Assembly: GCA_029263395.1 (NCBI GenBank)
Contig: JAJCXO010000221.1
Location: forward strand, 1 to 64,000
Reading direction: 5' to 3'
DNA length: 64,000 nucleotides
Source: Acidobacteriota bacterium
GTDB taxonomy: Bacteria > Acidobacteriota > Thermoanaerobaculia > Multivoradales > J023
Under the pieces are notes generated by a model, which was not told the origin of the DNA, searched no databases, and saw only the letters and a list, made by a program, of their open reading frames with translations. How positions within the stretch are numbered: the first letter of the stretch is position 1; every line of letters starts with the position of its first letter. Position numbers and translations under genes: made by a program. This document shows positions 1-64,000 of this stretch, piece by piece.

Positions 1-238
1 GGTCCTACGGCGGGAGAAGACCCTTCCATCGTCACAACACGTCTCCTGGTGGCCTCGGGTCGGGAGTTGAAAGGTTGGAGACGTCTTGCCCCGCCGTCAG
101 GACGCACGTTGGAGCGCGGGAGTGGCTGGCTACCGCCACTCTCGGAGGTGTTGATGACGACAAAAGGTCTTCAGGGGACGGTGGGTTGATGGTCAGGCTG
201 GCTGTAAGCCTGGGGAGAATGGTATTCTCCGGCGCCTC
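1..238. other. window edge without a confident gene
   Basis: Two plus-strand frames are open from the window edge. One ends at a TGA at 187-189. The other ends at a TGA at 240-242 and would overlap the next gene by four bases (ATGA), an arrangement typical of operons. Neither translation has residues I recognise, so I cannot say which frame, if either, is the 3' end of an upstream gene. Confidence 0.35.
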
Positions 239-1477
239 ATGACGCCTTTCAATTGCCGATTTTGCGGTACAGCGCTGAGCCATGTTGTGGCTGATCTTGG
301 CTCGTCACCGTTGTCGAATTCGTATCTGAGTGCTGAGCAGATGCAACAGGCGGAGCCGACGTTTCCGCTCTGTGTGTACCTCTGCGAGCAGTGCCTGCTG
401 GTTCAGTTGCCGGAATTCGAGTCGCCGGAAGCCATCTTCGACGACACCTACGCCTACTTCTCGTCCTACTCCGATAGCTGGCTCGACCATGCGCGGCGGT
501 ATGTCGAGGGAATGATCGAGCGTTTCGGCTTTTCCAGCCAACATCAGGTGGTCGAGATCGCTTCGAACGATGGTTATCTGCTGCGATTCTTCAAGGAACG
601 CGGTGTGCCGGTACTCGGGATCGAACCGGCGGCCAATGTTGCCGCCGCAGCCGAAGAGCTCGGCATCGAAACGCGGGTCGAATTTTTTGGGGTCGAAAGC
701 GCTCAGACCCTGGCCGCTGAAGGGCGGCGTGCGGACCTTTTGCTTGGCAACAACGTGCTTGCCCACACTCCGCGGCTCAACGATTTTGTGGCGGGTCTGC
801 AGATTGCTTTGGCTGAGCACGGTGTCATCACCATGGAGTTTCCGCACTTGGTGCGCCTGATCGCTGAGAATCAGTTCGACACGATCTACCACGAACACTT
901 TTCGTATTTTTCATTCCTGGCCATCGATCGTGTGTTCGAAGCCCACCATCTGCGGATCTTCGACGTCGAGGAGTTGTCGACGCATGGCGGCTCCTTGCGG
1001 ATTTTTGCCCGCCACCAGGCCGACACGTCCCATCCGGTGACAGATCGGGTCGCGGCCTTGAGAACACGCGAACAAGAGCTTGGTCTCGAAAGCCCGGACT
1101 ATTACCGGGCGTTTGCCGAGCAGGTGCGCGAGACCAAACGCAAGCTGCTCGAATTCTTGATCGACGCCAAGCGTCAGGGGCGTTCAGTGGTCGGCTACGG
1201 CGCGCCTGCCAAAGGCAATACGTTGCTGAACTATTGTGGTATCGGTACGGACTTTCTGGACTACACCGTCGATCGCAGTCCACACAAACAGGGGCGGTTT
1301 CTCCCTGGCAGCCGAATTCCTATTCATGCTCCCGATCGCATCCGAGAGACCCGACCCGACGATCTGTTGATTCTGCCTTGGAACCTGCGTCGCGAAATCA
1401 TGGAGCAGATGGCAGATGTTCGTGACTGGGGTTGCCGCTTCGTCATCGCAATTCCCGAAGTGACGGTGTTGGACTGA
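239..1477 (+). CDS. class I SAM-dependent sugar C-methyltransferase
   Basis: Predicted to methylate carbon of an NDP-hexose, as in the TylC3/NovU-like family that makes branched deoxysugars for surface glycans or natural products. The family's three parts are visible. The N-terminal zinc-binding domain has Cys6/Cys9 and Cys49/Cys52. A Rossmann fold has SAM motif I at about residues 104-113 (VVEIASNDGY). The C-terminal domain carries GYGAPAKGNTLLNY at about 319-332. The YHEHFSYFS segment near 217-225 is the usual catalytic His/Glu region. The 412-residue length is normal. The ATG overlaps a possible upstream reading frame by four bases. The stop codon TGA (1475-1477) is supplied by a 14-bp tandem repeat. 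No sugar-nucleotide genes are visible nearby, so the substrate is unknown. Confidence 0.9.
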   Translation: MTPFNCRFCGTALSHVVADLGSSPLSNSYLSAEQMQQAEPTFPLCVYLCEQCLLVQLPEFESPEAIFDDTYAYFSSYSDSWLDHARRYVEGMIERFGFSSQHQVVEIASNDGYLLRFFKERGVPVLGIEPAANVAAAAEELGIETRVEFFGVESAQTLAAEGRRADLLLGNNVLAHTPRLNDFVAGLQIALAEHGVITMEFPHLVRLIAENQFDTIYHEHFSYFSFLAIDRVFEAHHLRIFDVEELSTHGGSLRIFARHQADTSHPVTDRVAALRTREQELGLESPDYYRAFAEQVRETKRKLLEFLIDAKRQGRSVVGYGAPAKGNTLLNYCGIGTDFLDYTVDRSPHKQGRFLPGSRIPIHAPDRIRETRPDDLLILPWNLRREIMEQMADVRDWGCRFVIAIPEVTVLD

Positions 1478-1516
1478 CTGTGTTGGACTGACTGTGTTGG
1501 ATTGACTGTGCTGGAC
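1461..1516. repeat. 14-bp tandem repeat bridging two genes
   Basis: Four imperfect copies of TGACTGTGTTGGAC lie head to tail at 1461, 1475, 1489 and 1503, with a decayed fifth from 1517. The first lies inside the methyltransferase gene and the second supplies its stop codon. The decayed fifth copy contains the ATG (1522) of the beta-lactamase. No Shine-Dalgarno sequence stands before that ATG. Confidence 0.9.
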
Positions 1517-1521
1517 TGACC

Positions 1522-2352
1522 ATGTTGCCTTCTGGACTGACCGCACTGCGTTTTGCCCTGTGCTTGCTGTTGATAGCCCCTGCTTGTGGGGCCTCGCCGG
1601 TTACGGGGCGAGACTTTTCCAGTGAGTTCGGCACCTTCCAGGGTTGTTTCATCAGTACTCGACTCGGCTCAGACGTTACCGTGGTCCACAACCGTCCGCT
1701 GTGTAACAAGCCGCTGTCACCCTGTTCGACCTTCAAGATGCCGAATGCCTTGATCGGGCTCGAAACCGGGGTCATTCCAGAGGCCGATTTTGTCATCCCT
1801 TGGGACGGCACCCAGCATTCACGCCAAGTCTTGAATCGCGATCACGATCTGCGGTCCGCGGCTGAGCTCTCGGTCTTGTGGTACTTCCAGGAGCTGGCTC
1901 GCCGGGTTGGTGCGGAGCGGATGGCGGAGCACGTCTCCAAACTTGGTTATGGCAACACGGATATCTCCGGCGGTTTGACCGAGTTTTGGCTCAGTAGCTC
2001 CCTCGAGCTCACGGCGTTTGATCAGATCGAGTTTCTCGACGGGCTTCACCGCGACACCCTGGCAGTGTCGCCGCGCTCGATGGAGATTCTGCGCGACATC
2101 CTGGTGATCGAGGCGACCGAGGACTACACCCTGCGGGGCAAAACCGGGTCGTGTCTCGCCGCTAACGGGGAGTGTTGCAGCCATGGCTGGTTTGTCGGTT
2201 CGGTGACCACCCGACACGATGAAGTCCACCTCTTCGCCACATTGGTCGAGAATGGTTGGAGCGGTGATGCACGACCGATCGCCCGCAGGATCTTGGAGAC
2301 GTTGGAGATCCTGCCTCGGGATGTCAGTGATCAGCCGTCAGAACGGCCATAA
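1522..2352 (+). CDS. class D (OXA-type) serine beta-lactamase
   Basis: Periplasmic enzyme predicted to hydrolyse beta-lactams through an acyl-enzyme on Ser69. A hydrophobic signal peptide covers about residues 1-23. Class D motifs appear in order: STFK at 69-72 (nucleophile and the lysine that is carboxylated in the family), SVL at 117-119 where most relatives have SxV, YGN at 143-145, and KTG at 207-209. GWFVG follows. The length (276 residues) is normal. The mature protein has several cysteines (for example near 42, 61, 68, 211, 218, 219), unusual for OXA enzymes. The start codon lies in a repeat tail and has no SD, so translation may be weak or coupled to the upstream gene. The 3' end overlaps the convergent permease gene by 15 bases. 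No mobile element flanks it, which suggests an intrinsic chromosomal enzyme. Confidence 0.88.
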   Translation: MLPSGLTALRFALCLLLIAPACGASPVTGRDFSSEFGTFQGCFISTRLGSDVTVVHNRPLCNKPLSPCSTFKMPNALIGLETGVIPEADFVIPWDGTQHSRQVLNRDHDLRSAAELSVLWYFQELARRVGAERMAEHVSKLGYGNTDISGGLTEFWLSSSLELTAFDQIEFLDGLHRDTLAVSPRSMEILRDILVIEATEDYTLRGKTGSCLAANGECCSHGWFVGSVTTRHDEVHLFATLVENGWSGDARPIARRILETLEILPRDVSDQPSERP

Positions 2353-4113
2353 GACGGGGATCAGCCAAGTCGACAACATCCAGATGGTGAGACTGATCGG
2401 TAGCCCGATCCGGAAGTAGTCGGAGAATTGATAACCGCCGGGGCCGTAGACCAGGGTGTTGGTCTGGTATCCGATCGGCGATAGGAAGCTCGCCGACGCC
2501 GCAAAGGCAATACAAAACGCGAACGGCCGGACGTCGACCCCCATACCGTTGGCGATTTCGATCGCAATCGGTGTCAGCAGGGCCGCGGTGGCATTGTTCG
2601 ACATCAGTTCCGTCAGCACCATGGTCAGCAGATAGAGAATCGCCAACACCGCCCTGGGCCCATAGGGACCCGCGAACTCGATCAGTTGGTTGGCAATCAA
2701 CTCTGCGCCGCCCGTTTTCTGAAGCGCCAACCCCATCGACAAGGTACCCGCAATCAGGAAGACGATCCGCAAATCGATCGCCTCATGGGCTTCTTGAATG
2801 GTCAGGCAGCGAGTCATGATCATGGCCAAACAGCCCAGGATGGCAGCAACCATGATCGGCAAGATTCCCGTCGCCGCGAGGGTAATCACCGCGACGAAAA
2901 TGCCGACCGCGGCAGTCATCTTGCGTTTGCGGTAGTGCGGGGTCGACGAGTCCTCCATGATCAGCATGAAGTCGTGGCTGTTGCGCAAGCCCTGCAGGCG
3001 GTCCCGACGACCTTGGATCAAGAGCGTGTCGCCGAAGTGCAGTTTGACGCGTCCGAGCTGTTCTCGAATGTCGCCGCCGTGCCGACGGATGGCCAAGGCG
3101 GTCGCCTGGAAGCGGCGTCGAAAGTCGATTTCCTTGAGTGTTTTTCCGATCAATCCAGAGTTGGACGAGATCACACCCTCAGCCAACAACACATCGGGAG
3201 ATTGCAGGTCTTGGTCGCCGAGTTTTACCTCGGGGTGAATATCGAGTCCTTCCGAGTGGCGGACCCGCATGATCTTGTCGATGTTACCTTTGACGATCAG
3301 CAGATCGTTCTCGCGGAGTTCGATCTCGGGCAAGAGTGAGTTCAAGCGGCTTTTCTCGCGCCGAATCTCCAGCACTTCGATGTCATTCGCGAGGCTGAGC
3401 TTGCTCTCTTTGAGCGTTTTGCCGATCAGCCGCGAACGTGGCTGAATCACCAATTCGGTGAGGTACTCCCGCAGGTGATAACTGGCGGTCAAATCTTCCT
3501 GTGCGCGGCGCGCCGGCAGCAACCTGCGGCCGAAGAACAGGAGGTAGATGATTCCAAACAGCAGAAAAAGACTGCCGAGAGGGGTGAATTCGAACATCCG
3601 GAAAGGTTCGTACCCCTGCTCTTCCAGAATCGAGCCGACGATGATGTTGGTCGAGGTACCGACATAGGTGCAGATACCGCCGAGAATTCCGGCAAAAGAG
3701 ACTGGGATCAACAGCTTGGACGGACTGATTTGTTTGTCGCGGGCGATGCCCAGCACAATCGGGATAAAAATGGCTACCGCAGCGGTGTTGTTCATGAACG
3801 CTGACAACACGCCAACCGTGCTCAGGATCACCGTCATCTGGCCGAGCTCCGTCGAGCCGCCAAGTTGCGAGATGCTGGTACCCATCTTGACGACAGCACC
3901 GGTGCGGATCAGTCCCGCGGATAACACCAACACCGCCGCCACCGTGATCGGGGCAGGGTTGGCGAAGCCGCGTAATCCCTCTTCGGGGGTCAAGATTCCG
4001 GTCGTCAGCAGCGCGGTCAGTACCAGCAGTGCGGTGACGTCGATCGGCAGCAGTTCGCGCACGAAAAGCACAAGTGCTGCTGCGAGGATGAAGAAAACGA
4101 TCCATAAGTCCAT
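2338..4113 (-). CDS. SLC13-family permease with two RCK_C domains
   Basis: Inner-membrane transporter of the citrate/sulfate/dicarboxylate (SLC13/DASS) superfamily. A hydrophobic N-terminal half of about six segments is followed by two tandem RCK_C (TrkA-C) ligand-binding domains at roughly residues 218-290 and 302-372. Both contain the repeated signature LIGKTLKE. A second hydrophobic half holds SNNAT, a conserved Ser-Asn-Asn motif of the family. Asn-rich MNNTAAVAIF in the first half is the matching motif. I start the gene at the ATG at 4113, which has GAGG seven bases upstream, rather than at an ATG 18 codons earlier with no SD. The substrate cannot be told from sequence; sulfate or organic acids are possible. 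Confidence 0.85.
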   Translation of the reverse strand: MDLWIVFFILAAALVLFVRELLPIDVTALLVLTALLTTGILTPEEGLRGFANPAPITVAAVLVLSAGLIRTGAVVKMGTSISQLGGSTELGQMTVILSTVGVLSAFMNNTAAVAIFIPIVLGIARDKQISPSKLLIPVSFAGILGGICTYVGTSTNIIVGSILEEQGYEPFRMFEFTPLGSLFLLFGIIYLLFFGRRLLPARRAQEDLTASYHLREYLTELVIQPRSRLIGKTLKESKLSLANDIEVLEIRREKSRLNSLLPEIELRENDLLIVKGNIDKIMRVRHSEGLDIHPEVKLGDQDLQSPDVLLAEGVISSNSGLIGKTLKEIDFRRRFQATALAIRRHGGDIREQLGRVKLHFGDTLLIQGRRDRLQGLRNSHDFMLIMEDSSTPHYRKRKMTAAVGIFVAVITLAATGILPIMVAAILGCLAMIMTRCLTIQEAHEAIDLRIVFLIAGTLSMGLALQKTGGAELIANQLIEFAGPYGPRAVLAILYLLTMVLTELMSNNATAALLTPIAIEIANGMGVDVRPFAFCIAFAASASFLSPIGYQTNTLVYGPGGYQFSDYFRIGLPISLTIWMLSTWLIPVLWPF

Positions 4114-4279
4114 CGATCTACCTCGAGACTCCCTGGTGGCAGATTCCAAGCACGAAACTTGGCCCACTGTAGCTCAACTGTTGGCCAAAAGGTACGGGTA
4201 GCCTCCCGTAAAAGGGCTGGCGGACACCCTCCTCAGCCTTCGTACTCACCGATTGATCAACGGGTTGGCTTGATCACTC

Positions 4280-6625
4280 TCAGACGATCTCGAGCTGAGC
4301 ATACTTGGCGAGTAGCTTTTTACGGCCTTTGCTGTCGAAGTAGATAATCAGTCGCATGTCCTCTCCCGAGCCTTCGATGTTGAGGATTCGGCCGTGCCCC
4401 AAGCTGGCATGACGAACTCGGGCGCCGCGTTTGAGTCGGCGCGCTGCCGCAGTCGGTTGGTTGACGGGGACCACCGTCAGTGAGGGTGCCGGGTCCTCGA
4501 AAGGAAGCTGGGTTTCTTGCTCCGGTTTGCGACCGAAGAAACTGTTGACCGCAGCGCTGCCCGAGGCCGGGGTGTTCACAACCGGCTTCCTTGGTTGAGA
4601 CCAGCTCGGGACGCCCCCCGAATGGGCCCCGGGGCGGTTCCATGATGGGCGTTGTGGCGCGAACAATTCGGGACTGGTTTCGATGTCCATCAGCCGAACC
4701 GGAATCTCCTCCAAGAAGCGTGAGGCTTCCTGATCTTGGTATTTGCCGGCAATCCGACGGCGACTACAGGTGGTGAGGATCAGGCGCTTTTCGGCTCGGG
4801 TCATGCCGACATAAAGCAGTCGGCGCTCCTCTTCGAGATTCTCCGGTAGTTCTTGAGCGTTGAAATGCGGCAGCACGTTTTCTTCTAGACCGGCGACGAC
4901 CACCACTGGAAACTCCAGTCCCTTGGCGCTGTGAAATGTAGTCAAGGTCACACCTGGGCGCTTTTTGAGCGCGTCGGTATCGCTGGCCAGCGAGACGTGG
5001 TCAAGGAACGCGGTGAGCAGGTCTTCTTCGGTGGAACCATAGCCGTGGGATTCAGCAAATTCCTGCACCCCGGAACGGAACTCGTCGATATTCTCGAGCC
5101 GCATCTGGCCTTCGTCGTCATGTTCGTCGAACAGATCTCTGTAGTCGGTTGCTTCGAGCAGGCGGTCGAGTACGATCGGCAGGGGCAGGTCTGCCGCGGC
5201 CTCGATCACAGGCATCATCTGATTCCGAAAACGCTCCAGCGCTTTGGCGCCACGGGCGGGAATCCCCACCAGATTGCCCTCGCACAACTTGTTCCAAGCT
5301 GCCTGGCCGGCTTCGGAAGCCGAGGCCAGCAGCCCGTCAAGGGTCTTTTTGCCGATGCCCCGCGGCGGTCGATTGACGATGCGTTCGAACGACATGTTGT
5401 CCAGGGGATTCCGTACAAACCGCAGATAAGCCAGGAGATCCTTGATCTCTGCCCGCTCATAAAAGCGCACGCCACCAACCAGCTGGTAAGGCACTCCCTG
5501 GCGCAGGAGACGGTCTTCGAACGCCCGCGTCTGGGCGTTGGTGCGGACCAGCACCGCCATATCAGAGTGCCGGTATTGGCCGACCAGGCCCTGGATCAGG
5601 TTGCTGACCCACCGCGCCTCGTCGATCTCATCGCGGGCTTTGTAGAGGAGTAGCTTTTCGCCCTCGCCAGAGTCCGTCCACAGTCGTTTGCCGCGGCGGT
5701 GGACGTTGTTGGAGACCACGGCTCCAGAAGCGTCGAGAATGTTCTGGGTGGAGCGGTAGTTGCGCTCCAACTTACGGATGGTTGCGCCAGGGAAACTGCG
5801 CTCGAATTCCAGGATGTTGTCCAACTCGGCACCCCGCCAGCGATAGATACCCTGGTCTTCGTCGCCGACGGCGGTGAGGTTGCCGCCGCTGGTGACGTCA
5901 GGATTTGCCGACACTTGTTGGATCAGCATCAACTGGGCATGGTTGGTGTCTTGAAACTCGTCCACTAACAAGTAGCGGTTGCGAGCCCGGATACGTTGCT
6001 TGAGCTCCTTGTCGCGCCGCAGCAGCTTGACCGTCAACATGATCATGTCGTCGAAGTCGACCCCGCCCGCCTCACGCATCAATGCCTGGTAACGCCGGTA
6101 GACCGGCGTCACTACGGTTTGGCCAAAGAAGTCATCCGCTTGGGCCGCAAACTGGGCCGGTTCGAGCAGGCGATTTTTGGCGCTGCTGATCGCTGACAAC
6201 ACCGCCTGCGGCCGATAGGCGTCGGAGGACATCTCGGTGGCCCGCATCGCCTTTTTGATCAGGCTCAATTGGTCGCCACTGTCAAGAATCACAAAATCCC
6301 GCGGCAAGTCGACCCGCGGACCATAGGCACGCAACAAGCGCAGCGCAAAACGATGGAACGTGCCGACAAACGCGGGCAGCGGATACAGACCGAGGAGCTC
6401 CTCGATCCGGTCTTTCATCTCGCCGGCTGCTTTGTTGGTGAACGTCACCGCCGCGATATGCGAGGGGTCGACGCTATGCTCTTGGACCAACCAGGCGACA
6501 CGGTAGGTGATCACCCGGGTCTTGCCGGAGCCGGCACCAGCTAGGAGCAACTGCGGGCCGTCACCGTGGGTGACCGCGGGCAGCTGCTCGGCGTTGAGGG
6601 CTTGATCAAAATCGAGGCGCGGCAT
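4280..6625 (-). CDS. pcrA: ATP-dependent DNA helicase, PcrA/UvrD type
   Basis: Superfamily 1A 3'-5' DNA helicase for repair and removal of obstacles from DNA. Visible motifs: Q-motif Gln14, Walker A GAGSGKT at 30-36, Walker B DEFQDTN at 222-228, motif III GDEDQGIYRWRGAE at about 254-267, then LERNYRST and, near the end of the core, VGMTRAEKRL. The last 50 residues (from about GARVRHASLGHG) form the Tudor-like C-terminal domain seen in PcrA, which contacts RNA polymerase in Bacillus. That is why I prefer PcrA over Rep. The 781-residue length is typical. The start lies four bases downstream of the glmS stop, so the two genes are probably co-transcribed. Confidence 0.93.
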   Translation of the reverse strand: MPRLDFDQALNAEQLPAVTHGDGPQLLLAGAGSGKTRVITYRVAWLVQEHSVDPSHIAAVTFTNKAAGEMKDRIEELLGLYPLPAFVGTFHRFALRLLRAYGPRVDLPRDFVILDSGDQLSLIKKAMRATEMSSDAYRPQAVLSAISSAKNRLLEPAQFAAQADDFFGQTVVTPVYRRYQALMREAGGVDFDDMIMLTVKLLRRDKELKQRIRARNRYLLVDEFQDTNHAQLMLIQQVSANPDVTSGGNLTAVGDEDQGIYRWRGAELDNILEFERSFPGATIRKLERNYRSTQNILDASGAVVSNNVHRRGKRLWTDSGEGEKLLLYKARDEIDEARWVSNLIQGLVGQYRHSDMAVLVRTNAQTRAFEDRLLRQGVPYQLVGGVRFYERAEIKDLLAYLRFVRNPLDNMSFERIVNRPPRGIGKKTLDGLLASASEAGQAAWNKLCEGNLVGIPARGAKALERFRNQMMPVIEAAADLPLPIVLDRLLEATDYRDLFDEHDDEGQMRLENIDEFRSGVQEFAESHGYGSTEEDLLTAFLDHVSLASDTDALKKRPGVTLTTFHSAKGLEFPVVVVAGLEENVLPHFNAQELPENLEEERRLLYVGMTRAEKRLILTTCSRRRIAGKYQDQEASRFLEEIPVRLMDIETSPELFAPQRPSWNRPGAHSGGVPSWSQPRKPVVNTPASGSAAVNSFFGRKPEQETQLPFEDPAPSLTVVPVNQPTAAARRLKRGARVRHASLGHGRILNIEGSGEDMRLIIYFDSKGRKKLLAKYAQLEIV

Positions 6626-6629
6626 GTTA

Positions 6630-8459
6630 TTACTCCACCGTAACGCTTTTTGCTAGGTTGCGCGGCTGATCGACGTCGCAGCCGCGGCGTACGCCGATGG
6701 TGTATGCCAGCAACTGCATCGGGATGACATTGACGATCGGTTGCAACAGCGGTGCAACCCGCGGCACCGTAATCACTTCGTCAGCGACCCCCTCGAACTC
6801 CTTGGGGTCACGGTCGGTGACCGCTAACACCACCCCGTCGCGAGCCTTGACCTGTTCCATGTTGCTGCGAACCTTCTCCGCCAAGCGGTCACCGGTGGCG
6901 ATAGCTACCACCGGCAGATCTTCGTCGATCAACGCGATTGGGCCGTGCTTCATCTCGCCCGCCGGGTATCCTTCGGCATGGATGTACGAAATCTCCTTGA
7001 GCTTGAGTGCACCTTCGAGAGCAATCGGATAGTTGATGCCGCGGCCGAGATAGAGGAAATCGCTAACCCGGTGGTAGCGGCGTCCGATGCGGGCAATCTG
7101 TTGCTCTTGGGCTAGAGCTTCGGCCACTGCTTGCGGCAGGTGGGCCAGGGCATCGAGATGCGGCCTGAGGGGGCCGACGCCTCGTACTTGGCGCAAGTAG
7201 AGAGCGAAGAGGTAGAGCGCCTCGAGTTGGGTGGTGAAAGCTTTGGTCGAGGCTACCCCGATCTCTGGGCCAGCATGGGTGTAGATTGTGCCCCCCGAGA
7301 TGCGGGTCGCCTGGCTACCGACGACGTTACAGATCGCTGCCAGCCGACCACCGCGTTCGCGGGTGGCCTCCATCGCGGCGAGGGTGTCTGCCGTTTCGCC
7401 TGATTGCGAGACGCCGATGGCCAGCACTCGGTCGTTGACGATCGGGTCGCGGTAGCGGTATTCGGAGCCATAGTCGACTTCAACCGGAATCCGCGTCAGC
7501 TCTTCGATCATGAACTTGCCGATGAGGGCAGCGTGCCACGAAGTGCCACAAGCCAGCAGGTGAATGCGCTCGACCGCTGCCAGTTGTGCGTCCGTGATGT
7601 CGAAGGTCTCGAAACCGACCTCGCCACGTTCGAAATCGACCCGCGCCGCCAGGGTATCTTGCAAAGCTTGCGGCTGCTCGTGGATCTCCTTGAGCATAAA
7701 ATGTTTGTAGCCGCCCTTCTCGATCTGGACCGGATCCCAGTCGAGCCGCTGCTCCTGGCGCTCAACGGCTTGGCCTTCAAGATCCGTGACATCGTAGCCA
7801 TCCGCCGTCAACCGGGCAATATCGCCGTTTTCGAGAAAAACCACGCGGCGGGTGTAGGCGAGTAATGCGGCCGGATCAGAGGCCAGGAACTGCTCCTGAT
7901 CGCCGAGGCCAAGCAGCAACGGTGGCCCCCGCCGAGCGACGACGATCTCCCGTTCCTGCGACGTGGTGCTGACCGCCGCAAAGGCGTACATGCCCTCGAG
8001 TTCTCGGCACGTTATGGTGACCGCTTCTCTGAGGTCATGCCCATCCTCTAGGTGTGCCGAAATCAGATTGGCAACCACCTCGGTGTCCGTGTCCGAGGTG
8101 AAGGTCCAGCCTGTTTCAAGCAGCCGGTGTTTGATCTGCAGGAAGTTTTCGATGATTCCGTTGTGGATCAGCGCGACACGCTTTTTTGCATCGACGATCG
8201 GGTGCGCGTTGCGTTCCAGCGGTGGCCCGTGGGTAGCCCATCGAGTGTGGCCGAGGCCATGAGAACCGGCGATCGAGCTTGTCGCCAAGCTCTCTTTGAG
8301 TCGCTCGAGTTTGCCTTCGGCGCGCACGGTCTCGAGCTTGCCGTCGCGGACTACGACAACTCCAGCCGAGTCATAACCCCGGTATTCCAGGGTCTGCAAG
8401 CCATCCATCAATAACGGCACAACATCACGGTGCCCAACGTATCCCACGATTCCACACAT
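6630..8459 (-). CDS. glmS: glutamine--fructose-6-phosphate aminotransferase
   Basis: Makes glucosamine-6-phosphate from fructose-6-phosphate and glutamine, the first step to UDP-GlcNAc for peptidoglycan and LPS. The N-terminus MCGIVGYVGH places the catalytic Cys immediately after the initiator Met (class II glutaminase). HTRWATHG and the NGIIEN loop follow. Two SIS sugar-isomerase domains occupy about residues 280-430 and 450-600, and the protein ends with the diagnostic NLAKSVTVE. It is 609 residues, as expected. The gap to glmU is only about 70 bases, too short for a glmS ribozyme, and none is seen. Confidence 0.96.
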   Translation of the reverse strand: MCGIVGYVGHRDVVPLLMDGLQTLEYRGYDSAGVVVVRDGKLETVRAEGKLERLKESLATSSIAGSHGLGHTRWATHGPPLERNAHPIVDAKKRVALIHNGIIENFLQIKHRLLETGWTFTSDTDTEVVANLISAHLEDGHDLREAVTITCRELEGMYAFAAVSTTSQEREIVVARRGPPLLLGLGDQEQFLASDPAALLAYTRRVVFLENGDIARLTADGYDVTDLEGQAVERQEQRLDWDPVQIEKGGYKHFMLKEIHEQPQALQDTLAARVDFERGEVGFETFDITDAQLAAVERIHLLACGTSWHAALIGKFMIEELTRIPVEVDYGSEYRYRDPIVNDRVLAIGVSQSGETADTLAAMEATRERGGRLAAICNVVGSQATRISGGTIYTHAGPEIGVASTKAFTTQLEALYLFALYLRQVRGVGPLRPHLDALAHLPQAVAEALAQEQQIARIGRRYHRVSDFLYLGRGINYPIALEGALKLKEISYIHAEGYPAGEMKHGPIALIDEDLPVVAIATGDRLAEKVRSNMEQVKARDGVVLAVTDRDPKEFEGVADEVITVPRVAPLLQPIVNVIPMQLLAYTIGVRRGCDVDQPRNLAKSVTVE

Positions 8460-8528
8460 TAGATCGTTCGCCTCCGATTCAGGTTGTACGTCACATCGGG
8501 TCTGCGTCGCGTTACTGTTTGCGACCTA

Positions 8529-9956
8529 TCATGCCTTGCGACGTCTCCGACGCGCCCAGTCGGGGATAATACGTTGTCGTGAACGACCGACCGCGAGCGC
8601 TCCCGGAGGCACGTTCTCAGTGATGGTCGAGCCTGCCGCAGTGGTAGCTTCGTCACCGATGGAAACCGGTGCTACCAACATCGTATCGCTGCCGACGAAG
8701 GCCTCGTCACCGATCTCGGTGCGATGTTTGTTGACACCATCGTAGTTGCAGGTGACAACTCCGGCGCCGATATTGGCGTTGTCGCCGACGGTTGCGTCGC
8801 CGAGATACGTCAGATGGCTGACTTTGCTCCCGGCGCCCAGTTCGGTTTGTTTGGTCTCGACAAAATTGCCCACCCGAGCACCGCGTTGCAGGACAGAGCC
8901 CGGGCGTAGCCGAGCGAACGGGCCGACGATACAGTCTTTGGCGACCTCGGCGTGGTCGAGAATGCTGTAGGGTTTGATCTCGGCACCGCCTTCGATGTGT
9001 GAGCTGGTGATATGTACACCTTGGTGTAACACGCAGCCTGGGCCGACACTGGTATCGCCTGCCAACCAGACTTCCGGATGGATCACGGTTTCCGGACCCA
9101 CCGCCACGGTGGGTTCGATCGAGGTGCGGGCTGGCTCCAGGATGGTGACACCTGCGGCCATCAACCGCTGCAGATGGCGATCGAGCAAGGCGCGATGGAC
9201 AGTCGCCAGATTTTTACGATCGTTGATCCCAAACGCCTCAGAAAAATCCGGCAACAGGTGTAAGGCGACGTCTTCGCCGGCAGCAGCGGCTTGGCCAAGC
9301 GCATCGGTGAGATAAATTTCGCCTTGGGCATTGGCCGTGTCCAAACGCTGGAGTCCCTCGAAGATCGAGGGCGCCGAGAATGCGTAAAGGCCCGCGTTGA
9401 CACGTTGTACCGCAAGCTCTTCGGGGCTGGCGTCAGCGAATTCGACGATCCGGACGAAGTTGCCAGCGTCGTCGGTGAGCACCCGTCCCAGGGTGCCGGG
9501 CTCTTCGAGCTCAGCAACAGCAGCAGCACCCCAGCGTCCTTCGGCGGCAGTCGCCAACCGTTCCAGCGTCTCAGGAGTCACCAAGGGTACGTCGCCGGAA
9601 AGCACCAACAGCGTAGCCTCGCCTTCGATGAAGGGGGCGGCTTGAGCCAACGCATGCCCGGTGCCAAGCTGCTCGCGCTGCTCGACCCACTCGATGTCGG
9701 CTCGTGCGTTGCCGATGTCGGCTCCTGCTTTGCCGATGTCGACTCCGCAGATGTGACGTTTGACCTCTTCGGCGCCGTGCCCAACCACCACTAGGATCTG
9801 CTCGCAGCCAGCACCACGAGCGGTTTCGAGCACCCATTCAAGCATCGATCGCCCGCCGACTGAGTGTAGGACCTTGGGGCGCTCTGAACGCATCCGGGTC
9901 CCCTTGCCGGCGGCCAGGACAACCGCAATGCGCCGCGGTCTCGAAGGTTCAACCAT
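8529..9956 (-). CDS. glmU: bifunctional GlcNAc-1-P uridyltransferase / GlcN-1-P acetyltransferase
   Basis: Last two steps of UDP-GlcNAc synthesis in the cytoplasm. The N-terminal pyrophosphorylase domain starts with LAAGKGTRMRSERPK, the family's nucleotide-binding signature. The C-terminal half is a left-handed beta helix of hexapeptide repeats with acetyltransferase motifs such as ETKQTELGAGSKVSHLTYLG and NCNYDG-like CNYDGVNKH. I start at the ATG at 9956, which has GAGG seven bases upstream; the ATG six bases earlier (9962) is only one base from it. The unusual feature is an in-frame 7-residue tandem duplication in the catalytic domain (see the repeat entry). The gene sits 12 bases downstream of yvcK and upstream of glmS. 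Confidence 0.95.
   Translation of the reverse strand: MVEPSRPRRIAVVLAAGKGTRMRSERPKVLHSVGGRSMLEWVLETARGAGCEQILVVVGHGAEEVKRHICGVDIGKAGADIGNARADIEWVEQREQLGTGHALAQAAPFIEGEATLLVLSGDVPLVTPETLERLATAAEGRWGAAAVAELEEPGTLGRVLTDDAGNFVRIVEFADASPEELAVQRVNAGLYAFSAPSIFEGLQRLDTANAQGEIYLTDALGQAAAAGEDVALHLLPDFSEAFGINDRKNLATVHRALLDRHLQRLMAAGVTILEPARTSIEPTVAVGPETVIHPEVWLAGDTSVGPGCVLHQGVHITSSHIEGGAEIKPYSILDHAEVAKDCIVGPFARLRPGSVLQRGARVGNFVETKQTELGAGSKVSHLTYLGDATVGDNANIGAGVVTCNYDGVNKHRTEIGDEAFVGSDTMLVAPVSIGDEATTAAGSTITENVPPGALAVGRSRQRIIPDWARRRRRKA
9693..9746. repeat. 21-bp in-frame tandem repeat inside glmU
   Basis: GATGTCGGCTC-type units begin at 9693, 9714 and 9735 with an exact 21-bp period. On the coding (minus) strand they read VDIGKAG-ADIGNAR-ADIEW. 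They therefore add about two 7-residue units just before the EWV..EQLGTGHA segment of the uridyltransferase fold. The period is a multiple of three, so the frame is preserved. Confidence 0.85.
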
Positions 9957-9968
9957 GTCCATACCTCG

Positions 9969-10994
9969 TTACCCGTTCGTGTGCGATAGGGCTCGGGGCG
10001 CTGACAACTCGAGGATCGACTGACTCAGCTTTGCTGGATCGTGTCGAATCAGCTCACCGTCAGCGAGTAAATCTCGTTCCACTAACTCTACGCCACGGTC
10101 GGCCAAGGCGTCACGATCCGCGGTCACGAGTTGTGAGCCCGTTTCGGCGTAGTGATCGAGCAGTGGCTGCTCTGGCCTGGTGGCGTTGACCAAAATTGCG
10201 TCAACCAAACCCTTGCCCGCATGCTGCTCCACCGCCTCGAGATGCTCGAGGGCATCCATGTGGTCGGTTTCGCCAGGTTGAGTCATCAAATTGAGAATCA
10301 TCACGGTTTTTGCCGTGCTGCGACTGGTCGCCTCTCGAATACCGGGAATCAACAGATTGGGCAGCACCGAAGTGTAGAGCGAGCCTGGTCCGAGCAGGAT
10401 CAAGTCTGCGCTCTCCAACGCTCGGATCGAGGGCGAAAATGCCGGTATTGCGGCTGGCAACAGCTCGAGCTTCGTAAGCCGCTCTCCCGATTGACCCACC
10501 GCGGACTCACCCTCGTAGACACGGCCGGAGAGGCCGGTGCCTCGCAGGCGGATATCGTTGAGGGTCGCGGGGAGAATACGCCCACGCACCGACAAGATCG
10601 ATTCGGCGGTGAGGATCGCCTGATAAAAGTCACCCGTGACACCTGTCAGTGCGGTCAGAAAAAGGTTACCGAAAGAATGCCCTGTCAGCCCGACGCCATT
10701 AGCGAAACGGTACTGGAACAGTCGTGCCAGCAGATCTTCGTCATCAGCCAGGGCGACAATACAATTTCGAATGTCACCCGGTGGCAAGACGCCGAGTTCG
10801 CGTCGCAACCGCCCTGAAGAGCCGCCATCGTCGGCCACGGTCACCACCGCCGTCAGCCGATCTGGCGACTGGATGACATGCTTGAGGCCGCGCAAAAGCA
10901 CGGCCAAGCCGCTACCGCCGCCGATCGCAACCAGCGATGGACCGTCAGGCTCTTCTTCTTGATGTCGGGACGATGTTCTCGAGGAGAAAGTCAC
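9969..10994 (-). CDS. yvcK: YvcK/CofD-family UDP-GlcNAc-binding regulator
   Basis: Relative of Bacillus YvcK, which binds UDP-sugars and tunes carbon flow into cell-wall precursors. Seen directly: GGGSGLAVLLRGLK near the N-terminus, VTVADDGGSSGRLR, PPGDIRNCIVALA, GHSFGNLFLTAL, and LGPGSLYTSVLPNLL, all hallmarks of the YvcK branch rather than of CofD. I favour a GTG start at 10994, one base after the stop of the upstream gene. An ATG at 11060 would extend it by 22 residues with no family resemblance and overlap that gene by 65 bases. The position next to glmU and glmS fits a feedback role on UDP-GlcNAc, which is inference. Confidence 0.9.
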   Translation of the reverse strand: MTFSSRTSSRHQEEEPDGPSLVAIGGGSGLAVLLRGLKHVIQSPDRLTAVVTVADDGGSSGRLRRELGVLPPGDIRNCIVALADDEDLLARLFQYRFANGVGLTGHSFGNLFLTALTGVTGDFYQAILTAESILSVRGRILPATLNDIRLRGTGLSGRVYEGESAVGQSGERLTKLELLPAAIPAFSPSIRALESADLILLGPGSLYTSVLPNLLIPGIREATSRSTAKTVMILNLMTQPGETDHMDALEHLEAVEQHAGKGLVDAILVNATRPEQPLLDHYAETGSQLVTADRDALADRGVELVERDLLADGELIRHDPAKLSQSILELSAPRALSHTNG

Positions 10995-10995
10995 C

Positions 10996-11613
10996 TCAAG
11001 GCGCTTGCACGAGCTGGGAAAACTGTTCGCGACCGTGGAGTGCCTGGAAGTCCGAATCATGGAACGCGTGGACGCGGTTTTTGGGATCTAGACGAATTGC
11101 GGTCTCGAGTAGCTCGAGAGCCTCGTCTTCGGCTCCATCCAGGGCCTGGATCGATGCCATCAGATAGGCGAAAGGCTCTTCGTCCGGATTGCCGTGCTCC
11201 TGGCATATTTCCAGTGCCTGCTTCAGGTTGCCCTGGTTTTTCTCGAACACCGCCTGCAGATAAGGTTCGCCACTGTCAGCGCCGTCATCGAGACGATTGG
11301 TACAGATTGCCAGGCTTTGCCTGGCGCGATCCGCTAGGTGGATCGAGTCACTGGCAACGATGACGCTCTCGAACACTTTGGCGGCTTGGGCCCAGTCCTC
11401 GCTGTGCAACAGTTTGAGTCCGCGCGCGAAGTCGTCAACCGCCGCCTCCTCATCAGCCACAGTGTTCTCTTGGGATTCGAGCCCGAGCTCCACGATCTTG
11501 TTTCGGATCGTGCTCTGGGCAGTTTTGAATGTTCTTGCGAGCTTGTCGATGCTCTGGTTAGAAGCGTTCTTCTTCAGATCAGCGAGCTCTTTTTTAGTCC
11601 AGCGTTTGTCCAT
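10996..11613 (-). CDS. HTH/TPR protein of unknown role
   Basis: 205 residues. The first 50 look like a small helix-turn-helix or SANT-like domain (WTKKELADLKKN, then KTAQSTIRNKIVELGL). A linker and TPR-type helices from about residue 60 follow (DDFARGLKLLHSEDWAQAAK, later a repeat ending ETAIRLDPKNR). It starts ten bases downstream of mglA and ends one base before yvcK. It therefore lies in one operon between the polarity GTPase and the UDP-GlcNAc regulator. A DNA- or protein-binding adaptor is plausible, but I do not recognise a named family. Confidence 0.7.
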   Translation of the reverse strand: MDKRWTKKELADLKKNASNQSIDKLARTFKTAQSTIRNKIVELGLESQENTVADEEAAVDDFARGLKLLHSEDWAQAAKVFESVIVASDSIHLADRARQSLAICTNRLDDGADSGEPYLQAVFEKNQGNLKQALEICQEHGNPDEEPFAYLMASIQALDGAEDEALELLETAIRLDPKNRVHAFHDSDFQALHGREQFSQLVQAP

Positions 11614-11622
11614 AGACAGTAG

Positions 11623-12207
11623 CTACCTTTTGCGCAACTCGACGAGTATTTGTTTTGCCACCGACTTGAGGGTGTCGAAGACGCCTTTGCCGTTGGGCGC
11701 AATCGCCTCGAAGGTCGGCTCGCGCTTGTAATTGAGCACCCGGTAAAGCTCGTCGGTCGGCATAGCGTTCGCGAGATCGCGTTTGTTGAACTGGAGAGCG
11801 TAAGGCAGAACCGCCAAATCGAGGCCGTGCTGCTTCAGATTGGTCTCCAGGTTTCGGATCGATTCGACGTTCGACTCCATCCGTTCCTTCTGGCTGTCGG
11901 CGACAAAAATTACGCCGTCGGCACCCTTCAGGATCAATTTGCGGCTGGCGTCATAAAACACCTGACCCGGTACCGTGTAGAGATGGAACCGGGTGGTAAA
12001 ACCGCGGATAGTGCCGAGATCGAGCGGCAGGAAATCGAAAAATAGTGTGCGGTCAGTCTCCGTGGCCAAGGAGATCATTTTGCCCTTGGCCTCGGGAGAG
12101 GTTTTGCTGTAGATGTACTGCAGATTGGTCGTCTTGCCGCCGAGACCGGGGCCGTAGTAGACGATCTTGCAGTTGATCTCTTTGGCGGCGTAGTTGATGA
12201 ATGTCAT
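11623..12207 (-). CDS. mglA: MglA-type Ras-like polarity GTPase
   Basis: Small GTPase that marks the leading cell pole and controls type IV pili and gliding in Myxococcus and relatives. P-loop GPGLGGKTT lies at residues 19-27. The MglA family lacks the usual Ras switch-II DxxG, and here the region reads [17 protein letters not shown] at about 142-145 is the base-specificity motif. The 194-residue length is typical. The cognate MglB-like GAP is immediately upstream, and a pilT/pilC/pilS/pilR block lies about 30 kb away, supporting a motility role. Confidence 0.94.
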
Positions 12208-12234
12208 GGCAGAGTGAGAAGTCGTTCGCAGACA

Positions 12235-12732
12235 TCAGTCGCTGAAGAGCGCGTCGATGTCGTCGTCGGTAATTTCTGAGAACGGCGTCGGTGCAGATCC
12301 TGGTCTGGGCGCGCCTGCGACCGCTTTCTCAGCCATCGTTTCGAAGATCTTGTCGAATTCGCCGCTGGCGCGTTTGACCCGCAGCCGAACCAGACCCAGC
12401 GACGATCGCTCGTCGAAGATGACAAGCAGAATAGCCCGCTTGCCGACGATCGAGATGTGGATATGGTCGCGTTCGCCCTCGTGAAAGAGCACAGAGAACT
12501 CGCGCTCCCCGATCAGCCGAGCGAGGCTGTCGGTGGCGGCGACATTGCCGGCCGTCAAGGATGCGAGAGAAGTAGTGTCGAAGTTCTCGATCTCGCCTTC
12601 CGACGCCATCTGTTGGCCATACTTGTCAATCAAGAAGACCGCACGTGCATTCGAATCGTGCCTGAGGCGCTGAAGCACCTCTTCGAGCAGATGGATTTCT
12701 TCTTCGTAGAGTACGAGATCCATAGATGCCAT
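12235..12732 (-). CDS. mglB: MglB-type Roadblock/LC7 GTPase regulator
   Basis: 165-residue Roadblock/LC7 protein. The pattern of N-terminal helix (YEEEIHLLEEVLQRLR), central strand (ARAVFLIDKYGQQMAS) and the hinge FDTTSLASLTAGNVAAT matches MglB, the GTPase-activating partner of MglA. The two genes are 27 bases apart and in the MglB-MglA order seen in Myxococcus and Thermus. The C-terminus has an acidic tail (ITDDDIDALFSD). Confidence 0.88.
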   Translation of the reverse strand: MASMDLVLYEEEIHLLEEVLQRLRHDSNARAVFLIDKYGQQMASEGEIENFDTTSLASLTAGNVAATDSLARLIGEREFSVLFHEGERDHIHISIVGKRAILLVIFDERSSLGLVRLRVKRASGEFDKIFETMAEKAVAGAPRPGSAPTPFSEITDDDIDALFSD

Positions 12733-13177
12733 AGTGACCTCTCAAACGGGTGACCGAAAGGTATAGCACAGCCGTCCAGGAGCGTCAAAACTCCTTTGGA
12801 CAGCTCTGCTCGAGTGCCGTGCTCCGGGGATACCGGAATTCTCTGCTACCCGTTTCAGCGGAAGTCTATTCAACCGGCCGGTTGTGTTGGGAACCAAAGA
12901 CTGGTCACGACTCTGCTATTTTCATGGATTCGGCGCTTTACCGCAAGCACATCGGTGGTCCGTCTGGCGGTTTGCCAGCTATAGTCCCAATGAGTACGAT
13001 GCGATCGGCTACGGAGTCAGCTCTCTCGGCACCTTGGTTGAGCTTAGAATACGAGGTCTTCAACGGGTTCGAGTTTCGACGTTGGTCTAGCATCGATGGG
13101 TCTAGCATCGATAGTTGTGGTATGGGTCTGGCACCGATAGGTCTGGTAGCAATAGGTCTGGTAGCGATAAGCGAGGC
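12733..13177. other. intergenic region, divergent promoters and repeats
   Basis: 445 bases between mglB (minus) and the diguanylate cyclase (plus). It holds a perfect 14-bp palindrome CAACCGGCCGGTTG at 12871-12884, which could be an operator. A TATAGT box near 12980 and the 15-bp repeat at 13084-13169 are also present. No coding potential with family resemblance is visible. Confidence 0.5.
13084..13169. repeat. 15-bp tandem repeat upstream of GGDEF gene
   Basis: Five copies of a 15-bp unit close to GGTCTGGTAGCGATA start at 13084, 13099, 13125, 13140 and 13155. An 11-base interruption follows the second. The array is in frame with an upstream ATG/GTG of the next gene but ends before the start I prefer (13178), so it is probably leader DNA. 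Confidence 0.88.
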
Positions 13178-14926
13178 ATGCGACAGGCTCTGAATTTTTG
13201 GGGTGCTACCGGGATGATCTTGGTAGCCCTGATCATTGCCGTCCCACAGATCGCCGCTGACGGTATCGCGTCGTCGCGTCCGCCATCGGTCATGGAAGGT
13301 GGCCTGTGGATCGCGGTCGCCGCGGTGGCAGCGGTGCACCGACCGCTGGGCGGCACCGGTCTCGGCCTCGGGACCCTCGTCTTGCCGGCTGTGATTGTTC
13401 GATTCGGCGGGCTGATGGTGGTGCTGGTGGCCGCCTTGGCGCGTCTCTTGGCCTCCGCCCTCTGGCGGTTTGCCGACCGGCGGCGCAACGCGACCCACCG
13501 AATCAGCACCGAATTTGCAGCAGCGGTGATCGTCGCGCTGGCGGCGTTGTTGGCCGCAGTCGCGTGGTCGAAGTTGACAACTGTGGCGTTCGTTTGGCGT
13601 GGCTTGGCGGCAGCAGCAGTGTATGTTGCGACCTTTGCAGCGCTCGCGCAGCTTGGCGACAAGATCCGCCATCCCGTCTGGCGTCGAGTGTGGCCGGGCC
13701 TCGCTACGTTGGATCTGGCGGCGCTTGCGCTCGATGCTACGGGCTGGCTGCTCGGCGCGCTGCTGGCCGACGCTGCCGCCACCTTGGGCTGGCCGCGGGT
13801 GGCGCCGATTCTGGTGGCGTTGGCATTGCTCGCCGCCGAGGCCGCGCGGAATGCCTTTGCGCGTGGCGCTTCGGACGTTCGGGTTGACGACTTCGAACGT
13901 TTACAGCGGGCCCACGAACGAATCTTGAGTGAGACCTCGGGTATGGGGTCGATCGCTCAGCAAATTTTTGTCGAGTGCTCCAACATCCTGCCGGTAGAGT
14001 GGTACCAATTCGAGCTCGTGGCCAGCGAGGAGCCCGGGCAGCTCGAGAGCGAACCCGGTAGCTGGTGGGCGGGACCTTCGGGGGTGCTGGAAGAGGGACA
14101 GCCGCAGCCGGCAACACGACCCCGCATGTTGCCCGGGGTGCATCGCCGGGTAACGTGGCACATTCTCGAACGATCGTTGGTGGTGGAAGGTGAACCGTTG
14201 GCGACGGTCCGTCTGTGGTGTGATCCACGCCGTATCGACAGTGGCGCCGAAGAGTTGTTCTCGACCCTGGTACCGCAAATGGCGAGTTCCGTGCATCGAG
14301 CTCGCCTCGATCGCGAAGCCCGTCTCGATCCCCTCACCGGTGTTCCGGTGCGCCGCATCCTGGACAGCGGAATGCAGCGCGCTTATCGCCGCTGCTGCGA
14401 GGAGGGGCGATCGATGGGGGTCATCATGTGTGATGTTGATCACTTCAAGAACGTTAATGACACCTACGGCCATGCGGCTGGCGACGAAGCCTTGATCTGT
14501 GTCGCCCGCGCCCTCGAGAGCGCACGCCGCGAACACGACCTGCTGGCTCGTTACGGCGGTGAGGAATTCACCTTGCTGCTCGAAGACACCGGTGGTGAAG
14601 CAGCGCTGCAGCTCGCTGAGCGCTTGCGGCGCGCCGTCGAGTCGATCGATCTGGTTTACGAAGGCCAACCGATTCCACTGGCCCTCTCGGCTGGTGTCGC
14701 GGCGTTTCCCGAGCTCCACATCAAAACCGTGAGTGAGCTCTTGTTGTTGGCCGACGAGGCGCTTTACGAAGCGAAAGAAAGTGGGCGCAATCGATGTTTG
14801 CTCAACTGTGGTCCGGGTGTCTTCCAAAACACCACCGGCCAAAGGATCACCAGCCAATCGATGACTGGCCCAACACCCGGCGTCGAGGATGCCGCACTCA
14901 GGTTACCGCCCAGGATCTTCGGATAA
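13178..14926 (+). CDS. membrane-anchored GGDEF diguanylate cyclase
   Basis: Makes the second messenger c-di-GMP from two GTP. About six to seven hydrophobic segments cover the first 240 residues. A region of about 160 residues then resembles a sensory (GAF-like) linker, and a C-terminal GGDEF domain follows. The active-site signature is GGEEF at 460-464, an active variant. An inhibitory I-site RxxD (REHD, 451-454) sits the canonical five residues upstream, so product feedback is expected. The ATG at 13178 begins MRQALNFWG; longer versions would read through the 15-bp repeat. It is probably co-transcribed with the ApbE-like gene 11 bases downstream. Confidence 0.88.
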   Translation: MRQALNFWGATGMILVALIIAVPQIAADGIASSRPPSVMEGGLWIAVAAVAAVHRPLGGTGLGLGTLVLPAVIVRFGGLMVVLVAALARLLASALWRFADRRRNATHRISTEFAAAVIVALAALLAAVAWSKLTTVAFVWRGLAAAAVYVATFAALAQLGDKIRHPVWRRVWPGLATLDLAALALDATGWLLGALLADAAATLGWPRVAPILVALALLAAEAARNAFARGASDVRVDDFERLQRAHERILSETSGMGSIAQQIFVECSNILPVEWYQFELVASEEPGQLESEPGSWWAGPSGVLEEGQPQPATRPRMLPGVHRRVTWHILERSLVVEGEPLATVRLWCDPRRIDSGAEELFSTLVPQMASSVHRARLDREARLDPLTGVPVRRILDSGMQRAYRRCCEEGRSMGVIMCDVDHFKNVNDTYGHAAGDEALICVARALESARREHDLLARYGGEEFTLLLEDTGGEAALQLAERLRRAVESIDLVYEGQPIPLALSAGVAAFPELHIKTVSELLLLADEALYEAKESGRNRCLLNCGPGVFQNTTGQRITSQSMTGPTPGVEDAALRLPPRIFG

Positions 14927-14937
14927 GATGCACGGTG

Positions 14938-15942
14938 ATGCATAAACTGATCACGATTGTTCTCGCCATTGCCTTGCCGTTGGGGTCCGCTGTTCCCGCC
15001 ACGGCCCAGCCAGTGCGCCTGGAGGCGACCGCCTTCGGGACTCAGGCCGAGGTTGAGGTCCGGGGTCTATCGCGGGAGGAAGCAACCGTTGCCGCACGGG
15101 ACGCGTTGCACGAGATTTTTGACATTGGGCAGTTGCTTGATCCGGATGGCACGATCGCAGGCGGTCTCGGAATCCTCAACTCGACCAGCGGTGTTGTCGA
15201 CCTCGAGCCGCGAGTGTCCAATTTCCTGCGTCGCGGTTTACAGTTTTGTCTGTGGACCAACGGTGCTCACGGTCCCCTGGGTGGCGATCTTTATCGGTTG
15301 TGGCAGGGTGCCCAAGGAGAGATTCCAAATCCCAATGATCTGCGCGATGCGGTGATCGGCGCCCAATGTAATGCCATCACCCTGACCTTCGGCGAACCGG
15401 TCATCCGTGGCCAGCTGAAGCCGGGTAGCCGGGTCGAAGCGATCGCCATGGGACGCGGCTTCGCACTCGATAGTGCTGCTGATGTGCTGATTGAAGCCGG
15501 TGTCGACAATGCTCTGCTGGAGATCGGCGGCGTGCGGCGTGCGATAGGTGGAGGTCCAGATGGCCAGGGTTGGTTGGCAACGATCCCAGCAGCGCCGGGC
15601 CAAGATAAGCCTATGGACCGCATTTTCTTGCGCGACCAGGCGCTGGCGATTGCTGGCATCCAGCCGATCAAACGCGAGCCGGTCATCCGATTGGTTGATC
15701 AACGCACCGGCGTACCCGCCACCGGGGTGGTGATGGTCGCAACCGTCACCGAGCAGGCAATGGACGCCGAGGCCCTGTCAGCGAGCCTCTTTGTCACCGG
15801 GCTGCGTGAGGGGCAAATGCGACTCGGTGGACTCGAACCCCGGCCCTCGGTGCTGTGGTTGTTGGGCTTGGGCAAGGGCGATCCCCTGGAGTCGACCTTT
15901 CGTTGGTCCGAACTCACCCGGATGCCCCGCCCTCGCCACTAA
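14938..15942 (+). CDS. divergent ApbE-like FAD:protein FMN transferase
   Basis: 334-residue exported protein with a signal peptide (residues 1-22, cleavage near ATA-QP). It resembles ApbE, which attaches FMN covalently to threonine of periplasmic flavoproteins such as Nqr/Rnf subunits. The middle segment EAIAMGRGFALDSAADVL aligns by eye with the family's DLGGIAKGYAVDRAAELL. It keeps the GxAxD pattern but replaces the Lys by Arg and the DLGG by EAIA. LEIGG and the C-terminal DAEALSASLFV (metal-binding Asp, Ser in place of Thr) are also recognisable. The active site is altered, so activity is uncertain. The start is ATG 14938; upstream in-frame sequence belongs to the GGDEF gene's end. Confidence 0.75.
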   Translation: MHKLITIVLAIALPLGSAVPATAQPVRLEATAFGTQAEVEVRGLSREEATVAARDALHEIFDIGQLLDPDGTIAGGLGILNSTSGVVDLEPRVSNFLRRGLQFCLWTNGAHGPLGGDLYRLWQGAQGEIPNPNDLRDAVIGAQCNAITLTFGEPVIRGQLKPGSRVEAIAMGRGFALDSAADVLIEAGVDNALLEIGGVRRAIGGGPDGQGWLATIPAAPGQDKPMDRIFLRDQALAIAGIQPIKREPVIRLVDQRTGVPATGVVMVATVTEQAMDAEALSASLFVTGLREGQMRLGGLEPRPSVLWLLGLGKGDPLESTFRWSELTRMPRPRH

Positions 15943-15956
15943 AGGCCTAGGCTAAC

Positions 15957-17231
15957 TCAACGATCCTCGATGGGTTCGTAGGCGCGCTCTTTCGGTCCAG
16001 TGTAAATCTGACGCGGTCGGTTGATGCGGGTTTTGGGATCCTCGCGCATCTCTTTCCACTGTGCGATCCAGCCCGGTAGACGGCCAAGGGCAAACATCAC
16101 CGTGAACATGTTGGTCGGGATCGTCATCGCGCTGTAGATGATGCCGCTGTAGAAGTCGACATTGGGGTAGAGCTTCCGTTTGACGAAAAACTCGTCCTCC
16201 AGCGCCACCTGCTCGAGATTGCGGGCGATGTCGAGCAGCGGGTCGTTCACCCCAAGATCCTCGAGTACCTCGTCTGCAGCCTTCTTGAGGATCCTGGCGC
16301 GAGGGTCGAAGTTCTTGTAGACCCGATGCCCAAAACCCATCAGCCGGAAGCCTGACGACTTGTCCTTCGCCATGTCGACATACTTCTGGTAGTTGTCGCC
16401 GTCCTCGTGGATCATCTGCAGCATCTCGATGACTTTTTGGTTGGCGCCACCGTGCAGCGGGCCCCACAGTGCGCTGATGCCAGCGGCGATCGAGGCATAG
16501 AGGTTGGCCTGACTCGAACCCACCATGCGCACCGTCGAGGTGCTGCAGTTCTGCTCATGGTCGGCATGCAAGATCAGCAACAGGTTGAGCGCTCGTTCGC
16601 GCACTGGATTGATCTCATAAGGCTCTGCTGGTACCGCGAACATCATGTGCAAGAAGTTCTCGGTGTAGCTGAGGTCATTGCGAGGATAGATGAAGGGCTG
16701 GCCGATCGACTTCTTGTAAGAGAGCGACGCGATCGTGGTCGCTTTCGACAGCAATCGCAAGATGTTGAGGTCGATCCGGTCTTCCTGCATGGCGTTCGGG
16801 TAATAGGTCGCCAAGGAGGTCACCATCGACGACAGGATCGCCATCGGGTGAGCGTTCGGCGGATAACCCTCGAAGAGCTTCTTCATGTCCTCGTGGAGCA
16901 TGCTGTGGTAGGTGAGCCCTTCGTTGAAATCTTCCAGCTGCTGGCGATTGGGCAGTGCGCCGTAGATCAGCAGGTAGCAGACCTCGCTGAAGCTGGCATG
17001 TTCGGCGAGTTGCTCGATCGGGTAGCCCCGATACCGCAGGATGCCCTGTTCGCCGTTGATGAAGGTGATGGCGCTGTGGCAGCTGCCAGTATTGCCATAA
17101 CCCGAGTCAACTGTGATGGCTCGGCTCAGCGAGCGCAGCTTGGAGATGTCGATCCCGACCTCTCCTTCGGATCCGACGACGGTTGGGAGCTCGTACTCTT
17201 GACCGTCCAGTATCAGCTTGGCAGTGCCCAT
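15957..17231 (-). CDS. gltA: citrate synthase (type II)
   Basis: Condenses acetyl-CoA and oxaloacetate as the entry step of the TCA cycle. The 424-residue protein has the N-terminal LILDGQEYELP domain of Gram-negative hexameric enzymes. Catalytic residues are visible in HADHEQNCSTSTVRMVGSS, LHGGANQKV (His) and FGHRVYKNFDPRA (His/Asp region). AGGAG stands seven bases before the ATG. It converges on the ApbE-like gene with only 14 bases between stops. Confidence 0.97.
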   Translation of the reverse strand: MGTAKLILDGQEYELPTVVGSEGEVGIDISKLRSLSRAITVDSGYGNTGSCHSAITFINGEQGILRYRGYPIEQLAEHASFSEVCYLLIYGALPNRQQLEDFNEGLTYHSMLHEDMKKLFEGYPPNAHPMAILSSMVTSLATYYPNAMQEDRIDLNILRLLSKATTIASLSYKKSIGQPFIYPRNDLSYTENFLHMMFAVPAEPYEINPVRERALNLLLILHADHEQNCSTSTVRMVGSSQANLYASIAAGISALWGPLHGGANQKVIEMLQMIHEDGDNYQKYVDMAKDKSSGFRLMGFGHRVYKNFDPRARILKKAADEVLEDLGVNDPLLDIARNLEQVALEDEFFVKRKLYPNVDFYSGIIYSAMTIPTNMFTVMFALGRLPGWIAQWKEMREDPKTRINRPRQIYTGPKERAYEPIEDR

Positions 17232-17454
17232 CCGTTATCTCCTGGGTCAGCGATCTCGCCGGCCCTTACAAGGAGTCGGAGCGACGAGTTCGCGCAATGT
17301 CGATTGAGTGATTCTTCTCGAACGTAAAACCGGACAAGAACAGGTAAGTCTATCGTTTTAGTAGGCTTCGTCGCAAGCAACAGTCGGTGGTTCAGAGGCT
17401 GAGACGTTGCGCCAAAACGTTCTGTTGAGAGCTTGGTCTGGCCCCACCCGGAAG
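17232..17454. other. gltA upstream region
   Basis: 223 bases between the gltA start and the mobA stop, both on the minus strand. An AT-rich stretch around 17340-17365 (containing ATCGTTTTAGTAG) is the most promoter-like part for gltA. No conserved leader or riboswitch is recognisable. Confidence 0.35.
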
Positions 17455-18102
17455 TTACTCCGTCGCCTTCCACCGCGCCAGATCTTGTGGCGTATTGAGG
17501 TTCAGGAAAAGGCGGTGCGGAGCTCCAAAGGCGGCCAGTGCGTCACCCTCGAGACAACGCACCTGCAGGTCGCCGGCCAGCAGCAGGCGGTGAAGCGCCA
17601 ATCGGCCGGCAGCAACCGCGGCCGCCAGGGCAGCCAGAGCTGTTGGACGGTAGAGAGCGCAGAGTGGTTCGATGCCGTGCTGCCAGCGGGGTACGTGGGC
17701 GTCGTAGTTGTTGCCCAGATCCGGAGCTGCTTCGCTTACTGGGGCACTGGGTCGTTCCAGATCGCCGGGTCGTGCCAGATATTCCAGTAGCTCGGTCGTC
17801 ACCGCCGGCAAATCACAGGCCAAGGCGAGTAGATCGTGATCCGGATAAACCGCGGCAGCACCGAGCAGGCCAGCTGCCGGACCGCCGCCCGGGCCATCGG
17901 GTACTGAGCGCTCGTCGGGCAGCACCCGCCGTCCGCGGTCAGCAATCAACACCTTGTCGGTGACCCTTCGCAACCGGGTGACGGCGCGCTCGACCAAGCT
18001 CGAGTCGTCAAGGCGCAATCGAGCCTTGTCGCGACCCATGCGGCGCGAGGCTCCACCCGCCAACACCACTCCGATCACCTGTCGTCGGTCGTTTTTGTCC
18101 AT
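17455..18102 (-). CDS. mobA: molybdenum cofactor guanylyltransferase
   Basis: Adds GMP to molybdopterin to make bis-MGD for molybdoenzymes. The nucleotidyltransferase signature VVLAGGASRRMGRDKARL is near the N-terminus, and LLALACDLPAV (metal-binding Asp) lies about 90 residues later. About 215 residues is normal. I start at ATG 18102 (MDKNDRR). A GTG 18 codons upstream lies in the divergent promoter region and adds no conserved sequence. The partner gene moeA is 19 kb away. Confidence 0.85.
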   Translation of the reverse strand: MDKNDRRQVIGVVLAGGASRRMGRDKARLRLDDSSLVERAVTRLRRVTDKVLIADRGRRVLPDERSVPDGPGGGPAAGLLGAAAVYPDHDLLALACDLPAVTTELLEYLARPGDLERPSAPVSEAAPDLGNNYDAHVPRWQHGIEPLCALYRPTALAALAAAVAAGRLALHRLLLAGDLQVRCLEGDALAAFGAPHRLFLNLNTPQDLARWKATE

Positions 18103-18132
18103 ACCTTGCTCGGGTGCTGCTAAATGGGCCTC

Positions 18133-18141
18133 TGTTATGAT
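18133..18141 (+). promoter_or_regulatory. extended -10 promoter for the cyclophilin gene
   Basis: TGTTATGAT matches an extended -10 (TG-N-TATAAT with one mismatch) about 60 bases before the cyclophilin start. No good -35 is seen at 17 bp, as is usual for extended -10 promoters. Confidence 0.4.
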
Positions 18142-18202
18142 CGGTGGTCTTGCCACCTTTCAAAGGTGCTGAACCAACTCATACAAACAGCGGAGGAGAG
18201 AG

Positions 18203-18691
18203 ATGTTTGCCGTCATAGAGACCGATAAGGGAGATATCCGTTTAGAGCTCACCCCCAACGAGACTCCGATGACCGTGGCCAATTTCGTCAATCTGGCGGA
18301 ACGCGGTTATTACAACGGGGTCACCTTCCATCGCGTGATCCCCAACTTCATGGTCCAAGGGGGAGATCCTACCGCGACCGGCAGCGGTGGCCCAGGTTAC
18401 CGTTTCGGAGATGAGATCACCGATCTGAAACATGACAGCCCAGGTACGTTGTCGATGGCCAACGCCGGCCCCGGCACCAATGGCAGTCAATTCTTCATTA
18501 CGCACCTCGAGACCCCTTGGCTCGACGGCAAACATACGGTGTTTGGCCGCGTGGTCTCGGGCCAAGATGTGGTCAACTCCATCGCTGGTGGCGACGCGAT
18601 GAAGTCCGTCACCATCGAAGGCGACACCACCGCTCTCATGGAGAGCATGAAAGACCACGTCAACGGCTGGAACGCGACACTCGACGGATAG
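18203..18691 (+). CDS. cyclophilin-type peptidyl-prolyl isomerase
   Basis: 162-residue cytoplasmic PpiB-like cyclophilin that speeds proline cis-trans isomerisation during folding. Signature residues: [38 protein letters not shown] (Arg/Phe/Gln active site), [19 protein letters not shown] and [11 protein letters not shown]. No signal peptide is present. A strong SD (GGAGGAGAG) precedes the ATG. Confidence 0.95.
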
Positions 18692-18754
18692 GTTCGACAG
18701 CAAGGCGTCTTGTCGGCTTCTTCGATGGTGCCAACGATGCCTTGAGCGCAGCAG

Positions 18755-18842
18755 GCACGGGGATAAATCCCCGTGCTAAAAGCTGCGCCGGCTTTAGTCG
18801 GCTTCAGCCGGCGTATTTCATAACACGGGCCTTTAGGCCCGT
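18755..18842. repeat. three-hairpin REP-like intergenic element
   Basis: Three palindromes in 88 bases. Arms GCACGGGGAT at 18755-18764/18767-18776 are separated by two bases. Arms CGCCGGCT at 18786-18793 and AGCCGGCG at 18806-18813 follow. Arms ACGGGCC at 18825-18831 and GGCCCGT at 18836-18842 complete the set. The element lies between convergent genes and could also act as a bidirectional transcription barrier. The layout resembles REP/BIME elements mobilised by RAYT transposases; no RAYT gene is in the window. Confidence 0.75.
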
Positions 18843-18859
18843 CAGATGTGGGGCGGCCG

Positions 18860-19159
18860 TCAGCTGGCGGCTTCGTCGGCCCGGGTCACGTGGTGGGCCT
18901 TGAGGCCTTTGGGGCTGTCGACAACTTCGAAGCGGACGCGTTCGCCCTCCACCAAGGCCTCACCGGCGACGTCGGTGTAATGAACGAAGATGTCTTGGTC
19001 CTCGCCGTTGTACTCGTGCTCGATGAAGCCGTAGCCTTTGGCGAGGCTGTACCACTTCACGGTCCCGATGGCCCAGTCGCCAGATGGCAGGTTCGCATCT
19101 GCCAGGCCTCCGACCGCCGTGACAGGAGATGGCGATGAAGGTGCGGCTTCCTGCGACAT
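18860..19159 (-). CDS. cold-shock domain protein
   Basis: 99-residue single-stranded nucleic-acid-binding protein of the CspA family. The CSD occupies about residues 30-95: GTVKWYSLAKGYGFIE contains RNP1 and QDIFVHYTDV contains RNP2. An extra Ala/Ser/Pro-rich N-terminal segment of about 28 residues precedes it. I start at ATG 19159 because GGAAGGAG lies eight bases upstream. An in-frame ATG at 19219 has no SD. Confidence 0.92.
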   Translation of the reverse strand: MSQEAAPSSPSPVTAVGGLADANLPSGDWAIGTVKWYSLAKGYGFIEHEYNGEDQDIFVHYTDVAGEALVEGERVRFEVVDSPKGLKAHHVTRADEAAS

Positions 19160-19566
19160 GATCGGGCTCCTTCCAAGGTGGCTCGACTGCTGGGGCGAAA
19201 CATCCGCCCGCGTGAGCACCTATAAACATATACGGGGCTCGCGATAAATCGGTCCACACCTGGAGAATGGCGCCTGGAGATCCCGCAAAACCACGCATCG
19301 AAAGCTCGGTCGGTCTTGTGGGCTGCGCCGCAGTTCCGGAAACTCGCCGGATCTCCCGCAACATGTCCAAGTTCTTGTGGTGCTAACGCATCCGAGATGC
19401 CAGCAGATGCGCAGCTCAAACACGCTCGCTGCTTGCTCGCTCCACAAGACCTCCCTCACCGAGCCGCCTATGGCAAAACGGGATGAGATCTAGAATAGGG
19501 CTGGCGCTATCGATCAGGGGGGTAATCGACTGACCAGGGATTGAGGCGGGGGAGGGTGAGAAAGGA
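19160..19566. other. csp leader and tRNA flank
   Basis: 407 bases without a recognisable gene. The part next to the cold-shock gene (19160-19260) would be its 5' leader, and cspA-type genes often have long structured leaders. A TATA-rich block near 19220-19240 is the best promoter candidate. Nothing else stands out. Confidence 0.35.
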
Positions 19567-19653
19567 TGGTGCCGAAGGCCGGACTCGAACCGGCACGGGT
19601 ATTACCCCACACGGCCCTCAACCGTGCGCGTCTACCAATTCCGCCACTTCGGC
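19567..19653 (-). tRNA. tRNA-Leu (anticodon GAG)
   Basis: Folded by eye on the minus strand. Acceptor arms GCCGAAG (19653-19647) and CTTCGGC (19577-19571) are followed by discriminator A and an encoded CCA (19569-19567). The anticodon stem CACGG/CCGTG encloses the loop TTGAGGG, giving anticodon GAG, which reads CUC/CUU. A long variable arm, as in class II tRNALeu, and a T-loop GGTTCGAGTCC are present. It lies just downstream of secG, a linkage also known from E. coli (secG-leuU). Confidence 0.95.
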
Positions 19654-19719
19654 AAGAATGCGGAGTCTACAAAAGCCGAGCGTCGAGGACAACTAGCCCG
19701 GCAACTTGTTGTGCGTCAC

Positions 19720-20172
19720 CTATCCGTCGGTGGTCCCCCCACCTTCGGTAGCATCACCTTCAGTGGCCTCGCCGGTTGGCTCCAGCGCGTCGAACTCCTC
19801 GGTTTCGGCTTGGACGCCTTCATCGGTGCCGTCGTCTTCAGGTAGGGCGCCGACAACTTCTTCGGGTTCCTCGACCTCTTCACCGTCCTGAGTCGCGGCA
19901 GCTTCCTCTGCGACAGGGACATCGCTCATCACCGAGCTACCGCCGCCTTCTTTCTGCAAGACGCCGATGACCAGGGTGGTGATGATGAAGCCGACAAAGC
20001 CAAAAACTGTCATCTTGTGAAGCAGGGTCGCAGCTCCGCGGGCGCCGAACGCCGTCATCGTGCCGCCGCCGCCGAAGACCGAAAGATCCGCGCCTTTGCC
20101 TTGCTGCAGCAAGACGACGAGGATCAAGAAGAGACAGTTAAACACGTGGATCGTGGAAAACAGGTAGATCAT
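19720..20172 (-). CDS. secG: preprotein translocase subunit SecG
   Basis: Inner-membrane subunit of SecYEG. Two hydrophobic helices (about residues 5-24 and 53-72) flank the conserved QQGKGADLSVFGGG loop and TAFGARG. The core ends near residue 75 and is followed by an unusual tail of about 75 residues rich in Glu, Gly, Asp and Thr, making the protein about twice the common SecG length. The tail should be periplasmic if topology is standard. tpiA lies upstream and tRNA-Leu downstream. Confidence 0.9.
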   Translation of the reverse strand: MIYLFSTIHVFNCLFLILVVLLQQGKGADLSVFGGGGTMTAFGARGAATLLHKMTVFGFVGFIITTLVIGVLQKEGGGSSVMSDVPVAEEAAATQDGEEVEEPEEVVGALPEDDGTDEGVQAETEEFDALEPTGEATEGDATEGGGTTDG

Positions 20173-20255
20173 GTCCGGAAAACCTCAGGAATGAGTGAGT
20201 CAATGCGCTTGGGGCCGGCGGCCTAGCCTAAGACGGACCTTGTCCTGCAACAGGC

Positions 20256-21038
20256 CTAACCTCGATGCCGGGCGCAAACGTCGATGATATCGAGGAATTT
20301 CCCAGAGTCAAGGCTTGCGCCACCAACCAGGAAACCATCAATGTCTCGTTGGGCGATGAGATCCGCCACATTGGAGGGGTTGGCGGAGCCTCCGTAGAGG
20401 ATGCGAGTGGTCGCCGCACGCTCTTCGCCGACCAATTCGGCGAGGGTCTGACGCAGGAACGCATGCGCTTGTTGGGCAATTTCCGGCGTCGCCACCTCGC
20501 CGGTACCGATGGCCCAGATCGGCTCGTAAGCGATTTCGAACGATGCCGGTTTGGAAGCCAAGGCAGCCGTCAGTTGGCGGCGTAACACTGCCAACGTTTG
20601 TTCGGCACGGCGTTCATTACCCGACTCGCCGAGACAAATCAACGGCAGCAGGCCGTGGTCGGTGGCTGCCCGCGCCTTACGACCGATCAGTGCGTCGTCC
20701 TCGCCGTGGTCTTGCCGGCGTTCGCTGTGGCCACACAGCACCCAGCCGCATCCAGCGTCGGCGAGCTGTGGCCCCGATACGTCGCCGGTGTGGGCGCCGC
20801 TGGCGTCAGGGTGCATATCTTGGCCGCCGAGCGAGATGGCGCTACCTTGGATCTGTCGTGCGACCGTCGTCAGCAGCGTTGCGGTCGGGAACAGCACGAC
20901 ATCGGCCGCCCCGGCGCCCTCCAGTTTGGCTGGCAGCCCGCCGGTCAAACCCTGGCATAAAACCTCGGCGTCGCGTCGCAGTAGATTCATTTTCCAATTG
21001 CCCGCCGCCACGGGCCGTCTGTTGCCGTTACTCATCAT
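20256..21038 (-). CDS. tpiA: triosephosphate isomerase
   Basis: Interconverts DHAP and glyceraldehyde-3-phosphate. Active-site elements: AGNWKMN (Lys) near residue 14, LCGHSERR (His) at about 98, AYEPIWAIGTG (Glu and loop 6) at about 168, and YGGSANPSN near 215. The 260-residue length is normal. Two adjacent ATG codons (21038 and 21035) are possible; the second has the better spacing to GGAGG. The upstream region (21039-21187) also carries the putative sigma-54 promoter of the divergent kinase gene. Confidence 0.96.
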   Translation of the reverse strand: MMSNGNRRPVAAGNWKMNLLRRDAEVLCQGLTGGLPAKLEGAGAADVVLFPTATLLTTVARQIQGSAISLGGQDMHPDASGAHTGDVSGPQLADAGCGWVLCGHSERRQDHGEDDALIGRKARAATDHGLLPLICLGESGNERRAEQTLAVLRRQLTAALASKPASFEIAYEPIWAIGTGEVATPEIAQQAHAFLRQTLAELVGEERAATTRILYGGSANPSNVADLIAQRDIDGFLVGGASLDSGKFLDIIDVCARHRG

Positions 21039-21083
21039 GTGCCTCCGGTCGGCCAGTGTATCTCACTGTCGATCCGCTCTGTC

Positions 21084-21099
21084 CGGCATGCTCCTTGCT
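21084..21099 (+). promoter_or_regulatory. candidate sigma-54 promoter of the HK-RR operon
   Basis: CGGCATGCTCCTTGCT matches the -24/-12 consensus TGGCAC-N5-TTGCW at all but two positions. It has the invariant GG (21085-21086) and GC (21097-21098) exactly ten bases apart. It lies about 90 bases before the histidine kinase ATG. A short dyad CAGTG-N5-CACTG at 21054-21068 is just upstream. Confidence 0.55.
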
Positions 21100-21110
21100 A
21101 ACCTTGGTCT

Positions 21111-21148
21111 TTCGAATCCCAACGGGGTCTTCGAATCCCAACGGGCCC
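21111..21148. repeat. 19-bp tandem duplication in HK leader
   Basis: Two copies of TTCGAATCCCAACGGGGTC (second ending CCC) at 21111 and 21130. They fall in the leader just after the predicted transcription start of the kinase gene. Confidence 0.85.
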
Positions 21149-21187
21149 GATGTTGCGATTCGGGCACGAGCTTGGACAGGAGCAGAC

Positions 21188-23032
21188 ATGTCGTTGCGAC
21201 TCAGACTTTTTCTTTTGATGGGCGGCTTGGTGGCCGTGTTGGTGCTCGCCCAATGGTGGTTCGTGCGTCTGCTGACCCGCGACCTTTCTTCTGAACTCGA
21301 CGTTGTGGTCACGTCGGTAGGCGAGTCGATGGTAGCAATGTTCAAGAGTTCAGATTTTGATCTCGAGAAAATGTTGCCCGGCGAAGGTCTGAAATCTTGT
21401 AGCGGTGACGACTGCGCGGAGATGGATTTTGAAACTCAGGTCAAGCTTGTGGAATGTTTGGTCGGCGACTGCGAAGACCTGGAGATGACCCGGCGCATCG
21501 TCCGCATCAATGGCAAGGAGGTGATCGACGATCATCCGCCCCAAGTCATCCATCAACGGGTCGACAGCTCGGCGTCTCAGCAGGGCAGCCGCGTGCTCAT
21601 CGAGCGTTATCGTACCGAGCCTGTCAGCGGCCACGGATCCGCTGCGGCGACAACGAAGGACGCTGTGGAGGATTCGCAGGTGCCGGCCATCCCTGCCGAC
21701 AGAGACCGGCCCGTCCTCGAAGACGGCTCACATTCCGCTGACGAGCACAGTTCCAGCCACAGCTACGCCTACGTCATCAACGATGAGGACAGCACGTTGT
21801 CTCAGCAGTTGGTGCTCGAACGCTTCGAAGAGCAGCTCAGTGAGCATGTCAAAATCCATGTCGAGCACAAGGACGGTGACCAGTTCTTGTGGATGGGCAC
21901 CCCCAGCTCCGGTCACCGTGTGCGTATTCCGCGACAAGGTTTTGCCGATAAGTTGGAGCGCTTTTCCCAGCGATTGGTGTTCGGTTCGTTGGGCTTCTTG
22001 GTCCTCGGCTTGATGATCGTGGCCGCGGTCTCCCATCGTGTCACGACGCCCTTGCGGCAGCTCTCGGGGGCGGCCCGCCAAGTCGGCACCGGGGCGCTTG
22101 GTACCCAGGTACCCGGACGTGCCGACGGTGAGGTCGGCGAGGCGATTCAAGCGTTCAACCGCATGTCCGGCCAACTCGCCGAGCTCGACACCCGGGCCCG
22201 CGCCGCCGATGCCCACCAACACCTCGGCGAAATTGGCGAGATCGCTCGCGGGCTCGCCCACACCTTGCGCAATCCTCTGAATGCTCTGGGTTTGTCCGTA
22301 GAAGAGCTGGCCGTCCAGGCGGACGGTGCCGGTGGCGCTCGAGCCGCGACCGCAAGCCTGGCCGAGTCGGCGCGGCGGCAAATTCGTCGTATCGACAGCA
22401 GTATCCGTTCCTTCCTGGTCCTCGCCAGCCAGAGCGGTGGTGTGGTCGGTGCTGTGGATCTTCGCGAGCTGATCGAAGATGTGGGTCTCGAAGCGTTACA
22501 AGACAGCCGGGGTGCATTACAAGAGGGCCCGTGTGTGAAACTCGACCTCCAGGTGGCAGCCGATCTGCCGCCGTTGTGTGGCGTCGAGCCTGAACTGCGG
22601 GCGGTGCTACAGGCGTTGGTGGTCAACGCCGTTGAAGCCTCCCCCGCGGGTGGTCGGGTCACCGTGCGAGCGTCCTTGGATGATCCCGCCGAGAAGAGGC
22701 TGCGGATCGAAATCGACGACGAGGGGAGCGGCCTGCCGCCGGAGGTGCGGGAGCGCCTCTTCACCCCCCACCTCACCACCAAGGCTAACGGTTCCGGCAT
22801 GGGCCTTTTCCTGGCTCACCGCATCGCCACCAATCGTTACGGAGGCCAACTCGAGCTGGTCGACCGCGACCCGGTCGGTACCCGCGCCGTGCTCGAGCTC
22901 GGCGAGCGCACAACCGAACCGCCGGGTGCTGGTCGGGCGGACACAAGGCCCGCCCCTACACCGAATGGTGGTCGGGCAGACCGGAGGTCCTCCCGTACAC
23001 CGCCGGACGGGGGCTGGTTTCAGGAGCTGTGA
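21188..23032 (+). CDS. membrane histidine kinase, partner of NtrC-type regulator
   Basis: 615-residue sensor kinase. TM1 is at about 7-29 and a large periplasmic domain at about 30-262. That domain contains four Cys (71, 76, 90, 95), many Asp/Glu and a His-rich patch (SHSADEHSSSHS, 181-192). TM2 is at about 263-282, then HAMP. The dimerisation domain has His358 in LAHTLRNPLNALGL, followed by an N-box/G-box ATPase (NAVEASPAGG, GSGMGLFLAHRI). AGGAG stands five bases before the ATG. The last roughly 35 residues are encoded by a two-copy REP-like element and have no kinase function that I can see. The stop overlaps the regulator start (TGATG). The acidic, Cys/His-bearing sensor domain suggests metal or redox sensing, which is inference. 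Confidence 0.88.
   Translation: MSLRLRLFLLMGGLVAVLVLAQWWFVRLLTRDLSSELDVVVTSVGESMVAMFKSSDFDLEKMLPGEGLKSCSGDDCAEMDFETQVKLVECLVGDCEDLEMTRRIVRINGKEVIDDHPPQVIHQRVDSSASQQGSRVLIERYRTEPVSGHGSAAATTKDAVEDSQVPAIPADRDRPVLEDGSHSADEHSSSHSYAYVINDEDSTLSQQLVLERFEEQLSEHVKIHVEHKDGDQFLWMGTPSSGHRVRIPRQGFADKLERFSQRLVFGSLGFLVLGLMIVAAVSHRVTTPLRQLSGAARQVGTGALGTQVPGRADGEVGEAIQAFNRMSGQLAELDTRARAADAHQHLGEIGEIARGLAHTLRNPLNALGLSVEELAVQADGAGGARAATASLAESARRQIRRIDSSIRSFLVLASQSGGVVGAVDLRELIEDVGLEALQDSRGALQEGPCVKLDLQVAADLPPLCGVEPELRAVLQALVVNAVEASPAGGRVTVRASLDDPAEKRLRIEIDDEGSGLPPEVRERLFTPHLTTKANGSGMGLFLAHRIATNRYGGQLELVDRDPVGTRAVLELGERTTEPPGAGRADTRPAPTPNGGRADRRSSRTPPDGGWFQEL
22931..23003. repeat. REP-like direct repeat within a coding end
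   Basis: Two related units of about 33 bases, each beginning GGTCGGGC and ending TACACCG. Each can form a hairpin (first: GGGCGG/CCGCCC). They are translated as the C-terminal tail of the histidine kinase. A third, inverted relative is at 25388-25416. Confidence 0.75.
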
Positions 23033-24387
23033 TGAGTGAAACACGTGTCCTAGTGGTCGAAGACGACGGCGACCAGCGTCAACTGGTGTCGAGTATCTTG
23101 CGCTCTCGCAACTACCTGGTCGCCGAAGCCGACTCCTTGGCTGCTGCTCGCACCGAGCTTTCTGCCTCACCAGTCGATCTGGTGCTCTCCGATTGGAAAC
23201 TGCCCGATGGCGACGGCACCGAACTGCTGAAAGACGTGCGTACCGAGCACCCCGAAGCGGCGTTTATTACTGTCACCGCCTATGGCACCATTGCTCGCGC
23301 CGTCGAGGCGATCCACCTCGGTGCTGATGACTATCTGGCCAAACCTTTCGAGCGTCAGGCCTTGCTGTTGGCGATCGAGAAAGTGCTGCGCTCCAGGCGG
23401 CTGGAAGACGAAAATCGGCGTCTCGCCGAAGCCCTCGGTGAGCGTGACCGCCTGGTCGATTTGGTTGGCAGCGCTCCCAGCATGCAGCGCCTGTTTCGCC
23501 AAGTCGAGAAGCTGGCGGCTACCGATGCCACCATCCTCCTCACCGGCGAGAGCGGCACCGGCAAAGAGCTGGCTGCCCGCGCTTTACATGCTTTGTCCCG
23601 CCGCGCCGCGCAGCCCTTCGTGCCGGTCAACTGCGCTGCGATCCCCGAGGGGTTGCTGGAGTCCGAGTTCTTCGGCGTCGAAAAAGGGGCCTACACCGGT
23701 GCCGATCGCTCCCGTGAGGGTAAGTTCGAAGCCGCCGACGGAGGCAGTCTGTTTCTAGACGAAGTGGGCGAGTTGCCGATCGCCATCCAGCCCAAGCTGC
23801 TGCGGGTGCTACAAGAAGGGCGTTTCAGCCGTGTCGGTGGTGCTCGCGAGCAGTCCTCGGACGCCCGTTTGATCGCCGCCACCAACCGTGATCTGGCGGC
23901 CGAAGTCGAGCGTGGTGGATTTCGCGAGGATCTTTACTATCGCCTCAATGTGGTGCCCTTGAGGATGCCGCCCTTGCGCGAACGCCGCGAAGATATCCCG
24001 CGCCTGGTTGAGCATTTTACCGCCCGTGCCGCCCGCCGCCATGGGATCGCCGTGCGTCCTTTTCCCCGTCAGCTCATGAAGCGTTTGCTCGACTACGGCT
24101 GGCCTGGCAACGTCCGTGAGCTCGGCAACGCCGTCGAGCGCTTGTTGCTGCTGGCCGAAGATGGCCACGCTTCCGTCGAGGATCTGCCCCAGGACATGGC
24201 CTTGCGTCCCAAAGCCGCCAGCGGTTTCCGCCTACCTCCTGGTGGCATCTCTTGGGAGTCTCACGAGCGCGCCTGCCTCTCCCAAGCCCTCGAACAGGCC
24301 AATGGCAACCGCGCCCAGGCTGCTCGTCTGCTCGAGCTGCCGTACAAAGCCTTCCTCTACCGGCTCGAGAAACATGGTCTGGAGTAG
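23032..24387 (+). CDS. NtrC-family sigma-54-dependent response regulator
   Basis: 451-residue activator of RNA polymerase-sigma-54. The receiver domain covers about 1-120, with phospho-acceptor Asp in LVLSDWKLPDGDG. The AAA+ domain carries Walker A GESGTGKE, the sigma-54-contacting loop as GAYTGA (an accepted variant of GAFTGA) and Walker B LFLDEVGEL. A Fis-type HTH (GNRAQAARLLELPYKAFLYR) sits at the end. I use ATG 23032 (AGGAG five bases upstream) rather than GTG 23029. Translation is coupled to the kinase. A near-perfect sigma-54 promoter lies 100 bases downstream, before the secreted-protein gene. Confidence 0.93.
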   Translation: MSETRVLVVEDDGDQRQLVSSILRSRNYLVAEADSLAAARTELSASPVDLVLSDWKLPDGDGTELLKDVRTEHPEAAFITVTAYGTIARAVEAIHLGADDYLAKPFERQALLLAIEKVLRSRRLEDENRRLAEALGERDRLVDLVGSAPSMQRLFRQVEKLAATDATILLTGESGTGKELAARALHALSRRAAQPFVPVNCAAIPEGLLESEFFGVEKGAYTGADRSREGKFEAADGGSLFLDEVGELPIAIQPKLLRVLQEGRFSRVGGAREQSSDARLIAATNRDLAAEVERGGFREDLYYRLNVVPLRMPPLRERREDIPRLVEHFTARAARRHGIAVRPFPRQLMKRLLDYGWPGNVRELGNAVERLLLLAEDGHASVEDLPQDMALRPKAASGFRLPPGGISWESHERACLSQALEQANGNRAQAARLLELPYKAFLYRLEKHGLE

Positions 24388-24404
24388 GGAGCTGAGGCAA
24401 GAAT

Positions 24405-24445
24405 CCTCCTGCTCATATCGGCAATCGTCTCTCCATATCAGGAGG
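24405..24445. promoter_or_regulatory. possible activator-binding dyad
   Basis: Inverted arms CCTCCTG (24405-24411) and CAGGAGG (24439-24445) lie 40-80 bases upstream of the sigma-54 -24 element, a position suited to an enhancer. ATATC is repeated between them. This is only a positional suggestion. Confidence 0.3.
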
Positions 24446-24485
24446 TGGATGCGATTCGATTCCGGGCTGTACCCCCTCCCAGGCG

Positions 24486-24501
24486 TGGCACGGTCATTGC
24501 T
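24486..24501 (+). promoter_or_regulatory. sigma-54 (-24/-12) promoter
   Basis: TGGCAC-GGTCA-TTGCT matches the -24/-12 consensus at every defined position, with GG (24487-24488) and GC (24499-24500) ten bases apart. Transcription should begin near 24512, giving a leader of about 85 bases before the secreted His/Asp-rich protein. The gene for an NtrC-family activator is immediately upstream. Confidence 0.85.
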
Positions 24502-24596
24502 CATAGGCAGGGTATCGACAGTTCTTAGCCAGAGACCCCTGCCAATCCCATCAGACCTGACCTTCCCGAGACCAACCCTTCCCAGGAGGACAATCC

Positions 24597-25244
24597 ATGA
24601 AAGCCATCCACGCCATCCTCGCCGTTGCTATCGCCAGCCTTATCGGCTCTGCCTTCAGCTTTGCCGACGAAGACATCCACATCAAGAGCAACATCCAGAT
24701 CAAACTCGACGGTGACGCCGAGTTGATCTCCATTGACGCCGCAGACCTCGAAATAGGTGAGACCCACGAGAGCTACACCGACTCTGGCAAACGCGTCTTG
24801 CTCACCCGTACCGATGAAGGCCTCGAGCTCGAAGTGGACGGCAAGCGCATCGACGTTGGCATGTCTGGTCTCCACGGCGAGCACGGCGAAGGTCATCACT
24901 CGGTCTTCGTCCATGGCGATTCCGACGCCAAAGTCATCATCAAGAGCCTCGATGGCCACGGCAAGCACAGCCAACGGTATGCCTTCATCCAAGGTGATCA
25001 CGACTGCGAAGGCGACGAAGACTGCGACCATGGTCTACACCATTGGATCCAAGCGGGTGACGAAGATGTCGACATCGTCATCGAGCGCATCGGCGCCGCC
25101 GAACATCTCGAAGCCTCCGGCGTCCTCGACGACCTCGACGACGAAACCCGTCAACGCATCCTCGACACCTTGAACGAGATGCATCCTCGCATCATCAAGA
25201 AGAAGATTGTTGTGCACGAAGAAGTGCACGAAGGGGTCAACTGA
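24597..25244 (+). CDS. secreted His/Asp-rich protein, predicted sigma-54 target
   Basis: 215 residues, no family recognised. A signal peptide covers residues 1-23 (cleavage after FSFA). The mature part is rich in Asp, Glu and His: GLHGEHGEGHHSVFVHGDSD, GHGKHSQ, GDHDCEGDEDCDHGLHHW (two Cys). The C-terminal end is helical (LDDETRQRILDTLNEMHPRI) with KKKIVVHEEVHEGVN at the tail. This composition suggests divalent-metal binding in the periplasm. AGGAGG precedes the ATG by seven bases. Its own sigma-54 promoter lies upstream and a strong terminator downstream, so it is a single-gene unit. By layout it is analogous, though not visibly homologous, to zinc-binding ZraP. Confidence 0.8.
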   Translation: MKAIHAILAVAIASLIGSAFSFADEDIHIKSNIQIKLDGDAELISIDAADLEIGETHESYTDSGKRVLLTRTDEGLELEVDGKRIDVGMSGLHGEHGEGHHSVFVHGDSDAKVIIKSLDGHGKHSQRYAFIQGDHDCEGDEDCDHGLHHWIQAGDEDVDIVIERIGAAEHLEASGVLDDLDDETRQRILDTLNEMHPRIIKKKIVVHEEVHEGVN

Positions 25245-25298
25245 TCTCCGGCTAGATTTGTCGGGGTGCTGCTGCGTCCGTAGCGACCCGTGGGATCG

Positions 25299-25335
25299 CC
25301 AAAAACATCGGAAGCCAAGCTTCCGATGTTTTTGG
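25299..25335. terminator. perfect rho-independent (bidirectional) terminator
   Basis: A 17-bp perfect inverted repeat (arms 25299-25315 and 25319-25335, CCAAAAACATCGGAAGC and its complement) has a three-base loop. The arms end in A5/T5, giving a U-tract in either direction. It lies 55 bases after the His/Asp-rich protein gene. Confidence 0.92.
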
Positions 25336-25387
25336 GTCCGGGGCTTGGGACGCATCACGTTTGGGGGGATGTCTGAGTGTAGAGGTC

Positions 25388-25416
25388 TGTAGGGGAGGGC
25401 CTTGTGTCCTCCCTTC
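25388..25416. repeat. REP-like hairpin
   Basis: GTAGGGGAGGGCCTTGTGT followed by CCTCCC forms a GGGAGG/CCTCCC hairpin. It is the inverted relative of the units at 22931-23003, which read GTAGGGGCGGGCCTTGTGT on the other strand. Same family, different orientation. Confidence 0.7.
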
Positions 25417-25442
25417 TAGGATCCAGGGGGCAATGAGTCGTA

Positions 25443-25480
25443 TAAGCTACGAGTGAGTAAGCTACTTGGCTCGTAGCTTA
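25443..25480. repeat. 11-bp inverted repeat
   Basis: Arms TAAGCTACGAG (25443-25453) and CTCGTAGCTTA (25470-25480) are separated by 16 bases that contain a third AAGCTAC-like copy. Function unknown. Confidence 0.6.
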
Positions 25481-25644
25481 ATGAGTTGAGTTGAGCGGCC
25501 TTATCGCATGATGTCGGGTCGCCGATGCGTGGCTACTGCCTGGAGTTTCGCGGCTACTCAAGCTAGTGAAATGTTTGATTATTTCGTCTAATCAATCGCA
25601 CATTGGTCTTTTTGACCTGGGTAGAGCGCTCAAAAGTCCTGCCC

Positions 25645-25896
25645 AAGGCTTTCCGGACCGTCCTGGCAGTCTTTGGCAGAATGCCAAAAGGCCTGCGGAC
25701 CGTCCCAGAGGTCTTTGGCAGAATGCCAAAAGGCTTGCGGACCGTCTTGGCGGTCTTTGGCAAAATGCCAAAAGGCTTGCGGACCGTCCCGGAGGTCTTT
25801 GGTAAAACGCCAAAAGGCTTTCGGACCGCCCCGGAGGTCTTTGGTAAAACGCCAAAAGGCTTTCGGACCGTCCCGGAGGTCTTTGGTAGAACGCCA
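25645..25896. repeat. six-copy 42-bp palindromic tandem array
   Basis: GGACCG occurs at 25655, 25697, 25739, 25781, 25823 and 25865, an exact 42-bp period. Each unit contains a hairpin TTTGGCA-N3-TGCCAAA or a close variant. In the last copies C-to-T changes give TTTGGT...GCCAAA, still pairing by G-U on one strand. Copies differ at a few sites, mainly in the CCCGGAGG/CTTGGCGG segment. There are no unique spacers, so it is not a CRISPR. All units are open in one frame on each strand (14-residue repeats). Confidence 0.92.
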
Positions 25897-26032
25897 ATAA
25901 CGGGTGGGTTGATCAAGACCGTTATTTTCAAGGATGAAAAGTCCACGTGGGGCAGCTCCTCACCCCCGCCGGAGTGGGGAACCGAGGTAAGTGTGTGCCG
26001 CGATAGTCTCGACGGATGGCGGCTCCGGGCAG

Positions 26033-26740
26033 CTACGAACCCACGAACCGATACCCCGCCTTCCTCGACGTCAAGATATACCGTGGCGACGCCGGGTCTT
26101 CTTCCAGTTTCTTGCGCAGCACCGCGATGTGGGTATCCACCGTACGTGACGTCACCGCTGACTCATAACCCCACACCTCCCGCAGCAGCTCCAGTCGCGA
26201 CACCACCGAACCGCGGTGACGGACCAAGGCGATTAATAGATCGAGCTCCTTTGGGGCCAGCTCTACCGGTCGACCCACACGGGTCACGGTGCGGGCGGCA
26301 GGATCGATCTCGACGTCACCAAAAGTCTCGACGGCGCGGGTCGGCTCGTCGGCCGGTGGTGCGCTTCGACGCAACAGCGCCTCGACGCGGGCCAGCAACT
26401 CGAGTAGTCCAAAAGGTTTGGTGACGTAGTCGTCGGCACCCAGCTTGAGGCCGCGGACTTTGTCGGTCTCTTCGCCGCGGGCGGTGAGGATGAGAATCGG
26501 CATGGTGCAGCCGGCTCGACGGGCTTCGCTCAGCACCCGGAAGCCATCGAGACCGGGCAACATGAGGTCGAGGATCACCAGGTCGGGGGTGGTGGCGGTC
26601 AGACGTTCGAGGCCGCGGGTGCCGTCGTCGGCTACGTCGACGCTGTAGCCTTCGATCTCGAGGTTGTTGCGCAAGCCGAAGGCGAGATCGGGGTTGCCTT
26701 CGATCACCAGAATGCGGGCGGGGTCATCGGCATGGTTCAT
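26033..26740 (-). CDS. OmpR/PhoB-type response regulator
   Basis: 235 residues. The receiver domain covers about 10-122 with Asp in LVILDLMLPGLDG and Lys in YVTKPF. A winged-helix DNA-binding domain follows from about 140 (PKELDLLIALVRHRGSVVSR, then TVDTHIAVLRKKLEEDP, ending AGYRFVGS). I use ATG 26740 (MNHADDPARILV), which overlaps the stop of the kinase gene by four bases (ATGA). Upstream in-frame residues are low-complexity Arg/Pro and out of family. Confidence 0.93.
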   Translation of the reverse strand: MNHADDPARILVIEGNPDLAFGLRNNLEIEGYSVDVADDGTRGLERLTATTPDLVILDLMLPGLDGFRVLSEARRAGCTMPILILTARGEETDKVRGLKLGADDYVTKPFGLLELLARVEALLRRSAPPADEPTRAVETFGDVEIDPAARTVTRVGRPVELAPKELDLLIALVRHRGSVVSRLELLREVWGYESAVTSRTVDTHIAVLRKKLEEDPASPRYILTSRKAGYRFVGS

Positions 26741-27696
26741 GTGGGGGTCTCCGGAATCCGAGGCTGGGCGGGTAGCTCGATGACAAAACAAGCGCCGCCG
26801 CGCTCGCCGGGTTCGATCGACACTCGTCCACTTTGCCGAGCGACCAATTCGTGGACCACGGCGAGGCCAATGCCGGTGCCGGAAACGGCGGAGCGGCGGT
26901 CGCGTTCGAGGCGGTGGAAGCTGCGCCACACGCGTTGTCGCTCGCGCTGGGGAATGCCCGGGCCTTGGTCTTCAATGGATAGGCGTATCCAGTGCTCGTC
27001 ACGGTGCTCGATGCGGATACGGATCTCCTGCTCGGGCGGGCCGTATTTGACCGCGTTGTCGAGTAAATTGAGCAAGATCTGGCGCATGGCATCCTCGTCG
27101 ACGGCGACAGTGGGGTCATCGACGGTGTTCGTCGTGTCTTCGATGAGGAATCGAATCGGGCTCTGGCCGACCACCGGCTCGAAGTCGCGCACCAGGGTGC
27201 GGACGAGGGAGCCAAGGGCATGGGGTCGAGGGCTGAGCTCGATGGCGCCACGCTCGCCACGAGAGAATTGCAGGATGTTTTCCACCAGGTGGCTGAGGCG
27301 GCGGGCTTCTTGATCGATGATCCTGAGACTACGGTCGCGCTCGGCGTCAGAGCGGACCCGGCCGAGGATGAGGGTTTCGGCGAACATGCGGATCTGGGTC
27401 AGGGGAGTGCGTAACTCGTGGGAGACCCGCGAGACAAAGTCGGAGCGTAAGCGGGTGAGATCACGGGAGCGTCGCAGTTGGATGATGGCGGCCACCAACA
27501 GGCCCGCCGTGAGTAACAACAGGCCACCGAGGGTGGGCAATAGGGAACGGGGCAGGCCACCGATGATCAAGTGTGGGGCGGCGTCGGGATCGAGAGCGAC
27601 GGTCACGGTGGTGCCGTCGAAGATGCCGTCATAGAGATCGCCGTAGGGCACGGCGACGGTCAGGACGGGAGCGTAGGGACGCTGATCAGGCCACAA
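26737..27696 (-). CDS. histidine kinase, apparently 5'-shortened
   Basis: 319 residues starting at TTG 27696. One TM segment lies at about 53-76. The HisKA domain (FVSRVSHELRTPLTQIRMF, with the His about 16 residues after the TM end) and the HATPase domain (LLDNAVKYGP, DQGPGIP, GTGIGLAVVHELV) are complete. The N-terminal 50 residues read like the tail of a periplasmic sensor (YAPVLTVAVPYGDLYDG), yet no first TM or signal anchor precedes them and an in-frame stop lies 24 bases upstream of the TTG. Topology would be wrong for a normal sensor kinase, so a 5' truncation or an upstream frameshift is likely. The regulator gene follows with ATGA overlap. Confidence 0.75.
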   Translation of the reverse strand: MWPDQRPYAPVLTVAVPYGDLYDGIFDGTTVTVALDPDAAPHLIIGGLPRSLLPTLGGLLLLTAGLLVAAIIQLRRSRDLTRLRSDFVSRVSHELRTPLTQIRMFAETLILGRVRSDAERDRSLRIIDQEARRLSHLVENILQFSRGERGAIELSPRPHALGSLVRTLVRDFEPVVGQSPIRFLIEDTTNTVDDPTVAVDEDAMRQILLNLLDNAVKYGPPEQEIRIRIEHRDEHWIRLSIEDQGPGIPQRERQRVWRSFHRLERDRRSAVSGTGIGLAVVHELVARQSGRVSIEPGERGGACFVIELPAQPRIPETPT

Positions 27697-27769
27697 CCTT
27701 TGCCGGCCATCCCCTCGTTAGGCTGTCGCGAGCGTCACAGTCCTCTGAAATCACAGGAAAGGAAGTGTC

Positions 27770-28549
27770 ATGGAGATCGATTCGAAGTTTATGCGAGGGT
27801 TGTTCGCTTGTGCTGTCCTGTGGCCTGTAGTGCTGTGGAGCGTGGCGGCGCAACCCGCGCAGGCCCAGCCGCCGGAAGAGTTCCACAACCTGAAGGTGCT
27901 GCCCAAAGACATTTCGAAGGACGAGCTGATCGAGACCATGCGCGGTTTCTCGATGGGGCTCGGGGTGCGTTGTCTTTACTGCCACGTCGGCAGCGAAGAA
28001 GCCAAGTCGGTGTGGGATAACGACTTCGTGAGTGACGACAAGCCTGCCAAACAGACGGCACGGATGATGATGCAGATGATGCGGGAGATCAACCGCTCTC
28101 ATCTACCCAAGCTCGACAAGCCGGCGACTGAGTTGCTGAAAGTCAGCTGCGCTACCTGCCATCGCCGCCAGACCCGTCCCATGAGGTTGAGTCAGACCTT
28201 GGCGACCACGCTAGAGACCGAGGGTGTGGAGGCCACGGTGGCTCGCTACCATGAGCTGCGTGAAGAGCATTACGGTAGCGATGCGTACGACTTCAGCGAT
28301 CGTTCCCTGCGCGAGCTGGCGAGCACGTTGTCGAAGAGCGGACGCCCTGAAGATGCGCTGGTCTTTGTTCGCCTGAACCTCGAGCTCTATCCGGAGTCAT
28401 TGCGCAGTCACGTGACGCTGGCCGAGCTGTTGCTCGAGACTGGCGATAAGCCGGGGGCGCTGGCGAGTTATGAGCGGGCGCTGGAGCTGGTCCCAGGGGA
28501 CGAGTATTTGATCGGAAAGATCGAGGAATTGAAGGCCGTCAATCCCTAG
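27770..28549 (+). CDS. exported c-type cytochrome with TPR tail
   Basis: 259 residues. A signal peptide covers about 1-33 (cleavage near AQA-QP). A small cytochrome domain follows with two CxxCH haem-binding motifs, CLYCH (near residue 67) and CATCH (near 128). Met-rich MMMQMMREINRSHLP lies between them, supplying possible axial ligands. The arrangement resembles the photosynthetic-reaction-centre cytochrome-like domain widespread in Acidobacteriota secreted proteins. The last 90 residues form two or three TPR-like helical pairs (LVFVRLNLELYPESLRSHV, ASYERALELVPGDEY). Probably periplasmic electron transfer or a scaffold. It is divergent from the truncated kinase. Confidence 0.85.
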   Translation: MEIDSKFMRGLFACAVLWPVVLWSVAAQPAQAQPPEEFHNLKVLPKDISKDELIETMRGFSMGLGVRCLYCHVGSEEAKSVWDNDFVSDDKPAKQTARMMMQMMREINRSHLPKLDKPATELLKVSCATCHRRQTRPMRLSQTLATTLETEGVEATVARYHELREEHYGSDAYDFSDRSLRELASTLSKSGRPEDALVFVRLNLELYPESLRSHVTLAELLLETGDKPGALASYERALELVPGDEYLIGKIEELKAVNP

Positions 28550-28601
28550 CCGCGCAAGGCAGTGCGTCCTGGTGCCGAAAACCGAGCCAGCACGAGGAGT
28601 G

Positions 28602-29543
28602 TCACCTCAGCCCCACCTTAAACTGTGCCGTCATGAAGTGCTCGAGAACCTCTTCCGGACCTGGCTCGACCTGATTGACTGAGATCAGACTCAGTCCGAG
28701 GTCTCGGATCCGCGCGAGTAGCCCTTGAAGTGCGGCTTGATCGGCGATCAACCCTGAGAGGATGGTCCGCCCGTGCTTTTCCGTCAAGACCAAGTCGTCG
28801 AACCAAGCGCTGCGTCGGACGTCTAGTCGGCTTCCCAGGACGATCCTGTAGTAGGCCCCCTCGAGAACCTGACCTAGCTCCTTGACTCGTGCGTCCAGCA
28901 ACTTCTCCCCTTGATGAAGGACTGCCACCCGGCCGCAGACGGTGGAGACCGTGGCAGGTTGTTTCGTCGCCACCAGGACGGCTCGCGCCCGAGTTTCTGC
29001 CAGTCGTTGAAGCCGAGCGTAGACAGTGACGCTGGCCGCGGGATCCAATCCCGCCATTGGCTCATCAAAGAGCAGAATCCGCCTCTCGCTGAAGAGCGTA
29101 TGGACGAGCGCGACCCGCCGTTGGATCTCGAGAGGTTGATCAGCCAGGATCTCTTTTCGCTTCTGCCATAGATCGAGTGCCCGCATCGCGGGTGCGATTT
29201 CTTGGGATTCGTTTGCATTCAGGTGTTCGATCAGCGGCAATGAGGGATCCAGGTCCGGACCGTCATACGGATAGGCCGCCACGTGAGAGAGGGCCTGCTC
29301 GCGGTCTGTGGCTACGTCGTGACCAGCCAGGACGACGCTGCCCTCGGTTGGCTCAATTTGTCCAGTAATCAATTCGAGGGCGGTGCTCTTTCCTGAGCCG
29401 AGCCGCCGCAAGAGGCCGATCACCTGACCTCTCGAGACGGTGAGAGAGAGCTCTGTGAGAGCCTTAATCGACGAGCTTCCTGGCCTCGGGAAGGACTTGC
29501 TCAGGCCGTGCGTTTGAAGTGGCTCGTGGTTCGTCACACTCAT
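28602..29543 (-). CDS. ABC transporter ATP-binding protein with degenerate motifs
   Basis: 313 residues, similar in layout to multidrug/gliding-type ATPases (CcmA/DrrA). Walker A is RRLGSGKST, lacking the first Gly of GxxGxGKST. The signature helix is PLEIQRRVALVHTL in place of LSGGQ. Walker B ILLFDEPMAGLDP is intact, while the H-loop His appears replaced (VATKQPATV). A C-terminal accessory domain of about 90 residues follows. No permease is adjacent; the next gene is a broken MFS. It may be decaying or may need a partner elsewhere. Confidence 0.78.
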   Translation of the reverse strand: MSVTNHEPLQTHGLSKSFPRPGSSSIKALTELSLTVSRGQVIGLLRRLGSGKSTALELITGQIEPTEGSVVLAGHDVATDREQALSHVAAYPYDGPDLDPSLPLIEHLNANESQEIAPAMRALDLWQKRKEILADQPLEIQRRVALVHTLFSERRILLFDEPMAGLDPAASVTVYARLQRLAETRARAVLVATKQPATVSTVCGRVAVLHQGEKLLDARVKELGQVLEGAYYRIVLGSRLDVRRSAWFDDLVLTEKHGRTILSGLIADQAALQGLLARIRDLGLSLISVNQVEPGPEEVLEHFMTAQFKVGLR

Positions 29544-29629
29544 GGGTAGACGATACTGATCGGATCTGCCTTCAGCATCACCCCATCGGGTGATTTCGGA
29601 GAATGACTTCGCGACCAGGACGCCAGCCG

Positions 29630-30703
29630 TCAGATAATCTTTGCTGTCGCGGGCGTGGCGATCGGGTCGGTGCTCCCTACCGTGGTCGTCAGGAGAGATC
29701 TCCGAGTCCTACGGAATGGTCCCAAGGTTTTCCAGAACAAGAGCCCTGCGAGGAAGCTCGCCGAGGCGCCGACGATCAGCATCGAGCGCCCGACGGCGGA
29801 CGGATCTCGGAAGCCGTAGTCGGTCAAGAGTGCCACGAGGGTGGGACCCAGGCCGAGGCCGATGAGGCTGGAGAGCAAGGCGTTGACTGCCGCGGCCTGA
29901 GCGCGCATCTCGTTAGGCACCATCTCGGACAAGGCGGATGTCGCCGCGCCATGATCGAAGGAGCCGAAGAAGATTAACGGAGCCAAAAAAAGGAGGCTCA
30001 AGCCGGCGCTCGGCATGACCGGGAACAAAACGGAAGTGGCAACCAGCCCTATGCTGGACGCCAAGCAGATACGGAGATTGGCGTCTTCCAGACCATTCCG
30101 GGCCAATTTCTCAGCCAGCCAGCCGCCGGCAGGCATGGCAAGAGGGCTTGTGAGGAGAATCAGGAGGCCGACCGCCAAGCCCGCTTGGGCGACTGGCTCG
30201 ATGTCGCGGCCCGGCAATACCTCGCCGTGCGTGCGGACGAAGAAGGCCGGCAACCAAAGAAATATGGCTTGGATGCTCGCGGCGTTCAAGGCCCGTGCGA
30301 AGTAGAAGCCGAGCAGAGTTCCACGGTTCCCGCGGGCGTAGGAAAGCAGCAGCTCGAATCGCCTGGGTGGCGTGGCTTGGCGCCGTTTCGCCGCTGGGTG
30401 CGTCAACTCACGCCGGGTCGGTTCTCGCACCGCCAGAAGGAGTACGGCGATGGCGGGCCCCGGCAGACTCACCAGGAGGAAGATCATCCGCCAAGGTCCC
30501 AGCGTCTGCAGGAGCCCTTCCGAGGCCTGATTCCCCGTCAGTCAGTGGAGCAGCAGGCCGCCTCCCAGCAGGCCAAGGCCACCTCCGAGAGGTCTCCCGA
30601 GCTGCACGACGGACATCGCGAGCGGGAGAAGAGATCCGACAATAGCGAGATCGCGGCCGGGAAGAGACCGGCTTCACCGATACCCACTCCGACCCAATCT
30701 CTC
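29630..30703 (-). pseudogene. decayed MFS transporter (Spinster-like)
   Basis: An intact 285-residue frame (30487-29630) encodes the second half of a 12-TM major facilitator (FGSFDHGAATSALSEMVPNEMRA is split in family style). Continuing upstream in the same frame gives readable family sequence, LGGGLGLLGGGLLLH-stop-LTGNQ. The stop is a TGA at 30544-30542 where TGG (Trp) would be expected. Near 30617 one base appears missing, and the other frame continues as VGVGIGEAGLFPAAISLLSD, a strong MFS motif. Homology ends near 30703, where truncated MalT-like sequence begins. The gene has therefore lost its N-terminal third and carries a frameshift and a stop. Confidence 0.85.
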
Positions 30704-32383
30704 CCCGAGCTGCTTGCTTTTTGCGAGTTGGCCGAGCATCGTGTGAGCGCGTTGCACCAGGGTCGTCGCCATAGCGGCCATTACAGGCAGTCCGCGAGCC
30801 AGGGCCACCGACCTGACCTCCTCTAGAGGCCTCTTCGCATCGATCGGCTTGCCCAGAGCCAACGACGCGAATCCTAGCTGGAGGTTGGCGATCATGCGGA
30901 ACGTCCAATTCTCTCGCGAGAGCTTGGCCGGAATCCCCTTCGACAAGGTCGCGGCTGCCGCTTGCGCGAGATCCACTGCACGGGCGGCCTGGCCGGTGCG
31001 CAGCTCCACCACGGACCGCGCAGTCATCACCAGCCCGAGCTTGCTTGTCTTGTCGGCCGACCGCCAAAGCTCCTCGGCTCGCTCGAGCGGCGCTTCAAAG
31101 CGATCCAACTGCCCTGTTTGGATCAGGCACCAGGCGTGGTAGAAGGCGAGCTTGGGGCTCGCCAACCGCTCGACCTCCGGCAAGGCGTCCAGCCAACGCT
31201 GGAGCGTGTGGAGATCGTAAGTGCGCATGATCAGGGAAAGCGCATGCTTGCGAAGCAGCGATGCTGCATGTTGCCACAGCTCTCCCGCGATAGCGTGCCG
31301 GATCGCCCCTTCTACATCTCCCTCTGCTTCATACCAGCTGCTGGCTCTCAGGCGGAGGTCCGTGGCTTCCTTGGCGGCCGGGGGAGAGTGGTGGCGGAGT
31401 AGATCCGCGAATAGATGATGGTAGCGGTACCATCGGCGCTGGTGGTCCAGCTGGACGACAAAAAGATTGGACCGCTCCAACTCCTCGAGCATCTCTTGTC
31501 CCCGGCCCAGACCGGTAACGGCATCGCACAAGGGACCCCTCAGGCGATCGAGGAACGAGGTTTTGCGGAAGAACTCCCGGACACGGACGGGCTGGCGCGC
31601 CAGCACTTCTTCCATGAGGTAGTCCATGATGAAGCGGTCTTCGCCGGTGAAGCCGTTGACGAGGTCGGCAACGTCGTCGGCGTCCTGCAGCGAGATCGCC
31701 GCCATCTGGAGGCCCGCCACCCATCCCTCGGTGCGGCGCTCGAGCGCGCCGATATGCTCGGCAGAGAGTCGAAGGCCTTGCACTTCCTTGAAGTATTGCT
31801 CGGTCTCTTCAGGAGTGAATCGCAGCTGGGCGTCCCGGATCTCCACCAGCTCGTTTTGGGCCCGCAACCGTGAGAGAGGCATCGCCGGATTGACCCTGCC
31901 GGCGACGACCAGATGCATCTGGGGCGGCATGTGGTCCAAGATGAACGAGAGAGCTTCTGGAACGGCAGTGCCCGAAATGAGGTGGAAGTCGTCCAGCACC
32001 ACGACGACATCTTCCTCAAGCTCGCCGACCTCGTTGAGGAGGGAGGTCAAGAGACCGTTGGTGGCAGGGGGGGACGGTGCCGAGATCGACGCGAGGATGT
32101 CCTTGCCGAAGTCTTGGCGCAGGCGCTGAAGAGCGGACACGAGGTAGCACAGAAACCGCAGCGATTCGCTGTCCTCGGCGTCGAGGGAAAACCAGGCACA
32201 GCGGCTTGGCCATTGCTTCGCGATCCAGTTGCTCAACAGGGTCGTCTTGCCCGATCCGGCGCGGGCCGAGACGAGCGTGAGCTTGCGCTCCGCGCCCTCC
32301 TGGAGCCGTCTCTCGAGACGGCTCCGTTGCACCACTTCGGTGCGGACAGGTGGCACGGCGACCTTGGTGTTCAGTAGCTCCAT
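30674..32383 (-). CDS. MalT/LuxR-family ATP-dependent regulator, C-terminally truncated
   Basis: 569 residues; full-length relatives are about 850-900. The N-terminal STAND ATPase has Walker A SARAGSGKTTLL (about residues 39-50), Walker B VVVVLDDFH, the EGWVAGLQMAA motif and a winged-helix region. The helical repeat domain begins near 340 and stops abruptly. The LuxR-type HTH expected at the C-terminus is missing. The last 10 or so codons (GERLGRSGYR) come from out-of-frame MFS sequence, marking a deletion junction near 30700. Without an HTH it cannot regulate in the usual way. The ATG has a GGAG-like SD nearby. Confidence 0.82.
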   Translation of the reverse strand: MELLNTKVAVPPVRTEVVQRSRLERRLQEGAERKLTLVSARAGSGKTTLLSNWIAKQWPSRCAWFSLDAEDSESLRFLCYLVSALQRLRQDFGKDILASISAPSPPATNGLLTSLLNEVGELEEDVVVVLDDFHLISGTAVPEALSFILDHMPPQMHLVVAGRVNPAMPLSRLRAQNELVEIRDAQLRFTPEETEQYFKEVQGLRLSAEHIGALERRTEGWVAGLQMAAISLQDADDVADLVNGFTGEDRFIMDYLMEEVLARQPVRVREFFRKTSFLDRLRGPLCDAVTGLGRGQEMLEELERSNLFVVQLDHQRRWYRYHHLFADLLRHHSPPAAKEATDLRLRASSWYEAEGDVEGAIRHAIAGELWQHAASLLRKHALSLIMRTYDLHTLQRWLDALPEVERLASPKLAFYHAWCLIQTGQLDRFEAPLERAEELWRSADKTSKLGLVMTARSVVELRTGQAARAVDLAQAAAATLSKGIPAKLSRENWTFRMIANLQLGFASLALGKPIDAKRPLEEVRSVALARGLPVMAAMATTLVQRAHTMLGQLAKSKQLGERLGRSGYR

Positions 32384-32604
32384 ATCTCCTCGAGGTGCTG
32401 CCTAGGACCCGGGAAGCCTACTACCTGTGCCGCCGAGATCTGCTCCAGCCGGGAGCGTTCTCGAAATCACCCGGTGAAATCACCTGACAGGGTGATGTTC
32501 GGGCGCGGAGGCGTCTTTACGATGTTCTCGACACGGACATCTCTACGATGTCTTCGACGCTGACAACGGGCTTCACACTACCGGTTTACCCCAGGAGAAA
32601 CAAG

Positions 32605-33361
32605 ATGATCAGGTTTGCAGCACTGAGGGTTCTTGCGACGATAGCGATGGCGAGCTCCGTCGCTTCCGCCCAGCACGACTTCGACTCCGAGGCCTCGGTG
32701 GGTTGCGCGTGGGAGACGGCGGAGTTCCGGTTCCTGGACGACCCAGAGCAGCTCCGCCCCGTGGCGGGCGCCGCTGCTGATTGCATCTACCTCGCGGACG
32801 AAACCGCCACGAGGCTGGGGGGCTACCACGCGCTTCTCATCGAGCAGCCCGAGGTTTTTTCTCCACCCGGAATCCGAGTACAAAGGCATCCAGCCGGACG
32901 CCCTCAAACGCCTCGCGGACGACTTCGTAACCCGCGTCACAACCGAGTTCCAGGGAACCTACGAGATCACCGGCAAGGCTGGCCCGGGAGTGCTCCACGT
33001 CAAGTGGGCGCTCACCAATCTCCAGCTGAAGTACAAGTGGTCCAAGAATCCGATGTCCTACACGCCGGTCGGGGCGGTGGTGAACGGCGTCAGGAAGGCC
33101 GTTAGCGGGGATATCACCAAGAAGGCCGCGCTGAAGGGAGTAGCGATCGAGGTCGAATTGCTCGATGGCCAGACCGGAGAGCGCCTCGCTGCCATCGTCG
33201 AGTCGCGGCACAGGCGATACGAGCCGACGTCTTGGACGGAGCTCGAAGAAATGATGCGTATCTTCGGCAAGCGTCTCAAGTGCCGCCTCGACAACGCTCG
33301 CCTACCCCGAGAGCAATGGATCGACTGCATGGAGACGTTGGTCGTGTCCGCCAAGAGCTGA
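32605..33361 (+). pseudogene. DUF3313-family secreted protein, frameshifted
   Basis: Two overlapping frames together make one DUF3313-like protein. The first starts at ATG 32605 (AGGAG eight bases upstream) with a signal peptide ending SASVASA-like VASAQ and runs to PEVF. After a run of six T at about 32856-32861 the family sequence (HPESEYKGIQPDALKRLADD) continues in another frame to a TGA at 33359-33361, including VELLDGQTGERLAA, a family hallmark. Removing one T restores a 251-residue frame. This could be a real mutation, a slippery site or a sequencing error. Confidence 0.8.
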
Positions 33362-33442
33362 CTCGCAAGCAGCTTGGCCCCTTTTGCAGACAACTGTTCG
33401 GTGCGCCGTGCGCCCGAGCGATAAACATGAAAGAGGTAAGAA

Positions 33443-34150
33443 ATGAGAAAACTCAAGATGATCACGATCTCGATACTGACCCTGTCGGCGACAGTCGCCT
33501 TCGCCCAGCGGCCCGACCCGGCGCAGCTGGCGCTGCAGTACTCGCAAGCTGCGAAGCAGAACGCCGCCATGCTCGCCCAATACAGCTGGAAGATGCGGAC
33601 TGAGGTAAATATCACGGTCAGGGGCGAGGCCAAGCAGGTCGTCAAGCTCTACGAGATCCGTGTCGATCTCGACGGCAGGCCGCAGAAGACGGAGCTTACG
33701 GCTCCTCGAGCACCGGCCGAGCCGTCGAAGCGGAGTTTCGGTATCCGGACCAGGATCAAGAACGCGAAGAAACAGGAGAAAGTTGCGGAGTACAAGCGGT
33801 GGGCGGGCGAGCTCTCCGAGTTGGTGGAGAGCTACACGACTCCTTCGGCCGGCACCATGTTCGACTTCTATGCCAAGGCGACCTACACGCCAGTTGAGAA
33901 CGGCTTGGTGGAAGTCAAGGGACGCGACTTCCTACAGCCCGGCGACAGCGTGACCTTCGTGATCGACGCGGCCACCAAGGCTCCACGCAGCTTTGCCTTC
34001 AAGACCCGACTGAGTCAGGACACAGTGCAGGGGAACGTGGAGTACGGCCAGGCGCCCGCTGGTCCGCGATACGCGGAGCGGACGACGGTCAACGTGCCCG
34101 CCAAGAGTGTCACAGCGAAAGTAGAAACTTACGACTATAGGAACTCATGA
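33443..34150 (+). CDS. secreted protein of unknown function
   Basis: 235 residues. A signal peptide covers about 1-22 (cleavage at VAFA-QR). The mature part has an N-terminal helix (DPAQLALQYSQAAKQNAAML), then alternating polar/hydrophobic strands (TEVNITVRGEAKQVVKLYEI, NGLVEVKGRDFLQPGDSVTF), suggesting a beta-sandwich or lipoprotein-carrier-like fold. No catalytic motif is recognised. It shares the four-base ATGA overlap with the large secreted protein downstream, so the two are translated together. Confidence 0.72.
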   Translation: MRKLKMITISILTLSATVAFAQRPDPAQLALQYSQAAKQNAAMLAQYSWKMRTEVNITVRGEAKQVVKLYEIRVDLDGRPQKTELTAPRAPAEPSKRSFGIRTRIKNAKKQEKVAEYKRWAGELSELVESYTTPSAGTMFDFYAKATYTPVENGLVEVKGRDFLQPGDSVTFVIDAATKAPRSFAFKTRLSQDTVQGNVEYGQAPAGPRYAERTTVNVPAKSVTAKVETYDYRNS

Positions 34151-36360
34151 TCATGCGACATATCAAATTTTTGTCCACGACAGGCATCGCGGCACTCCTC
34201 ATGTTCGGGGTCGCCTCCTCCGAGGCGCAACCGACCGAGTGGCCGCGAGTCAAGACCCACGACGGCGTCGAAGTTGTTTTCCACCAGCCGCAGATCGACA
34301 GCTGGGTTTTCTATACTCAACTCGAAGCCCGATTCGCGGTCGAGGTGACCCCAAAGGGCTCGGGCGAGGCGGTTTTTGGCGCGCTAAGGGTCCGCGGCGC
34401 CACGCGGACCGACCTAGAATCGAGACGGGTCCTGCTCACCGACATCGAGGTCGTCGAGACAAGCTTCCCGACTCTTGACGCCGAGCAGAAACAGAAATGG
34501 GACCGCTGGCTTGCCAGCAACTTGCGACAATCTCCTCAGGACATTTCGCTCGACGAGATCCTGGCCTACCTCGAGCATACCGAGGCGACCGCCGTCGCCG
34601 TCCAGCCACCGATCGCGGCTGTTTCCCGCAACGCGGAGAACGGCGACGGGTCGCGCGGAGGTGCGCCAACCGCCGCCGGCCTGGCGATGGAGCCGCCAGC
34701 GATCTATTTCAGCCAGAAGCCGGCGATCCTCGTTATCGTCGATGGCAAGCCGGCTCGCTATCCCGTCGACGGAACCGACCTGGCGTTCGTGGTCAACACC
34801 AACTGGCCTCTCTTCTTCGAGAGCTCGACCGAACGCTTTTATCTACTCAACGCAGACTCCTGGCTGACGTCCGCAACCCTGGAGGGGCCGTGGAGCTTTG
34901 CCTCCCGGCTGCCGGCGGACCTGAGCCGGCTGCCGGCCGAGGAGCAGTGGGCCGAGGTACGGGAAAATGTGCCGGGGCGTAGAATTCCGGCCGAGGAAGT
35001 GCCGGTCGTTTTGATCAGCACGGAGCCGGCGGAGCTGATCCTGGTCGCCGGTCCACCGGACCTGCAGATCATCCCCGGTACCGGCCTCTTCCACGTGACC
35101 AATACCGAGAGCGACCTCTTCGTCGCCAAGAGCGACGGCCGCTACTACTACCTGGTGTCTGGACGTTGGTTCGTCGCCGAGGATGTCCGGGGTCCCTGGA
35201 GCTTCGCCACCCCGAAACTGCCGGCTGGTTTTCAGCAGATCCCGGTCGACCACCCGCGCGGCCGTGTCTTGGCGTCGGTACCGGGCACCGCGCAGGCCAG
35301 GGAAGCGGTACTGCTAGCGCAGATGCCGACCAAGGCGATCGTCAAGCGCCACGAGGCGACCGCCGAGGTGGTCTACCAGGGACCGCCCGAGTTCTCGTCG
35401 ATCGAAGGGACGACGATGGCCTACGCCGCCAACACCTCGTCCGACGTGCTCAAGATCGGTAGTCGTTTCTACCTGTGCTTTCAGGGCGTCTGGTTCGTCT
35501 CGTCGAGTGCCAACGGTCCCTGGGTGGTGGTCGACAGAGTGCCCGATGTGGTCTACACGATCCCTGCGTCGAGCCCGGTCCATCACCTCACGTACGTCTA
35601 CGTGTATGACTCGAGCCCCGATGTCGTCGTGGTGGGCTACACCCCCGGCTACTCGGGCGTCTACGTGTCTTGGGGCTGCGTTGTGTACGGCACCGGCTAC
35701 TACTACCCGCCGTACGTTCGATGGGGCGCCTACCCGGTCTACTACCCGTACCCCTACAGCTACGGTGCGGCGGCGTTCTACAACTCGGCGACCACAACCT
35801 ATACCCGCGGTGCAGTGGCCTACGGACCCTACGGCGGTGTCGGACGGGCAGCGGTCTATAACCCGGCGACAGGCACTTACGCCCGGGGCGTCTCCGCCTG
35901 GGGGCCCGCCGGAAGCACGGCGGCCTACCGAGCGTACAACCCACGGACCCAAACGTCTCGCGCCGGCTACCAGTCGGCCAACGCCTATAGCCAGTGGGGC
36001 GAGAATGTGGTTCGGCGAGGCGACGACTGGGCCCACACCGGGCACTACAGCGATTCCCGGGGTACCGTCGCCGGCTATGAAACCTCTCGCGGCGGCGCGG
36101 GCGTAGGCGCCCGGACCGACGAGGGCAGGGCCGGCGTTGCCAAGGGCGCAGGCGGCAGTCTCTACGCCGGCAAGAATGGCAACGTCTACAAGAGGAGTGA
36201 CAACGGTTGGAGGAAATACGAAGACGGCGGTTGGAACCAGGTCGAGAGATCAGGAACCAGACAGCTCGACGCTGAAGCCCGGGCCCGCGCCCAGGGGTCT
36301 GAGCGTGGCCAGAGGAGCAACGCCCGTGGCTCGCGAGGCGGTCGTCGAGGGCACGGGTAG
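34147..36360 (+). CDS. large secreted protein with three W-GPW repeats and Tyr/Gly-rich tail
   Basis: 737 residues. A signal peptide covers about 1-28. After an N-terminal region of about 190 residues come three repeats of about 105 residues. Each ends in a R-[FY]-Y-x-L...W...GPW motif, at residues near 228, 331 and 439 (RFYLLNADSW, RYYYLVSGRW, RFYLCFQGVW). Residues about 480-600 are very rich in Tyr, Gly, Val, Pro and Ser (GYTPGYSGVYVSWG). The C-terminus turns Arg/Gly-rich (GSRGGRRGHG). Similar proteins are often labelled carbohydrate-binding, but I see no proof of that. An adhesin or surface-layer role is possible. Confidence 0.78.
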   Translation: MIMRHIKFLSTTGIAALLMFGVASSEAQPTEWPRVKTHDGVEVVFHQPQIDSWVFYTQLEARFAVEVTPKGSGEAVFGALRVRGATRTDLESRRVLLTDIEVVETSFPTLDAEQKQKWDRWLASNLRQSPQDISLDEILAYLEHTEATAVAVQPPIAAVSRNAENGDGSRGGAPTAAGLAMEPPAIYFSQKPAILVIVDGKPARYPVDGTDLAFVVNTNWPLFFESSTERFYLLNADSWLTSATLEGPWSFASRLPADLSRLPAEEQWAEVRENVPGRRIPAEEVPVVLISTEPAELILVAGPPDLQIIPGTGLFHVTNTESDLFVAKSDGRYYYLVSGRWFVAEDVRGPWSFATPKLPAGFQQIPVDHPRGRVLASVPGTAQAREAVLLAQMPTKAIVKRHEATAEVVYQGPPEFSSIEGTTMAYAANTSSDVLKIGSRFYLCFQGVWFVSSSANGPWVVVDRVPDVVYTIPASSPVHHLTYVYVYDSSPDVVVVGYTPGYSGVYVSWGCVVYGTGYYYPPYVRWGAYPVYYPYPYSYGAAAFYNSATTTYTRGAVAYGPYGGVGRAAVYNPATGTYARGVSAWGPAGSTAAYRAYNPRTQTSRAGYQSANAYSQWGENVVRRGDDWAHTGHYSDSRGTVAGYETSRGGAGVGARTDEGRAGVAKGAGGSLYAGKNGNVYKRSDNGWRKYEDGGWNQVERSGTRQLDAEARARAQGSERGQRSNARGSRGGRRGHG

Positions 36361-36456
36361 TCGCTGACCGTCGCCGCGTCCTGTCGCTCGGTGCCGCTGC
36401 TTGCCGAGCTTCAGGTCGCAAGCCTTGCTTCGCACAGAGCGTCGGGCTGGATCGAT

Positions 36457-37662
36457 CTAGCTACCGATCCAGGTGGTCAATGGCAGTACCTCGCAGCGGT
36501 CGCCAATCGCCGCTGGACCGGCGCCGGGGCGGATTCGGACGAGGGCGGTGCCGCGACCATAGGAGACGACATCGTGGGAGCCTTCGGGCGGGAAGGGCCG
36601 GACCCGCAAACGAGCGTTCTCGAAGGTGACGGCAGCGGCCAGGAAACGGTCCTTGCCTTTGCTCGGTGGCAGGGGTTGCTCGAGGGTGCCTTCCAAGGCA
36701 CCCTGCCAGAAGCCGCCGGGGAGTCCCTGAAGGCGTTCGAGCACGGGCTTGACGAATAGCCAGTAGGTCACCATCACCGAGGCTGGGTTGCCGGGTAGGC
36801 CGAAGACCCAGCCGCCGGTATGGCGAGCCGTGACCAGAGGTTTGCCGGGCTGGATCGCAACGCGGTCGAACAATTGTTCGCAGCCGAGCTCGGCGAGGAC
36901 GTCTTCCACCAAATCGTAGTCGCCCATCGAAACGCCGCCACACAACAAGAGGACGTCGGACTGCAGGCCAACAGAGATACGTTCGCGCAGCGCGCCGGCG
37001 TTGTCGGGGGCTGTCCCCAAGGAGTGGAAGTCCAAGCCTGAGACGCGACCGGCGGCGAGCAGAAACGAGGTGTTCGAGTCGCGAAGCTGACCCGGTAAGG
37101 GTTCGGTTTCCGGGGGCACCACCTCGTCGCCGGTGGTCATCACAGCGACGGTGGGGATGCGGTAAGTCGGCACTTCACCATAACCGTGGGAGGCGAGCAA
37201 GGAGATTGCACCGGGGGTCAGATGGCTGCCGGCGGGTAGCAGCGGTGCACCGCTGCGGACGACTTCACCGCCAAGTCGGATGTGAGCACCGGCCTGGGGT
37301 GAGATGTTGAAAACAACGGTCTCGCGGCCACCGTCGGTGGCTTCGATTGGAATCACCCGGTCACCGCCAGGGGGCACCACCGCGCCAGTCATGATTTTGG
37401 CGGCGGCGCCCGGCTGGAGTTCGATCTCGAGGGGTTTGCCGGCAGCTGCGGTGGCGACCACTGGCAAGGGCTCCCCTGCGGCCACGTTGCCATTGCAGAC
37501 GTAACCGTCCATCGCTGACACGTCGGCCTGAGGCATGTCCACTGTCGCCTCGAGGGCCACGGCGAGGGCTCGTCCCGTCGCCTCGATCCGCGGTGTTGGC
37601 CGTGACGGCAACGTCTGCAACCGATGTTCGATCGCGGTCCAAGCCTCTTCTGGTGTCAGCAT
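36457..37662 (-). CDS. moeA: molybdopterin molybdenumtransferase
   Basis: Inserts molybdate into adenylated molybdopterin. 401 residues with MPQADVSAMDGYV near residue 50, KIMTGAVVPPGGDRVIP near 105, VAVMTTGDEVVPP near 175 (start of the MogA-like domain), LLCGGVSMGDYDLV near 245 and FGLPGNPASVMVTY near 300. All are expected MoeA motifs. The ATG at 37662 has a perfect AGGAGG eight bases upstream; an ATG 14 codons earlier is ignored. Confidence 0.94.
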   Translation of the reverse strand: MLTPEEAWTAIEHRLQTLPSRPTPRIEATGRALAVALEATVDMPQADVSAMDGYVCNGNVAAGEPLPVVATAAAGKPLEIELQPGAAAKIMTGAVVPPGGDRVIPIEATDGGRETVVFNISPQAGAHIRLGGEVVRSGAPLLPAGSHLTPGAISLLASHGYGEVPTYRIPTVAVMTTGDEVVPPETEPLPGQLRDSNTSFLLAAGRVSGLDFHSLGTAPDNAGALRERISVGLQSDVLLLCGGVSMGDYDLVEDVLAELGCEQLFDRVAIQPGKPLVTARHTGGWVFGLPGNPASVMVTYWLFVKPVLERLQGLPGGFWQGALEGTLEQPLPPSKGKDRFLAAAVTFENARLRVRPFPPEGSHDVVSYGRGTALVRIRPGAGPAAIGDRCEVLPLTTWIGS

Positions 37663-37956
37663 CCGCTTACCTCCTGGTGTTATACTTGCCCTGCCCTTTT
37701 GCAAAGCTCGTCCCGAGATTCGATCCGTGATAACCAGCGAGCCCTAGGCTCTCGTGACCAGTAGCCTTAGGCTGTCACAACTATCGTGGTCTTCGAGTTC
37801 GGGGTCTTAGAACTTAGGGTCTCTCGAACTTGAGGATCTAGAGTTAGTCTCGACGCGTTTCCAGCCCGCTAACATCGATGCTCGTCAACCCCCCGCTGTT
37901 GGGATTTGAGTTGGGAGGCGAAGGATCGTTGCAAACCAGCCGATGGGGAAGAGTCC
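37663..37956. other. moeA / DUF4388 divergent intergenic region
   Basis: Contains two small palindromes around CTAGG (GAGCC-CTA-GGCTC near 37739, AGCC-TTA-GGCT near 37763). About three imperfect 15-bp units with the core GAACTTGAGGATCT follow at roughly 37795-37850. No gene. Confidence 0.5.
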
Positions 37957-38739
37957 ATGGGGAGCGCCCATGGCACCGAGTCCATGGGAAAGACTTTTCA
38001 ATACCGAGAGACTCTCGAGGATACAGCCCTCTCTGAGATGTTCGCGACCATCTACCGGCACAAGGTGCCGGGGATGATCGAGATTTCGCGTGACGAAGCC
38101 GTCAAACGCATTTATATCAACGAAGGCAATGTGATCCACGCGTCGTCGACCGATCGCTCGGATCGACTGGGGGCTCATCTCTATCGATTGGGGAAATTAA
38201 CCCGCAAACAGTTGGTCGAAACCATGCGTCGCCGCGAGCAATCCGGCAAGCGTCACGGCCAGTTGTTGATCGAAGACCAGCTGTTGTCGCCCGGCGAGCT
38301 GTACGAAGCGATTCGTACGCAGATGGAAGCGATCGTGTGGAGCGTTTTTTCCTGGCAGCGGGGTGAGGTGACGTTCAGGATCGGTGATTTCAACGAGCCG
38401 ACCATGATAAAAATCCACCTGCCGATGCGGCAGGTGATCATCCGTGGCATCAAGCAAGTACCCGATACCAAAACCCTGGTTGCGCGACTGGGTCGCAAGA
38501 GCACAGTGTTTCAACCCTCTTACGCCACAGAGGATTTGATCGAGATCGCCCTCGACAGCAAGGAGTATCAGCTATTGTGTTTGGTGGACGGCAAGAGGAA
38601 GCTGTTCGATGTTTGCAGCGCGGGCCCTTACAGCATTTCCGAGAACGCACGGTTGCTTTATGCCTTCAGCATCCTCAAACTCATCACCAAAGTCGAAACC
38701 AGCCCTGCGCCATCGGGCTCGGTGATGATTCGTATGTAG
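37957..38739 (+). CDS. DUF4388 (PATAN-like) protein
   Basis: About 260 residues. The N-terminal DUF4388/PATAN domain (LSEMFATIYRHKVPGMIEIS, then KRIYINEGNVIHASS) is followed by a helical segment (LGKLTRKQLVETMRRR) and a WSVFSWQRGEVTF strand unit typical of this family. The family is found near two-component and polarity systems in deltaproteobacteria and Acidobacteriota. The start is uncertain: ATG 37957 or ATG 37984, both within a small AGTCCATGGG repeat; the conserved part begins after both. Confidence 0.8.
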   Translation: MGSAHGTESMGKTFQYRETLEDTALSEMFATIYRHKVPGMIEISRDEAVKRIYINEGNVIHASSTDRSDRLGAHLYRLGKLTRKQLVETMRRREQSGKRHGQLLIEDQLLSPGELYEAIRTQMEAIVWSVFSWQRGEVTFRIGDFNEPTMIKIHLPMRQVIIRGIKQVPDTKTLVARLGRKSTVFQPSYATEDLIEIALDSKEYQLLCLVDGKRKLFDVCSAGPYSISENARLLYAFSILKLITKVETSPAPSGSVMIRM

Positions 38740-38865
38740 CTCGACCATCGCAGCCAAGCGTGCGGTTCGCAAAGTAGCGGTAAGTGCGAATAAATTGCGT
38801 GCGATTTGTGTTGTATCTTGGCTGTCTGAGTCAGGCTTACCGTCGTGCGTAGATCTCGCCTGACA

Positions 38866-38910
38866 GGCCTCGAAAGCACAGGTCTCGAAAGTACAGGTCT
38901 CGAAAGTACA
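38866..38910. repeat. 15-bp tandem repeat
   Basis: Three units GGTCTCGAAAGTACA (first GGCCTCGAAAGCACA) at 38866, 38881 and 38896, upstream of the zinc-ribbon gene. A more decayed copy precedes them. Confidence 0.9.
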
Positions 38911-38953
38911 GGGATACGGGTAGACGTCTTCAAGAATTCGGCAGGAGAATTTT

Positions 38954-39328
38954 ATGCCTTTGTATGAGTACCAATGTCAAAGTTGCGGCACCGTGAGCGA
39001 GGTCATGCAGCGCATGAGCGACCCGCCGTTGACGACGTGCGAGGAATGCAGCGGCGACCTCAAGAAGTTGATTTCGGCGCCGGCTTTCCAATTCAAGGGC
39101 ACGGGGTGGTACGTCACCGACTATGCCGACAAGAAAGGCGATTCGGGCGACAAAGGGTCGGACAAGGGCTCTGACTCGAGCAGTTCCAAGTCGGGAGACT
39201 CTGACTCGAAGGGATCGTCCGACAAGAAGGGCTCGTCTGACTCCAAGGATTCCGGGTCCTCGAGCAGTGACTCGTCTTCCAAGTCCGAGTCCAAGAGCAA
39301 GCCGGAAAAAGCCGCGTCTAAGGATTAG
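38954..39328 (+). CDS. FmdB-family zinc-ribbon protein with low-complexity tail
   Basis: 124 residues. The first 60 are a FmdB/CxxC zinc ribbon: MPLYEYQCQSCG, then TTCEECSG, then LISAPAFQFKGTGWYVTDY, nearly family consensus. The rest (about 64 residues) is composed almost only of Ser, Asp, Lys, Gly and Glu. Many relatives have such tails but this one is long. Function of the family is unproven. The stop overlaps that of the convergent glycosyltransferase. Confidence 0.9.
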   Translation: MPLYEYQCQSCGTVSEVMQRMSDPPLTTCEECSGDLKKLISAPAFQFKGTGWYVTDYADKKGDSGDKGSDKGSDSSSSKSGDSDSKGSSDKKGSSDSKDSGSSSSDSSSKSESKSKPEKAASKD

Positions 39329-40494
39329 CTGGCAGGGTTTCGATCGGGTAGAGCCTCGAGCATCTCTTGGCATACGGCTGCCGGTGCAAGGCGTTGACGC
39401 CAGTGATTGGAAATCTCGTGGGCGTCGCGCTGGTGATCATCCCAGGCCTCCATTTCGTGCTGCAGAGCGTAGGCCAGGTCCCGCGGCCGACGGGAGGCGG
39501 CGACGGTCCCGAACCGGCCGGTCTCGGACCAGCTGTCTAGACTTGGGATTGCCGGCCCGACCAGCGTTGCGCCCGACGCCAATGCCTCGAGTGCGGCATG
39601 GGGGCTACCCTCCCAGCGTGACGAGAAGACGATCGAACGGGCCGTGGCGAGCTTGCGGGCGACATCAGCTTGTTGTCGAATCCCGAGATATTGGACTCTT
39701 GTGTGACGCTCGGCGAGCGCCGTGAACCAGGGGTCGCCGCCGTCGCCGAGGATCATGACTTCGGTGGTAGCGCGCCGGTCGAGAAACTTCGCCAACGCAG
39801 CCGCCAGCAGACCAGCATCCTTTTGGGGGTCGCTCCAACGGCCGATCGCCACCACCCGATCGTCCTTCACCGCCGGTACTGGGCAGCTCAGTAAGGCGTC
39901 ACCGATGGTGAAGGGGACCACATGCAGCCGTTGGCCAAGCGAGTCGGCACCCGCTTGACGCAGAAATTGTTGGAAATTCACCCGTGCTGCCGCATGGCCA
40001 AAAATCACCGCGTCGGATGTGCGGGTGCTGGCGACAAATTCCTGGTCTTCGGGGGAGGCCCGAGTGCTATCCAGCAGGATCTGTGTCCCCCAATACTTGA
40101 GGCATTTGAGACGGTCGAGCCAAGAGGTCTGGTAGACCAGCATCCGTTGGAGGTTGATTTGTGGGAAAGCCATCAGGCCAATCTGACCGTCGGTGTCGGT
40201 GATGGCGATCACCTTCAGCCCCGCCGTCCGCATCGCCTGCAGCACCGCGGACATACGATGCCAAGTAACGATTACCGCAACGTCGGCGCCGGTCGACCGC
40301 CAGACCGCCGGATCCGTGAGCTGTGCGGCGTCTTCGACAACGTGTAGCGGACCGTCGAATCCCTGCGCCGAGGCCCGGTCACAGACTACGACCGGCGAGT
40401 GCCCGAGTGCCTCGAAGCCCGCCAGATACTGCTCGAAACGGAAAGAACAGTCGAGCAGTCGCGAGCGGTGATTCCACACCAGCGCGAGTTTCAT
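39325..40494 (-). CDS. glycosyltransferase, GT4-like (GT-B fold)
   Basis: 389 residues, cytoplasmic or membrane-associated. The C-terminal half has the nucleotide-sugar site pattern GRWSDPQKDAGLLAAAL, LGDGGDPWF and SSRWEGSPHAALEALASGATLV, in which the E-x7-E-type signature of GT4 enzymes is readable. The N-terminal half is divergent. The start overlaps the stop of the GT-C gene (ATGA), so the two act in one operon, presumably in surface-glycan or pilin modification. Confidence 0.85.
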   Translation of the reverse strand: MKLALVWNHRSRLLDCSFRFEQYLAGFEALGHSPVVVCDRASAQGFDGPLHVVEDAAQLTDPAVWRSTGADVAVIVTWHRMSAVLQAMRTAGLKVIAITDTDGQIGLMAFPQINLQRMLVYQTSWLDRLKCLKYWGTQILLDSTRASPEDQEFVASTRTSDAVIFGHAAARVNFQQFLRQAGADSLGQRLHVVPFTIGDALLSCPVPAVKDDRVVAIGRWSDPQKDAGLLAAALAKFLDRRATTEVMILGDGGDPWFTALAERHTRVQYLGIRQQADVARKLATARSIVFSSRWEGSPHAALEALASGATLVGPAIPSLDSWSETGRFGTVAASRRPRDLAYALQHEMEAWDDHQRDAHEISNHWRQRLAPAAVCQEMLEALPDRNPAS

Positions 40495-42002
40495 GGCAGT
40501 TCGTAGAGCACGTAGGTCAGCGGGTCGTGGAACGTCATCACCTGGCTGTAGCCGTGCTGCGATAGAGCTTGGCCGGCGCCTTCGAGCACCAACACCAGGT
40601 CTGGCTGGAAGCGGTCCAACACCTCCCCGATCGGTGTATGTTGGGAGCCGTCGTAGTAGAAGAGCCCCGCGGTGACTAACCCGGCGTGATCGATGATCCG
40701 CATGTTGGTGGCATAACCGAGGATCCCGATCGAGGGTTGGAGCAGGCTAGTATCGTCGTCATAGTGCTGATTCAACCAGTCGGCGATCCTGTAGAGCTGC
40801 TTGGAATGGGGGTCGAGCTCGAAGGTGTAGTCGAGCTTGCGGTCAACGTAGAGCGCCGCAACGACGAGGGCCACCGCCACCATCAGAGCTGCCGCTGCCC
40901 GGGTTGTCGAGATGGGTTCGAGCTTGGTGAAACGGCAGAGGGTGCGCAACCCGAGGATCAGCAGATGGTGGAGACCAACCAGGAACAACATCGCCAGCAC
41001 CGGGTTCAAGATGTAGTAGTGCCAATGGAATCGCGGATCGGGACCCAGCGCGGCGTAGACCACAACCAGGCCAGCGGCGTAGGTGATCAACACCAGAATG
41101 TCCCGGGTTGCTTTCGTCAAACTGCGGATGCCCACCAGGCAGATCACTGGAAATAGTGGGGATAAGACTTTGACTGAAGCGCTGGCGGTATAAATGCCGG
41201 CCATGTTGGCGAAGTAGCCCTGGTAGTACTCGTAGACGAAGCGCAGGTAGCCGAGTAGGGGGAAGTAGTCCTTCTTGGCAGCCAAGGCATTGGGCAGGAT
41301 GGAGTGAAAGTACAGTAGGGAGAACACCAGCCACGGGGTGACCACCAGGGTAAAGGCACCGATCAGCTTGACCGGCAGCTGACGCCGCTCGTAGAGCAAG
41401 ACCAGGCCGATCAAAAGTGCGAGCAGCGCTGCGTCGTAGCGAATCAGGAAGGCGATCCCGAGCACCAGGCCGGTCGGAATCTCTTGACGCAAGGTGAAGA
41501 GGTAATACGCCAACAGGCAGGCGAACGCGAAGCTGTGGGTCTCCATCCCGAAGTAGAGATAGTTGAAGTTGAGGTTTGCCAGGATCATCACCGCAATCAA
41601 GCCACTGACGAGGTGCGAGTGGGTACGGCGCACGATCTTGGTGACCAGCCAGGCTTCGAGTACCAAAAAAACAATGCCGAAGACGTTCTGGATCACCGGC
41701 GCTCTGTCACCACCCAGGTAGACAAAAACGGCGGAAACCAGGGTGTGCAGTGGCGTGGTCACCCCGAGAATACGTTCTCCGGGGTTGAAGACGAAACCAT
41801 GGCCCTCGGCGATGTTGCGGGCATACCGGAGGACGATGAGAGCGTCCTCGAACTGCAGGGTCATAGCGAGGCTGCGGGTTGCTTTCCATAGGAACGGCAA
41901 CGCCAGCAAAAAGAAGGCAACGTCAAAATACCGTCGACCGAGGGTGGCGACGTGCTCCATCGTCGCAGGCAGATCGCGCTGCCAAGGTGCGCCCTGATTC
42001 AT
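40491..42002 (-). CDS. GT-C-type membrane glycosyltransferase-like protein
   Basis: 503 residues with about ten hydrophobic segments and a soluble C-terminal domain. The signature FEDALIVLRYARNIAEGHG plus NPGERILGVTTPLHTL resembles that of AftB/arabinofuranosyltransferase-like GT-C proteins ([31 protein letters not shown]), with Glu-Asp in place of Asp-Asp. The start is ATG 42002 (AGGAG seven bases upstream). A paralogue is at 49548-51596. It follows pilR and precedes a GT4 enzyme. Confidence 0.8.
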   Translation of the reverse strand: MNQGAPWQRDLPATMEHVATLGRRYFDVAFFLLALPFLWKATRSLAMTLQFEDALIVLRYARNIAEGHGFVFNPGERILGVTTPLHTLVSAVFVYLGGDRAPVIQNVFGIVFLVLEAWLVTKIVRRTHSHLVSGLIAVMILANLNFNYLYFGMETHSFAFACLLAYYLFTLRQEIPTGLVLGIAFLIRYDAALLALLIGLVLLYERRQLPVKLIGAFTLVVTPWLVFSLLYFHSILPNALAAKKDYFPLLGYLRFVYEYYQGYFANMAGIYTASASVKVLSPLFPVICLVGIRSLTKATRDILVLITYAAGLVVVYAALGPDPRFHWHYYILNPVLAMLFLVGLHHLLILGLRTLCRFTKLEPISTTRAAAALMVAVALVVAALYVDRKLDYTFELDPHSKQLYRIADWLNQHYDDDTSLLQPSIGILGYATNMRIIDHAGLVTAGLFYYDGSQHTPIGEVLDRFQPDLVLVLEGAGQALSQHGYSQVMTFHDPLTYVLYELP

Positions 42003-42027
42003 CCTCTGGCTCCTGCCCGTACTTTGT

Positions 42028-43404
42028 TCAGTCCGCGCCGGTGACCTCGAGCTTCTTGGCATAGTAGCGGAACGATCTGAACGATATGTTCAGCAGCTCG
42101 GCGGCCTGGGTTTGGATGCCGTCGCAGCGTGCCAGGGCCTGTCGCATGAGCTCGGTGCGGATTTCGTCGAGGTGGGCGTCGAGATCGATGCCATCTTTGG
42201 GCAGGCTGATCGATGCTGAAGGACGACCGCCGATCGAGCGGATTTTGTGTGGTAGGTCATCCGGGCTGAGATGATCCTGAGTGCTCAGCGCCAAGGCGCG
42301 TTCGATGGTGTTTTCGAGCTCGCGGACGTTGCCCGGCCAGTAGTAATTCTCGAGCAGGCTGAAGGCCTCGTTGGAAACCCGGCACGGTACCAACCCGAGC
42401 TCTTTGCTGTATTTGTCGACGAAGTGTTCGACCAGCGGTCGGATGTCTTCCGTGCGTTCCCGCAGTGGGGGCAAGTGGATCGGAATCACGTCGATGCGAT
42501 AGAAGAGATCTTCTCTGAACTCGCCGCTGGCAATACTCTCTTTGAGGTCACGATTGGTGGCGGCGATGATCCGTACGTCAACCGGCTCTTCGCGATTGCT
42601 GCCCACCCGGCGGACCTTTTTGTCCTGCAGAACCCGCAGCAGTTTGACCTGCATCGGCGGCGTCATTTCGCCGATTTCGTCCAGGAAAAGAGTTCCTTGA
42701 TCGGCCTCCTGAAATAGGCCCTTCTTCTCCCGCACAGCACCGGTAAAGGCACCTCGTTCGTGGCCGAAGAGCTCGCTCTCGAGCAGATTCTCAGGCATCG
42801 CGCCACAGTTGATCGACAGAAAATGATGCTGAGAGCGGGGGCCGGAGTAGTGTAATGCCCGTGCGATGAGCTCCTTGCCGGTTCCGCTTTCGCCCGAGAT
42901 CAAGACGTTCGATAGCGTCTTGGCGACGCGTTCGATGAGCGAAAAGATCTCCTGCATCCGGGGACTTTTGCCGATGATGTTCGAGAATTGATACTTACGC
43001 TCGAGCTCGTTGCGCAGGTAGACGTTCTCTTCTTCGAGTCCAGTCTTCTCGAGCGCCCCGGCCGCCACCACCGTCAACTCTTCAACGTTGAAGGGTTTCG
43101 AGATGTAAGTGTAGGCGCCGAGCTTCATGGCCTCGACCGCTGATTTGTTCGAGGCATAGGCGGTCATCATGATGACCGCGACCCGCGGCCAGGTGGCCTT
43201 GATCTCACGCAGCAGATCAAGGCCGTTACCGTCCGGCATCAAGATGTCGCACAGCACGAGATCAAAGGTGCGCTTGGTTAGCTGGCCGCGTGCCTCCTCC
43301 ACCGAACCGGCGGTGCGGACGTCATACCCTTCCTTTTCGAACAGCAGCCGCAGAAATTCGGCCAGACTCTCTTCGTCATCGACGACCAGTAAACGGATCT
43401 TCAT
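42028..43404 (-). CDS. pilR: sigma-54-dependent response regulator PilR
   Basis: 458 residues. Receiver domain with Asp in LVLCDILMPDGNG; AAA+ with GESGTGKE, canonical GAFTGA (ERGAFTGAVREKKG) and LFLDEIGEM; C-terminal Fis HTH (GIQTQAAELLNISFRSFRYY). Its gene overlaps pilS by four bases (ATGA), and both lie downstream of pilC and pilT. This identifies it as PilR, the activator of pilin transcription. No pilA or sigma-54 promoter for it is in the window. Confidence 0.92.
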   Translation of the reverse strand: MKIRLLVVDDEESLAEFLRLLFEKEGYDVRTAGSVEEARGQLTKRTFDLVLCDILMPDGNGLDLLREIKATWPRVAVIMMTAYASNKSAVEAMKLGAYTYISKPFNVEELTVVAAGALEKTGLEEENVYLRNELERKYQFSNIIGKSPRMQEIFSLIERVAKTLSNVLISGESGTGKELIARALHYSGPRSQHHFLSINCGAMPENLLESELFGHERGAFTGAVREKKGLFQEADQGTLFLDEIGEMTPPMQVKLLRVLQDKKVRRVGSNREEPVDVRIIAATNRDLKESIASGEFREDLFYRIDVIPIHLPPLRERTEDIRPLVEHFVDKYSKELGLVPCRVSNEAFSLLENYYWPGNVRELENTIERALALSTQDHLSPDDLPHKIRSIGGRPSASISLPKDGIDLDAHLDEIRTELMRQALARCDGIQTQAAELLNISFRSFRYYAKKLEVTGAD

Positions 43405-45080
43405 GCCTGGATCTCCGGTGATTCGTCGCCGGTATCTCCCACCGGCAGCTCGACAGTGATGCGCGACCCGCGCTGGGGTTCGCTTTCGACACGAATCACA
43501 CCACCGTGCTCTTTGACGATTCGATAAACGATCGCCATACCGAGGCCGGTACCTCCACCGAAAAAAGACTTGAACGGATGGAAGAGCCGGCTGCGTTCCT
43601 CTTCGGTCATGCCAATACCTGTGTCCCGGAACTCCATATGATAGTACCCGTTTTCGATCCGTCCGACGACGGTCAGTTGTCCGCCACTGGGCATCGCCTG
43701 CAAGCCATTGCGCGCCAGGTTCCAGAAGATCTGGCTGACCTGATCGAAGTCGGCCCGGATCAAAGCGGATTCGGGTACCAGGTCGGCCTTGATCTGGTGG
43801 ATCGGTCGGACGTCGCCACTGTGGCTCAGCAGTTGGATATCTTCCGCCAGCATGGCTGCGATGTCGAAGACCGCCAAATTGCGCTCGCTGGGTTTGGCGA
43901 ACTGCAAGAAAGCTTTAACGGTGCGATCCAGCCGGCGACTTTCCTTGAGGATGATCTCCGCCAGTTTGCTGCGCGAGGCATCACCCCGCAACTCTCCGGC
44001 CAACATCTGCACCGAGCCTGAGATCGCCGCCAGTGGGTTGCCGACTTCATGGGCGAGACCCGCCGCCATCTGACCGATTGCCGCCATTCGATCCTGAGTC
44101 CGCAGCTGTTCTTGCAGCTCTTTCCACTCCGAGAGATCTTGGAATAGCAGGATGTGCCCCTGCAGGCCACCCTCAGCATTGCGCAAGTGGGTCAAGGTGA
44201 AACCGATGTGGATCGTTACGCCATCGCCACGGATGCATTCACATTCGGCCCGCACGGTAATACCGCCGGTCTCGTAAAGGTACCGCGACCACTGTTCGGC
44301 GGAGAGAATGCCTGTCTGCTCGAGGTGCTGGCCTGCAATTTGTGCCTCGGAGCGGCCGAGGATCTCCTCGCCGGCTCGATTCAGGCTGAGGATGTTCGCG
44401 TCGAGGTCGGCGATCACCAGCCCGCTCGACATCGAGCGGATCACGTCTCCGTAGAGGCCTTGCAGGTAGGTGAGGTCGAGATCCTTCTCCCGCAGGCGCT
44501 CTTCGGATCGGGCCGCGTCGCGGGCCAGATAGGAGGTCAGGATGGCGACGCCATAAAAACCGATCAAGTGGACGATCAGGTTGTAGGACAGCTGCAACAT
44601 CGCGGCCGGCTGCTCGGGCAGGTCGGGCAGTGGAGCTCCCCATTCGAACAGCCACTGAACCCACTTGAGGGTCGCCGAAACATAAAGCAAATAAGCCAGG
44701 CCGGCGACGATCAAGACACCTGTGCGTTGCAGAAATACCGCCGCGACGCTGATGATGAAGATGTAGAGGATCGAAAAACTGGTGACGTCGAGCTTGAAGA
44801 TGAGCAGGGTGATGAACAGCAGGTCGCCACAGAATTGGATGTAGGCCTGAGCCTCCGGCCAGTGTCGCAGGACACGCAGCAGGATGATGTAGGCGAGGCT
44901 CTGGACCGAAGCGAAGGCAATGAAGAACAGCAGAGTCGGGTCGCTGATCTGATCTGGGTTGTAGAGCAGGTAAGGGATCACCACGCTGGCGACAACCAGC
45001 ATGCGAACCCCGATCAGCCACAGGAGCCGGGCGTCTAGTCCACTCATCGAGGAACTCGATGTTGGCCTGTAGAGGTCCAT
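43401..45080 (-). CDS. pilS: sensor histidine kinase PilS
   Basis: 559 residues. Six TM helices in the first 190 residues, then a PAS domain (about 215-320, LVIADLDANILSLNRAGEEI) and HisKA (AAGLAHEVGNPLAAISGS, active His). An HATPase follows (NLARNGLQAMPSGG, GGGTGLGMAIVYRIV). This is the PilS architecture: polytopic membrane sensor without a periplasmic domain. The start is uncertain by 11 codons (ATG 45080 or 45047). Confidence 0.9.
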   Translation of the reverse strand: MDLYRPTSSSSMSGLDARLLWLIGVRMLVVASVVIPYLLYNPDQISDPTLLFFIAFASVQSLAYIILLRVLRHWPEAQAYIQFCGDLLFITLLIFKLDVTSFSILYIFIISVAAVFLQRTGVLIVAGLAYLLYVSATLKWVQWLFEWGAPLPDLPEQPAAMLQLSYNLIVHLIGFYGVAILTSYLARDAARSEERLREKDLDLTYLQGLYGDVIRSMSSGLVIADLDANILSLNRAGEEILGRSEAQIAGQHLEQTGILSAEQWSRYLYETGGITVRAECECIRGDGVTIHIGFTLTHLRNAEGGLQGHILLFQDLSEWKELQEQLRTQDRMAAIGQMAAGLAHEVGNPLAAISGSVQMLAGELRGDASRSKLAEIILKESRRLDRTVKAFLQFAKPSERNLAVFDIAAMLAEDIQLLSHSGDVRPIHQIKADLVPESALIRADFDQVSQIFWNLARNGLQAMPSGGQLTVVGRIENGYYHMEFRDTGIGMTEEERSRLFHPFKSFFGGGTGLGMAIVYRIVKEHGGVIRVESEPQRGSRITVELPVGDTGDESPEIQA

Positions 45081-45161
45081 ATCAACTCAAGCAAGCCGTG
45101 CGCCCGCTCTTCAGCTCGCGCTGGTTGGAGAGCGGGCTGCTCGAGAACGCCGATCTCCGGA

Positions 45162-46367
45162 TCAACCGATCTTGGAGAAGAGCGAGAACATCGGCAGGTA
45201 CATGGCGACGACGATGGTACCGATGACGATACCCAGGAAGACGATCATGATCGGCTCGATCAACTTCATCAGGCCGCCGACGGCAGTATCTACTTCGTCT
45301 TCGTAGAAGTCGGCGATTTTTGAAAGCATCTGATCGAGTGCACCGGTCTGTTCACCAACACTGATCATCTGGCAGACCATCATTGGATAAACTTTGGTCT
45401 CCTGTAGCGGTGCGCTGATCGTTTTGCCCTCTTCGACACTCTTGCGCACGCTCATGATCGAGTCTTCCACGATCGCGTTGCCCGAGGTCCGGGCGGTGAT
45501 CTCTAGACCGTCGAGGATCGGCACGCCGGACGACGTCAATGTCGCCAAAGTCCGGCAGAAACGGGCGATTGAGATCTTGAGCAACAAGCCGCCAATAATA
45601 GGAATGGCGAGCTGAATGCGATCCAAGATACGGCGCCCGCGGTAGGTTTTGTGCCACTCTCGAAGGGCAATATAGGCCAGGATCAAGAAGAGGATGATCC
45701 AGGCGCCGTACTGGCCAACAAGATTACTTGCCGTCACCACCAAACGGGTCAGGTACGGCAGTTGAGCGCCCATGCCAGCGAACAGTTGGGCGAACACCGG
45801 AATCACTTTCCACAGGATGATGTAGACAACCGACGCCGCGATGACGATCACCGCAACCGGGTACATCAAGGCACTCTTGACCTGATTCTTCAGCTTGACG
45901 GCTTTCTCGATGTAGGTCGAGAGCCGCTGCAGAATGATGTCCAGAATACCACCGGCCTCGCCGGCCGCGATCATGTTGACGTAAAGGTTGTCGAATGCGT
46001 TGGGGTGCCGTTTCATGGCTTCGGCGAGCGACATGCCGCTCTCGACGTCGGTGCGCACCGACTCGATTACGGCTTTGAAGATCTTGTGCTCTTCCTGGCC
46101 GCCGAGAATCTCCAAACATTGCACCAGCGGTAAGCCGGCGTCGAGCATGACCGAGAACTGCCGAGTGAAGATCGACAGTTTGGAGGAATTGATTCTGCCC
46201 CCGAGTCTCGGCATCAGGGGGATACGCTTGTCTTTGGACTTCAAAGACACGACATTGATCTGCTGGCGCCTGAGAATCGCCGCCGCGGCGTCCTTGGAGT
46301 TGGCGATCAACACACCTTCTTCGGTTTTGCCCGCCCGCGTCTTGCCCTTCCACACGAAGTTCGGCAT
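45162..46367 (-). CDS. pilC: type IV pilus inner-membrane platform protein PilC
   Basis: 401 residues, two GspF-type repeats. The N-terminal MPNFVWKGKTRAGKTEEGVL is typical. LDAGLPLVQCLEILGGQ and SSGVPILDGLEITARTSGN are the paired motifs, and three hydrophobic helices are visible. AGGAGG precedes the ATG. It lies three bases after pilT. Confidence 0.95.
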   Translation of the reverse strand: MPNFVWKGKTRAGKTEEGVLIANSKDAAAAILRRQQINVVSLKSKDKRIPLMPRLGGRINSSKLSIFTRQFSVMLDAGLPLVQCLEILGGQEEHKIFKAVIESVRTDVESGMSLAEAMKRHPNAFDNLYVNMIAAGEAGGILDIILQRLSTYIEKAVKLKNQVKSALMYPVAVIVIAASVVYIILWKVIPVFAQLFAGMGAQLPYLTRLVVTASNLVGQYGAWIILFLILAYIALREWHKTYRGRRILDRIQLAIPIIGGLLLKISIARFCRTLATLTSSGVPILDGLEITARTSGNAIVEDSIMSVRKSVEEGKTISAPLQETKVYPMMVCQMISVGEQTGALDQMLSKIADFYEDEVDTAVGGLMKLIEPIMIVFLGIVIGTIVVAMYLPMFSLFSKIG

Positions 46368-46370
46368 CGG

Positions 46371-47486
46371 TTACCTCCTCGCCGCGGCGCCCGTCTGCAG
46401 ATTGGGATTGAGAGCAGTTGGGCCGCGCGAGATCATCTCTTGGAGCTCTTCGGGGAGAGAGGATCTCCCGAGAGCAGTTTGTAGCGTGATCGCACGTTTG
46501 AAATAGAGAGATGCAAGACTCTGGTTGAAGGTCTGCATCCCATGTTTGGCTTGACCAGTCTGCATCATGCCGTAGATCTGGTGCACCTTGTCTTCTCGGA
46601 TCAGGTTGCGGATCGCCGAATTCGGGATCAGGATCTCCATTGTCAACGCACGTCCCTTGCCGCTGGCTTTGGGCAGCAGTGCCTGACAGATAATGCCTTC
46701 GAGGACCAAGGACATCTGAGCCCGGACCTGTGACTGCTGGTGCCCGGGAAAGACGTCGATGATGCGGTTGATGGTCTGGGCGGCGGAATTGGTGTGCAGC
46801 GTGCCGAAGGTCAGATGGCCGGTTTCGGCGATGCGCAATGCTGACTCTACGGTCTCGAGATCTCGCATCTCACCGATCAAGACGACATCGGGATCTTGAC
46901 GCAGAGCAGCGCGCAGGGCGCCGGAAAAGCTGTGGGTGTCGGCGTGGAGCTCACGCTGATTGACCAGGCAGTTCTGGTGCGAGTGCAGGTACTCCACCGG
47001 ATCTTCGATGGTCAGAATGTGTTCGTGCCGCTCGCGGTTGATTTTGTCGATCATCGCCGCCAACGTCGTCGATTTGCCTGAGCCGGTGGGCCCGGTGACG
47101 AGGATCAAGCCGCGGGGCTTCTCGGAGAGCTTCTCGATGATCGAAGGCAGCCCGAGATCTCGGAACGTCAGGATCTCATATGGGATGGTTCGAAAGACCG
47201 CCGCAACCGCGCCACGCTGGTGGTACACGTTGGCCCTAAACCGCGATAAACCCTTGATACCAAACGAGAAGTCGAGCTCTAGATCCTCTTCCAGGCGATG
47301 CTTCTGGATATCGGTGAGAATCGAGTACGCAACCTGTTTGGTTTCGGTTGGTGTCAAAGGCGGGACGTTGAGCGCCCGCAACTTTCCGTCAACCCGAATC
47401 TGGGGTGGCGAATTGGTCGTGATGTGAAGGTCAGAGCCACCTTGCTCGACCATGCTCTTGAGAAGGGCATTGAGTGTCGGTGCCAC
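46371..47486 (-). CDS. pilT: type IV pilus retraction ATPase PilT
   Basis: 371 residues (GTG start). Walker A GPTGSGKSTTLAAMID near 128; the Asp box with VEYLHSHQNCLVNQRE; Walker B VVLIGEMRDLETVESAL; His box TGHLTFGTLHTNSA; and the C-terminal AIRNLIREDKVHQI motif, which distinguishes PilT from PilB. No pilB is in the window. Confidence 0.95.
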   Translation of the reverse strand: MAPTLNALLKSMVEQGGSDLHITTNSPPQIRVDGKLRALNVPPLTPTETKQVAYSILTDIQKHRLEEDLELDFSFGIKGLSRFRANVYHQRGAVAAVFRTIPYEILTFRDLGLPSIIEKLSEKPRGLILVTGPTGSGKSTTLAAMIDKINRERHEHILTIEDPVEYLHSHQNCLVNQRELHADTHSFSGALRAALRQDPDVVLIGEMRDLETVESALRIAETGHLTFGTLHTNSAAQTINRIIDVFPGHQQSQVRAQMSLVLEGIICQALLPKASGKGRALTMEILIPNSAIRNLIREDKVHQIYGMMQTGQAKHGMQTFNQSLASLYFKRAITLQTALGRSSLPEELQEMISRGPTALNPNLQTGAAARR

Positions 47487-47650
47487 GCGCGAAAATCCCC
47501 TGAGACCGATGTTTTCGACCGCTGATCACGACCGCTTTTTTTGCAGATCTACCATTTTATTCTACAGGAACGTTCGATTGCTCACAAATCGTCCGTCAAC
47601 GCAGTGTCCGAGAGCGCGGTCGTGGGTTAGGTGAGATATGGTAACCCGCG

Positions 47651-49525
47651 ATGTCCGAGAGTACTGATTTCCACGAAGAAGATGACGTCGGGAAGGTCTA
47701 TGACAGTCGCCTGATGCGGCGGTTATTGGCCTATCTCGCGCCTTATCGTTTCAGTGCGATCAGTGCCATCGGCCTGATCCTGTTGTCTTCTGCGCTGCAG
47801 CTGGTTGGCCCTTTGGCGACTGCCGTCGCGCTCGATCTCTTCATCCAGCCGATGGAAAATCGATCGACTCAGGCGACGGTTAGTCGTTGGGTCGACACAT
47901 GGCTGACTGGCAATGGTTGGACGCTGGATCCATTGGCCGGCTTAACGGCGATTGTGGCGCTGTTATCCGTAGCGTTGGGTTTGACTTTTGTGGTGGTCTT
48001 CTTACAGAGCTACATCATGCAGATGCTCGGGCAGCGCATCATGTTCGACTTGCGTCGGCAAATTTTTGCCAAGTTGCAGCAGTTGCCGGTCGCTTATCTC
48101 GATCGCAACCCTATCGGACGGCTGGTGACCCGCGCTACAACCGATGTTGCTTCCCTCAACGAGTTGTTCACCGCCGGGCTGGTGTCGATCTTCGGCGACG
48201 TCGGCTTGCTGGTTGGTATTGCGGGTGTGCTGTTCCTCCTCAACTGGAAATTGGCGTTGGTCAGCTTCGCCATCTTGCCCTTGCTGTTTGCTCTCAGTGT
48301 GTGGTTCAAGAGTCGGGCGCGGCAAAGCTTCCGGCAAGTCCGGGTCAAAATTGCCCGTATCGGTGCGTTTCTGCAAGAACACATCACTGGCATGTCGGTG
48401 GTTCAGTTGTTCGGCCGTGAGGAACCGGCGATGCGCGAGTTCTCCGGTATCAACGCTGAACATCGCGATGCTAACATCCGGGCGATTTTCTATTATGCTG
48501 TGTATTACCCGGCGGTCGAGCTGATCACCGCCTTGGGGTTGGCACTGATCGTTTGGTACGGCGGCGGCGAGGTGCTGCGGAATGCGCTGTCCCTAGGAGC
48601 TTTGGTCGCCTTCCTGCAGTTCGCCCGGCGTTTCTACCAGCCGCTGGCGGATCTGTCAGAGAAGTACAACATTCTGCAAGCTGCCATGGCGAGCTCGGAG
48701 CGCATCTTCGAACTCCTCGACACGGAGATCGATATCACTTCTCCTGCCGCAGCGTATCGGCCGGAGGCCATGCGTGGTGAGATCGAGCTCGACGGCGTGA
48801 CCTTCGGCTATAAACCTGGCGAGCCGGTGCTTGAGAACGTCTCGTTCAAAGTTGGCGCGGGAGAGACGGTGGCGATCGTCGGCCACACCGGGGCTGGCAA
48901 GAGTACTTTGGTCAACCTGCTGCAGCGGTTCTACGATGTCGATTCGGGTCGAGTGTTGATCGATGGTGTCGACATCAAGCAGTGGGATCTAGAAGTGATG
49001 CGCCGCGCATTTGCCATGGTGTTGCAAGACGTCTTTCTGTTTTCGGGCGACATTCAGAGCAACATCAGGCTTGGTGACACCTCGATCGGCGACCAGCAGC
49101 TACGCCGTGCCGCGGCAGAGGTCCATGCCCTTGAATTCATCGAGCAGCTGCCCGAGGGTTTCGCCACCAAAGTTCGAGAACGCGGCGCAGGCCTGTCGGT
49201 GGGGCAGAAGCAACTCATCGCCTTTGCCCGCGCCTTGGCCTATGACCCGCGAATCATGATTCTCGACGAGGCAACGTCTTCGATCGACACCGAAACCGAG
49301 CAACACATCCAGCTGGCCCTCGATCGGCTACTGGTCGGCCGCACCAGCGTGATCATCGCTCACCGGTTGTCGACGATCCAGCGGGCTGACCGCATTCTGG
49401 TGATGCACAAAGGCCAATTGCGCGAGCAAGGCACCCATCAACAGCTGCTGGCGGCTCGCGGCATCTACCACACCCTGTATCAGCTTCAATTCCACGGTCA
49501 GCGGGAAACCTTGGCCGGAGTTTGA
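47651..49525 (+). CDS. ABC exporter, fused permease/ATPase (MsbA/YheI-like)
   Basis: 624 residues. Six TM helices in about 30-330 and a nucleotide-binding domain from about 375: Walker [12 protein letters not shown]-loop [13 protein letters not shown], signature [15 protein letters not shown], Walker [15 protein letters not shown], His [10 protein letters not shown] half-transporter that should work as a dimer. The signature LSVGQ is typical of YfiB/YheI-like exporters. Divergent from pilT; 164 bases between them hold both promoters. Confidence 0.9.
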
Positions 49526-49547
49526 GGGTCGCCGAGGGCCCGAAGCC

Positions 49548-51596
49548 GTGAATCCTGCCCTTGCCGAGATGCTAGAGCTGTGGTGGCGTGAGCTGCCCGT
49601 CGCTCGCATGTTGGGGTTGGTCACGGCATCGATCCTGGTGGCGGTGGCGATAGCAGCACGGGCGCGTCAACCGATCAAGACGAGTGGCGTGCCAGTCGCG
49701 CCAGGTAGGGGCAGCTATCGTTGGCGTCGATGGATTATCGGCGGGTCGTTGGTGGTCGGTTACAAGCTGGTTTTCGCCCGTGCCGCCTTATTCGATGATG
49801 CCTTCATCACCTTTCACTATGCCCGCAATTTTGCCGAGGGCTATGGCTTGGTGTTCAACATTGGCGAACGGGTGGAGGGGTATACGAATTTCCTTTGGAC
49901 CCTGGCGATCGGCGTTCTGCACGCCTTGACTCCGTTGGATGCGCCGACGATTGGGCTGGGTCTTTGCCTGGCTGCGTTCGGTCTCAATCTGTTGCTGGTG
50001 GCCAGGGTTGGCCGTTTGCTGTGTGCCCCGACCGTCGATGCCCCGACCGCCGATGCCCCGGCCGCCGCCGGGTTCTACTGGCATCTACCGTTGGCGACGG
50101 TTTTGCTGGCGTTACACGGGGTCTACACGTCCTATGGTACGAGCGGTCTAGAAACCGGAGCAGCGAGTCTGTTCGTGACCCTGGGTGCTCTATTTCTGAT
50201 CCGCAGCAACGATTCCAAGCAGGCGGCCTGGGCTGGCACGATGCTCATTCTGGCCACCTTGATGCGGCCGGATCACGGGTTGTTTTATGCCGTCGGTGGC
50301 GGTGTGTTGTTGTTGGATCGGTTGCCGGCACTCGCTGCAGCCGGGCGCGGCCTTCAGCTCGGGCTTTGGCCGCGGCGACTGTGGCGTGCCGGTGGCGCCA
50401 CATTGGTGGCCTATGCCGCCCCGTTCACGCTCTACGGGCTATTCCTGCTGTGGAAACTGTTCTATTACGGCACCCTCCTGCCGAATACTTATTACGCCAA
50501 GTCGGCAAATCTCGTGTGGTTCGAACAAGGCCGCGTTTATGCTGCGAGTTTCTATCTGGGCTCGCAAGATTGGTTGGTTGTTGTTCTCTGTCTGCTTTGG
50601 TTCTGCCGACGATCGGCAAACGCTGGCGTGCGACGCTTCAAGCTTTTTCTTGGCATCAGCTTTGTGCTGTACAACATCTATGTCGCAAAAATCGGTGGCG
50701 ACTTCATGTTCGGACGCTTCTATGTGTCGCTTGTGCCGCTGTATCTTCTCGGTGCCGAGGCGCTGGCACACGAGTTGGCGGGCAACATTCGTCTGTCTGC
50801 CACCCGAGCCGCGTCTGCCACCCGAGCAGGGTCTGCCACTCGAGCAGGGTTGGCCACCCGAGCAGGGGCGAATGAGACTTGGCGCCAAGCCCTCGCCGGG
50901 TTGACTGTCGGCGTGCTGTTGGCGTCCACTCAGGAGGTTCGCTTGATCGAGCCAAACAAGGTGCGTTGGGGTCTCGCCGACGAGTCGACGTACTATCCGA
51001 TCGAGAGTTTCTACCCACTGGTCACGGGGCATTCTCAGGAAAAAACCGGACGCTTTTTCGGTGAAGTCTTGAAAGATCGTGGTCTCGAGCTGGTTTTAGG
51101 TACCGGCGGGCCGGGCTCGGTCGCCTACTTCTCTCGCCTCGAGGTGGTCGATACCCGTGGGCTGACCGACGCATTTGTTGCCCGGCAGCCGTTGCGTCAG
51201 CGCGGTCGACCCGGCCACGAAAAATTTGCACCTCGCGACTACCTGCTGCGTCGTGGGGTCCACTTGCTGCGTATGCACGCGGGGCAGCAAGAGTTCCATC
51301 CGCAGATATGGCAGCGGGTGGCACAGGTCGAGTTGGATTCTTCAGCCGGCCGCAGTCGGTGGCAGCTGGCGCATTACGACCTGGAGCTCATGCGCCGGGT
51401 GGGCGAACTGGCACCAGAGATTCGTTTCGTCAATTTTGAACGCTGGCTGGCGAGCTACATCGCTACCTTGCCGAAACGACAGCCAGCCCGGGTTCGTCAC
51501 GACTTGGAGTGGATGCGGCGCTATTACTTCGACTACAGCGACGAACCTGACCAATTGGCGGCCATCGAAGGTTGGCTCGCCGAGCGTCGGCGCTGA
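49548..51596 (+). CDS. GT-C-type membrane glycosyltransferase-like protein with repeat inserts
   Basis: 682 residues, about ten TM helices, then a soluble C-terminal region. [19 protein letters not shown] and [16 protein letters not shown] match the AftB-like signature better than its paralogue at 40491-42002. Two in-frame short repeats interrupt non-conserved loops: [15 protein letters not shown] (50026-50070) and [24 protein letters not shown] (50796-50867). The start is probably GTG 49548; an ATG at 49569 is an alternative. 22 bases downstream of the ABC exporter gene, so likely one transcript. Confidence 0.8.
50026..50070. repeat. 15-bp in-frame repeat
   Basis: Three units close to CCCCGACCGCCGATG at 50026, 50041 and 50056, encoding five-residue Pro/Ala/Asp repeats in the GT-C protein. 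Confidence 0.85.
50796..50867. repeat. 18-bp in-frame repeat
   Basis: Four units close to TCTGCCACCCGAGCAGGG at 50796, 50814, 50832 and 50850 encode SATRAG repeats in a loop of the GT-C protein. Confidence 0.9.
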
Positions 51597-51668
51597 GACA
51601 GCTTCTGTTTCAGCGCAGCGAAGAGGCCCCGATTGTGAGAAAATGGAAACTCCGGTAAGAGATATTCA

Positions 51669-53369
51669 ATGGCATACAGGCTTCTCGCAAAATTCGACGA
51701 CCAGACCATCCGTGCTACGTTGCACCGCGGTCGCAATACCGTCGGTTCTGATCCCAGCTGTGAAGTCTGTCTTCCCAATGCCACGGTCTCACGTCGTCAC
51801 GCTGTTGTGACCGTAACCAAGGCTGGAATCGAACTCGAAGATCTGGGCTCGACCAATGGCACGTTGCTGCGGTCTCAGCGGATCGAGAAGGCAGCGGTGG
51901 TTGTCGGTGATATTTTCGTGATCGGTCGGGTGGTAGTTATCCTGGAAGAGCTTGCCGACGACGATTTGGAAGTAGGCATAGTGGTTCCGCGGGAGCTCTT
52001 CGATCCCAGCGGTTCGATGACATTCGATGTTGGTGATCTGACCGAGTCGTTCAGCCCACTCGATCGTTTTGCCCTCGATCACTTACCGCGGCTGCTCGAT
52101 ACCTTGTGCGGAGACACCGACCGTCAACGTTTGGCACAGTTGGTGGGCTACAGCTTGTTCGAGACCATGCCGATCACTGCGGTCGAGATCATCGAGACCA
52201 GCAATGAGGATAGGGGTATCCTCTACGCTGCCGAGCGCCCGGTCGACGATGAACACGACGCCCACTGGGTGGAGGTGATGTCACCGGCTTGCCAGATCAG
52301 GACGCGTTTCGACCGTCCAAGCTCGGGGGAACACTACCGGCCAGTTGTGGATTCGGCACTGCTCCTACTCACTCTGGCGGAGCGCAATCGCTCGTCGACC
52401 CCGGCGGTTGTCCGGCCTCCGAAGCCACCCGGGCGACCGCAGCCATTGACCGTCGATAGTGCGATGCAGCGCATCTACGATCAAGCTGAGCGGGTGGCGA
52501 GAGGGGACGTTGGAGTCTTGATTTATGGCGAATCAGGCACCGGTAAGGAAGTACTGGCGAGCTTCATCCACAATGCCTCGCCGCGGGTCTCACAGCCATT
52601 GGTGACGATCAATTGTGCTTCGCTGCCGCGGGATTTGCTCGAAGCCGAGCTTTTCGGGGTAGAGAAGGGGGTCGCAACCGGTGTCGAGGCCCGACCAGGC
52701 AAGTTCGAAGCGGCTGACAAGGGCACAATTTTTCTCGATGAAGTTGGCGACATGGCACCGGAGACTCAGGCCAAGATCTTGCGTGTGCTGCAGGAAAAAG
52801 AGGTCTTCCGGCTCGGCGGCCATACGCCACGGCGAGCGCGAGCCCGGGTGGTGGCTGCAACCAACCGTCCGATCCACAAGATGCTGGCTGAAGGCACCTT
52901 TCGCTCCGATCTCTACCATCGCATCGCTACCTGGGAAGTGGAGTTGTTGCCGCTGCGCCGCCGTCGCGCCGACATCCCGAATCTGGCAGCCTACTTTCTG
53001 ACCTACGAAGCGCAGCGTTACGGCATCCGAGTCCGTGGTATTTCACGGGCGGCGCTGCGTGCATTGCGACGCTACCGCTGGCCAGGCAATATCCGACAGC
53101 TCAAGAACGAGCTGTCCCGTGCTGTCCTCTTTTTGGAGGATCGTGAGCTGCTCGATACCGGTCGATTGAGCGCCTCGATACGTGGTGATGAGCAGGCCAA
53201 GGCTGGTCTCCCGCTGGCCAAGATTCTAGAGGCCGTGGAGCGCGATGAAATTGTCGCCGCCCTTGATGCTTGTGGCGGTGACACCACCGCCGCCGCCGAG
53301 CGTCTTCAAGTCAGTCGACCGACCCTCTACCGACGGATCAAGAGCCTCAAGATCGAATCACCGAAGTAG
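51669..53369 (+). CDS. FHA-AAA+-HTH regulator with altered sigma-54 loop
   Basis: 566 residues. The N-terminal FHA domain (about 15-95) has GRNTVGSDPSCEV, SRRHAVV and DLGSTNGTLL, so it should bind phosphothreonine. A GAF-like middle (about 125-240) follows. The AAA+ domain has GESGTGKE, LFLDEVGDM and the R-finger region, but the GAFTGA loop reads GVATGV. The C-terminal Fis HTH is GDTTAAAERLQVSRPTLYRR. The FHA suggests input from a Ser/Thr kinase, and one lies 3-8 kb downstream on the other strand. The end overlaps the convergent adaptor gene by 12 bases. Confidence 0.88.
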   Translation: MAYRLLAKFDDQTIRATLHRGRNTVGSDPSCEVCLPNATVSRRHAVVTVTKAGIELEDLGSTNGTLLRSQRIEKAAVVVGDIFVIGRVVVILEELADDDLEVGIVVPRELFDPSGSMTFDVGDLTESFSPLDRFALDHLPRLLDTLCGDTDRQRLAQLVGYSLFETMPITAVEIIETSNEDRGILYAAERPVDDEHDAHWVEVMSPACQIRTRFDRPSSGEHYRPVVDSALLLLTLAERNRSSTPAVVRPPKPPGRPQPLTVDSAMQRIYDQAERVARGDVGVLIYGESGTGKEVLASFIHNASPRVSQPLVTINCASLPRDLLEAELFGVEKGVATGVEARPGKFEAADKGTIFLDEVGDMAPETQAKILRVLQEKEVFRLGGHTPRRARARVVAATNRPIHKMLAEGTFRSDLYHRIATWEVELLPLRRRRADIPNLAAYFLTYEAQRYGIRVRGISRAALRALRRYRWPGNIRQLKNELSRAVLFLEDRELLDTGRLSASIRGDEQAKAGLPLAKILEAVERDEIVAALDACGGDTTAAAERLQVSRPTLYRRIKSLKIESPK

Positions 53370-55037
53370 GTCACGGAACCGGACCGCGAGACCGGTGCTG
53401 CCGTGTTCGATGATCGGGTCACCCTGTTGCCGCAGATCGAACACCAATCTGGTGATCGGCTCGGGCTCGGCCTGGTATTGACCGATACGCACTCGCCGGA
53501 CCGGCCCGTCGGCCACCTCGAACGCCGGGTGTGGGCTGGCCTTGACCACGCCGAGCAGGTCGATGACGAACCGTTCGGGTGAGCTCAGCCGGGAGGTTGC
53601 GTAAGTGAACTCGCCTCCAACCGATACATCGAGCGCGGTCTGTGAGCCGCCATCGAGCAGGCTGACCGCCAAGAGTCGACTGTTCGCTACCAGCGGTTGA
53701 GCCGACGCCATGGCCTCGGTGTCGGGTGCCCCAAGAGTCTGATCCGACGATGGCTCCATCGTCGCCGCCGAGTGCGGCTTGACGGGGTCAGTCGGCGGCG
53801 TTACCAGCGCTGCGTCCGGTGCCGGCGCCGGCTCAGCGTCGGCGATCTGTGGTGACCCGTTAGATCTTGCGAGGTCTGAGGGCAGCTCGGGCGCCGCGAC
53901 CTCCATCGTACGCACTTGCATGCCGTCGACCACAACTTCCAGCGGTGACACACACACCTGCTCCCCTTCCGCCAAGCCTTCGCCAACGATGGCGATATCG
54001 TGCTCGAGACGGATGACGTCCACATCGCGTAGCCACAAGCGTTCGTTGTCGTCGACCACCAGCACCTGGTGATCGCCGCGGAGTGCCGCCCGCGGCAGGA
54101 GTGATCCAACCACGGTGTGGCCGGACATTACGGCATCGACGAACAGGCCTACCGCCAGTGGCGGTCGATCCGGTCGGTAACGACTGTAGGGGTCTTCGAC
54201 TCTTACCACTAAGTGCATCATACGACTGCGGCGGTCGAGCTCACCTTCGGCGCGAATTATGGTGCCGGGCCAACTGTGGCGCTGGCCGGCGAACTGGGCG
54301 GAAAGCAGGGCTTCGGGGCCACGGCTGTTGCCGTTACCGAAGGTCAGCGGCAAATCCAGATACGCCAACTGATGATCAGGTACCGGTAGCCTGACCTCGG
54401 CGTAGTCGGTGGCGTGGATCATTGCCACCTCTTCGCCCGGGATCAAATACTGTCCGACATCGACACGCTTACTGTGCACGCGGCCATCAAACGGGGCTCG
54501 GATCACGGTCCGGTCGAGGGCGAGGCGCGCCATGCCGAGCTCTGCTTCGGCGGCCTTCAACATTGCCCGGGCCTCCGCCATCTGCGGTTCCCGCAGCACC
54601 AAGGGATCCGGCCGGCCTTCACCGAGCTCACTCCATTCGGCAGCCGCTACGCGAGCCTCGGCCTGCTGCTGTACCAGTCGCAGTTCGGCCTGCGCAACCT
54701 GGGCCGCCGCACGTTCTACCTTGAGCTCGTATTCGCGCCGATCGAGCCGCAGCAGGACGTCCCCGCGTTCGAAAAATCCTCCGGCCTCAAAGTAGGGTGA
54801 GGTCGAGACGACCACTGCCGCGACTTGAGCCGCGAGGCTGGTCTCGGTGCGAGGCAACACAGTACCTTGGGCGGTGACGCGGAGTGGAACTCGCACAGTC
54901 CGTACCGGCATGACGCGAACCAGTGGATCCGCCGTCACCGGTCGCATCGTCTCGACCGGTGTCTTGGACTGCACAAAGGCGACGGCGCCCAGCAAACCCA
55001 GTATCATCGCCACAATAGGCGCCACGACTTTAGTCAT
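53358..55037 (-). CDS. RND periplasmic adaptor fused to a C-terminal AMIN domain
   Basis: 559 residues. A TM anchor or signal covers about 5-23. Barrel-sandwich hybrid halves (AQVAAVVVSTSPYFEAGGFF and RTVIRAPFDGRVHSKRVDVGQ) flank a short coiled coil (about 103-172). A beta-barrel and a membrane-proximal domain run to about 380. A Pro/Ala/Ser-rich linker (about 383-450) leads to about 100 residues matching AMIN domains (RFVIDLLGVV, then VRRVRIGQY and TRLVFDLRQ). Adaptors usually end near 380-400 residues. AMIN domains bind peptidoglycan in PilQ secretins and AmiC amidases, so this adaptor may be tethered to the wall. An RND permease gene is 6 kb away on the same strand. Confidence 0.85.
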   Translation of the reverse strand: MTKVVAPIVAMILGLLGAVAFVQSKTPVETMRPVTADPLVRVMPVRTVRVPLRVTAQGTVLPRTETSLAAQVAAVVVSTSPYFEAGGFFERGDVLLRLDRREYELKVERAAAQVAQAELRLVQQQAEARVAAAEWSELGEGRPDPLVLREPQMAEARAMLKAAEAELGMARLALDRTVIRAPFDGRVHSKRVDVGQYLIPGEEVAMIHATDYAEVRLPVPDHQLAYLDLPLTFGNGNSRGPEALLSAQFAGQRHSWPGTIIRAEGELDRRSRMMHLVVRVEDPYSRYRPDRPPLAVGLFVDAVMSGHTVVGSLLPRAALRGDHQVLVVDDNERLWLRDVDVIRLEHDIAIVGEGLAEGEQVCVSPLEVVVDGMQVRTMEVAAPELPSDLARSNGSPQIADAEPAPAPDAALVTPPTDPVKPHSAATMEPSSDQTLGAPDTEAMASAQPLVANSRLLAVSLLDGGSQTALDVSVGGEFTYATSRLSSPERFVIDLLGVVKASPHPAFEVADGPVRRVRIGQYQAEPEPITRLVFDLRQQGDPIIEHGSTGLAVRFRDLLR

Positions 55038-55380
55038 CCGAGGGTCCCCTCGGGCAGCACGGACACATCATGTGACAAGGGACTCCTCAGGCAGTGTTGC
55101 GCAAGAGACGGTTCTGGAACAGAGACGGCGTCGCAACAGAGACGGTGTTGCAACAGACCTTGCGGCAACGCGGCAGTGGGTCGAATCAAATTGTAGGGTG
55201 ACAGAGTATTGTTACGACAACCATTGCGGTGATGCAAGGGATTCGTCGTCGCTGACCGGGTTCGGCAGGCGATCCGCCTACAAAACGGGCTGATCGCACA
55301 GTGGAAAGGTGGCTTTGGTCCAGCTTGGGGTGATCGTTGCTCGCGCCAACGATCATCGTGAGAGGTGACGATGAGTGGCG
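55038..55380. other. intergenic region with 17-bp repeat
   Basis: 343 bases between the adaptor start and the ECF stop. Two good and one decayed copy of a 17-bp unit (AACAGAGACGGTGTTGC) occupy about 55102-55151. No gene or terminator is recognised. Confidence 0.5.
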
Positions 55381-55938
55381 TTATGAGTTCAGCTGATGGA
55401 GCAGGAAGACACGTGCCGCCCGCCAGTCGCGAGTGACGGTGGCGGAGCCAACTCCCAGGATCTCGGCTGCCTCGTCGAGCGTCAACCCCGCGAAGTAGCG
55501 CAGCTCGACGACGCGGACCAAGCGCGGGTCGAGTTGTCCGAGGGCTTCGAGGGCACGGTCGAGATCCAGCACATCGATGTTTTGTTCGCTGATCAGGCCA
55601 GCGCTCTCCAAGGTCACGGGCACTCGATCGCCGCCACGCTTCTCGGTGCGCCGGGCGCGAGCGTAGTCGACCAAGATCCGCCGCATGGTTGTGGCCGCGA
55701 AGCCAAAAAAGTGGCTGCGACTGGTCCAGCTGACTTGTTGTCGATCGACAAGCTTGACGTAGAGTTCATTGATCAAAGCCGTTGGCTGCAGTGTCTTGGC
55801 CGCGCTCTCGTCAGCAAGGTAGATCGACGCGAGCTTGTGGAGCTCGTCGGTGACGAGCGGCACTAGGCGGTCCAACACATCTTTGTTGCCATCGTTCCAA
55901 GCCAAGAGCAACTCTGTGATGTCTTCGGGCATCTTCAC
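55381..55938 (-). CDS. ECF sigma factor, TIGR02999-like
   Basis: 185 residues. Region 2 is visible (LQPTALINELYVKL, FFGFAATTMRRILVDYARARR, the last being the TIGR02999 signature) and region 4 (LVRVVELRYFAGLTLDEAAEILGVGSATVTRDWRAAR). This group is typical of Acidobacteriota and Planctomycetes and usually sits next to a Ser/Thr kinase, as here, where the kinase gene is just upstream. No anti-sigma factor is seen; control by the kinase is likely by analogy. The start is GTG 55938 or ATG 55932. Confidence 0.92.
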   Translation of the reverse strand: MKMPEDITELLLAWNDGNKDVLDRLVPLVTDELHKLASIYLADESAAKTLQPTALINELYVKLVDRQQVSWTSRSHFFGFAATTMRRILVDYARARRTEKRGGDRVPVTLESAGLISEQNIDVLDLDRALEALGQLDPRLVRVVELRYFAGLTLDEAAEILGVGSATVTRDWRAARVFLLHQLNS

Positions 55939-56167
55939 ATCATAGCTCGATGCGCCGAAAAGGTCTGCCAGCTCTCACTATGAACGAGCGAGAGCTGTCC
56001 GACGATACCGATAGTCGAAAAATCAACCTCGGTTCTTTGATTACTGTCTCTAAGGGCGCGAATCGTCGCATTTCTCGATCAAAATCAACCAACGAAATTG
56101 CCTTGAGTTTGTCGTGCTCTTAAAACAGACTTGAATTGAAGGGCCTTCCACGATGTTCAGCCTCGCT

Positions 56168-59100
56168 TCAATGTGGCTCGTCCGTCGGTGTTTTGCTCGG
56201 CGATGATTCGTCTGCTGGCGGTGCGTCAGACGCCAGGACTTCGCGCCCAGCTTGGATCTTGGCCAAGGTTTGACGAGCGCGTTCGATACGGTGTGAACCT
56301 TCCGGCATGGTGGCTTCCAGCTTCGGTAACAAGTCTCGGACGATGGTCTCGGCTTCGTCGAGCTGTTGTTGTTCCAGAAGTGCCCGACCCAGAATCGATT
56401 GTGACGACAGCGTCCATAAATTGGTGTCCCCAACCCGTCCTCGCCACCCCTCGAAGGCCTGTCTAGCATGCTCCGCAGCGGCTGGGTATTCACCCAGCCG
56501 GAGCTCTATGTTGGCCAGCCAAGGCAGCCACTCTAATCGTAGCGGGCTCTCTTCTCCATGGGGCTCGATCAAAGTCAGGGCTCGGCGCATGGCGTCCGCG
56601 GCGGGCTCCAGATCTTCTAGCCGAGTCAGCGCCACCGACAGGTTGGACAAGGTAGTTGCGAGCGTTGGGTGATGGTTACCGAGGGATCTGTCCGCGATCT
56701 CGACTGCTTTCTCCAGCGTAGCGCGAGCTGTGGGATGGTCGCGGCGCACCAACTCGATCTGACCGCGGGTGCTGAGCACCGTGCTCATCCGAGGGTGCGC
56801 GGTACCAAGCGTTCGCTCGGTCACCGTCACCGCCCGATCGGCGAGATCTTCCGCTTCGTCGAGTCTCCCCTGATCGAGTAACAGCAACGCAAGATTGCTG
56901 AGCTGGATGGCATGGTCGCCATGCTCATCCCCTAGTCGGTTTTCGAGGATTCCCAAGGCCTGCCGATAAAGCTCTTCGGCGCGCTGTGGTTCGCCGAGTC
57001 GATGTTCGGTATTGGCAAGGTTGCCCAACATCACTGCGAGTTTTGAATGCTGCTCGCCATAAAGTTCTCTCTGCATGGCGATCGCTTCCTCGAACAAGAT
57101 TTTTGCTTCGTCGAATCGCTGGCGCTCGAACAACAGTAAACCCAGGTTGCTGAGGGCCGTTGCCAGGATCGGGTGCGCCTCCTCGAACAACTGCCGTTGC
57201 GTGGCGATAGCCTCTCGAAACAGCTCCTCGGCACGGTTGGAGTCGAAACCCGCCTCGGCTCTGGCAAGGCTCGATTTAACCAAGGCGACGTCGGGATGCA
57301 ATTCGCCGTGCGCCGTCTCTAGAATCCCCAGCGCTTCACCGAATTTGGCTCGGGCGTCCGCCAGATTGCCGCGCAAGATGCGTTCATCGGCGAAAAATTC
57401 GAGGACCTTGGCTAACACCAACACGTCGCCGCTATGCCTGGCTTTGACCAGCGCTTCGGTCAGTAGCCGATCGGCCGCCTCGGAGTCCCCCAGGACGCTG
57501 CGTAAGTGACCCAGGCGGGCTATGGCGAGGGCCTCCTGCGCTTCTTGGTCCCCGCGTTGGCGATAGAGCGCCAGCACTTCCCGCCCGACCGCCTCGGCGC
57601 GTTGATATTCACCCTGCAACGTCAGGCCCTCGCTCAATTGTTTGAGCCGTTCTTCGAGCTTGCCGTCGTCGGATGGCTCCAGTCGTCGAGTGATCGCGAT
57701 CGATTGCTCGAGCAAATCGATCCCTTCGTGCGATAGACCGAGTTGAACATGGGTCCGGCCGAGGGTGCTGAGCAACTCAGCTTTGAGTTCCGGATCCTCC
57801 AAATCTCCAGAAATGGAGCTCAAGGCCTTGTTCAACAGCTCGCGAGCCGTCACTTGTTCGCCGCGAGCCCTGCTCGGAGCAGGGAGTTCGAACAGCTCCT
57901 GCAGCCACCCCGAAACCTCCTCGGCACGATTGCGCTCGCGCAGCGTACGGTCGCGCTCGTCGACAAGTTGACGTTGCTGCACCAGCAGCGTCAGCACAAA
58001 GCCGATAAGCAGGACGAATACGGAGACCGTCACAGCAACCGCAACACGATAACGTCGCACAAACTTGGTAGCCAGATAGACGAACGTGCCGCGTCGCGCT
58101 TCGACCGGCAGCCCGTTTATGTGGCGTTCGATGTCTTCGCCGAGTTGTGCTACCGAGGCGTAACGCTCACTCGGTTCCTTGCGCAACGCTTGTAGAACAA
58201 TGGCATCCAGATCGCCAGCTAGGCGGCGACTGAGTACGCTGGTGTCGTCGAGATCGGCGCCTCGAGGGTCGTCATCGTTCCGTGGCGGCTCTGTTTTGAG
58301 CACCACGGTCGAAGGTTTTGACGGCTCCTGTCGGCAAACCGCATCAACAATCGACTCCAGGCTACCGCCGTCGATCGAATACGGTCGGTGCCCCGTGAGT
58401 AGCTCATAGAGCAAAATCCCGAGGGCGTAAACGTCAGCAGCCGTGGTGACGGCTTCCGCGCGGACTTGTTCCGGACTAGCGTATTCCGGGGTCATTGGCA
58501 TGATCCCGGTGCGGGTCGGAATCACAGTCTGAGGAAAGCTTTCTGGCCGCAGGATTTTGGCGATACCAAAGTCGAGCAATTTGGGGGTCCCGTCGCTGGT
58601 CACCAGGATGTTGCTCGGCTTGAGATCGCGATGAACGACCAGATTCTGGTGAGCAAACTGGATCGCCTCACAAACCTTCAAGATCAAAGCCAAGCGCTGC
58701 TCGATATTCAGTCGATGGCGACGGCAGAAGGTGTCAATTGATAAACCACGAACGTACTCCATCACCAAGTACGGGCGACCGTCTTCGGTTGAACCACCGT
58801 CGAGCAGCTTTGCGATGTAGGGGTGCTCCAAGTTGGCGAGAATCTGCCGTTCACGTTGAAACCGGCGCAAGAGTTCGCCACTTTCTCGGCCCGGCCGCAG
58901 GATCTTGATCGCCACTTCTTTGCGGTAGGAGTCATCGTCGCGATGCGCTAGATAGACCCGCCCCATACCACCTTCACCAATCGTCTCGGCCAATCGGTAA
59001 GGCCCCGCGTTGGTAATCGTGTCCTGCACGAATTCGTCAACCTTGCCGAGGCGGGCGATCGGGTGCTCGAGCAGCGTGCCTCCCTGGTCATAGGAACGCA

Positions 59101-59212
59101 GCATCTCCTCGACCTCGGCGCGTAACTCTTCGTCGTCGCCACACGAGTTGGCGATATGAGCCGAGCGTTCCTCCGGGGGCAGGTCGAGAGCGCTGTCGAT
59201 GACGCGCCGCAA
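56168..59212 (-). CDS. Ser/Thr protein kinase with TM helix and TPR repeats
   Basis: At least 1014 residues. The cytoplasmic Hanks-type kinase covers about 72-355: P-loop GEGGMGRVYLA (79-89), Lys103, HRDLKPSN (194-201), DFG (214-216) and the TPEYASPEQ activation segment. A TM helix lies near 378-400, followed by about ten TPRs to the end. The drawn start is TTG 59212, but family relatives start 8 codons earlier (IDIERWQA...). That would need an ATA start at 59236, which has AGGAG six bases upstream and no other start codon. See findings. It precedes the ECF sigma gene. Confidence 0.9.
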   Translation of the reverse strand: MRRVIDSALDLPPEERSAHIANSCGDDEELRAEVEEMLRSYDQGGTLLEHPIARLGKVDEFVQDTITNAGPYRLAETIGEGGMGRVYLAHRDDDSYRKEVAIKILRPGRESGELLRRFQRERQILANLEHPYIAKLLDGGSTEDGRPYLVMEYVRGLSIDTFCRRHRLNIEQRLALILKVCEAIQFAHQNLVVHRDLKPSNILVTSDGTPKLLDFGIAKILRPESFPQTVIPTRTGIMPMTPEYASPEQVRAEAVTTAADVYALGILLYELLTGHRPYSIDGGSLESIVDAVCRQEPSKPSTVVLKTEPPRNDDDPRGADLDDTSVLSRRLAGDLDAIVLQALRKEPSERYASVAQLGEDIERHINGLPVEARRGTFVYLATKFVRRYRVAVAVTVSVFVLLIGFVLTLLVQQRQLVDERDRTLRERNRAEEVSGWLQELFELPAPSRARGEQVTARELLNKALSSISGDLEDPELKAELLSTLGRTHVQLGLSHEGIDLLEQSIAITRRLEPSDDGKLEERLKQLSEGLTLQGEYQRAEAVGREVLALYRQRGDQEAQEALAIARLGHLRSVLGDSEAADRLLTEALVKARHSGDVLVLAKVLEFFADERILRGNLADARAKFGEALGILETAHGELHPDVALVKSSLARAEAGFDSNRAEELFREAIATQRQLFEEAHPILATALSNLGLLLFERQRFDEAKILFEEAIAMQRELYGEQHSKLAVMLGNLANTEHRLGEPQRAEELYRQALGILENRLGDEHGDHAIQLSNLALLLLDQGRLDEAEDLADRAVTVTERTLGTAHPRMSTVLSTRGQIELVRRDHPTARATLEKAVEIADRSLGNHHPTLATTLSNLSVALTRLEDLEPAADAMRRALTLIEPHGEESPLRLEWLPWLANIELRLGEYPAAAEHARQAFEGWRGRVGDTNLWTLSSQSILGRALLEQQQLDEAETIVRDLLPKLEATMPEGSHRIERARQTLAKIQAGREVLASDAPPADESSPSKTPTDEPH

Positions 59213-59232
59213 GGCCTGCCAGCGTTCGATGT

Positions 59233-59688
59233 CTATGGTCGGCTCCTCTCAGAAGAGCTGGTCGGTTGGCTCTGAGGCTTGGACGTCGCTCCTCTCACGA
59301 CCCGCCTCGGCCCAAAACGGATGCCAGTCGAGAACAATATCCCCTGTACAAGGTTCGGTGAGACGAAGAGTGGATCCAAAGGACTGATCCTCACACCGCA
59401 AATGCCAGCTTCGCTCACATTAATTGATGCCTCTGCATCATTTTCTTCTACGAAGCACACCTTGAACAAGATGGGTTGCAGGCGATTAGTTACGATCTGC
59501 CTATTCATCTTACATGTCTGTATTTTCTGTCTTGCAACAGCATAATACCGACTCGAACCATCCTCCTGGTCATCGGTCACAGCAGAGTCTCTGTTCGACG
59601 AAACTGTGGATGACTCGTCTTGCAGCTTGGCGTACGCTTGACATGCTATAGCGCGATCTGAGTACCCATTAGCCGAATATCGCGGCAC
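59233..59688 (-). CDS. doubtful small reading frame upstream of the kinase
   Basis: 151-residue frame (GTG start, no SD). Its TAG stop overlaps the putative ATA start of the kinase. The last 90 residues look somewhat protein-like (ISPLDPLFVSPNLVQGILF), but no family is recognised. It overlaps other open frames. Kept only because of its contact with the kinase start. Confidence 0.2.
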   Translation of the reverse strand: MPRYSANGYSDRAIACQAYAKLQDESSTVSSNRDSAVTDDQEDGSSRYYAVARQKIQTCKMNRQIVTNRLQPILFKVCFVEENDAEASINVSEAGICGVRISPLDPLFVSPNLVQGILFSTGIRFGPRRVVRGATSKPQSQPTSSSERSRP

Positions 59689-59712
59689 CAGGGGCGGGAG
59701 GAGGTAGCTCAG

Positions 59713-59781
59713 ATGCAGGCAGGGGATTCTCTAGAGTCGTCGAATCGCGGAAACCGTGTGAAACACGGTCACTACCGTTAG
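59713..59781 (+). CDS. possible 22-codon leader peptide
   Basis: ATG 59713 has a perfect AGGAGG eight bases upstream. It encodes 22 residues (starting MQAGDSLESSNRG, ending KHGHYR) and stops at TAG 59779-59781, 98 bases before the secreted-protein gene. A hairpin lies inside it. Could be a leader with regulatory role or chance. Confidence 0.3.
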   Translation: MQAGDSLESSNRGNRVKHGHYR

Positions 59782-59879
59782 CGATTCACTTCGACTTGAA
59801 TGATCGGTGATCGAATCTCCGACCTGTTGGCGCCTTTCGATTTGACGACGCCGCTTCGTCATTCACCAGGAGGACTATC

Positions 59880-61559
59880 TTGAAAAGAATCATTGCCGCA
59901 GTTTCACTCATCACCTGTCTTTCGGTTTTCTTCGGCAGCTCGCTGTCGGCCCAAACACAAGAGTTCCATGAATTCCATATCTATCCCGACGTTGCATCGA
60001 CGCCGCTGAAGCTACCTTGGCTGAGTGATAATCACAACGGTCGCTTGATCGTAGTGACTCCGCCCAGCCTGGGAACGTTCGATGCTGGCAAATACTCGCC
60101 ATCGCCAGAATTCTGGCAGGTGGGTTTCGATCGCGTCGCTTTGAAAGTTGGGGGGATTCGCAATCCGACGATTTACACCGTATTGCTGACGGGCATGCTT
60201 CAAGGTCATCACATTCTCCACCTGGCAGTGTCCACGGCGGATTTCGAAGACTGCCAGAATTCGAACTGTTTGCCACAATTCTGGGAAGACGATGACCCTC
60301 AGAACCTCTTGACCCTCAATAGCAGCAGCCCGTTGTCCGGCGAGAGAAGTCTCGACTTTTGGCTTCCAGGTGCCAACTCCACTGGCTACTTCACAGAAGT
60401 TCCGAACCCGTTCGGTGGCGGTGGTGGAACCGGCAGCGGAGCGAATGGAACGCACCAAGTCGAGCCGCCCGATCACACGTTTGGTGCCGCCTCTACAGTC
60501 ATTGCGATGCTCGGCGAGGTCGAAGTTCAAGTCCAATTTCCCGACCGCTTCGGCCCAGGAGGCTTCAGGCCAGACGATGCTTTTAGTAACGGCTACATGA
60601 TGCGGGTTGCTGCTCCAAACAACGTGCACTGCACAACGTGCGAAACTCCTTGGAGACCTGTTCCTTACAGTGCTCCGATCAACTACAAGATCTGGTCTGG
60701 CGATAAAATCACTAGTTCCGACGTAACGTTTCCAAGGCCTCGGGGGCTGCGTTTTTCGATCGAGGTCGAAGGGCGAGCGACGACCGTCGACCGTCTGGAG
60801 GGCCCGTTTAATGCCTTTGGTCTGCACTTGGGGGTACTCGACTCCGATGGCGTGGAGGGCCTTGCTGGTTCCTACGACAATTTCGAAACATGGCGCGAGG
60901 TCTACCGATACCGACCCATCGGAAATATCACCGATGGTTTCGAAGGTAGCATTAGGGATACTTGGGTGGTTGATGGGCCGGTGCATTACAGCGGTGCTGC
61001 TGCCCTCTCCGGAAAGGGAGGTGTAGAGGTCAAGCTCGAGGAGCTGCTCACGCAAGGTGCTGTCGCCCAGGACGCGAAGTTGATCGATCAGGGGCCGAAC
61101 TATGCTCGCGAAGTCACCGCGCTCATGCGGCTGGACACCTCGGCGCTGAATCTTGGCCATGGGGATTCGATGCGTATCATGCGGTCGTCAAACCTCGACA
61201 CCTTGGCTTCGGGATTCCAGTTATCGCTCATCCTGCAACGGTGGAATTACGACTATCGAGTGCAGCTCGTGGGCATAGGTAATAGCTCCGGGCTCCGCAC
61301 GTCCGCCTGGTACACCTTGCCGGATACCACCGTGGATCTGGCCATTCAGTGGCGGGCAGCCGATCCCGGCGCCGATAACGGACAGATGCGGCTCTGGGAG
61401 GGCGGCACTTTGGTCAGCGAACACCTCGGCCTCGACAATGAGGGGCAGCGAGTCGAAAGTCTCGGTTTCGGCGTCTTCAACCTGACATTCAGTGGAGACG
61501 TCCGGGTCTGGCCCGGTACGCTCCGGTTGGACGATCTCGCCTCGATCTCTAAGTTTTGA
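59880..61559 (+). CDS. secreted beta-rich protein of unknown function
   Basis: 559 residues, TTG start with AGGAGG six bases upstream. A signal peptide covers about 1-24 (LSAQ). The first half ends in a Gly-rich linker (NPFGGGGGTGSG near 177-188). The middle has a CTTC motif. The second half reads like a jelly-roll or LamG-like sandwich (RFSIEVEGRATTVDRLEGPF, DGFEGSIRDTWVVDG, RVWPGTLRLDDLASISKF). No catalytic site is seen. Surface or extracellular binding is possible. Convergent with the RND gene, with a hairpin terminator between. Confidence 0.75.
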   Translation: MKRIIAAVSLITCLSVFFGSSLSAQTQEFHEFHIYPDVASTPLKLPWLSDNHNGRLIVVTPPSLGTFDAGKYSPSPEFWQVGFDRVALKVGGIRNPTIYTVLLTGMLQGHHILHLAVSTADFEDCQNSNCLPQFWEDDDPQNLLTLNSSSPLSGERSLDFWLPGANSTGYFTEVPNPFGGGGGTGSGANGTHQVEPPDHTFGAASTVIAMLGEVEVQVQFPDRFGPGGFRPDDAFSNGYMMRVAAPNNVHCTTCETPWRPVPYSAPINYKIWSGDKITSSDVTFPRPRGLRFSIEVEGRATTVDRLEGPFNAFGLHLGVLDSDGVEGLAGSYDNFETWREVYRYRPIGNITDGFEGSIRDTWVVDGPVHYSGAAALSGKGGVEVKLEELLTQGAVAQDAKLIDQGPNYAREVTALMRLDTSALNLGHGDSMRIMRSSNLDTLASGFQLSLILQRWNYDYRVQLVGIGNSSGLRTSAWYTLPDTTVDLAIQWRAADPGADNGQMRLWEGGTLVSEHLGLDNEGQRVESLGFGVFNLTFSGDVRVWPGTLRLDDLASISKF

Positions 61560-61600
61560 GTTCGCTGGCCTCGGCTTTACGTTGACCTCTAATACGATCA

Positions 61601-61627
61601 CGGCCCCGGGCAACCTGCCAGGGGCCG
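61601..61627. terminator. hairpin terminator between convergent genes
   Basis: Arms CGGCCCC (61601-61607) and GGGGCCG (61621-61627) with an inner GGCA-ACC-TGCC stem. It has only a weak T-run (CTTTGCG) after it. It serves the secreted-protein gene from the plus strand and possibly the RND gene. Confidence 0.65.
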
Positions 61628-61652
61628 CTTTGCGTTGCTGAAGACCAACGAG

Positions 61653-64000
61653 CTAGGCTTCCTGTGCTATCGGGGCTGGAACCGACTCTTCTTCGAGACC
61701 AAAGAGCTTCCGAACAAAGGTTTTTAAGTCCTCGAGAATCAGATAACCCACTGGCACGAAGATCAGAATCACGCCGGTTGCGAACAGGATGCCGAACGCC
61801 AACGAGATGGCCATCGGGATCAAGAATTGAGCCTGCAGGCTCTTTTCCAGCAACAAGGGTGTGAGGCCGGCAAAAGTGGTGAGTGAGGTCAAGACGATTG
61901 GTCGGAAGCGCTTTTCGCCGCCTTGACGGATGGCATCGAGGAGTGGGGTCCCCGAGCGATACGATCGGTTGATGAAGTCGACCAGCACCAAGCTGTCGTT
62001 GACTACCACACCGGTCAGCGCAACCATGCCAAAGACCGACAGGATTGCCAGATCGATGCCCATGAACAAGTGGCCGGCCACCGCACCGATGATGCCGAAC
62101 GGCACCGCACTCAAGACGATCAAGGGCTGAATATAAGATTTGAACGGCACCGCCAGCAGGGCGTAGATGAGGATCGTGGCCAACAAGAAACTCTGTTGCA
62201 GGCCCCCCAGGGTCTCCCGTTGTTGTTGCTGCTCGCCTTCGAGGGTGTAGGTCAGGCCCCGATAGTCGCCCATCAAGCGCGGCAAGTCGTCGCGCAAGAT
62301 AGTGGCCAAGATTTCGTTGGCGTTGGCCTGATCAAGATCGACGTCGGCGGTGACGTTGACCGTGCGTTTGCGGTCAGTACGTACGATTGTTGCGTAGCCG
62401 CGTCCGAGCTCCATTTCACCAGCGACAGAAAACGGCACCTCGTCGCCGGTTGGGGTTCTGATCCTCATCTGTTCCAGGCTGGCGAGAGACTGCCGCTCGC
62501 GTTCCGGGTAGCGCACCATGACTTTGACTTCATCGCGGCCACGTTGGATACGCTGCGCCTCTTCGCCATAAAAGGCTTGGCGAACTTGCCGGGCTAGGTC
62601 CGACAGCGAAATGCCCAGGGTTTCGGCCTGCGGCGTGACGGCTAGTTTGACCTCTTGTTTACCGGCACGGAATGAGTCCGAGATGTCTTCCACACCCGGG
62701 TATTGTGCCACTGCCAATTTCAGCTCTTCGGCGGCTTGCCGCAGTTGGTCGAGATCGGGGCCGGCGAGCTGAATGTTGATCGCCTCGCCAGCCGAGAACA
62801 ACGACGACACAAAAACCAACTCGACGGCATCTGGCACCGGTCCGGTCAGCTCTCGCCAACGACGGTTGAGATCCGAGGCTTTGACGGTGCGCTCTTCGGC
62901 GGGGGCAAGCTCGATGTTGATCTCACCGAGATGGGACGATGCGACACTGCTCTGAAACTGGAAACGACTCTGACGGCTGCGGAAGGGTTGGTCGCCGATG
63001 GTGGTCAGCATATGTCGAAACGCATCTGGCTCCCCGGCCTCGGTGAGCTGCGCTTCGAGCTCGCGAGCCCTGGCTTCGACTTCGGCGAGCACACGGGTAG
63101 TGGTCTCGACCGACGTACCCTGAGGCATAGTCAGGTAAGCGACCAGATTGTCCGCTTCAACCGGTGGGAAGAACGAGAATTTGACCCGTCCGCCAGCCAC
63201 CATCCCGACCGTCAACAGCAGAATCGACACGCCGATGGCGACGGTAACGTAACGCCATTCGAGAGCCGCGGCGAGGGTCGGTCGATAAACTCGCGAAATC
63301 ATCCACTCGAGCATTCCGACCGTAGGTCGTTGCAAACGTTCGGTGAGCGCCAGCAGCGGAGCCAGGGGCCGTGGTCGATGGTCGAGATGCTTGAGGTGAG
63401 CCGGCAAAATCAACAAGGCCTCGATCAGCGAGAACAGCAGAACACTAATCACGACCAGCGGGATATTGCGCACCACTTTGGCGGTGGTGCCGGTGACCAA
63501 CAGCAACGGACCGAAGGCTGCGACGGTGGTCAGAATCGAAAAAATGACCGGTACTGCCACTTCGCGGGTACCGTCGATCGCCGCGTCGAGTCCCTTCTTG
63601 CCCATCTGCAGATGGCGATAAATATTCTCGCCCACCACGATCGCGTCGTCGACCACAATTCCCAGCACAATAATGAATGCGAACAGCGAGATCATGTTGA
63701 TCGACAGGTCGAGGGGAGGCATCAGCCAGAAGGCACCGGTGAAGGACACCATGATGCCAACCGACACCCAGAAGGCGAGGCGCAGTCGTAAGAAGAGCGT
63801 CAAAACCAGCAGCACCAACAACAGCCCGGCGCGACCGTTCTTCATCAAAGTGTCGAGACGACTCTGCAACAGCACGGTGTCGTCTTGCCAAACGGTGAGG
63901 TTGATACCTTCCGGCATCCGCAAGCTGGCTTGCTCGATATAGGCCTTGGTCTTGGCGGCGACCTTGGTGACGTCTTGATCGCCGACGCGATAAACTTGCA
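61653..64000 (-). CDS. RND-family efflux permease, partial
   Basis: C-terminal about 780 residues of an AcrB/HAE-type inner-membrane pump. The gene continues past the window edge; the frame is open to base 64000. Visible: TM cluster with GIVVDDAIVVGENIYRHLQM (conserved Asp-Asp of TM4 for proton relay), docking and porter loops, a second TM half (AIIGAVAG-like GIIGAVAGHLFMGIDLAIL), and a C-terminal EESVPAPIAQEA. Its adaptor could be the AMIN-fused protein at 53358-55037 or another upstream of the window. Confidence 0.93.
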   Translation of the reverse strand, partial: QVYRVGDQDVTKVAAKTKAYIEQASLRMPEGINLTVWQDDTVLLQSRLDTLMKNGRAGLLLVLLVLTLFLRLRLAFWVSVGIMVSFTGAFWLMPPLDLSINMISLFAFIIVLGIVVDDAIVVGENIYRHLQMGKKGLDAAIDGTREVAVPVIFSILTTVAAFGPLLLVTGTTAKVVRNIPLVVISVLLFSLIEALLILPAHLKHLDHRPRPLAPLLALTERLQRPTVGMLEWMISRVYRPTLAAALEWRYVTVAIGVSILLLTVGMVAGGRVKFSFFPPVEADNLVAYLTMPQGTSVETTTRVLAEVEARARELEAQLTEAGEPDAFRHMLTTIGDQPFRSRQSRFQFQSSVASSHLGEINIELAPAEERTVKASDLNRRWRELTGPVPDAVELVFVSSLFSAGEAINIQLAGPDLDQLRQAAEELKLAVAQYPGVEDISDSFRAGKQEVKLAVTPQAETLGISLSDLARQVRQAFYGEEAQRIQRGRDEVKVMVRYPERERQSLASLEQMRIRTPTGDEVPFSVAGEMELGRGYATIVRTDRKRTVNVTADVDLDQANANEILATILRDDLPRLMGDYRGLTYTLEGEQQQQRETLGGLQQSFLLATILIYALLAVPFKSYIQPLIVLSAVPFGIIGAVAGHLFMGIDLAILSVFGMVALTGVVVNDSLVLVDFINRSYRSGTPLLDAIRQGGEKRFRPIVLTSLTTFAGLTPLLLEKSLQAQFLIPMAISLAFGILFATGVILIFVPVGYLILEDLKTFVRKLFGLEEESVPAPIAQEA

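Follow-up and report, generated by a model that had tools for sequence, protein, structure and literature searches.

The array lies between two genes that both turn their 3' ends towards it, in a window of 64,000 nt (the whole stretch of DNA that was analysed). The features of the locus, with positions counted along the window, are as follows:

24597–25244, plus strand: left neighbour gene, 215 aa, without a Pfam family, its 3' end towards the array
25301–25333, plus strand: inverted repeat followed by a T run, read from the sequence as the likely terminator of the left gene and lying outside the element
25603–25644 (start about 25603), plus strand: terminal module on the left side of the element, TTGGTCTTTTTGACC...AAAAGTCCTGCCCAAGG, matching the left end TTCTTGGTCTTTCTGACC...AAAAGTTTTGCC common to the copies of a second genome of the genus (G001)
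25645–25897, plus strand: array of six 42-bp units, each with two dyad centres separated by 21 bp, as defined by TRF, a pattern scan and register analysis
25898–25934 (end about 25934), plus strand: possible decayed right terminus, ...TTGATCAAGACCGTTATTTTCAAGG, with a weak by-eye likeness to the G001 right ends ...GTTCAAGAA
26036–26746, minus strand: right neighbour gene, an OmpR-type response regulator (PF00072, PF00486), its 3' end towards the array; the gene also flanks an array in G001

TRF reported the array at 25645–25897 with a period of 42, 6.0 copies, 89% matches and a score of 350. A search with a 22-base core allowing up to three mismatches returned six matches, starting at 25655, 25697, 25739, 25781, 25823 and 25865, with all five intervals exactly 42 (mean expected matches, 0; six reached in 0 of 100 dinucleotide shuffles), confirming the six exactly spaced units of the initial annotation. 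The TTTGGCA/TGCCAAA hairpin arms noted there are also present, with Watson–Crick pairing in units 1–3 and a T (U) facing G, that is, G-U in place of G-C, in units 4–6. A periodic array that has one dyad also has a second, 21 bp further on, and both can be seen.

Judged from the ends of its relatives, the whole element extends beyond 25645–25896, starting with the left module at about 25603, and may continue through the decayed right one to about 25934. Oriented copies have a common left end (TTCTTGGTCTTTCTGACC...AAAAGTTTTGCC) and right end (GGCAAAACTTTT...GTTCAAGAA), both best preserved in G001, where three copies (L019, L021 and L022) consist of spacer-free 42-bp units between ends of the form TTCTTGG (TTTTGG in L022).../...CAAGAA; the right end of the window copy is decayed. 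Among 59 units of the same family (family I), 45 of 47 intervals are exactly 42 and the other two are 43; in the profile of those units A3, T18 and A24 are invariant and the motifs GGACSGTCC and GGYAAAAYG are nearly fixed. In arrays of family II the register is preserved in the decayed flanks. Further short tandem arrays occur in the window at 1461–1527 and 13084–13169, with periods of 14/28 and 15/26/41.

Dispersal and turnover in two species of one genus

A search for further genomic copies, as the initial annotation had proposed, revealed the window array to be one of many. BLAST with the array gave seven matches, the window included, in its own genome (G000; 10.68 Mb in 291 contigs) and six in G001, with no DNA match in 57 other genomes of the family and order, so that the family was found in two of 59 genomes. 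A model of the 42-position unit (R1) detected at least 11 places in G000 and six in G001 at E≤1e-3, at least one of them belonging to family II, and a second unit model (R2) placed family II at nine places in G000 and at least three in G001; these copy numbers are lower bounds, the best 150 candidates per genome having been scored. When the unit model was applied to 396 genomes of the phylum, the window's genome alone passed E 1e-5 among the best 16 candidates scored. A degenerate pattern gave three isolated single matches in GTDB contigs, in unrelated taxa and at about chance level by our estimate, and zero matches in viral contigs, both being collections from which the genus's own records may be absent; relatives of the repeat sequence outside the genus were dismissed on these results. 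The copies are multiple, intergenic and without an internal transposase, and some overlap predicted ORFs that are probably spurious. Gene ends flanking the copies are more often 3' ends (28 of 41, p=0.014, manual tally), with gene calls made by a simple composition rule that also served for the intergenic classing and the control genes below. Judged by these searches, the family is restricted to one genus in the genomes searched, and dispersed between genes.

The two genomes differ in where arrays are found. One G001 array (L019) adjoins the same response regulator as the window array, in a region about 80% identical over kilobases; at two further G001 arrays the neighbouring gene is conserved in G000 without an array there, and the far flank differs, so that these two G000 sites are not clean empty sites. 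Comparison of L014 and L018 with G001 met contig breaks or repeat-rich sequence. Similarity between copies covers much more than single units: L019, L021 and L022 are 80–84% alike over 345–365 bp in different gene contexts, L014 and L016 are 86% alike over 315 bp, and the family-II copies L065, L068 and L069 are 73–82% alike over 443–466 bp. The mean distance between units was 0.248 within arrays, 0.275 between orthologous arrays, 0.303–0.309 between arrays of one genome and 0.344 between genomes, a difference reached in 19 of 5,000 permutations of the genome labels. Units are homogenised within arrays and within a genome, and whole elements of about 315–466 bp have been copied to unrelated gene contexts, their presence varying between the two species. 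No target-site duplication was seen by eye at the element junctions. Because both genomes are drafts, arrays may be collapsed.

Coding potential and RNA structure of the units

The initial annotation had described open frames on both strands. The openness is not confined to two frames: five of the six frames are open across the window array, which a 42-bp unit without a stop gives almost automatically. One minus frame that is nearly free of stops (family I, 2 in 700 codons; family II, 0 in 448) might suggest a repeated peptide of 14 residues, such as GILPKTFRTVRKPF, read from the minus strand; in that frame few or no ATG codons occur among the copies listed, and the two 43-bp steps shift the reading frame. 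A test on single-nucleotide codon differences in 50 family-I and 32 family-II units gave observed/expected synonymous ratios of 0.86–1.17 in all six frames, none of which shows purifying selection, and on this result the coding repeat was rejected. The 127-aa ORF of the array has no Pfam match. We regard a coding role as very improbable, and we would caution that a 42-bp repeat which is open on both strands is uninformative about coding. A separate 42-bp array (L141:4659–5103), with units 98% alike, has two frames open throughout (one being LCELHTPELRFAEH) and may be a coding repeat.

A structured RNA with hairpins under selection was another of the options raised at the outset, on the view that G-U pairing had kept the hairpin in diverged copies. 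Whole elements do fold better than shuffled sequence (z −1.2 to −9.3 on the strand shown); most copies, however, fold strongly on both strands, which is what inverted-repeat DNA gives without any RNA function. The compensatory-change test proposed earlier showed no such change at either dyad in 59 family-I and 33 family-II units. The paired fraction equalled the column expectation in both families; in family I it was 0.605 at one dyad and 0.584 at the other, against 0.603 and 0.601 for the product of the column frequencies, and the arms therefore do not change together. An RNA hairpin under selection was rejected on this ground: what looked like maintenance of the stem by G-U pairs fails across the family. 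Over the window Rfam returned only a tRNA and no family above the gathering score for the array, and a stem beyond that of shuffled sequence was present in few of the consensus units, as described below; a structured RNA is accordingly very unlikely. A 43-bp array elsewhere (L172:1440–1697) has a 14-bp stem, AAAAACCCGTTAGAT.../...ATCTAACGGGTTTTT; in one unit of this array the two arms seem to have changed in a matching way, so that covariation may exist here as an exception.

Dyad symmetry and the recurrent 42-bp period

Palindromy varied among consensus units. A stem beyond shuffles (P≤0.05) was present in 5 of 23; for the window unit the stem gave P=0.14, and its dyad matches were reached by 6 of 300 shuffles. 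Two family-I consensus units had 26 dyad matches in 42 positions, compared with about 20 in shuffles (reached by 6/300 and 3/300), and among 14 consensus units the symmetry of seven was reached by at most 22 of 300 shuffles and that of the other seven by at least 90. The palindrome was thus rejected as a property common to all 42-bp families, being true of part of them. Read by eye, the unit profile has no conserved GTAG head, and its CGTC lies inside the dyad rather than forming an unpaired tag.

A scan for self-similarity at lags of 25–100, which uses no prior knowledge of the sequence, was conducted on 400 kb of G000 chosen without regard to arrays and on 464 kb from contigs known to hold them. 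In the 400 kb, lag 42 was the commonest, with seven arrays of mostly unrelated consensus sequence (five classed as intergenic and two overlapping predicted ORFs that may be spurious), followed by lag 30 (five arrays, in predicted genes), lag 84 (five, a harmonic of 42) and lag 45 (three). Over the combined 864 kb, of which 464 kb was from contigs already known to carry arrays, the intergenic periods were 42 (ten arrays), 41 (one), 43 (one), 32, 32, 36, 38 and 69. Four other genomes of the family and order, scanned over 660 kb, yielded no intergenic 42-bp array, one array at 32 and one of short period, and 139 kb of G001 away from the known arrays likewise yielded no intergenic 42-bp array. In a circular alignment of 12 consensus units, three pairs (I and II, IV and X, V and VIII) were alike to a degree clearly above that of shuffles, with no clear relation among the others; family III was linked to family I by BLAST. 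With only these links found, common ancestry of all the 42-bp families was rejected.

These observations bear on a protein-binding array, in which a dimeric nucleoid or topology protein would sit on dyads two helical turns (21 bp) apart and helical phase would hold the 42-bp period; BIME-2 arrays are held to bind gyrase. Several features would suit such a role: the almost unvarying interval in family I despite a divergence of about one third between the units of the two genomes, the excess of dyad matches in two of its consensus units, the invariant and near-invariant positions of the unit, the preference for gene 3' ends, and the recurrence of one period in several unrelated families. Against it, dyad symmetry is not general (half of the 14 consensus units lie within easy reach of shuffles), copies are absent from some matching sites of the sister species, and the binding protein is hypothetical. 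We consider this explanation rather unlikely.

RAYT-like transposases and the nature of the element

Searches with Y1_Tnp (PF01797) gave 18 matches in G000 and 16 in G001, and 22 genes from these 34 places were tested for neighbouring arrays. All 22 proteins keep the HUH motif, and most of the long ones also the Y motif YVLSNT/HGxKExLV; four long proteins (315–368 aa) match the NCBIfam model REP_Tyr_transpos with E 1e-10 to 2e-12, below its curated cut-off of 80 bits, and one short protein is of IS200/IS605 type. Tandem arrays of any period lay within 1.5 kb upstream of 11 of the 22 Y1 genes compared with 21 of 265 control genes, a set without other transposase types (p=1.8e-6), and downstream of 4 of the 22 compared with 19 of the 265 (p=0.086); less than 1.5 kb of sequence was available upstream for four genes (L178, L182, L188a and L191) and downstream for six. 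Without L072 and L176, which were known beforehand to hold related repeats, 9 of 20 Y1 genes retained an upstream array (p=3.6e-5), six of the 20 with periods of about 41–44 bp or twice that.

Some of these neighbouring arrays are related to dispersed ones. Family III, which lies about 1.1 kb upstream of a RAYT-like gene with an ORF between, shows homology to the window array (E 1e-14). The array beside L189 has its match in dispersed family XIII (E 7e-56), and one beside L186 in a dispersed 41-bp array (E 2e-17). No family-I array abuts an intact transposase gene; the closest cases are the related family III and, at L176, a remnant of two units with a truncated Y1 gene 0.47 kb downstream of it. 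Seven RAYT-like genes of type B1 share a 185-bp leader. Past it, most of them have arrays that differ from one another or no array, and repeats in common occur at L184 and L187 only; this speaks against a constant pairing of transposase and repeat. RAYT-like genes are also plentiful in relatives (29 matches in G006), in which 200 kb of scanned sequence contained no intergenic 42-bp array.

The leader, of about 185 bp, precedes every B1-type gene examined (L180, L181, L183, L184, L185, L187 and L190), is 72–90% identical to the L181 copy and contains AAAGATCGGA...TTTTCCGTCTT, perhaps an attenuator. A separate dispersed repeat of about 200 bp, seen at 19293–19466 of the window and at L020:10405–10604, has about 30 or more copies in G000 at 73–79% identity; its identity with the RAYT leader was rejected, the sequences being different, and it is also unrelated to the 42-bp arrays. 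Between array and 200-bp repeat at L020 (about 10225–10290, minus strand), a good ribosome-binding site, AGGAGGTG, precedes a very short ORF, MQVKTKVKAGFDLEDY, that could be a peptide precursor. RAYT genes are usually single-copy. The long RAYT-like gene type of G000 and G001 occurs in many copies at least 80% identical, together with fragments, and therefore looks recently mobile.

The element was compared with known systems. BOX elements of Streptococcus pneumoniae have a modular boxA–boxB(n)–boxC arrangement with variable middle units; their layout resembles that of the 42-bp element, with sequence and host unrelated. The BrickBuilt MITE of Porphyromonas gingivalis, as far as the available text of its report describes it, consists of tandem units without spacers, enclosed by a leader and a tail that have small inverted ends, and has intergenic sites (19 copies in one strain) and a narrow host range (PMC4596501), and the present element is alike in all of these respects. 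The two differ in that the BrickBuilt unit is 23 nt, whereas here the unit is 42 bp and many families have one period; moreover, the BrickBuilt TIRs look like the termini of IS elements in P. gingivalis, and TSDs accompany some of its copies, whereas here the nearby transposases are of the Y1/HUH type and no TSD was seen (PMC4596501). REP and BIME sequences with their RAYT (TnpA-REP) transposases are similar, in the parts of these accounts available, in that their repeats are palindromic and extragenic, form arrays of regular spacing close to RAYT-like genes and fall into several families per genome; unlike them, the 42-bp arrays lack a GTAG head, have a weak or absent stem in most families, show no consistent transposase–repeat pair and advance head to tail in steps of 42 bp (PMC2817692, PMC6006769, PMC8266576). 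TIRtrons (TIRYT), again from a partial account, combine RAYT-like genes with long TIRs, the TIR families being dispersed singly, as dimers or in clusters, and are reported from Acidobacteria among other groups, with a sharply defined TIRYT group there; RAYT-like genes and dispersed repeats are common to both systems, and tandem 42-bp arrays are not among the TIRtron features described in that account (PMC3733652). A literature search that left most subscription journals outside its reach, and is thus weak evidence of absence, found no published account of a genus with 42-bp arrays from several families.

Taken together, the data indicate that the window array is probably one copy of a dispersed minisatellite element that is specific to the genus, non-coding and non-autonomous, BrickBuilt- or BIME-like, and possibly mobilised or targeted by RAYT-like transposases. 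Among the three options initially offered, structured RNA, protein-binding array and selfish minisatellite, the last is the best supported, by the dispersed copies, the homogenisation, the variable presence and the restriction to one genus. The element would comprise two terminal modules of inverted similarity and, between them, 42-bp units in varying number, and it would be located between genes and often at gene 3' ends. Unequal crossing-over or slippage would increase the number of units, and the element as a whole would be spread in trans, the likeliest agents being RAYT-type Y1 (HUH) transposases. From the enrichment of arrays near their genes we infer that RAYT-like transposases are the likeliest agents, either as movers that have the arrays as substrates, the role assigned to REPs and BIMEs, or as insertions favouring arrays as targets.

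Ordinary neutral minisatellites arising locally could also leave array edges that decay in register, as observed, and both the 42-bp period and the nearness to transposases would then reflect gene-poor, repeat-rich regions, in which Y1 genes may sit. This account is distinctly improbable: elements with common ends have been copied to unrelated loci, 42 dominates the intergenic periods, and the enrichment is greater upstream (11/22) than downstream (4/22), though six genes had little downstream sequence.

Beyond the copied element itself, we tentatively suggest, as a possibility open to considerable doubt, a common 42-bp ruler in the genus, by which one machinery makes or maintains unrelated tandem arrays at one fixed step, the period being inherited while the sequence is replaced; in eukaryotic satellites monomer length is kept while sequence is replaced. 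Such machinery might be an HUH transposase acting on or inserting at arrays, or a protein reading four helical turns, and our guess is that the 42-bp step corresponds to four helical turns with a dyad every two. The upstream enrichment at RAYT-like genes would tie minisatellites, and not single REPs alone, to HUH transposases; and if it is true that the period rather than the sequence is kept, these arrays would allow the determinants of satellite unit length to be tested in a bacterium.
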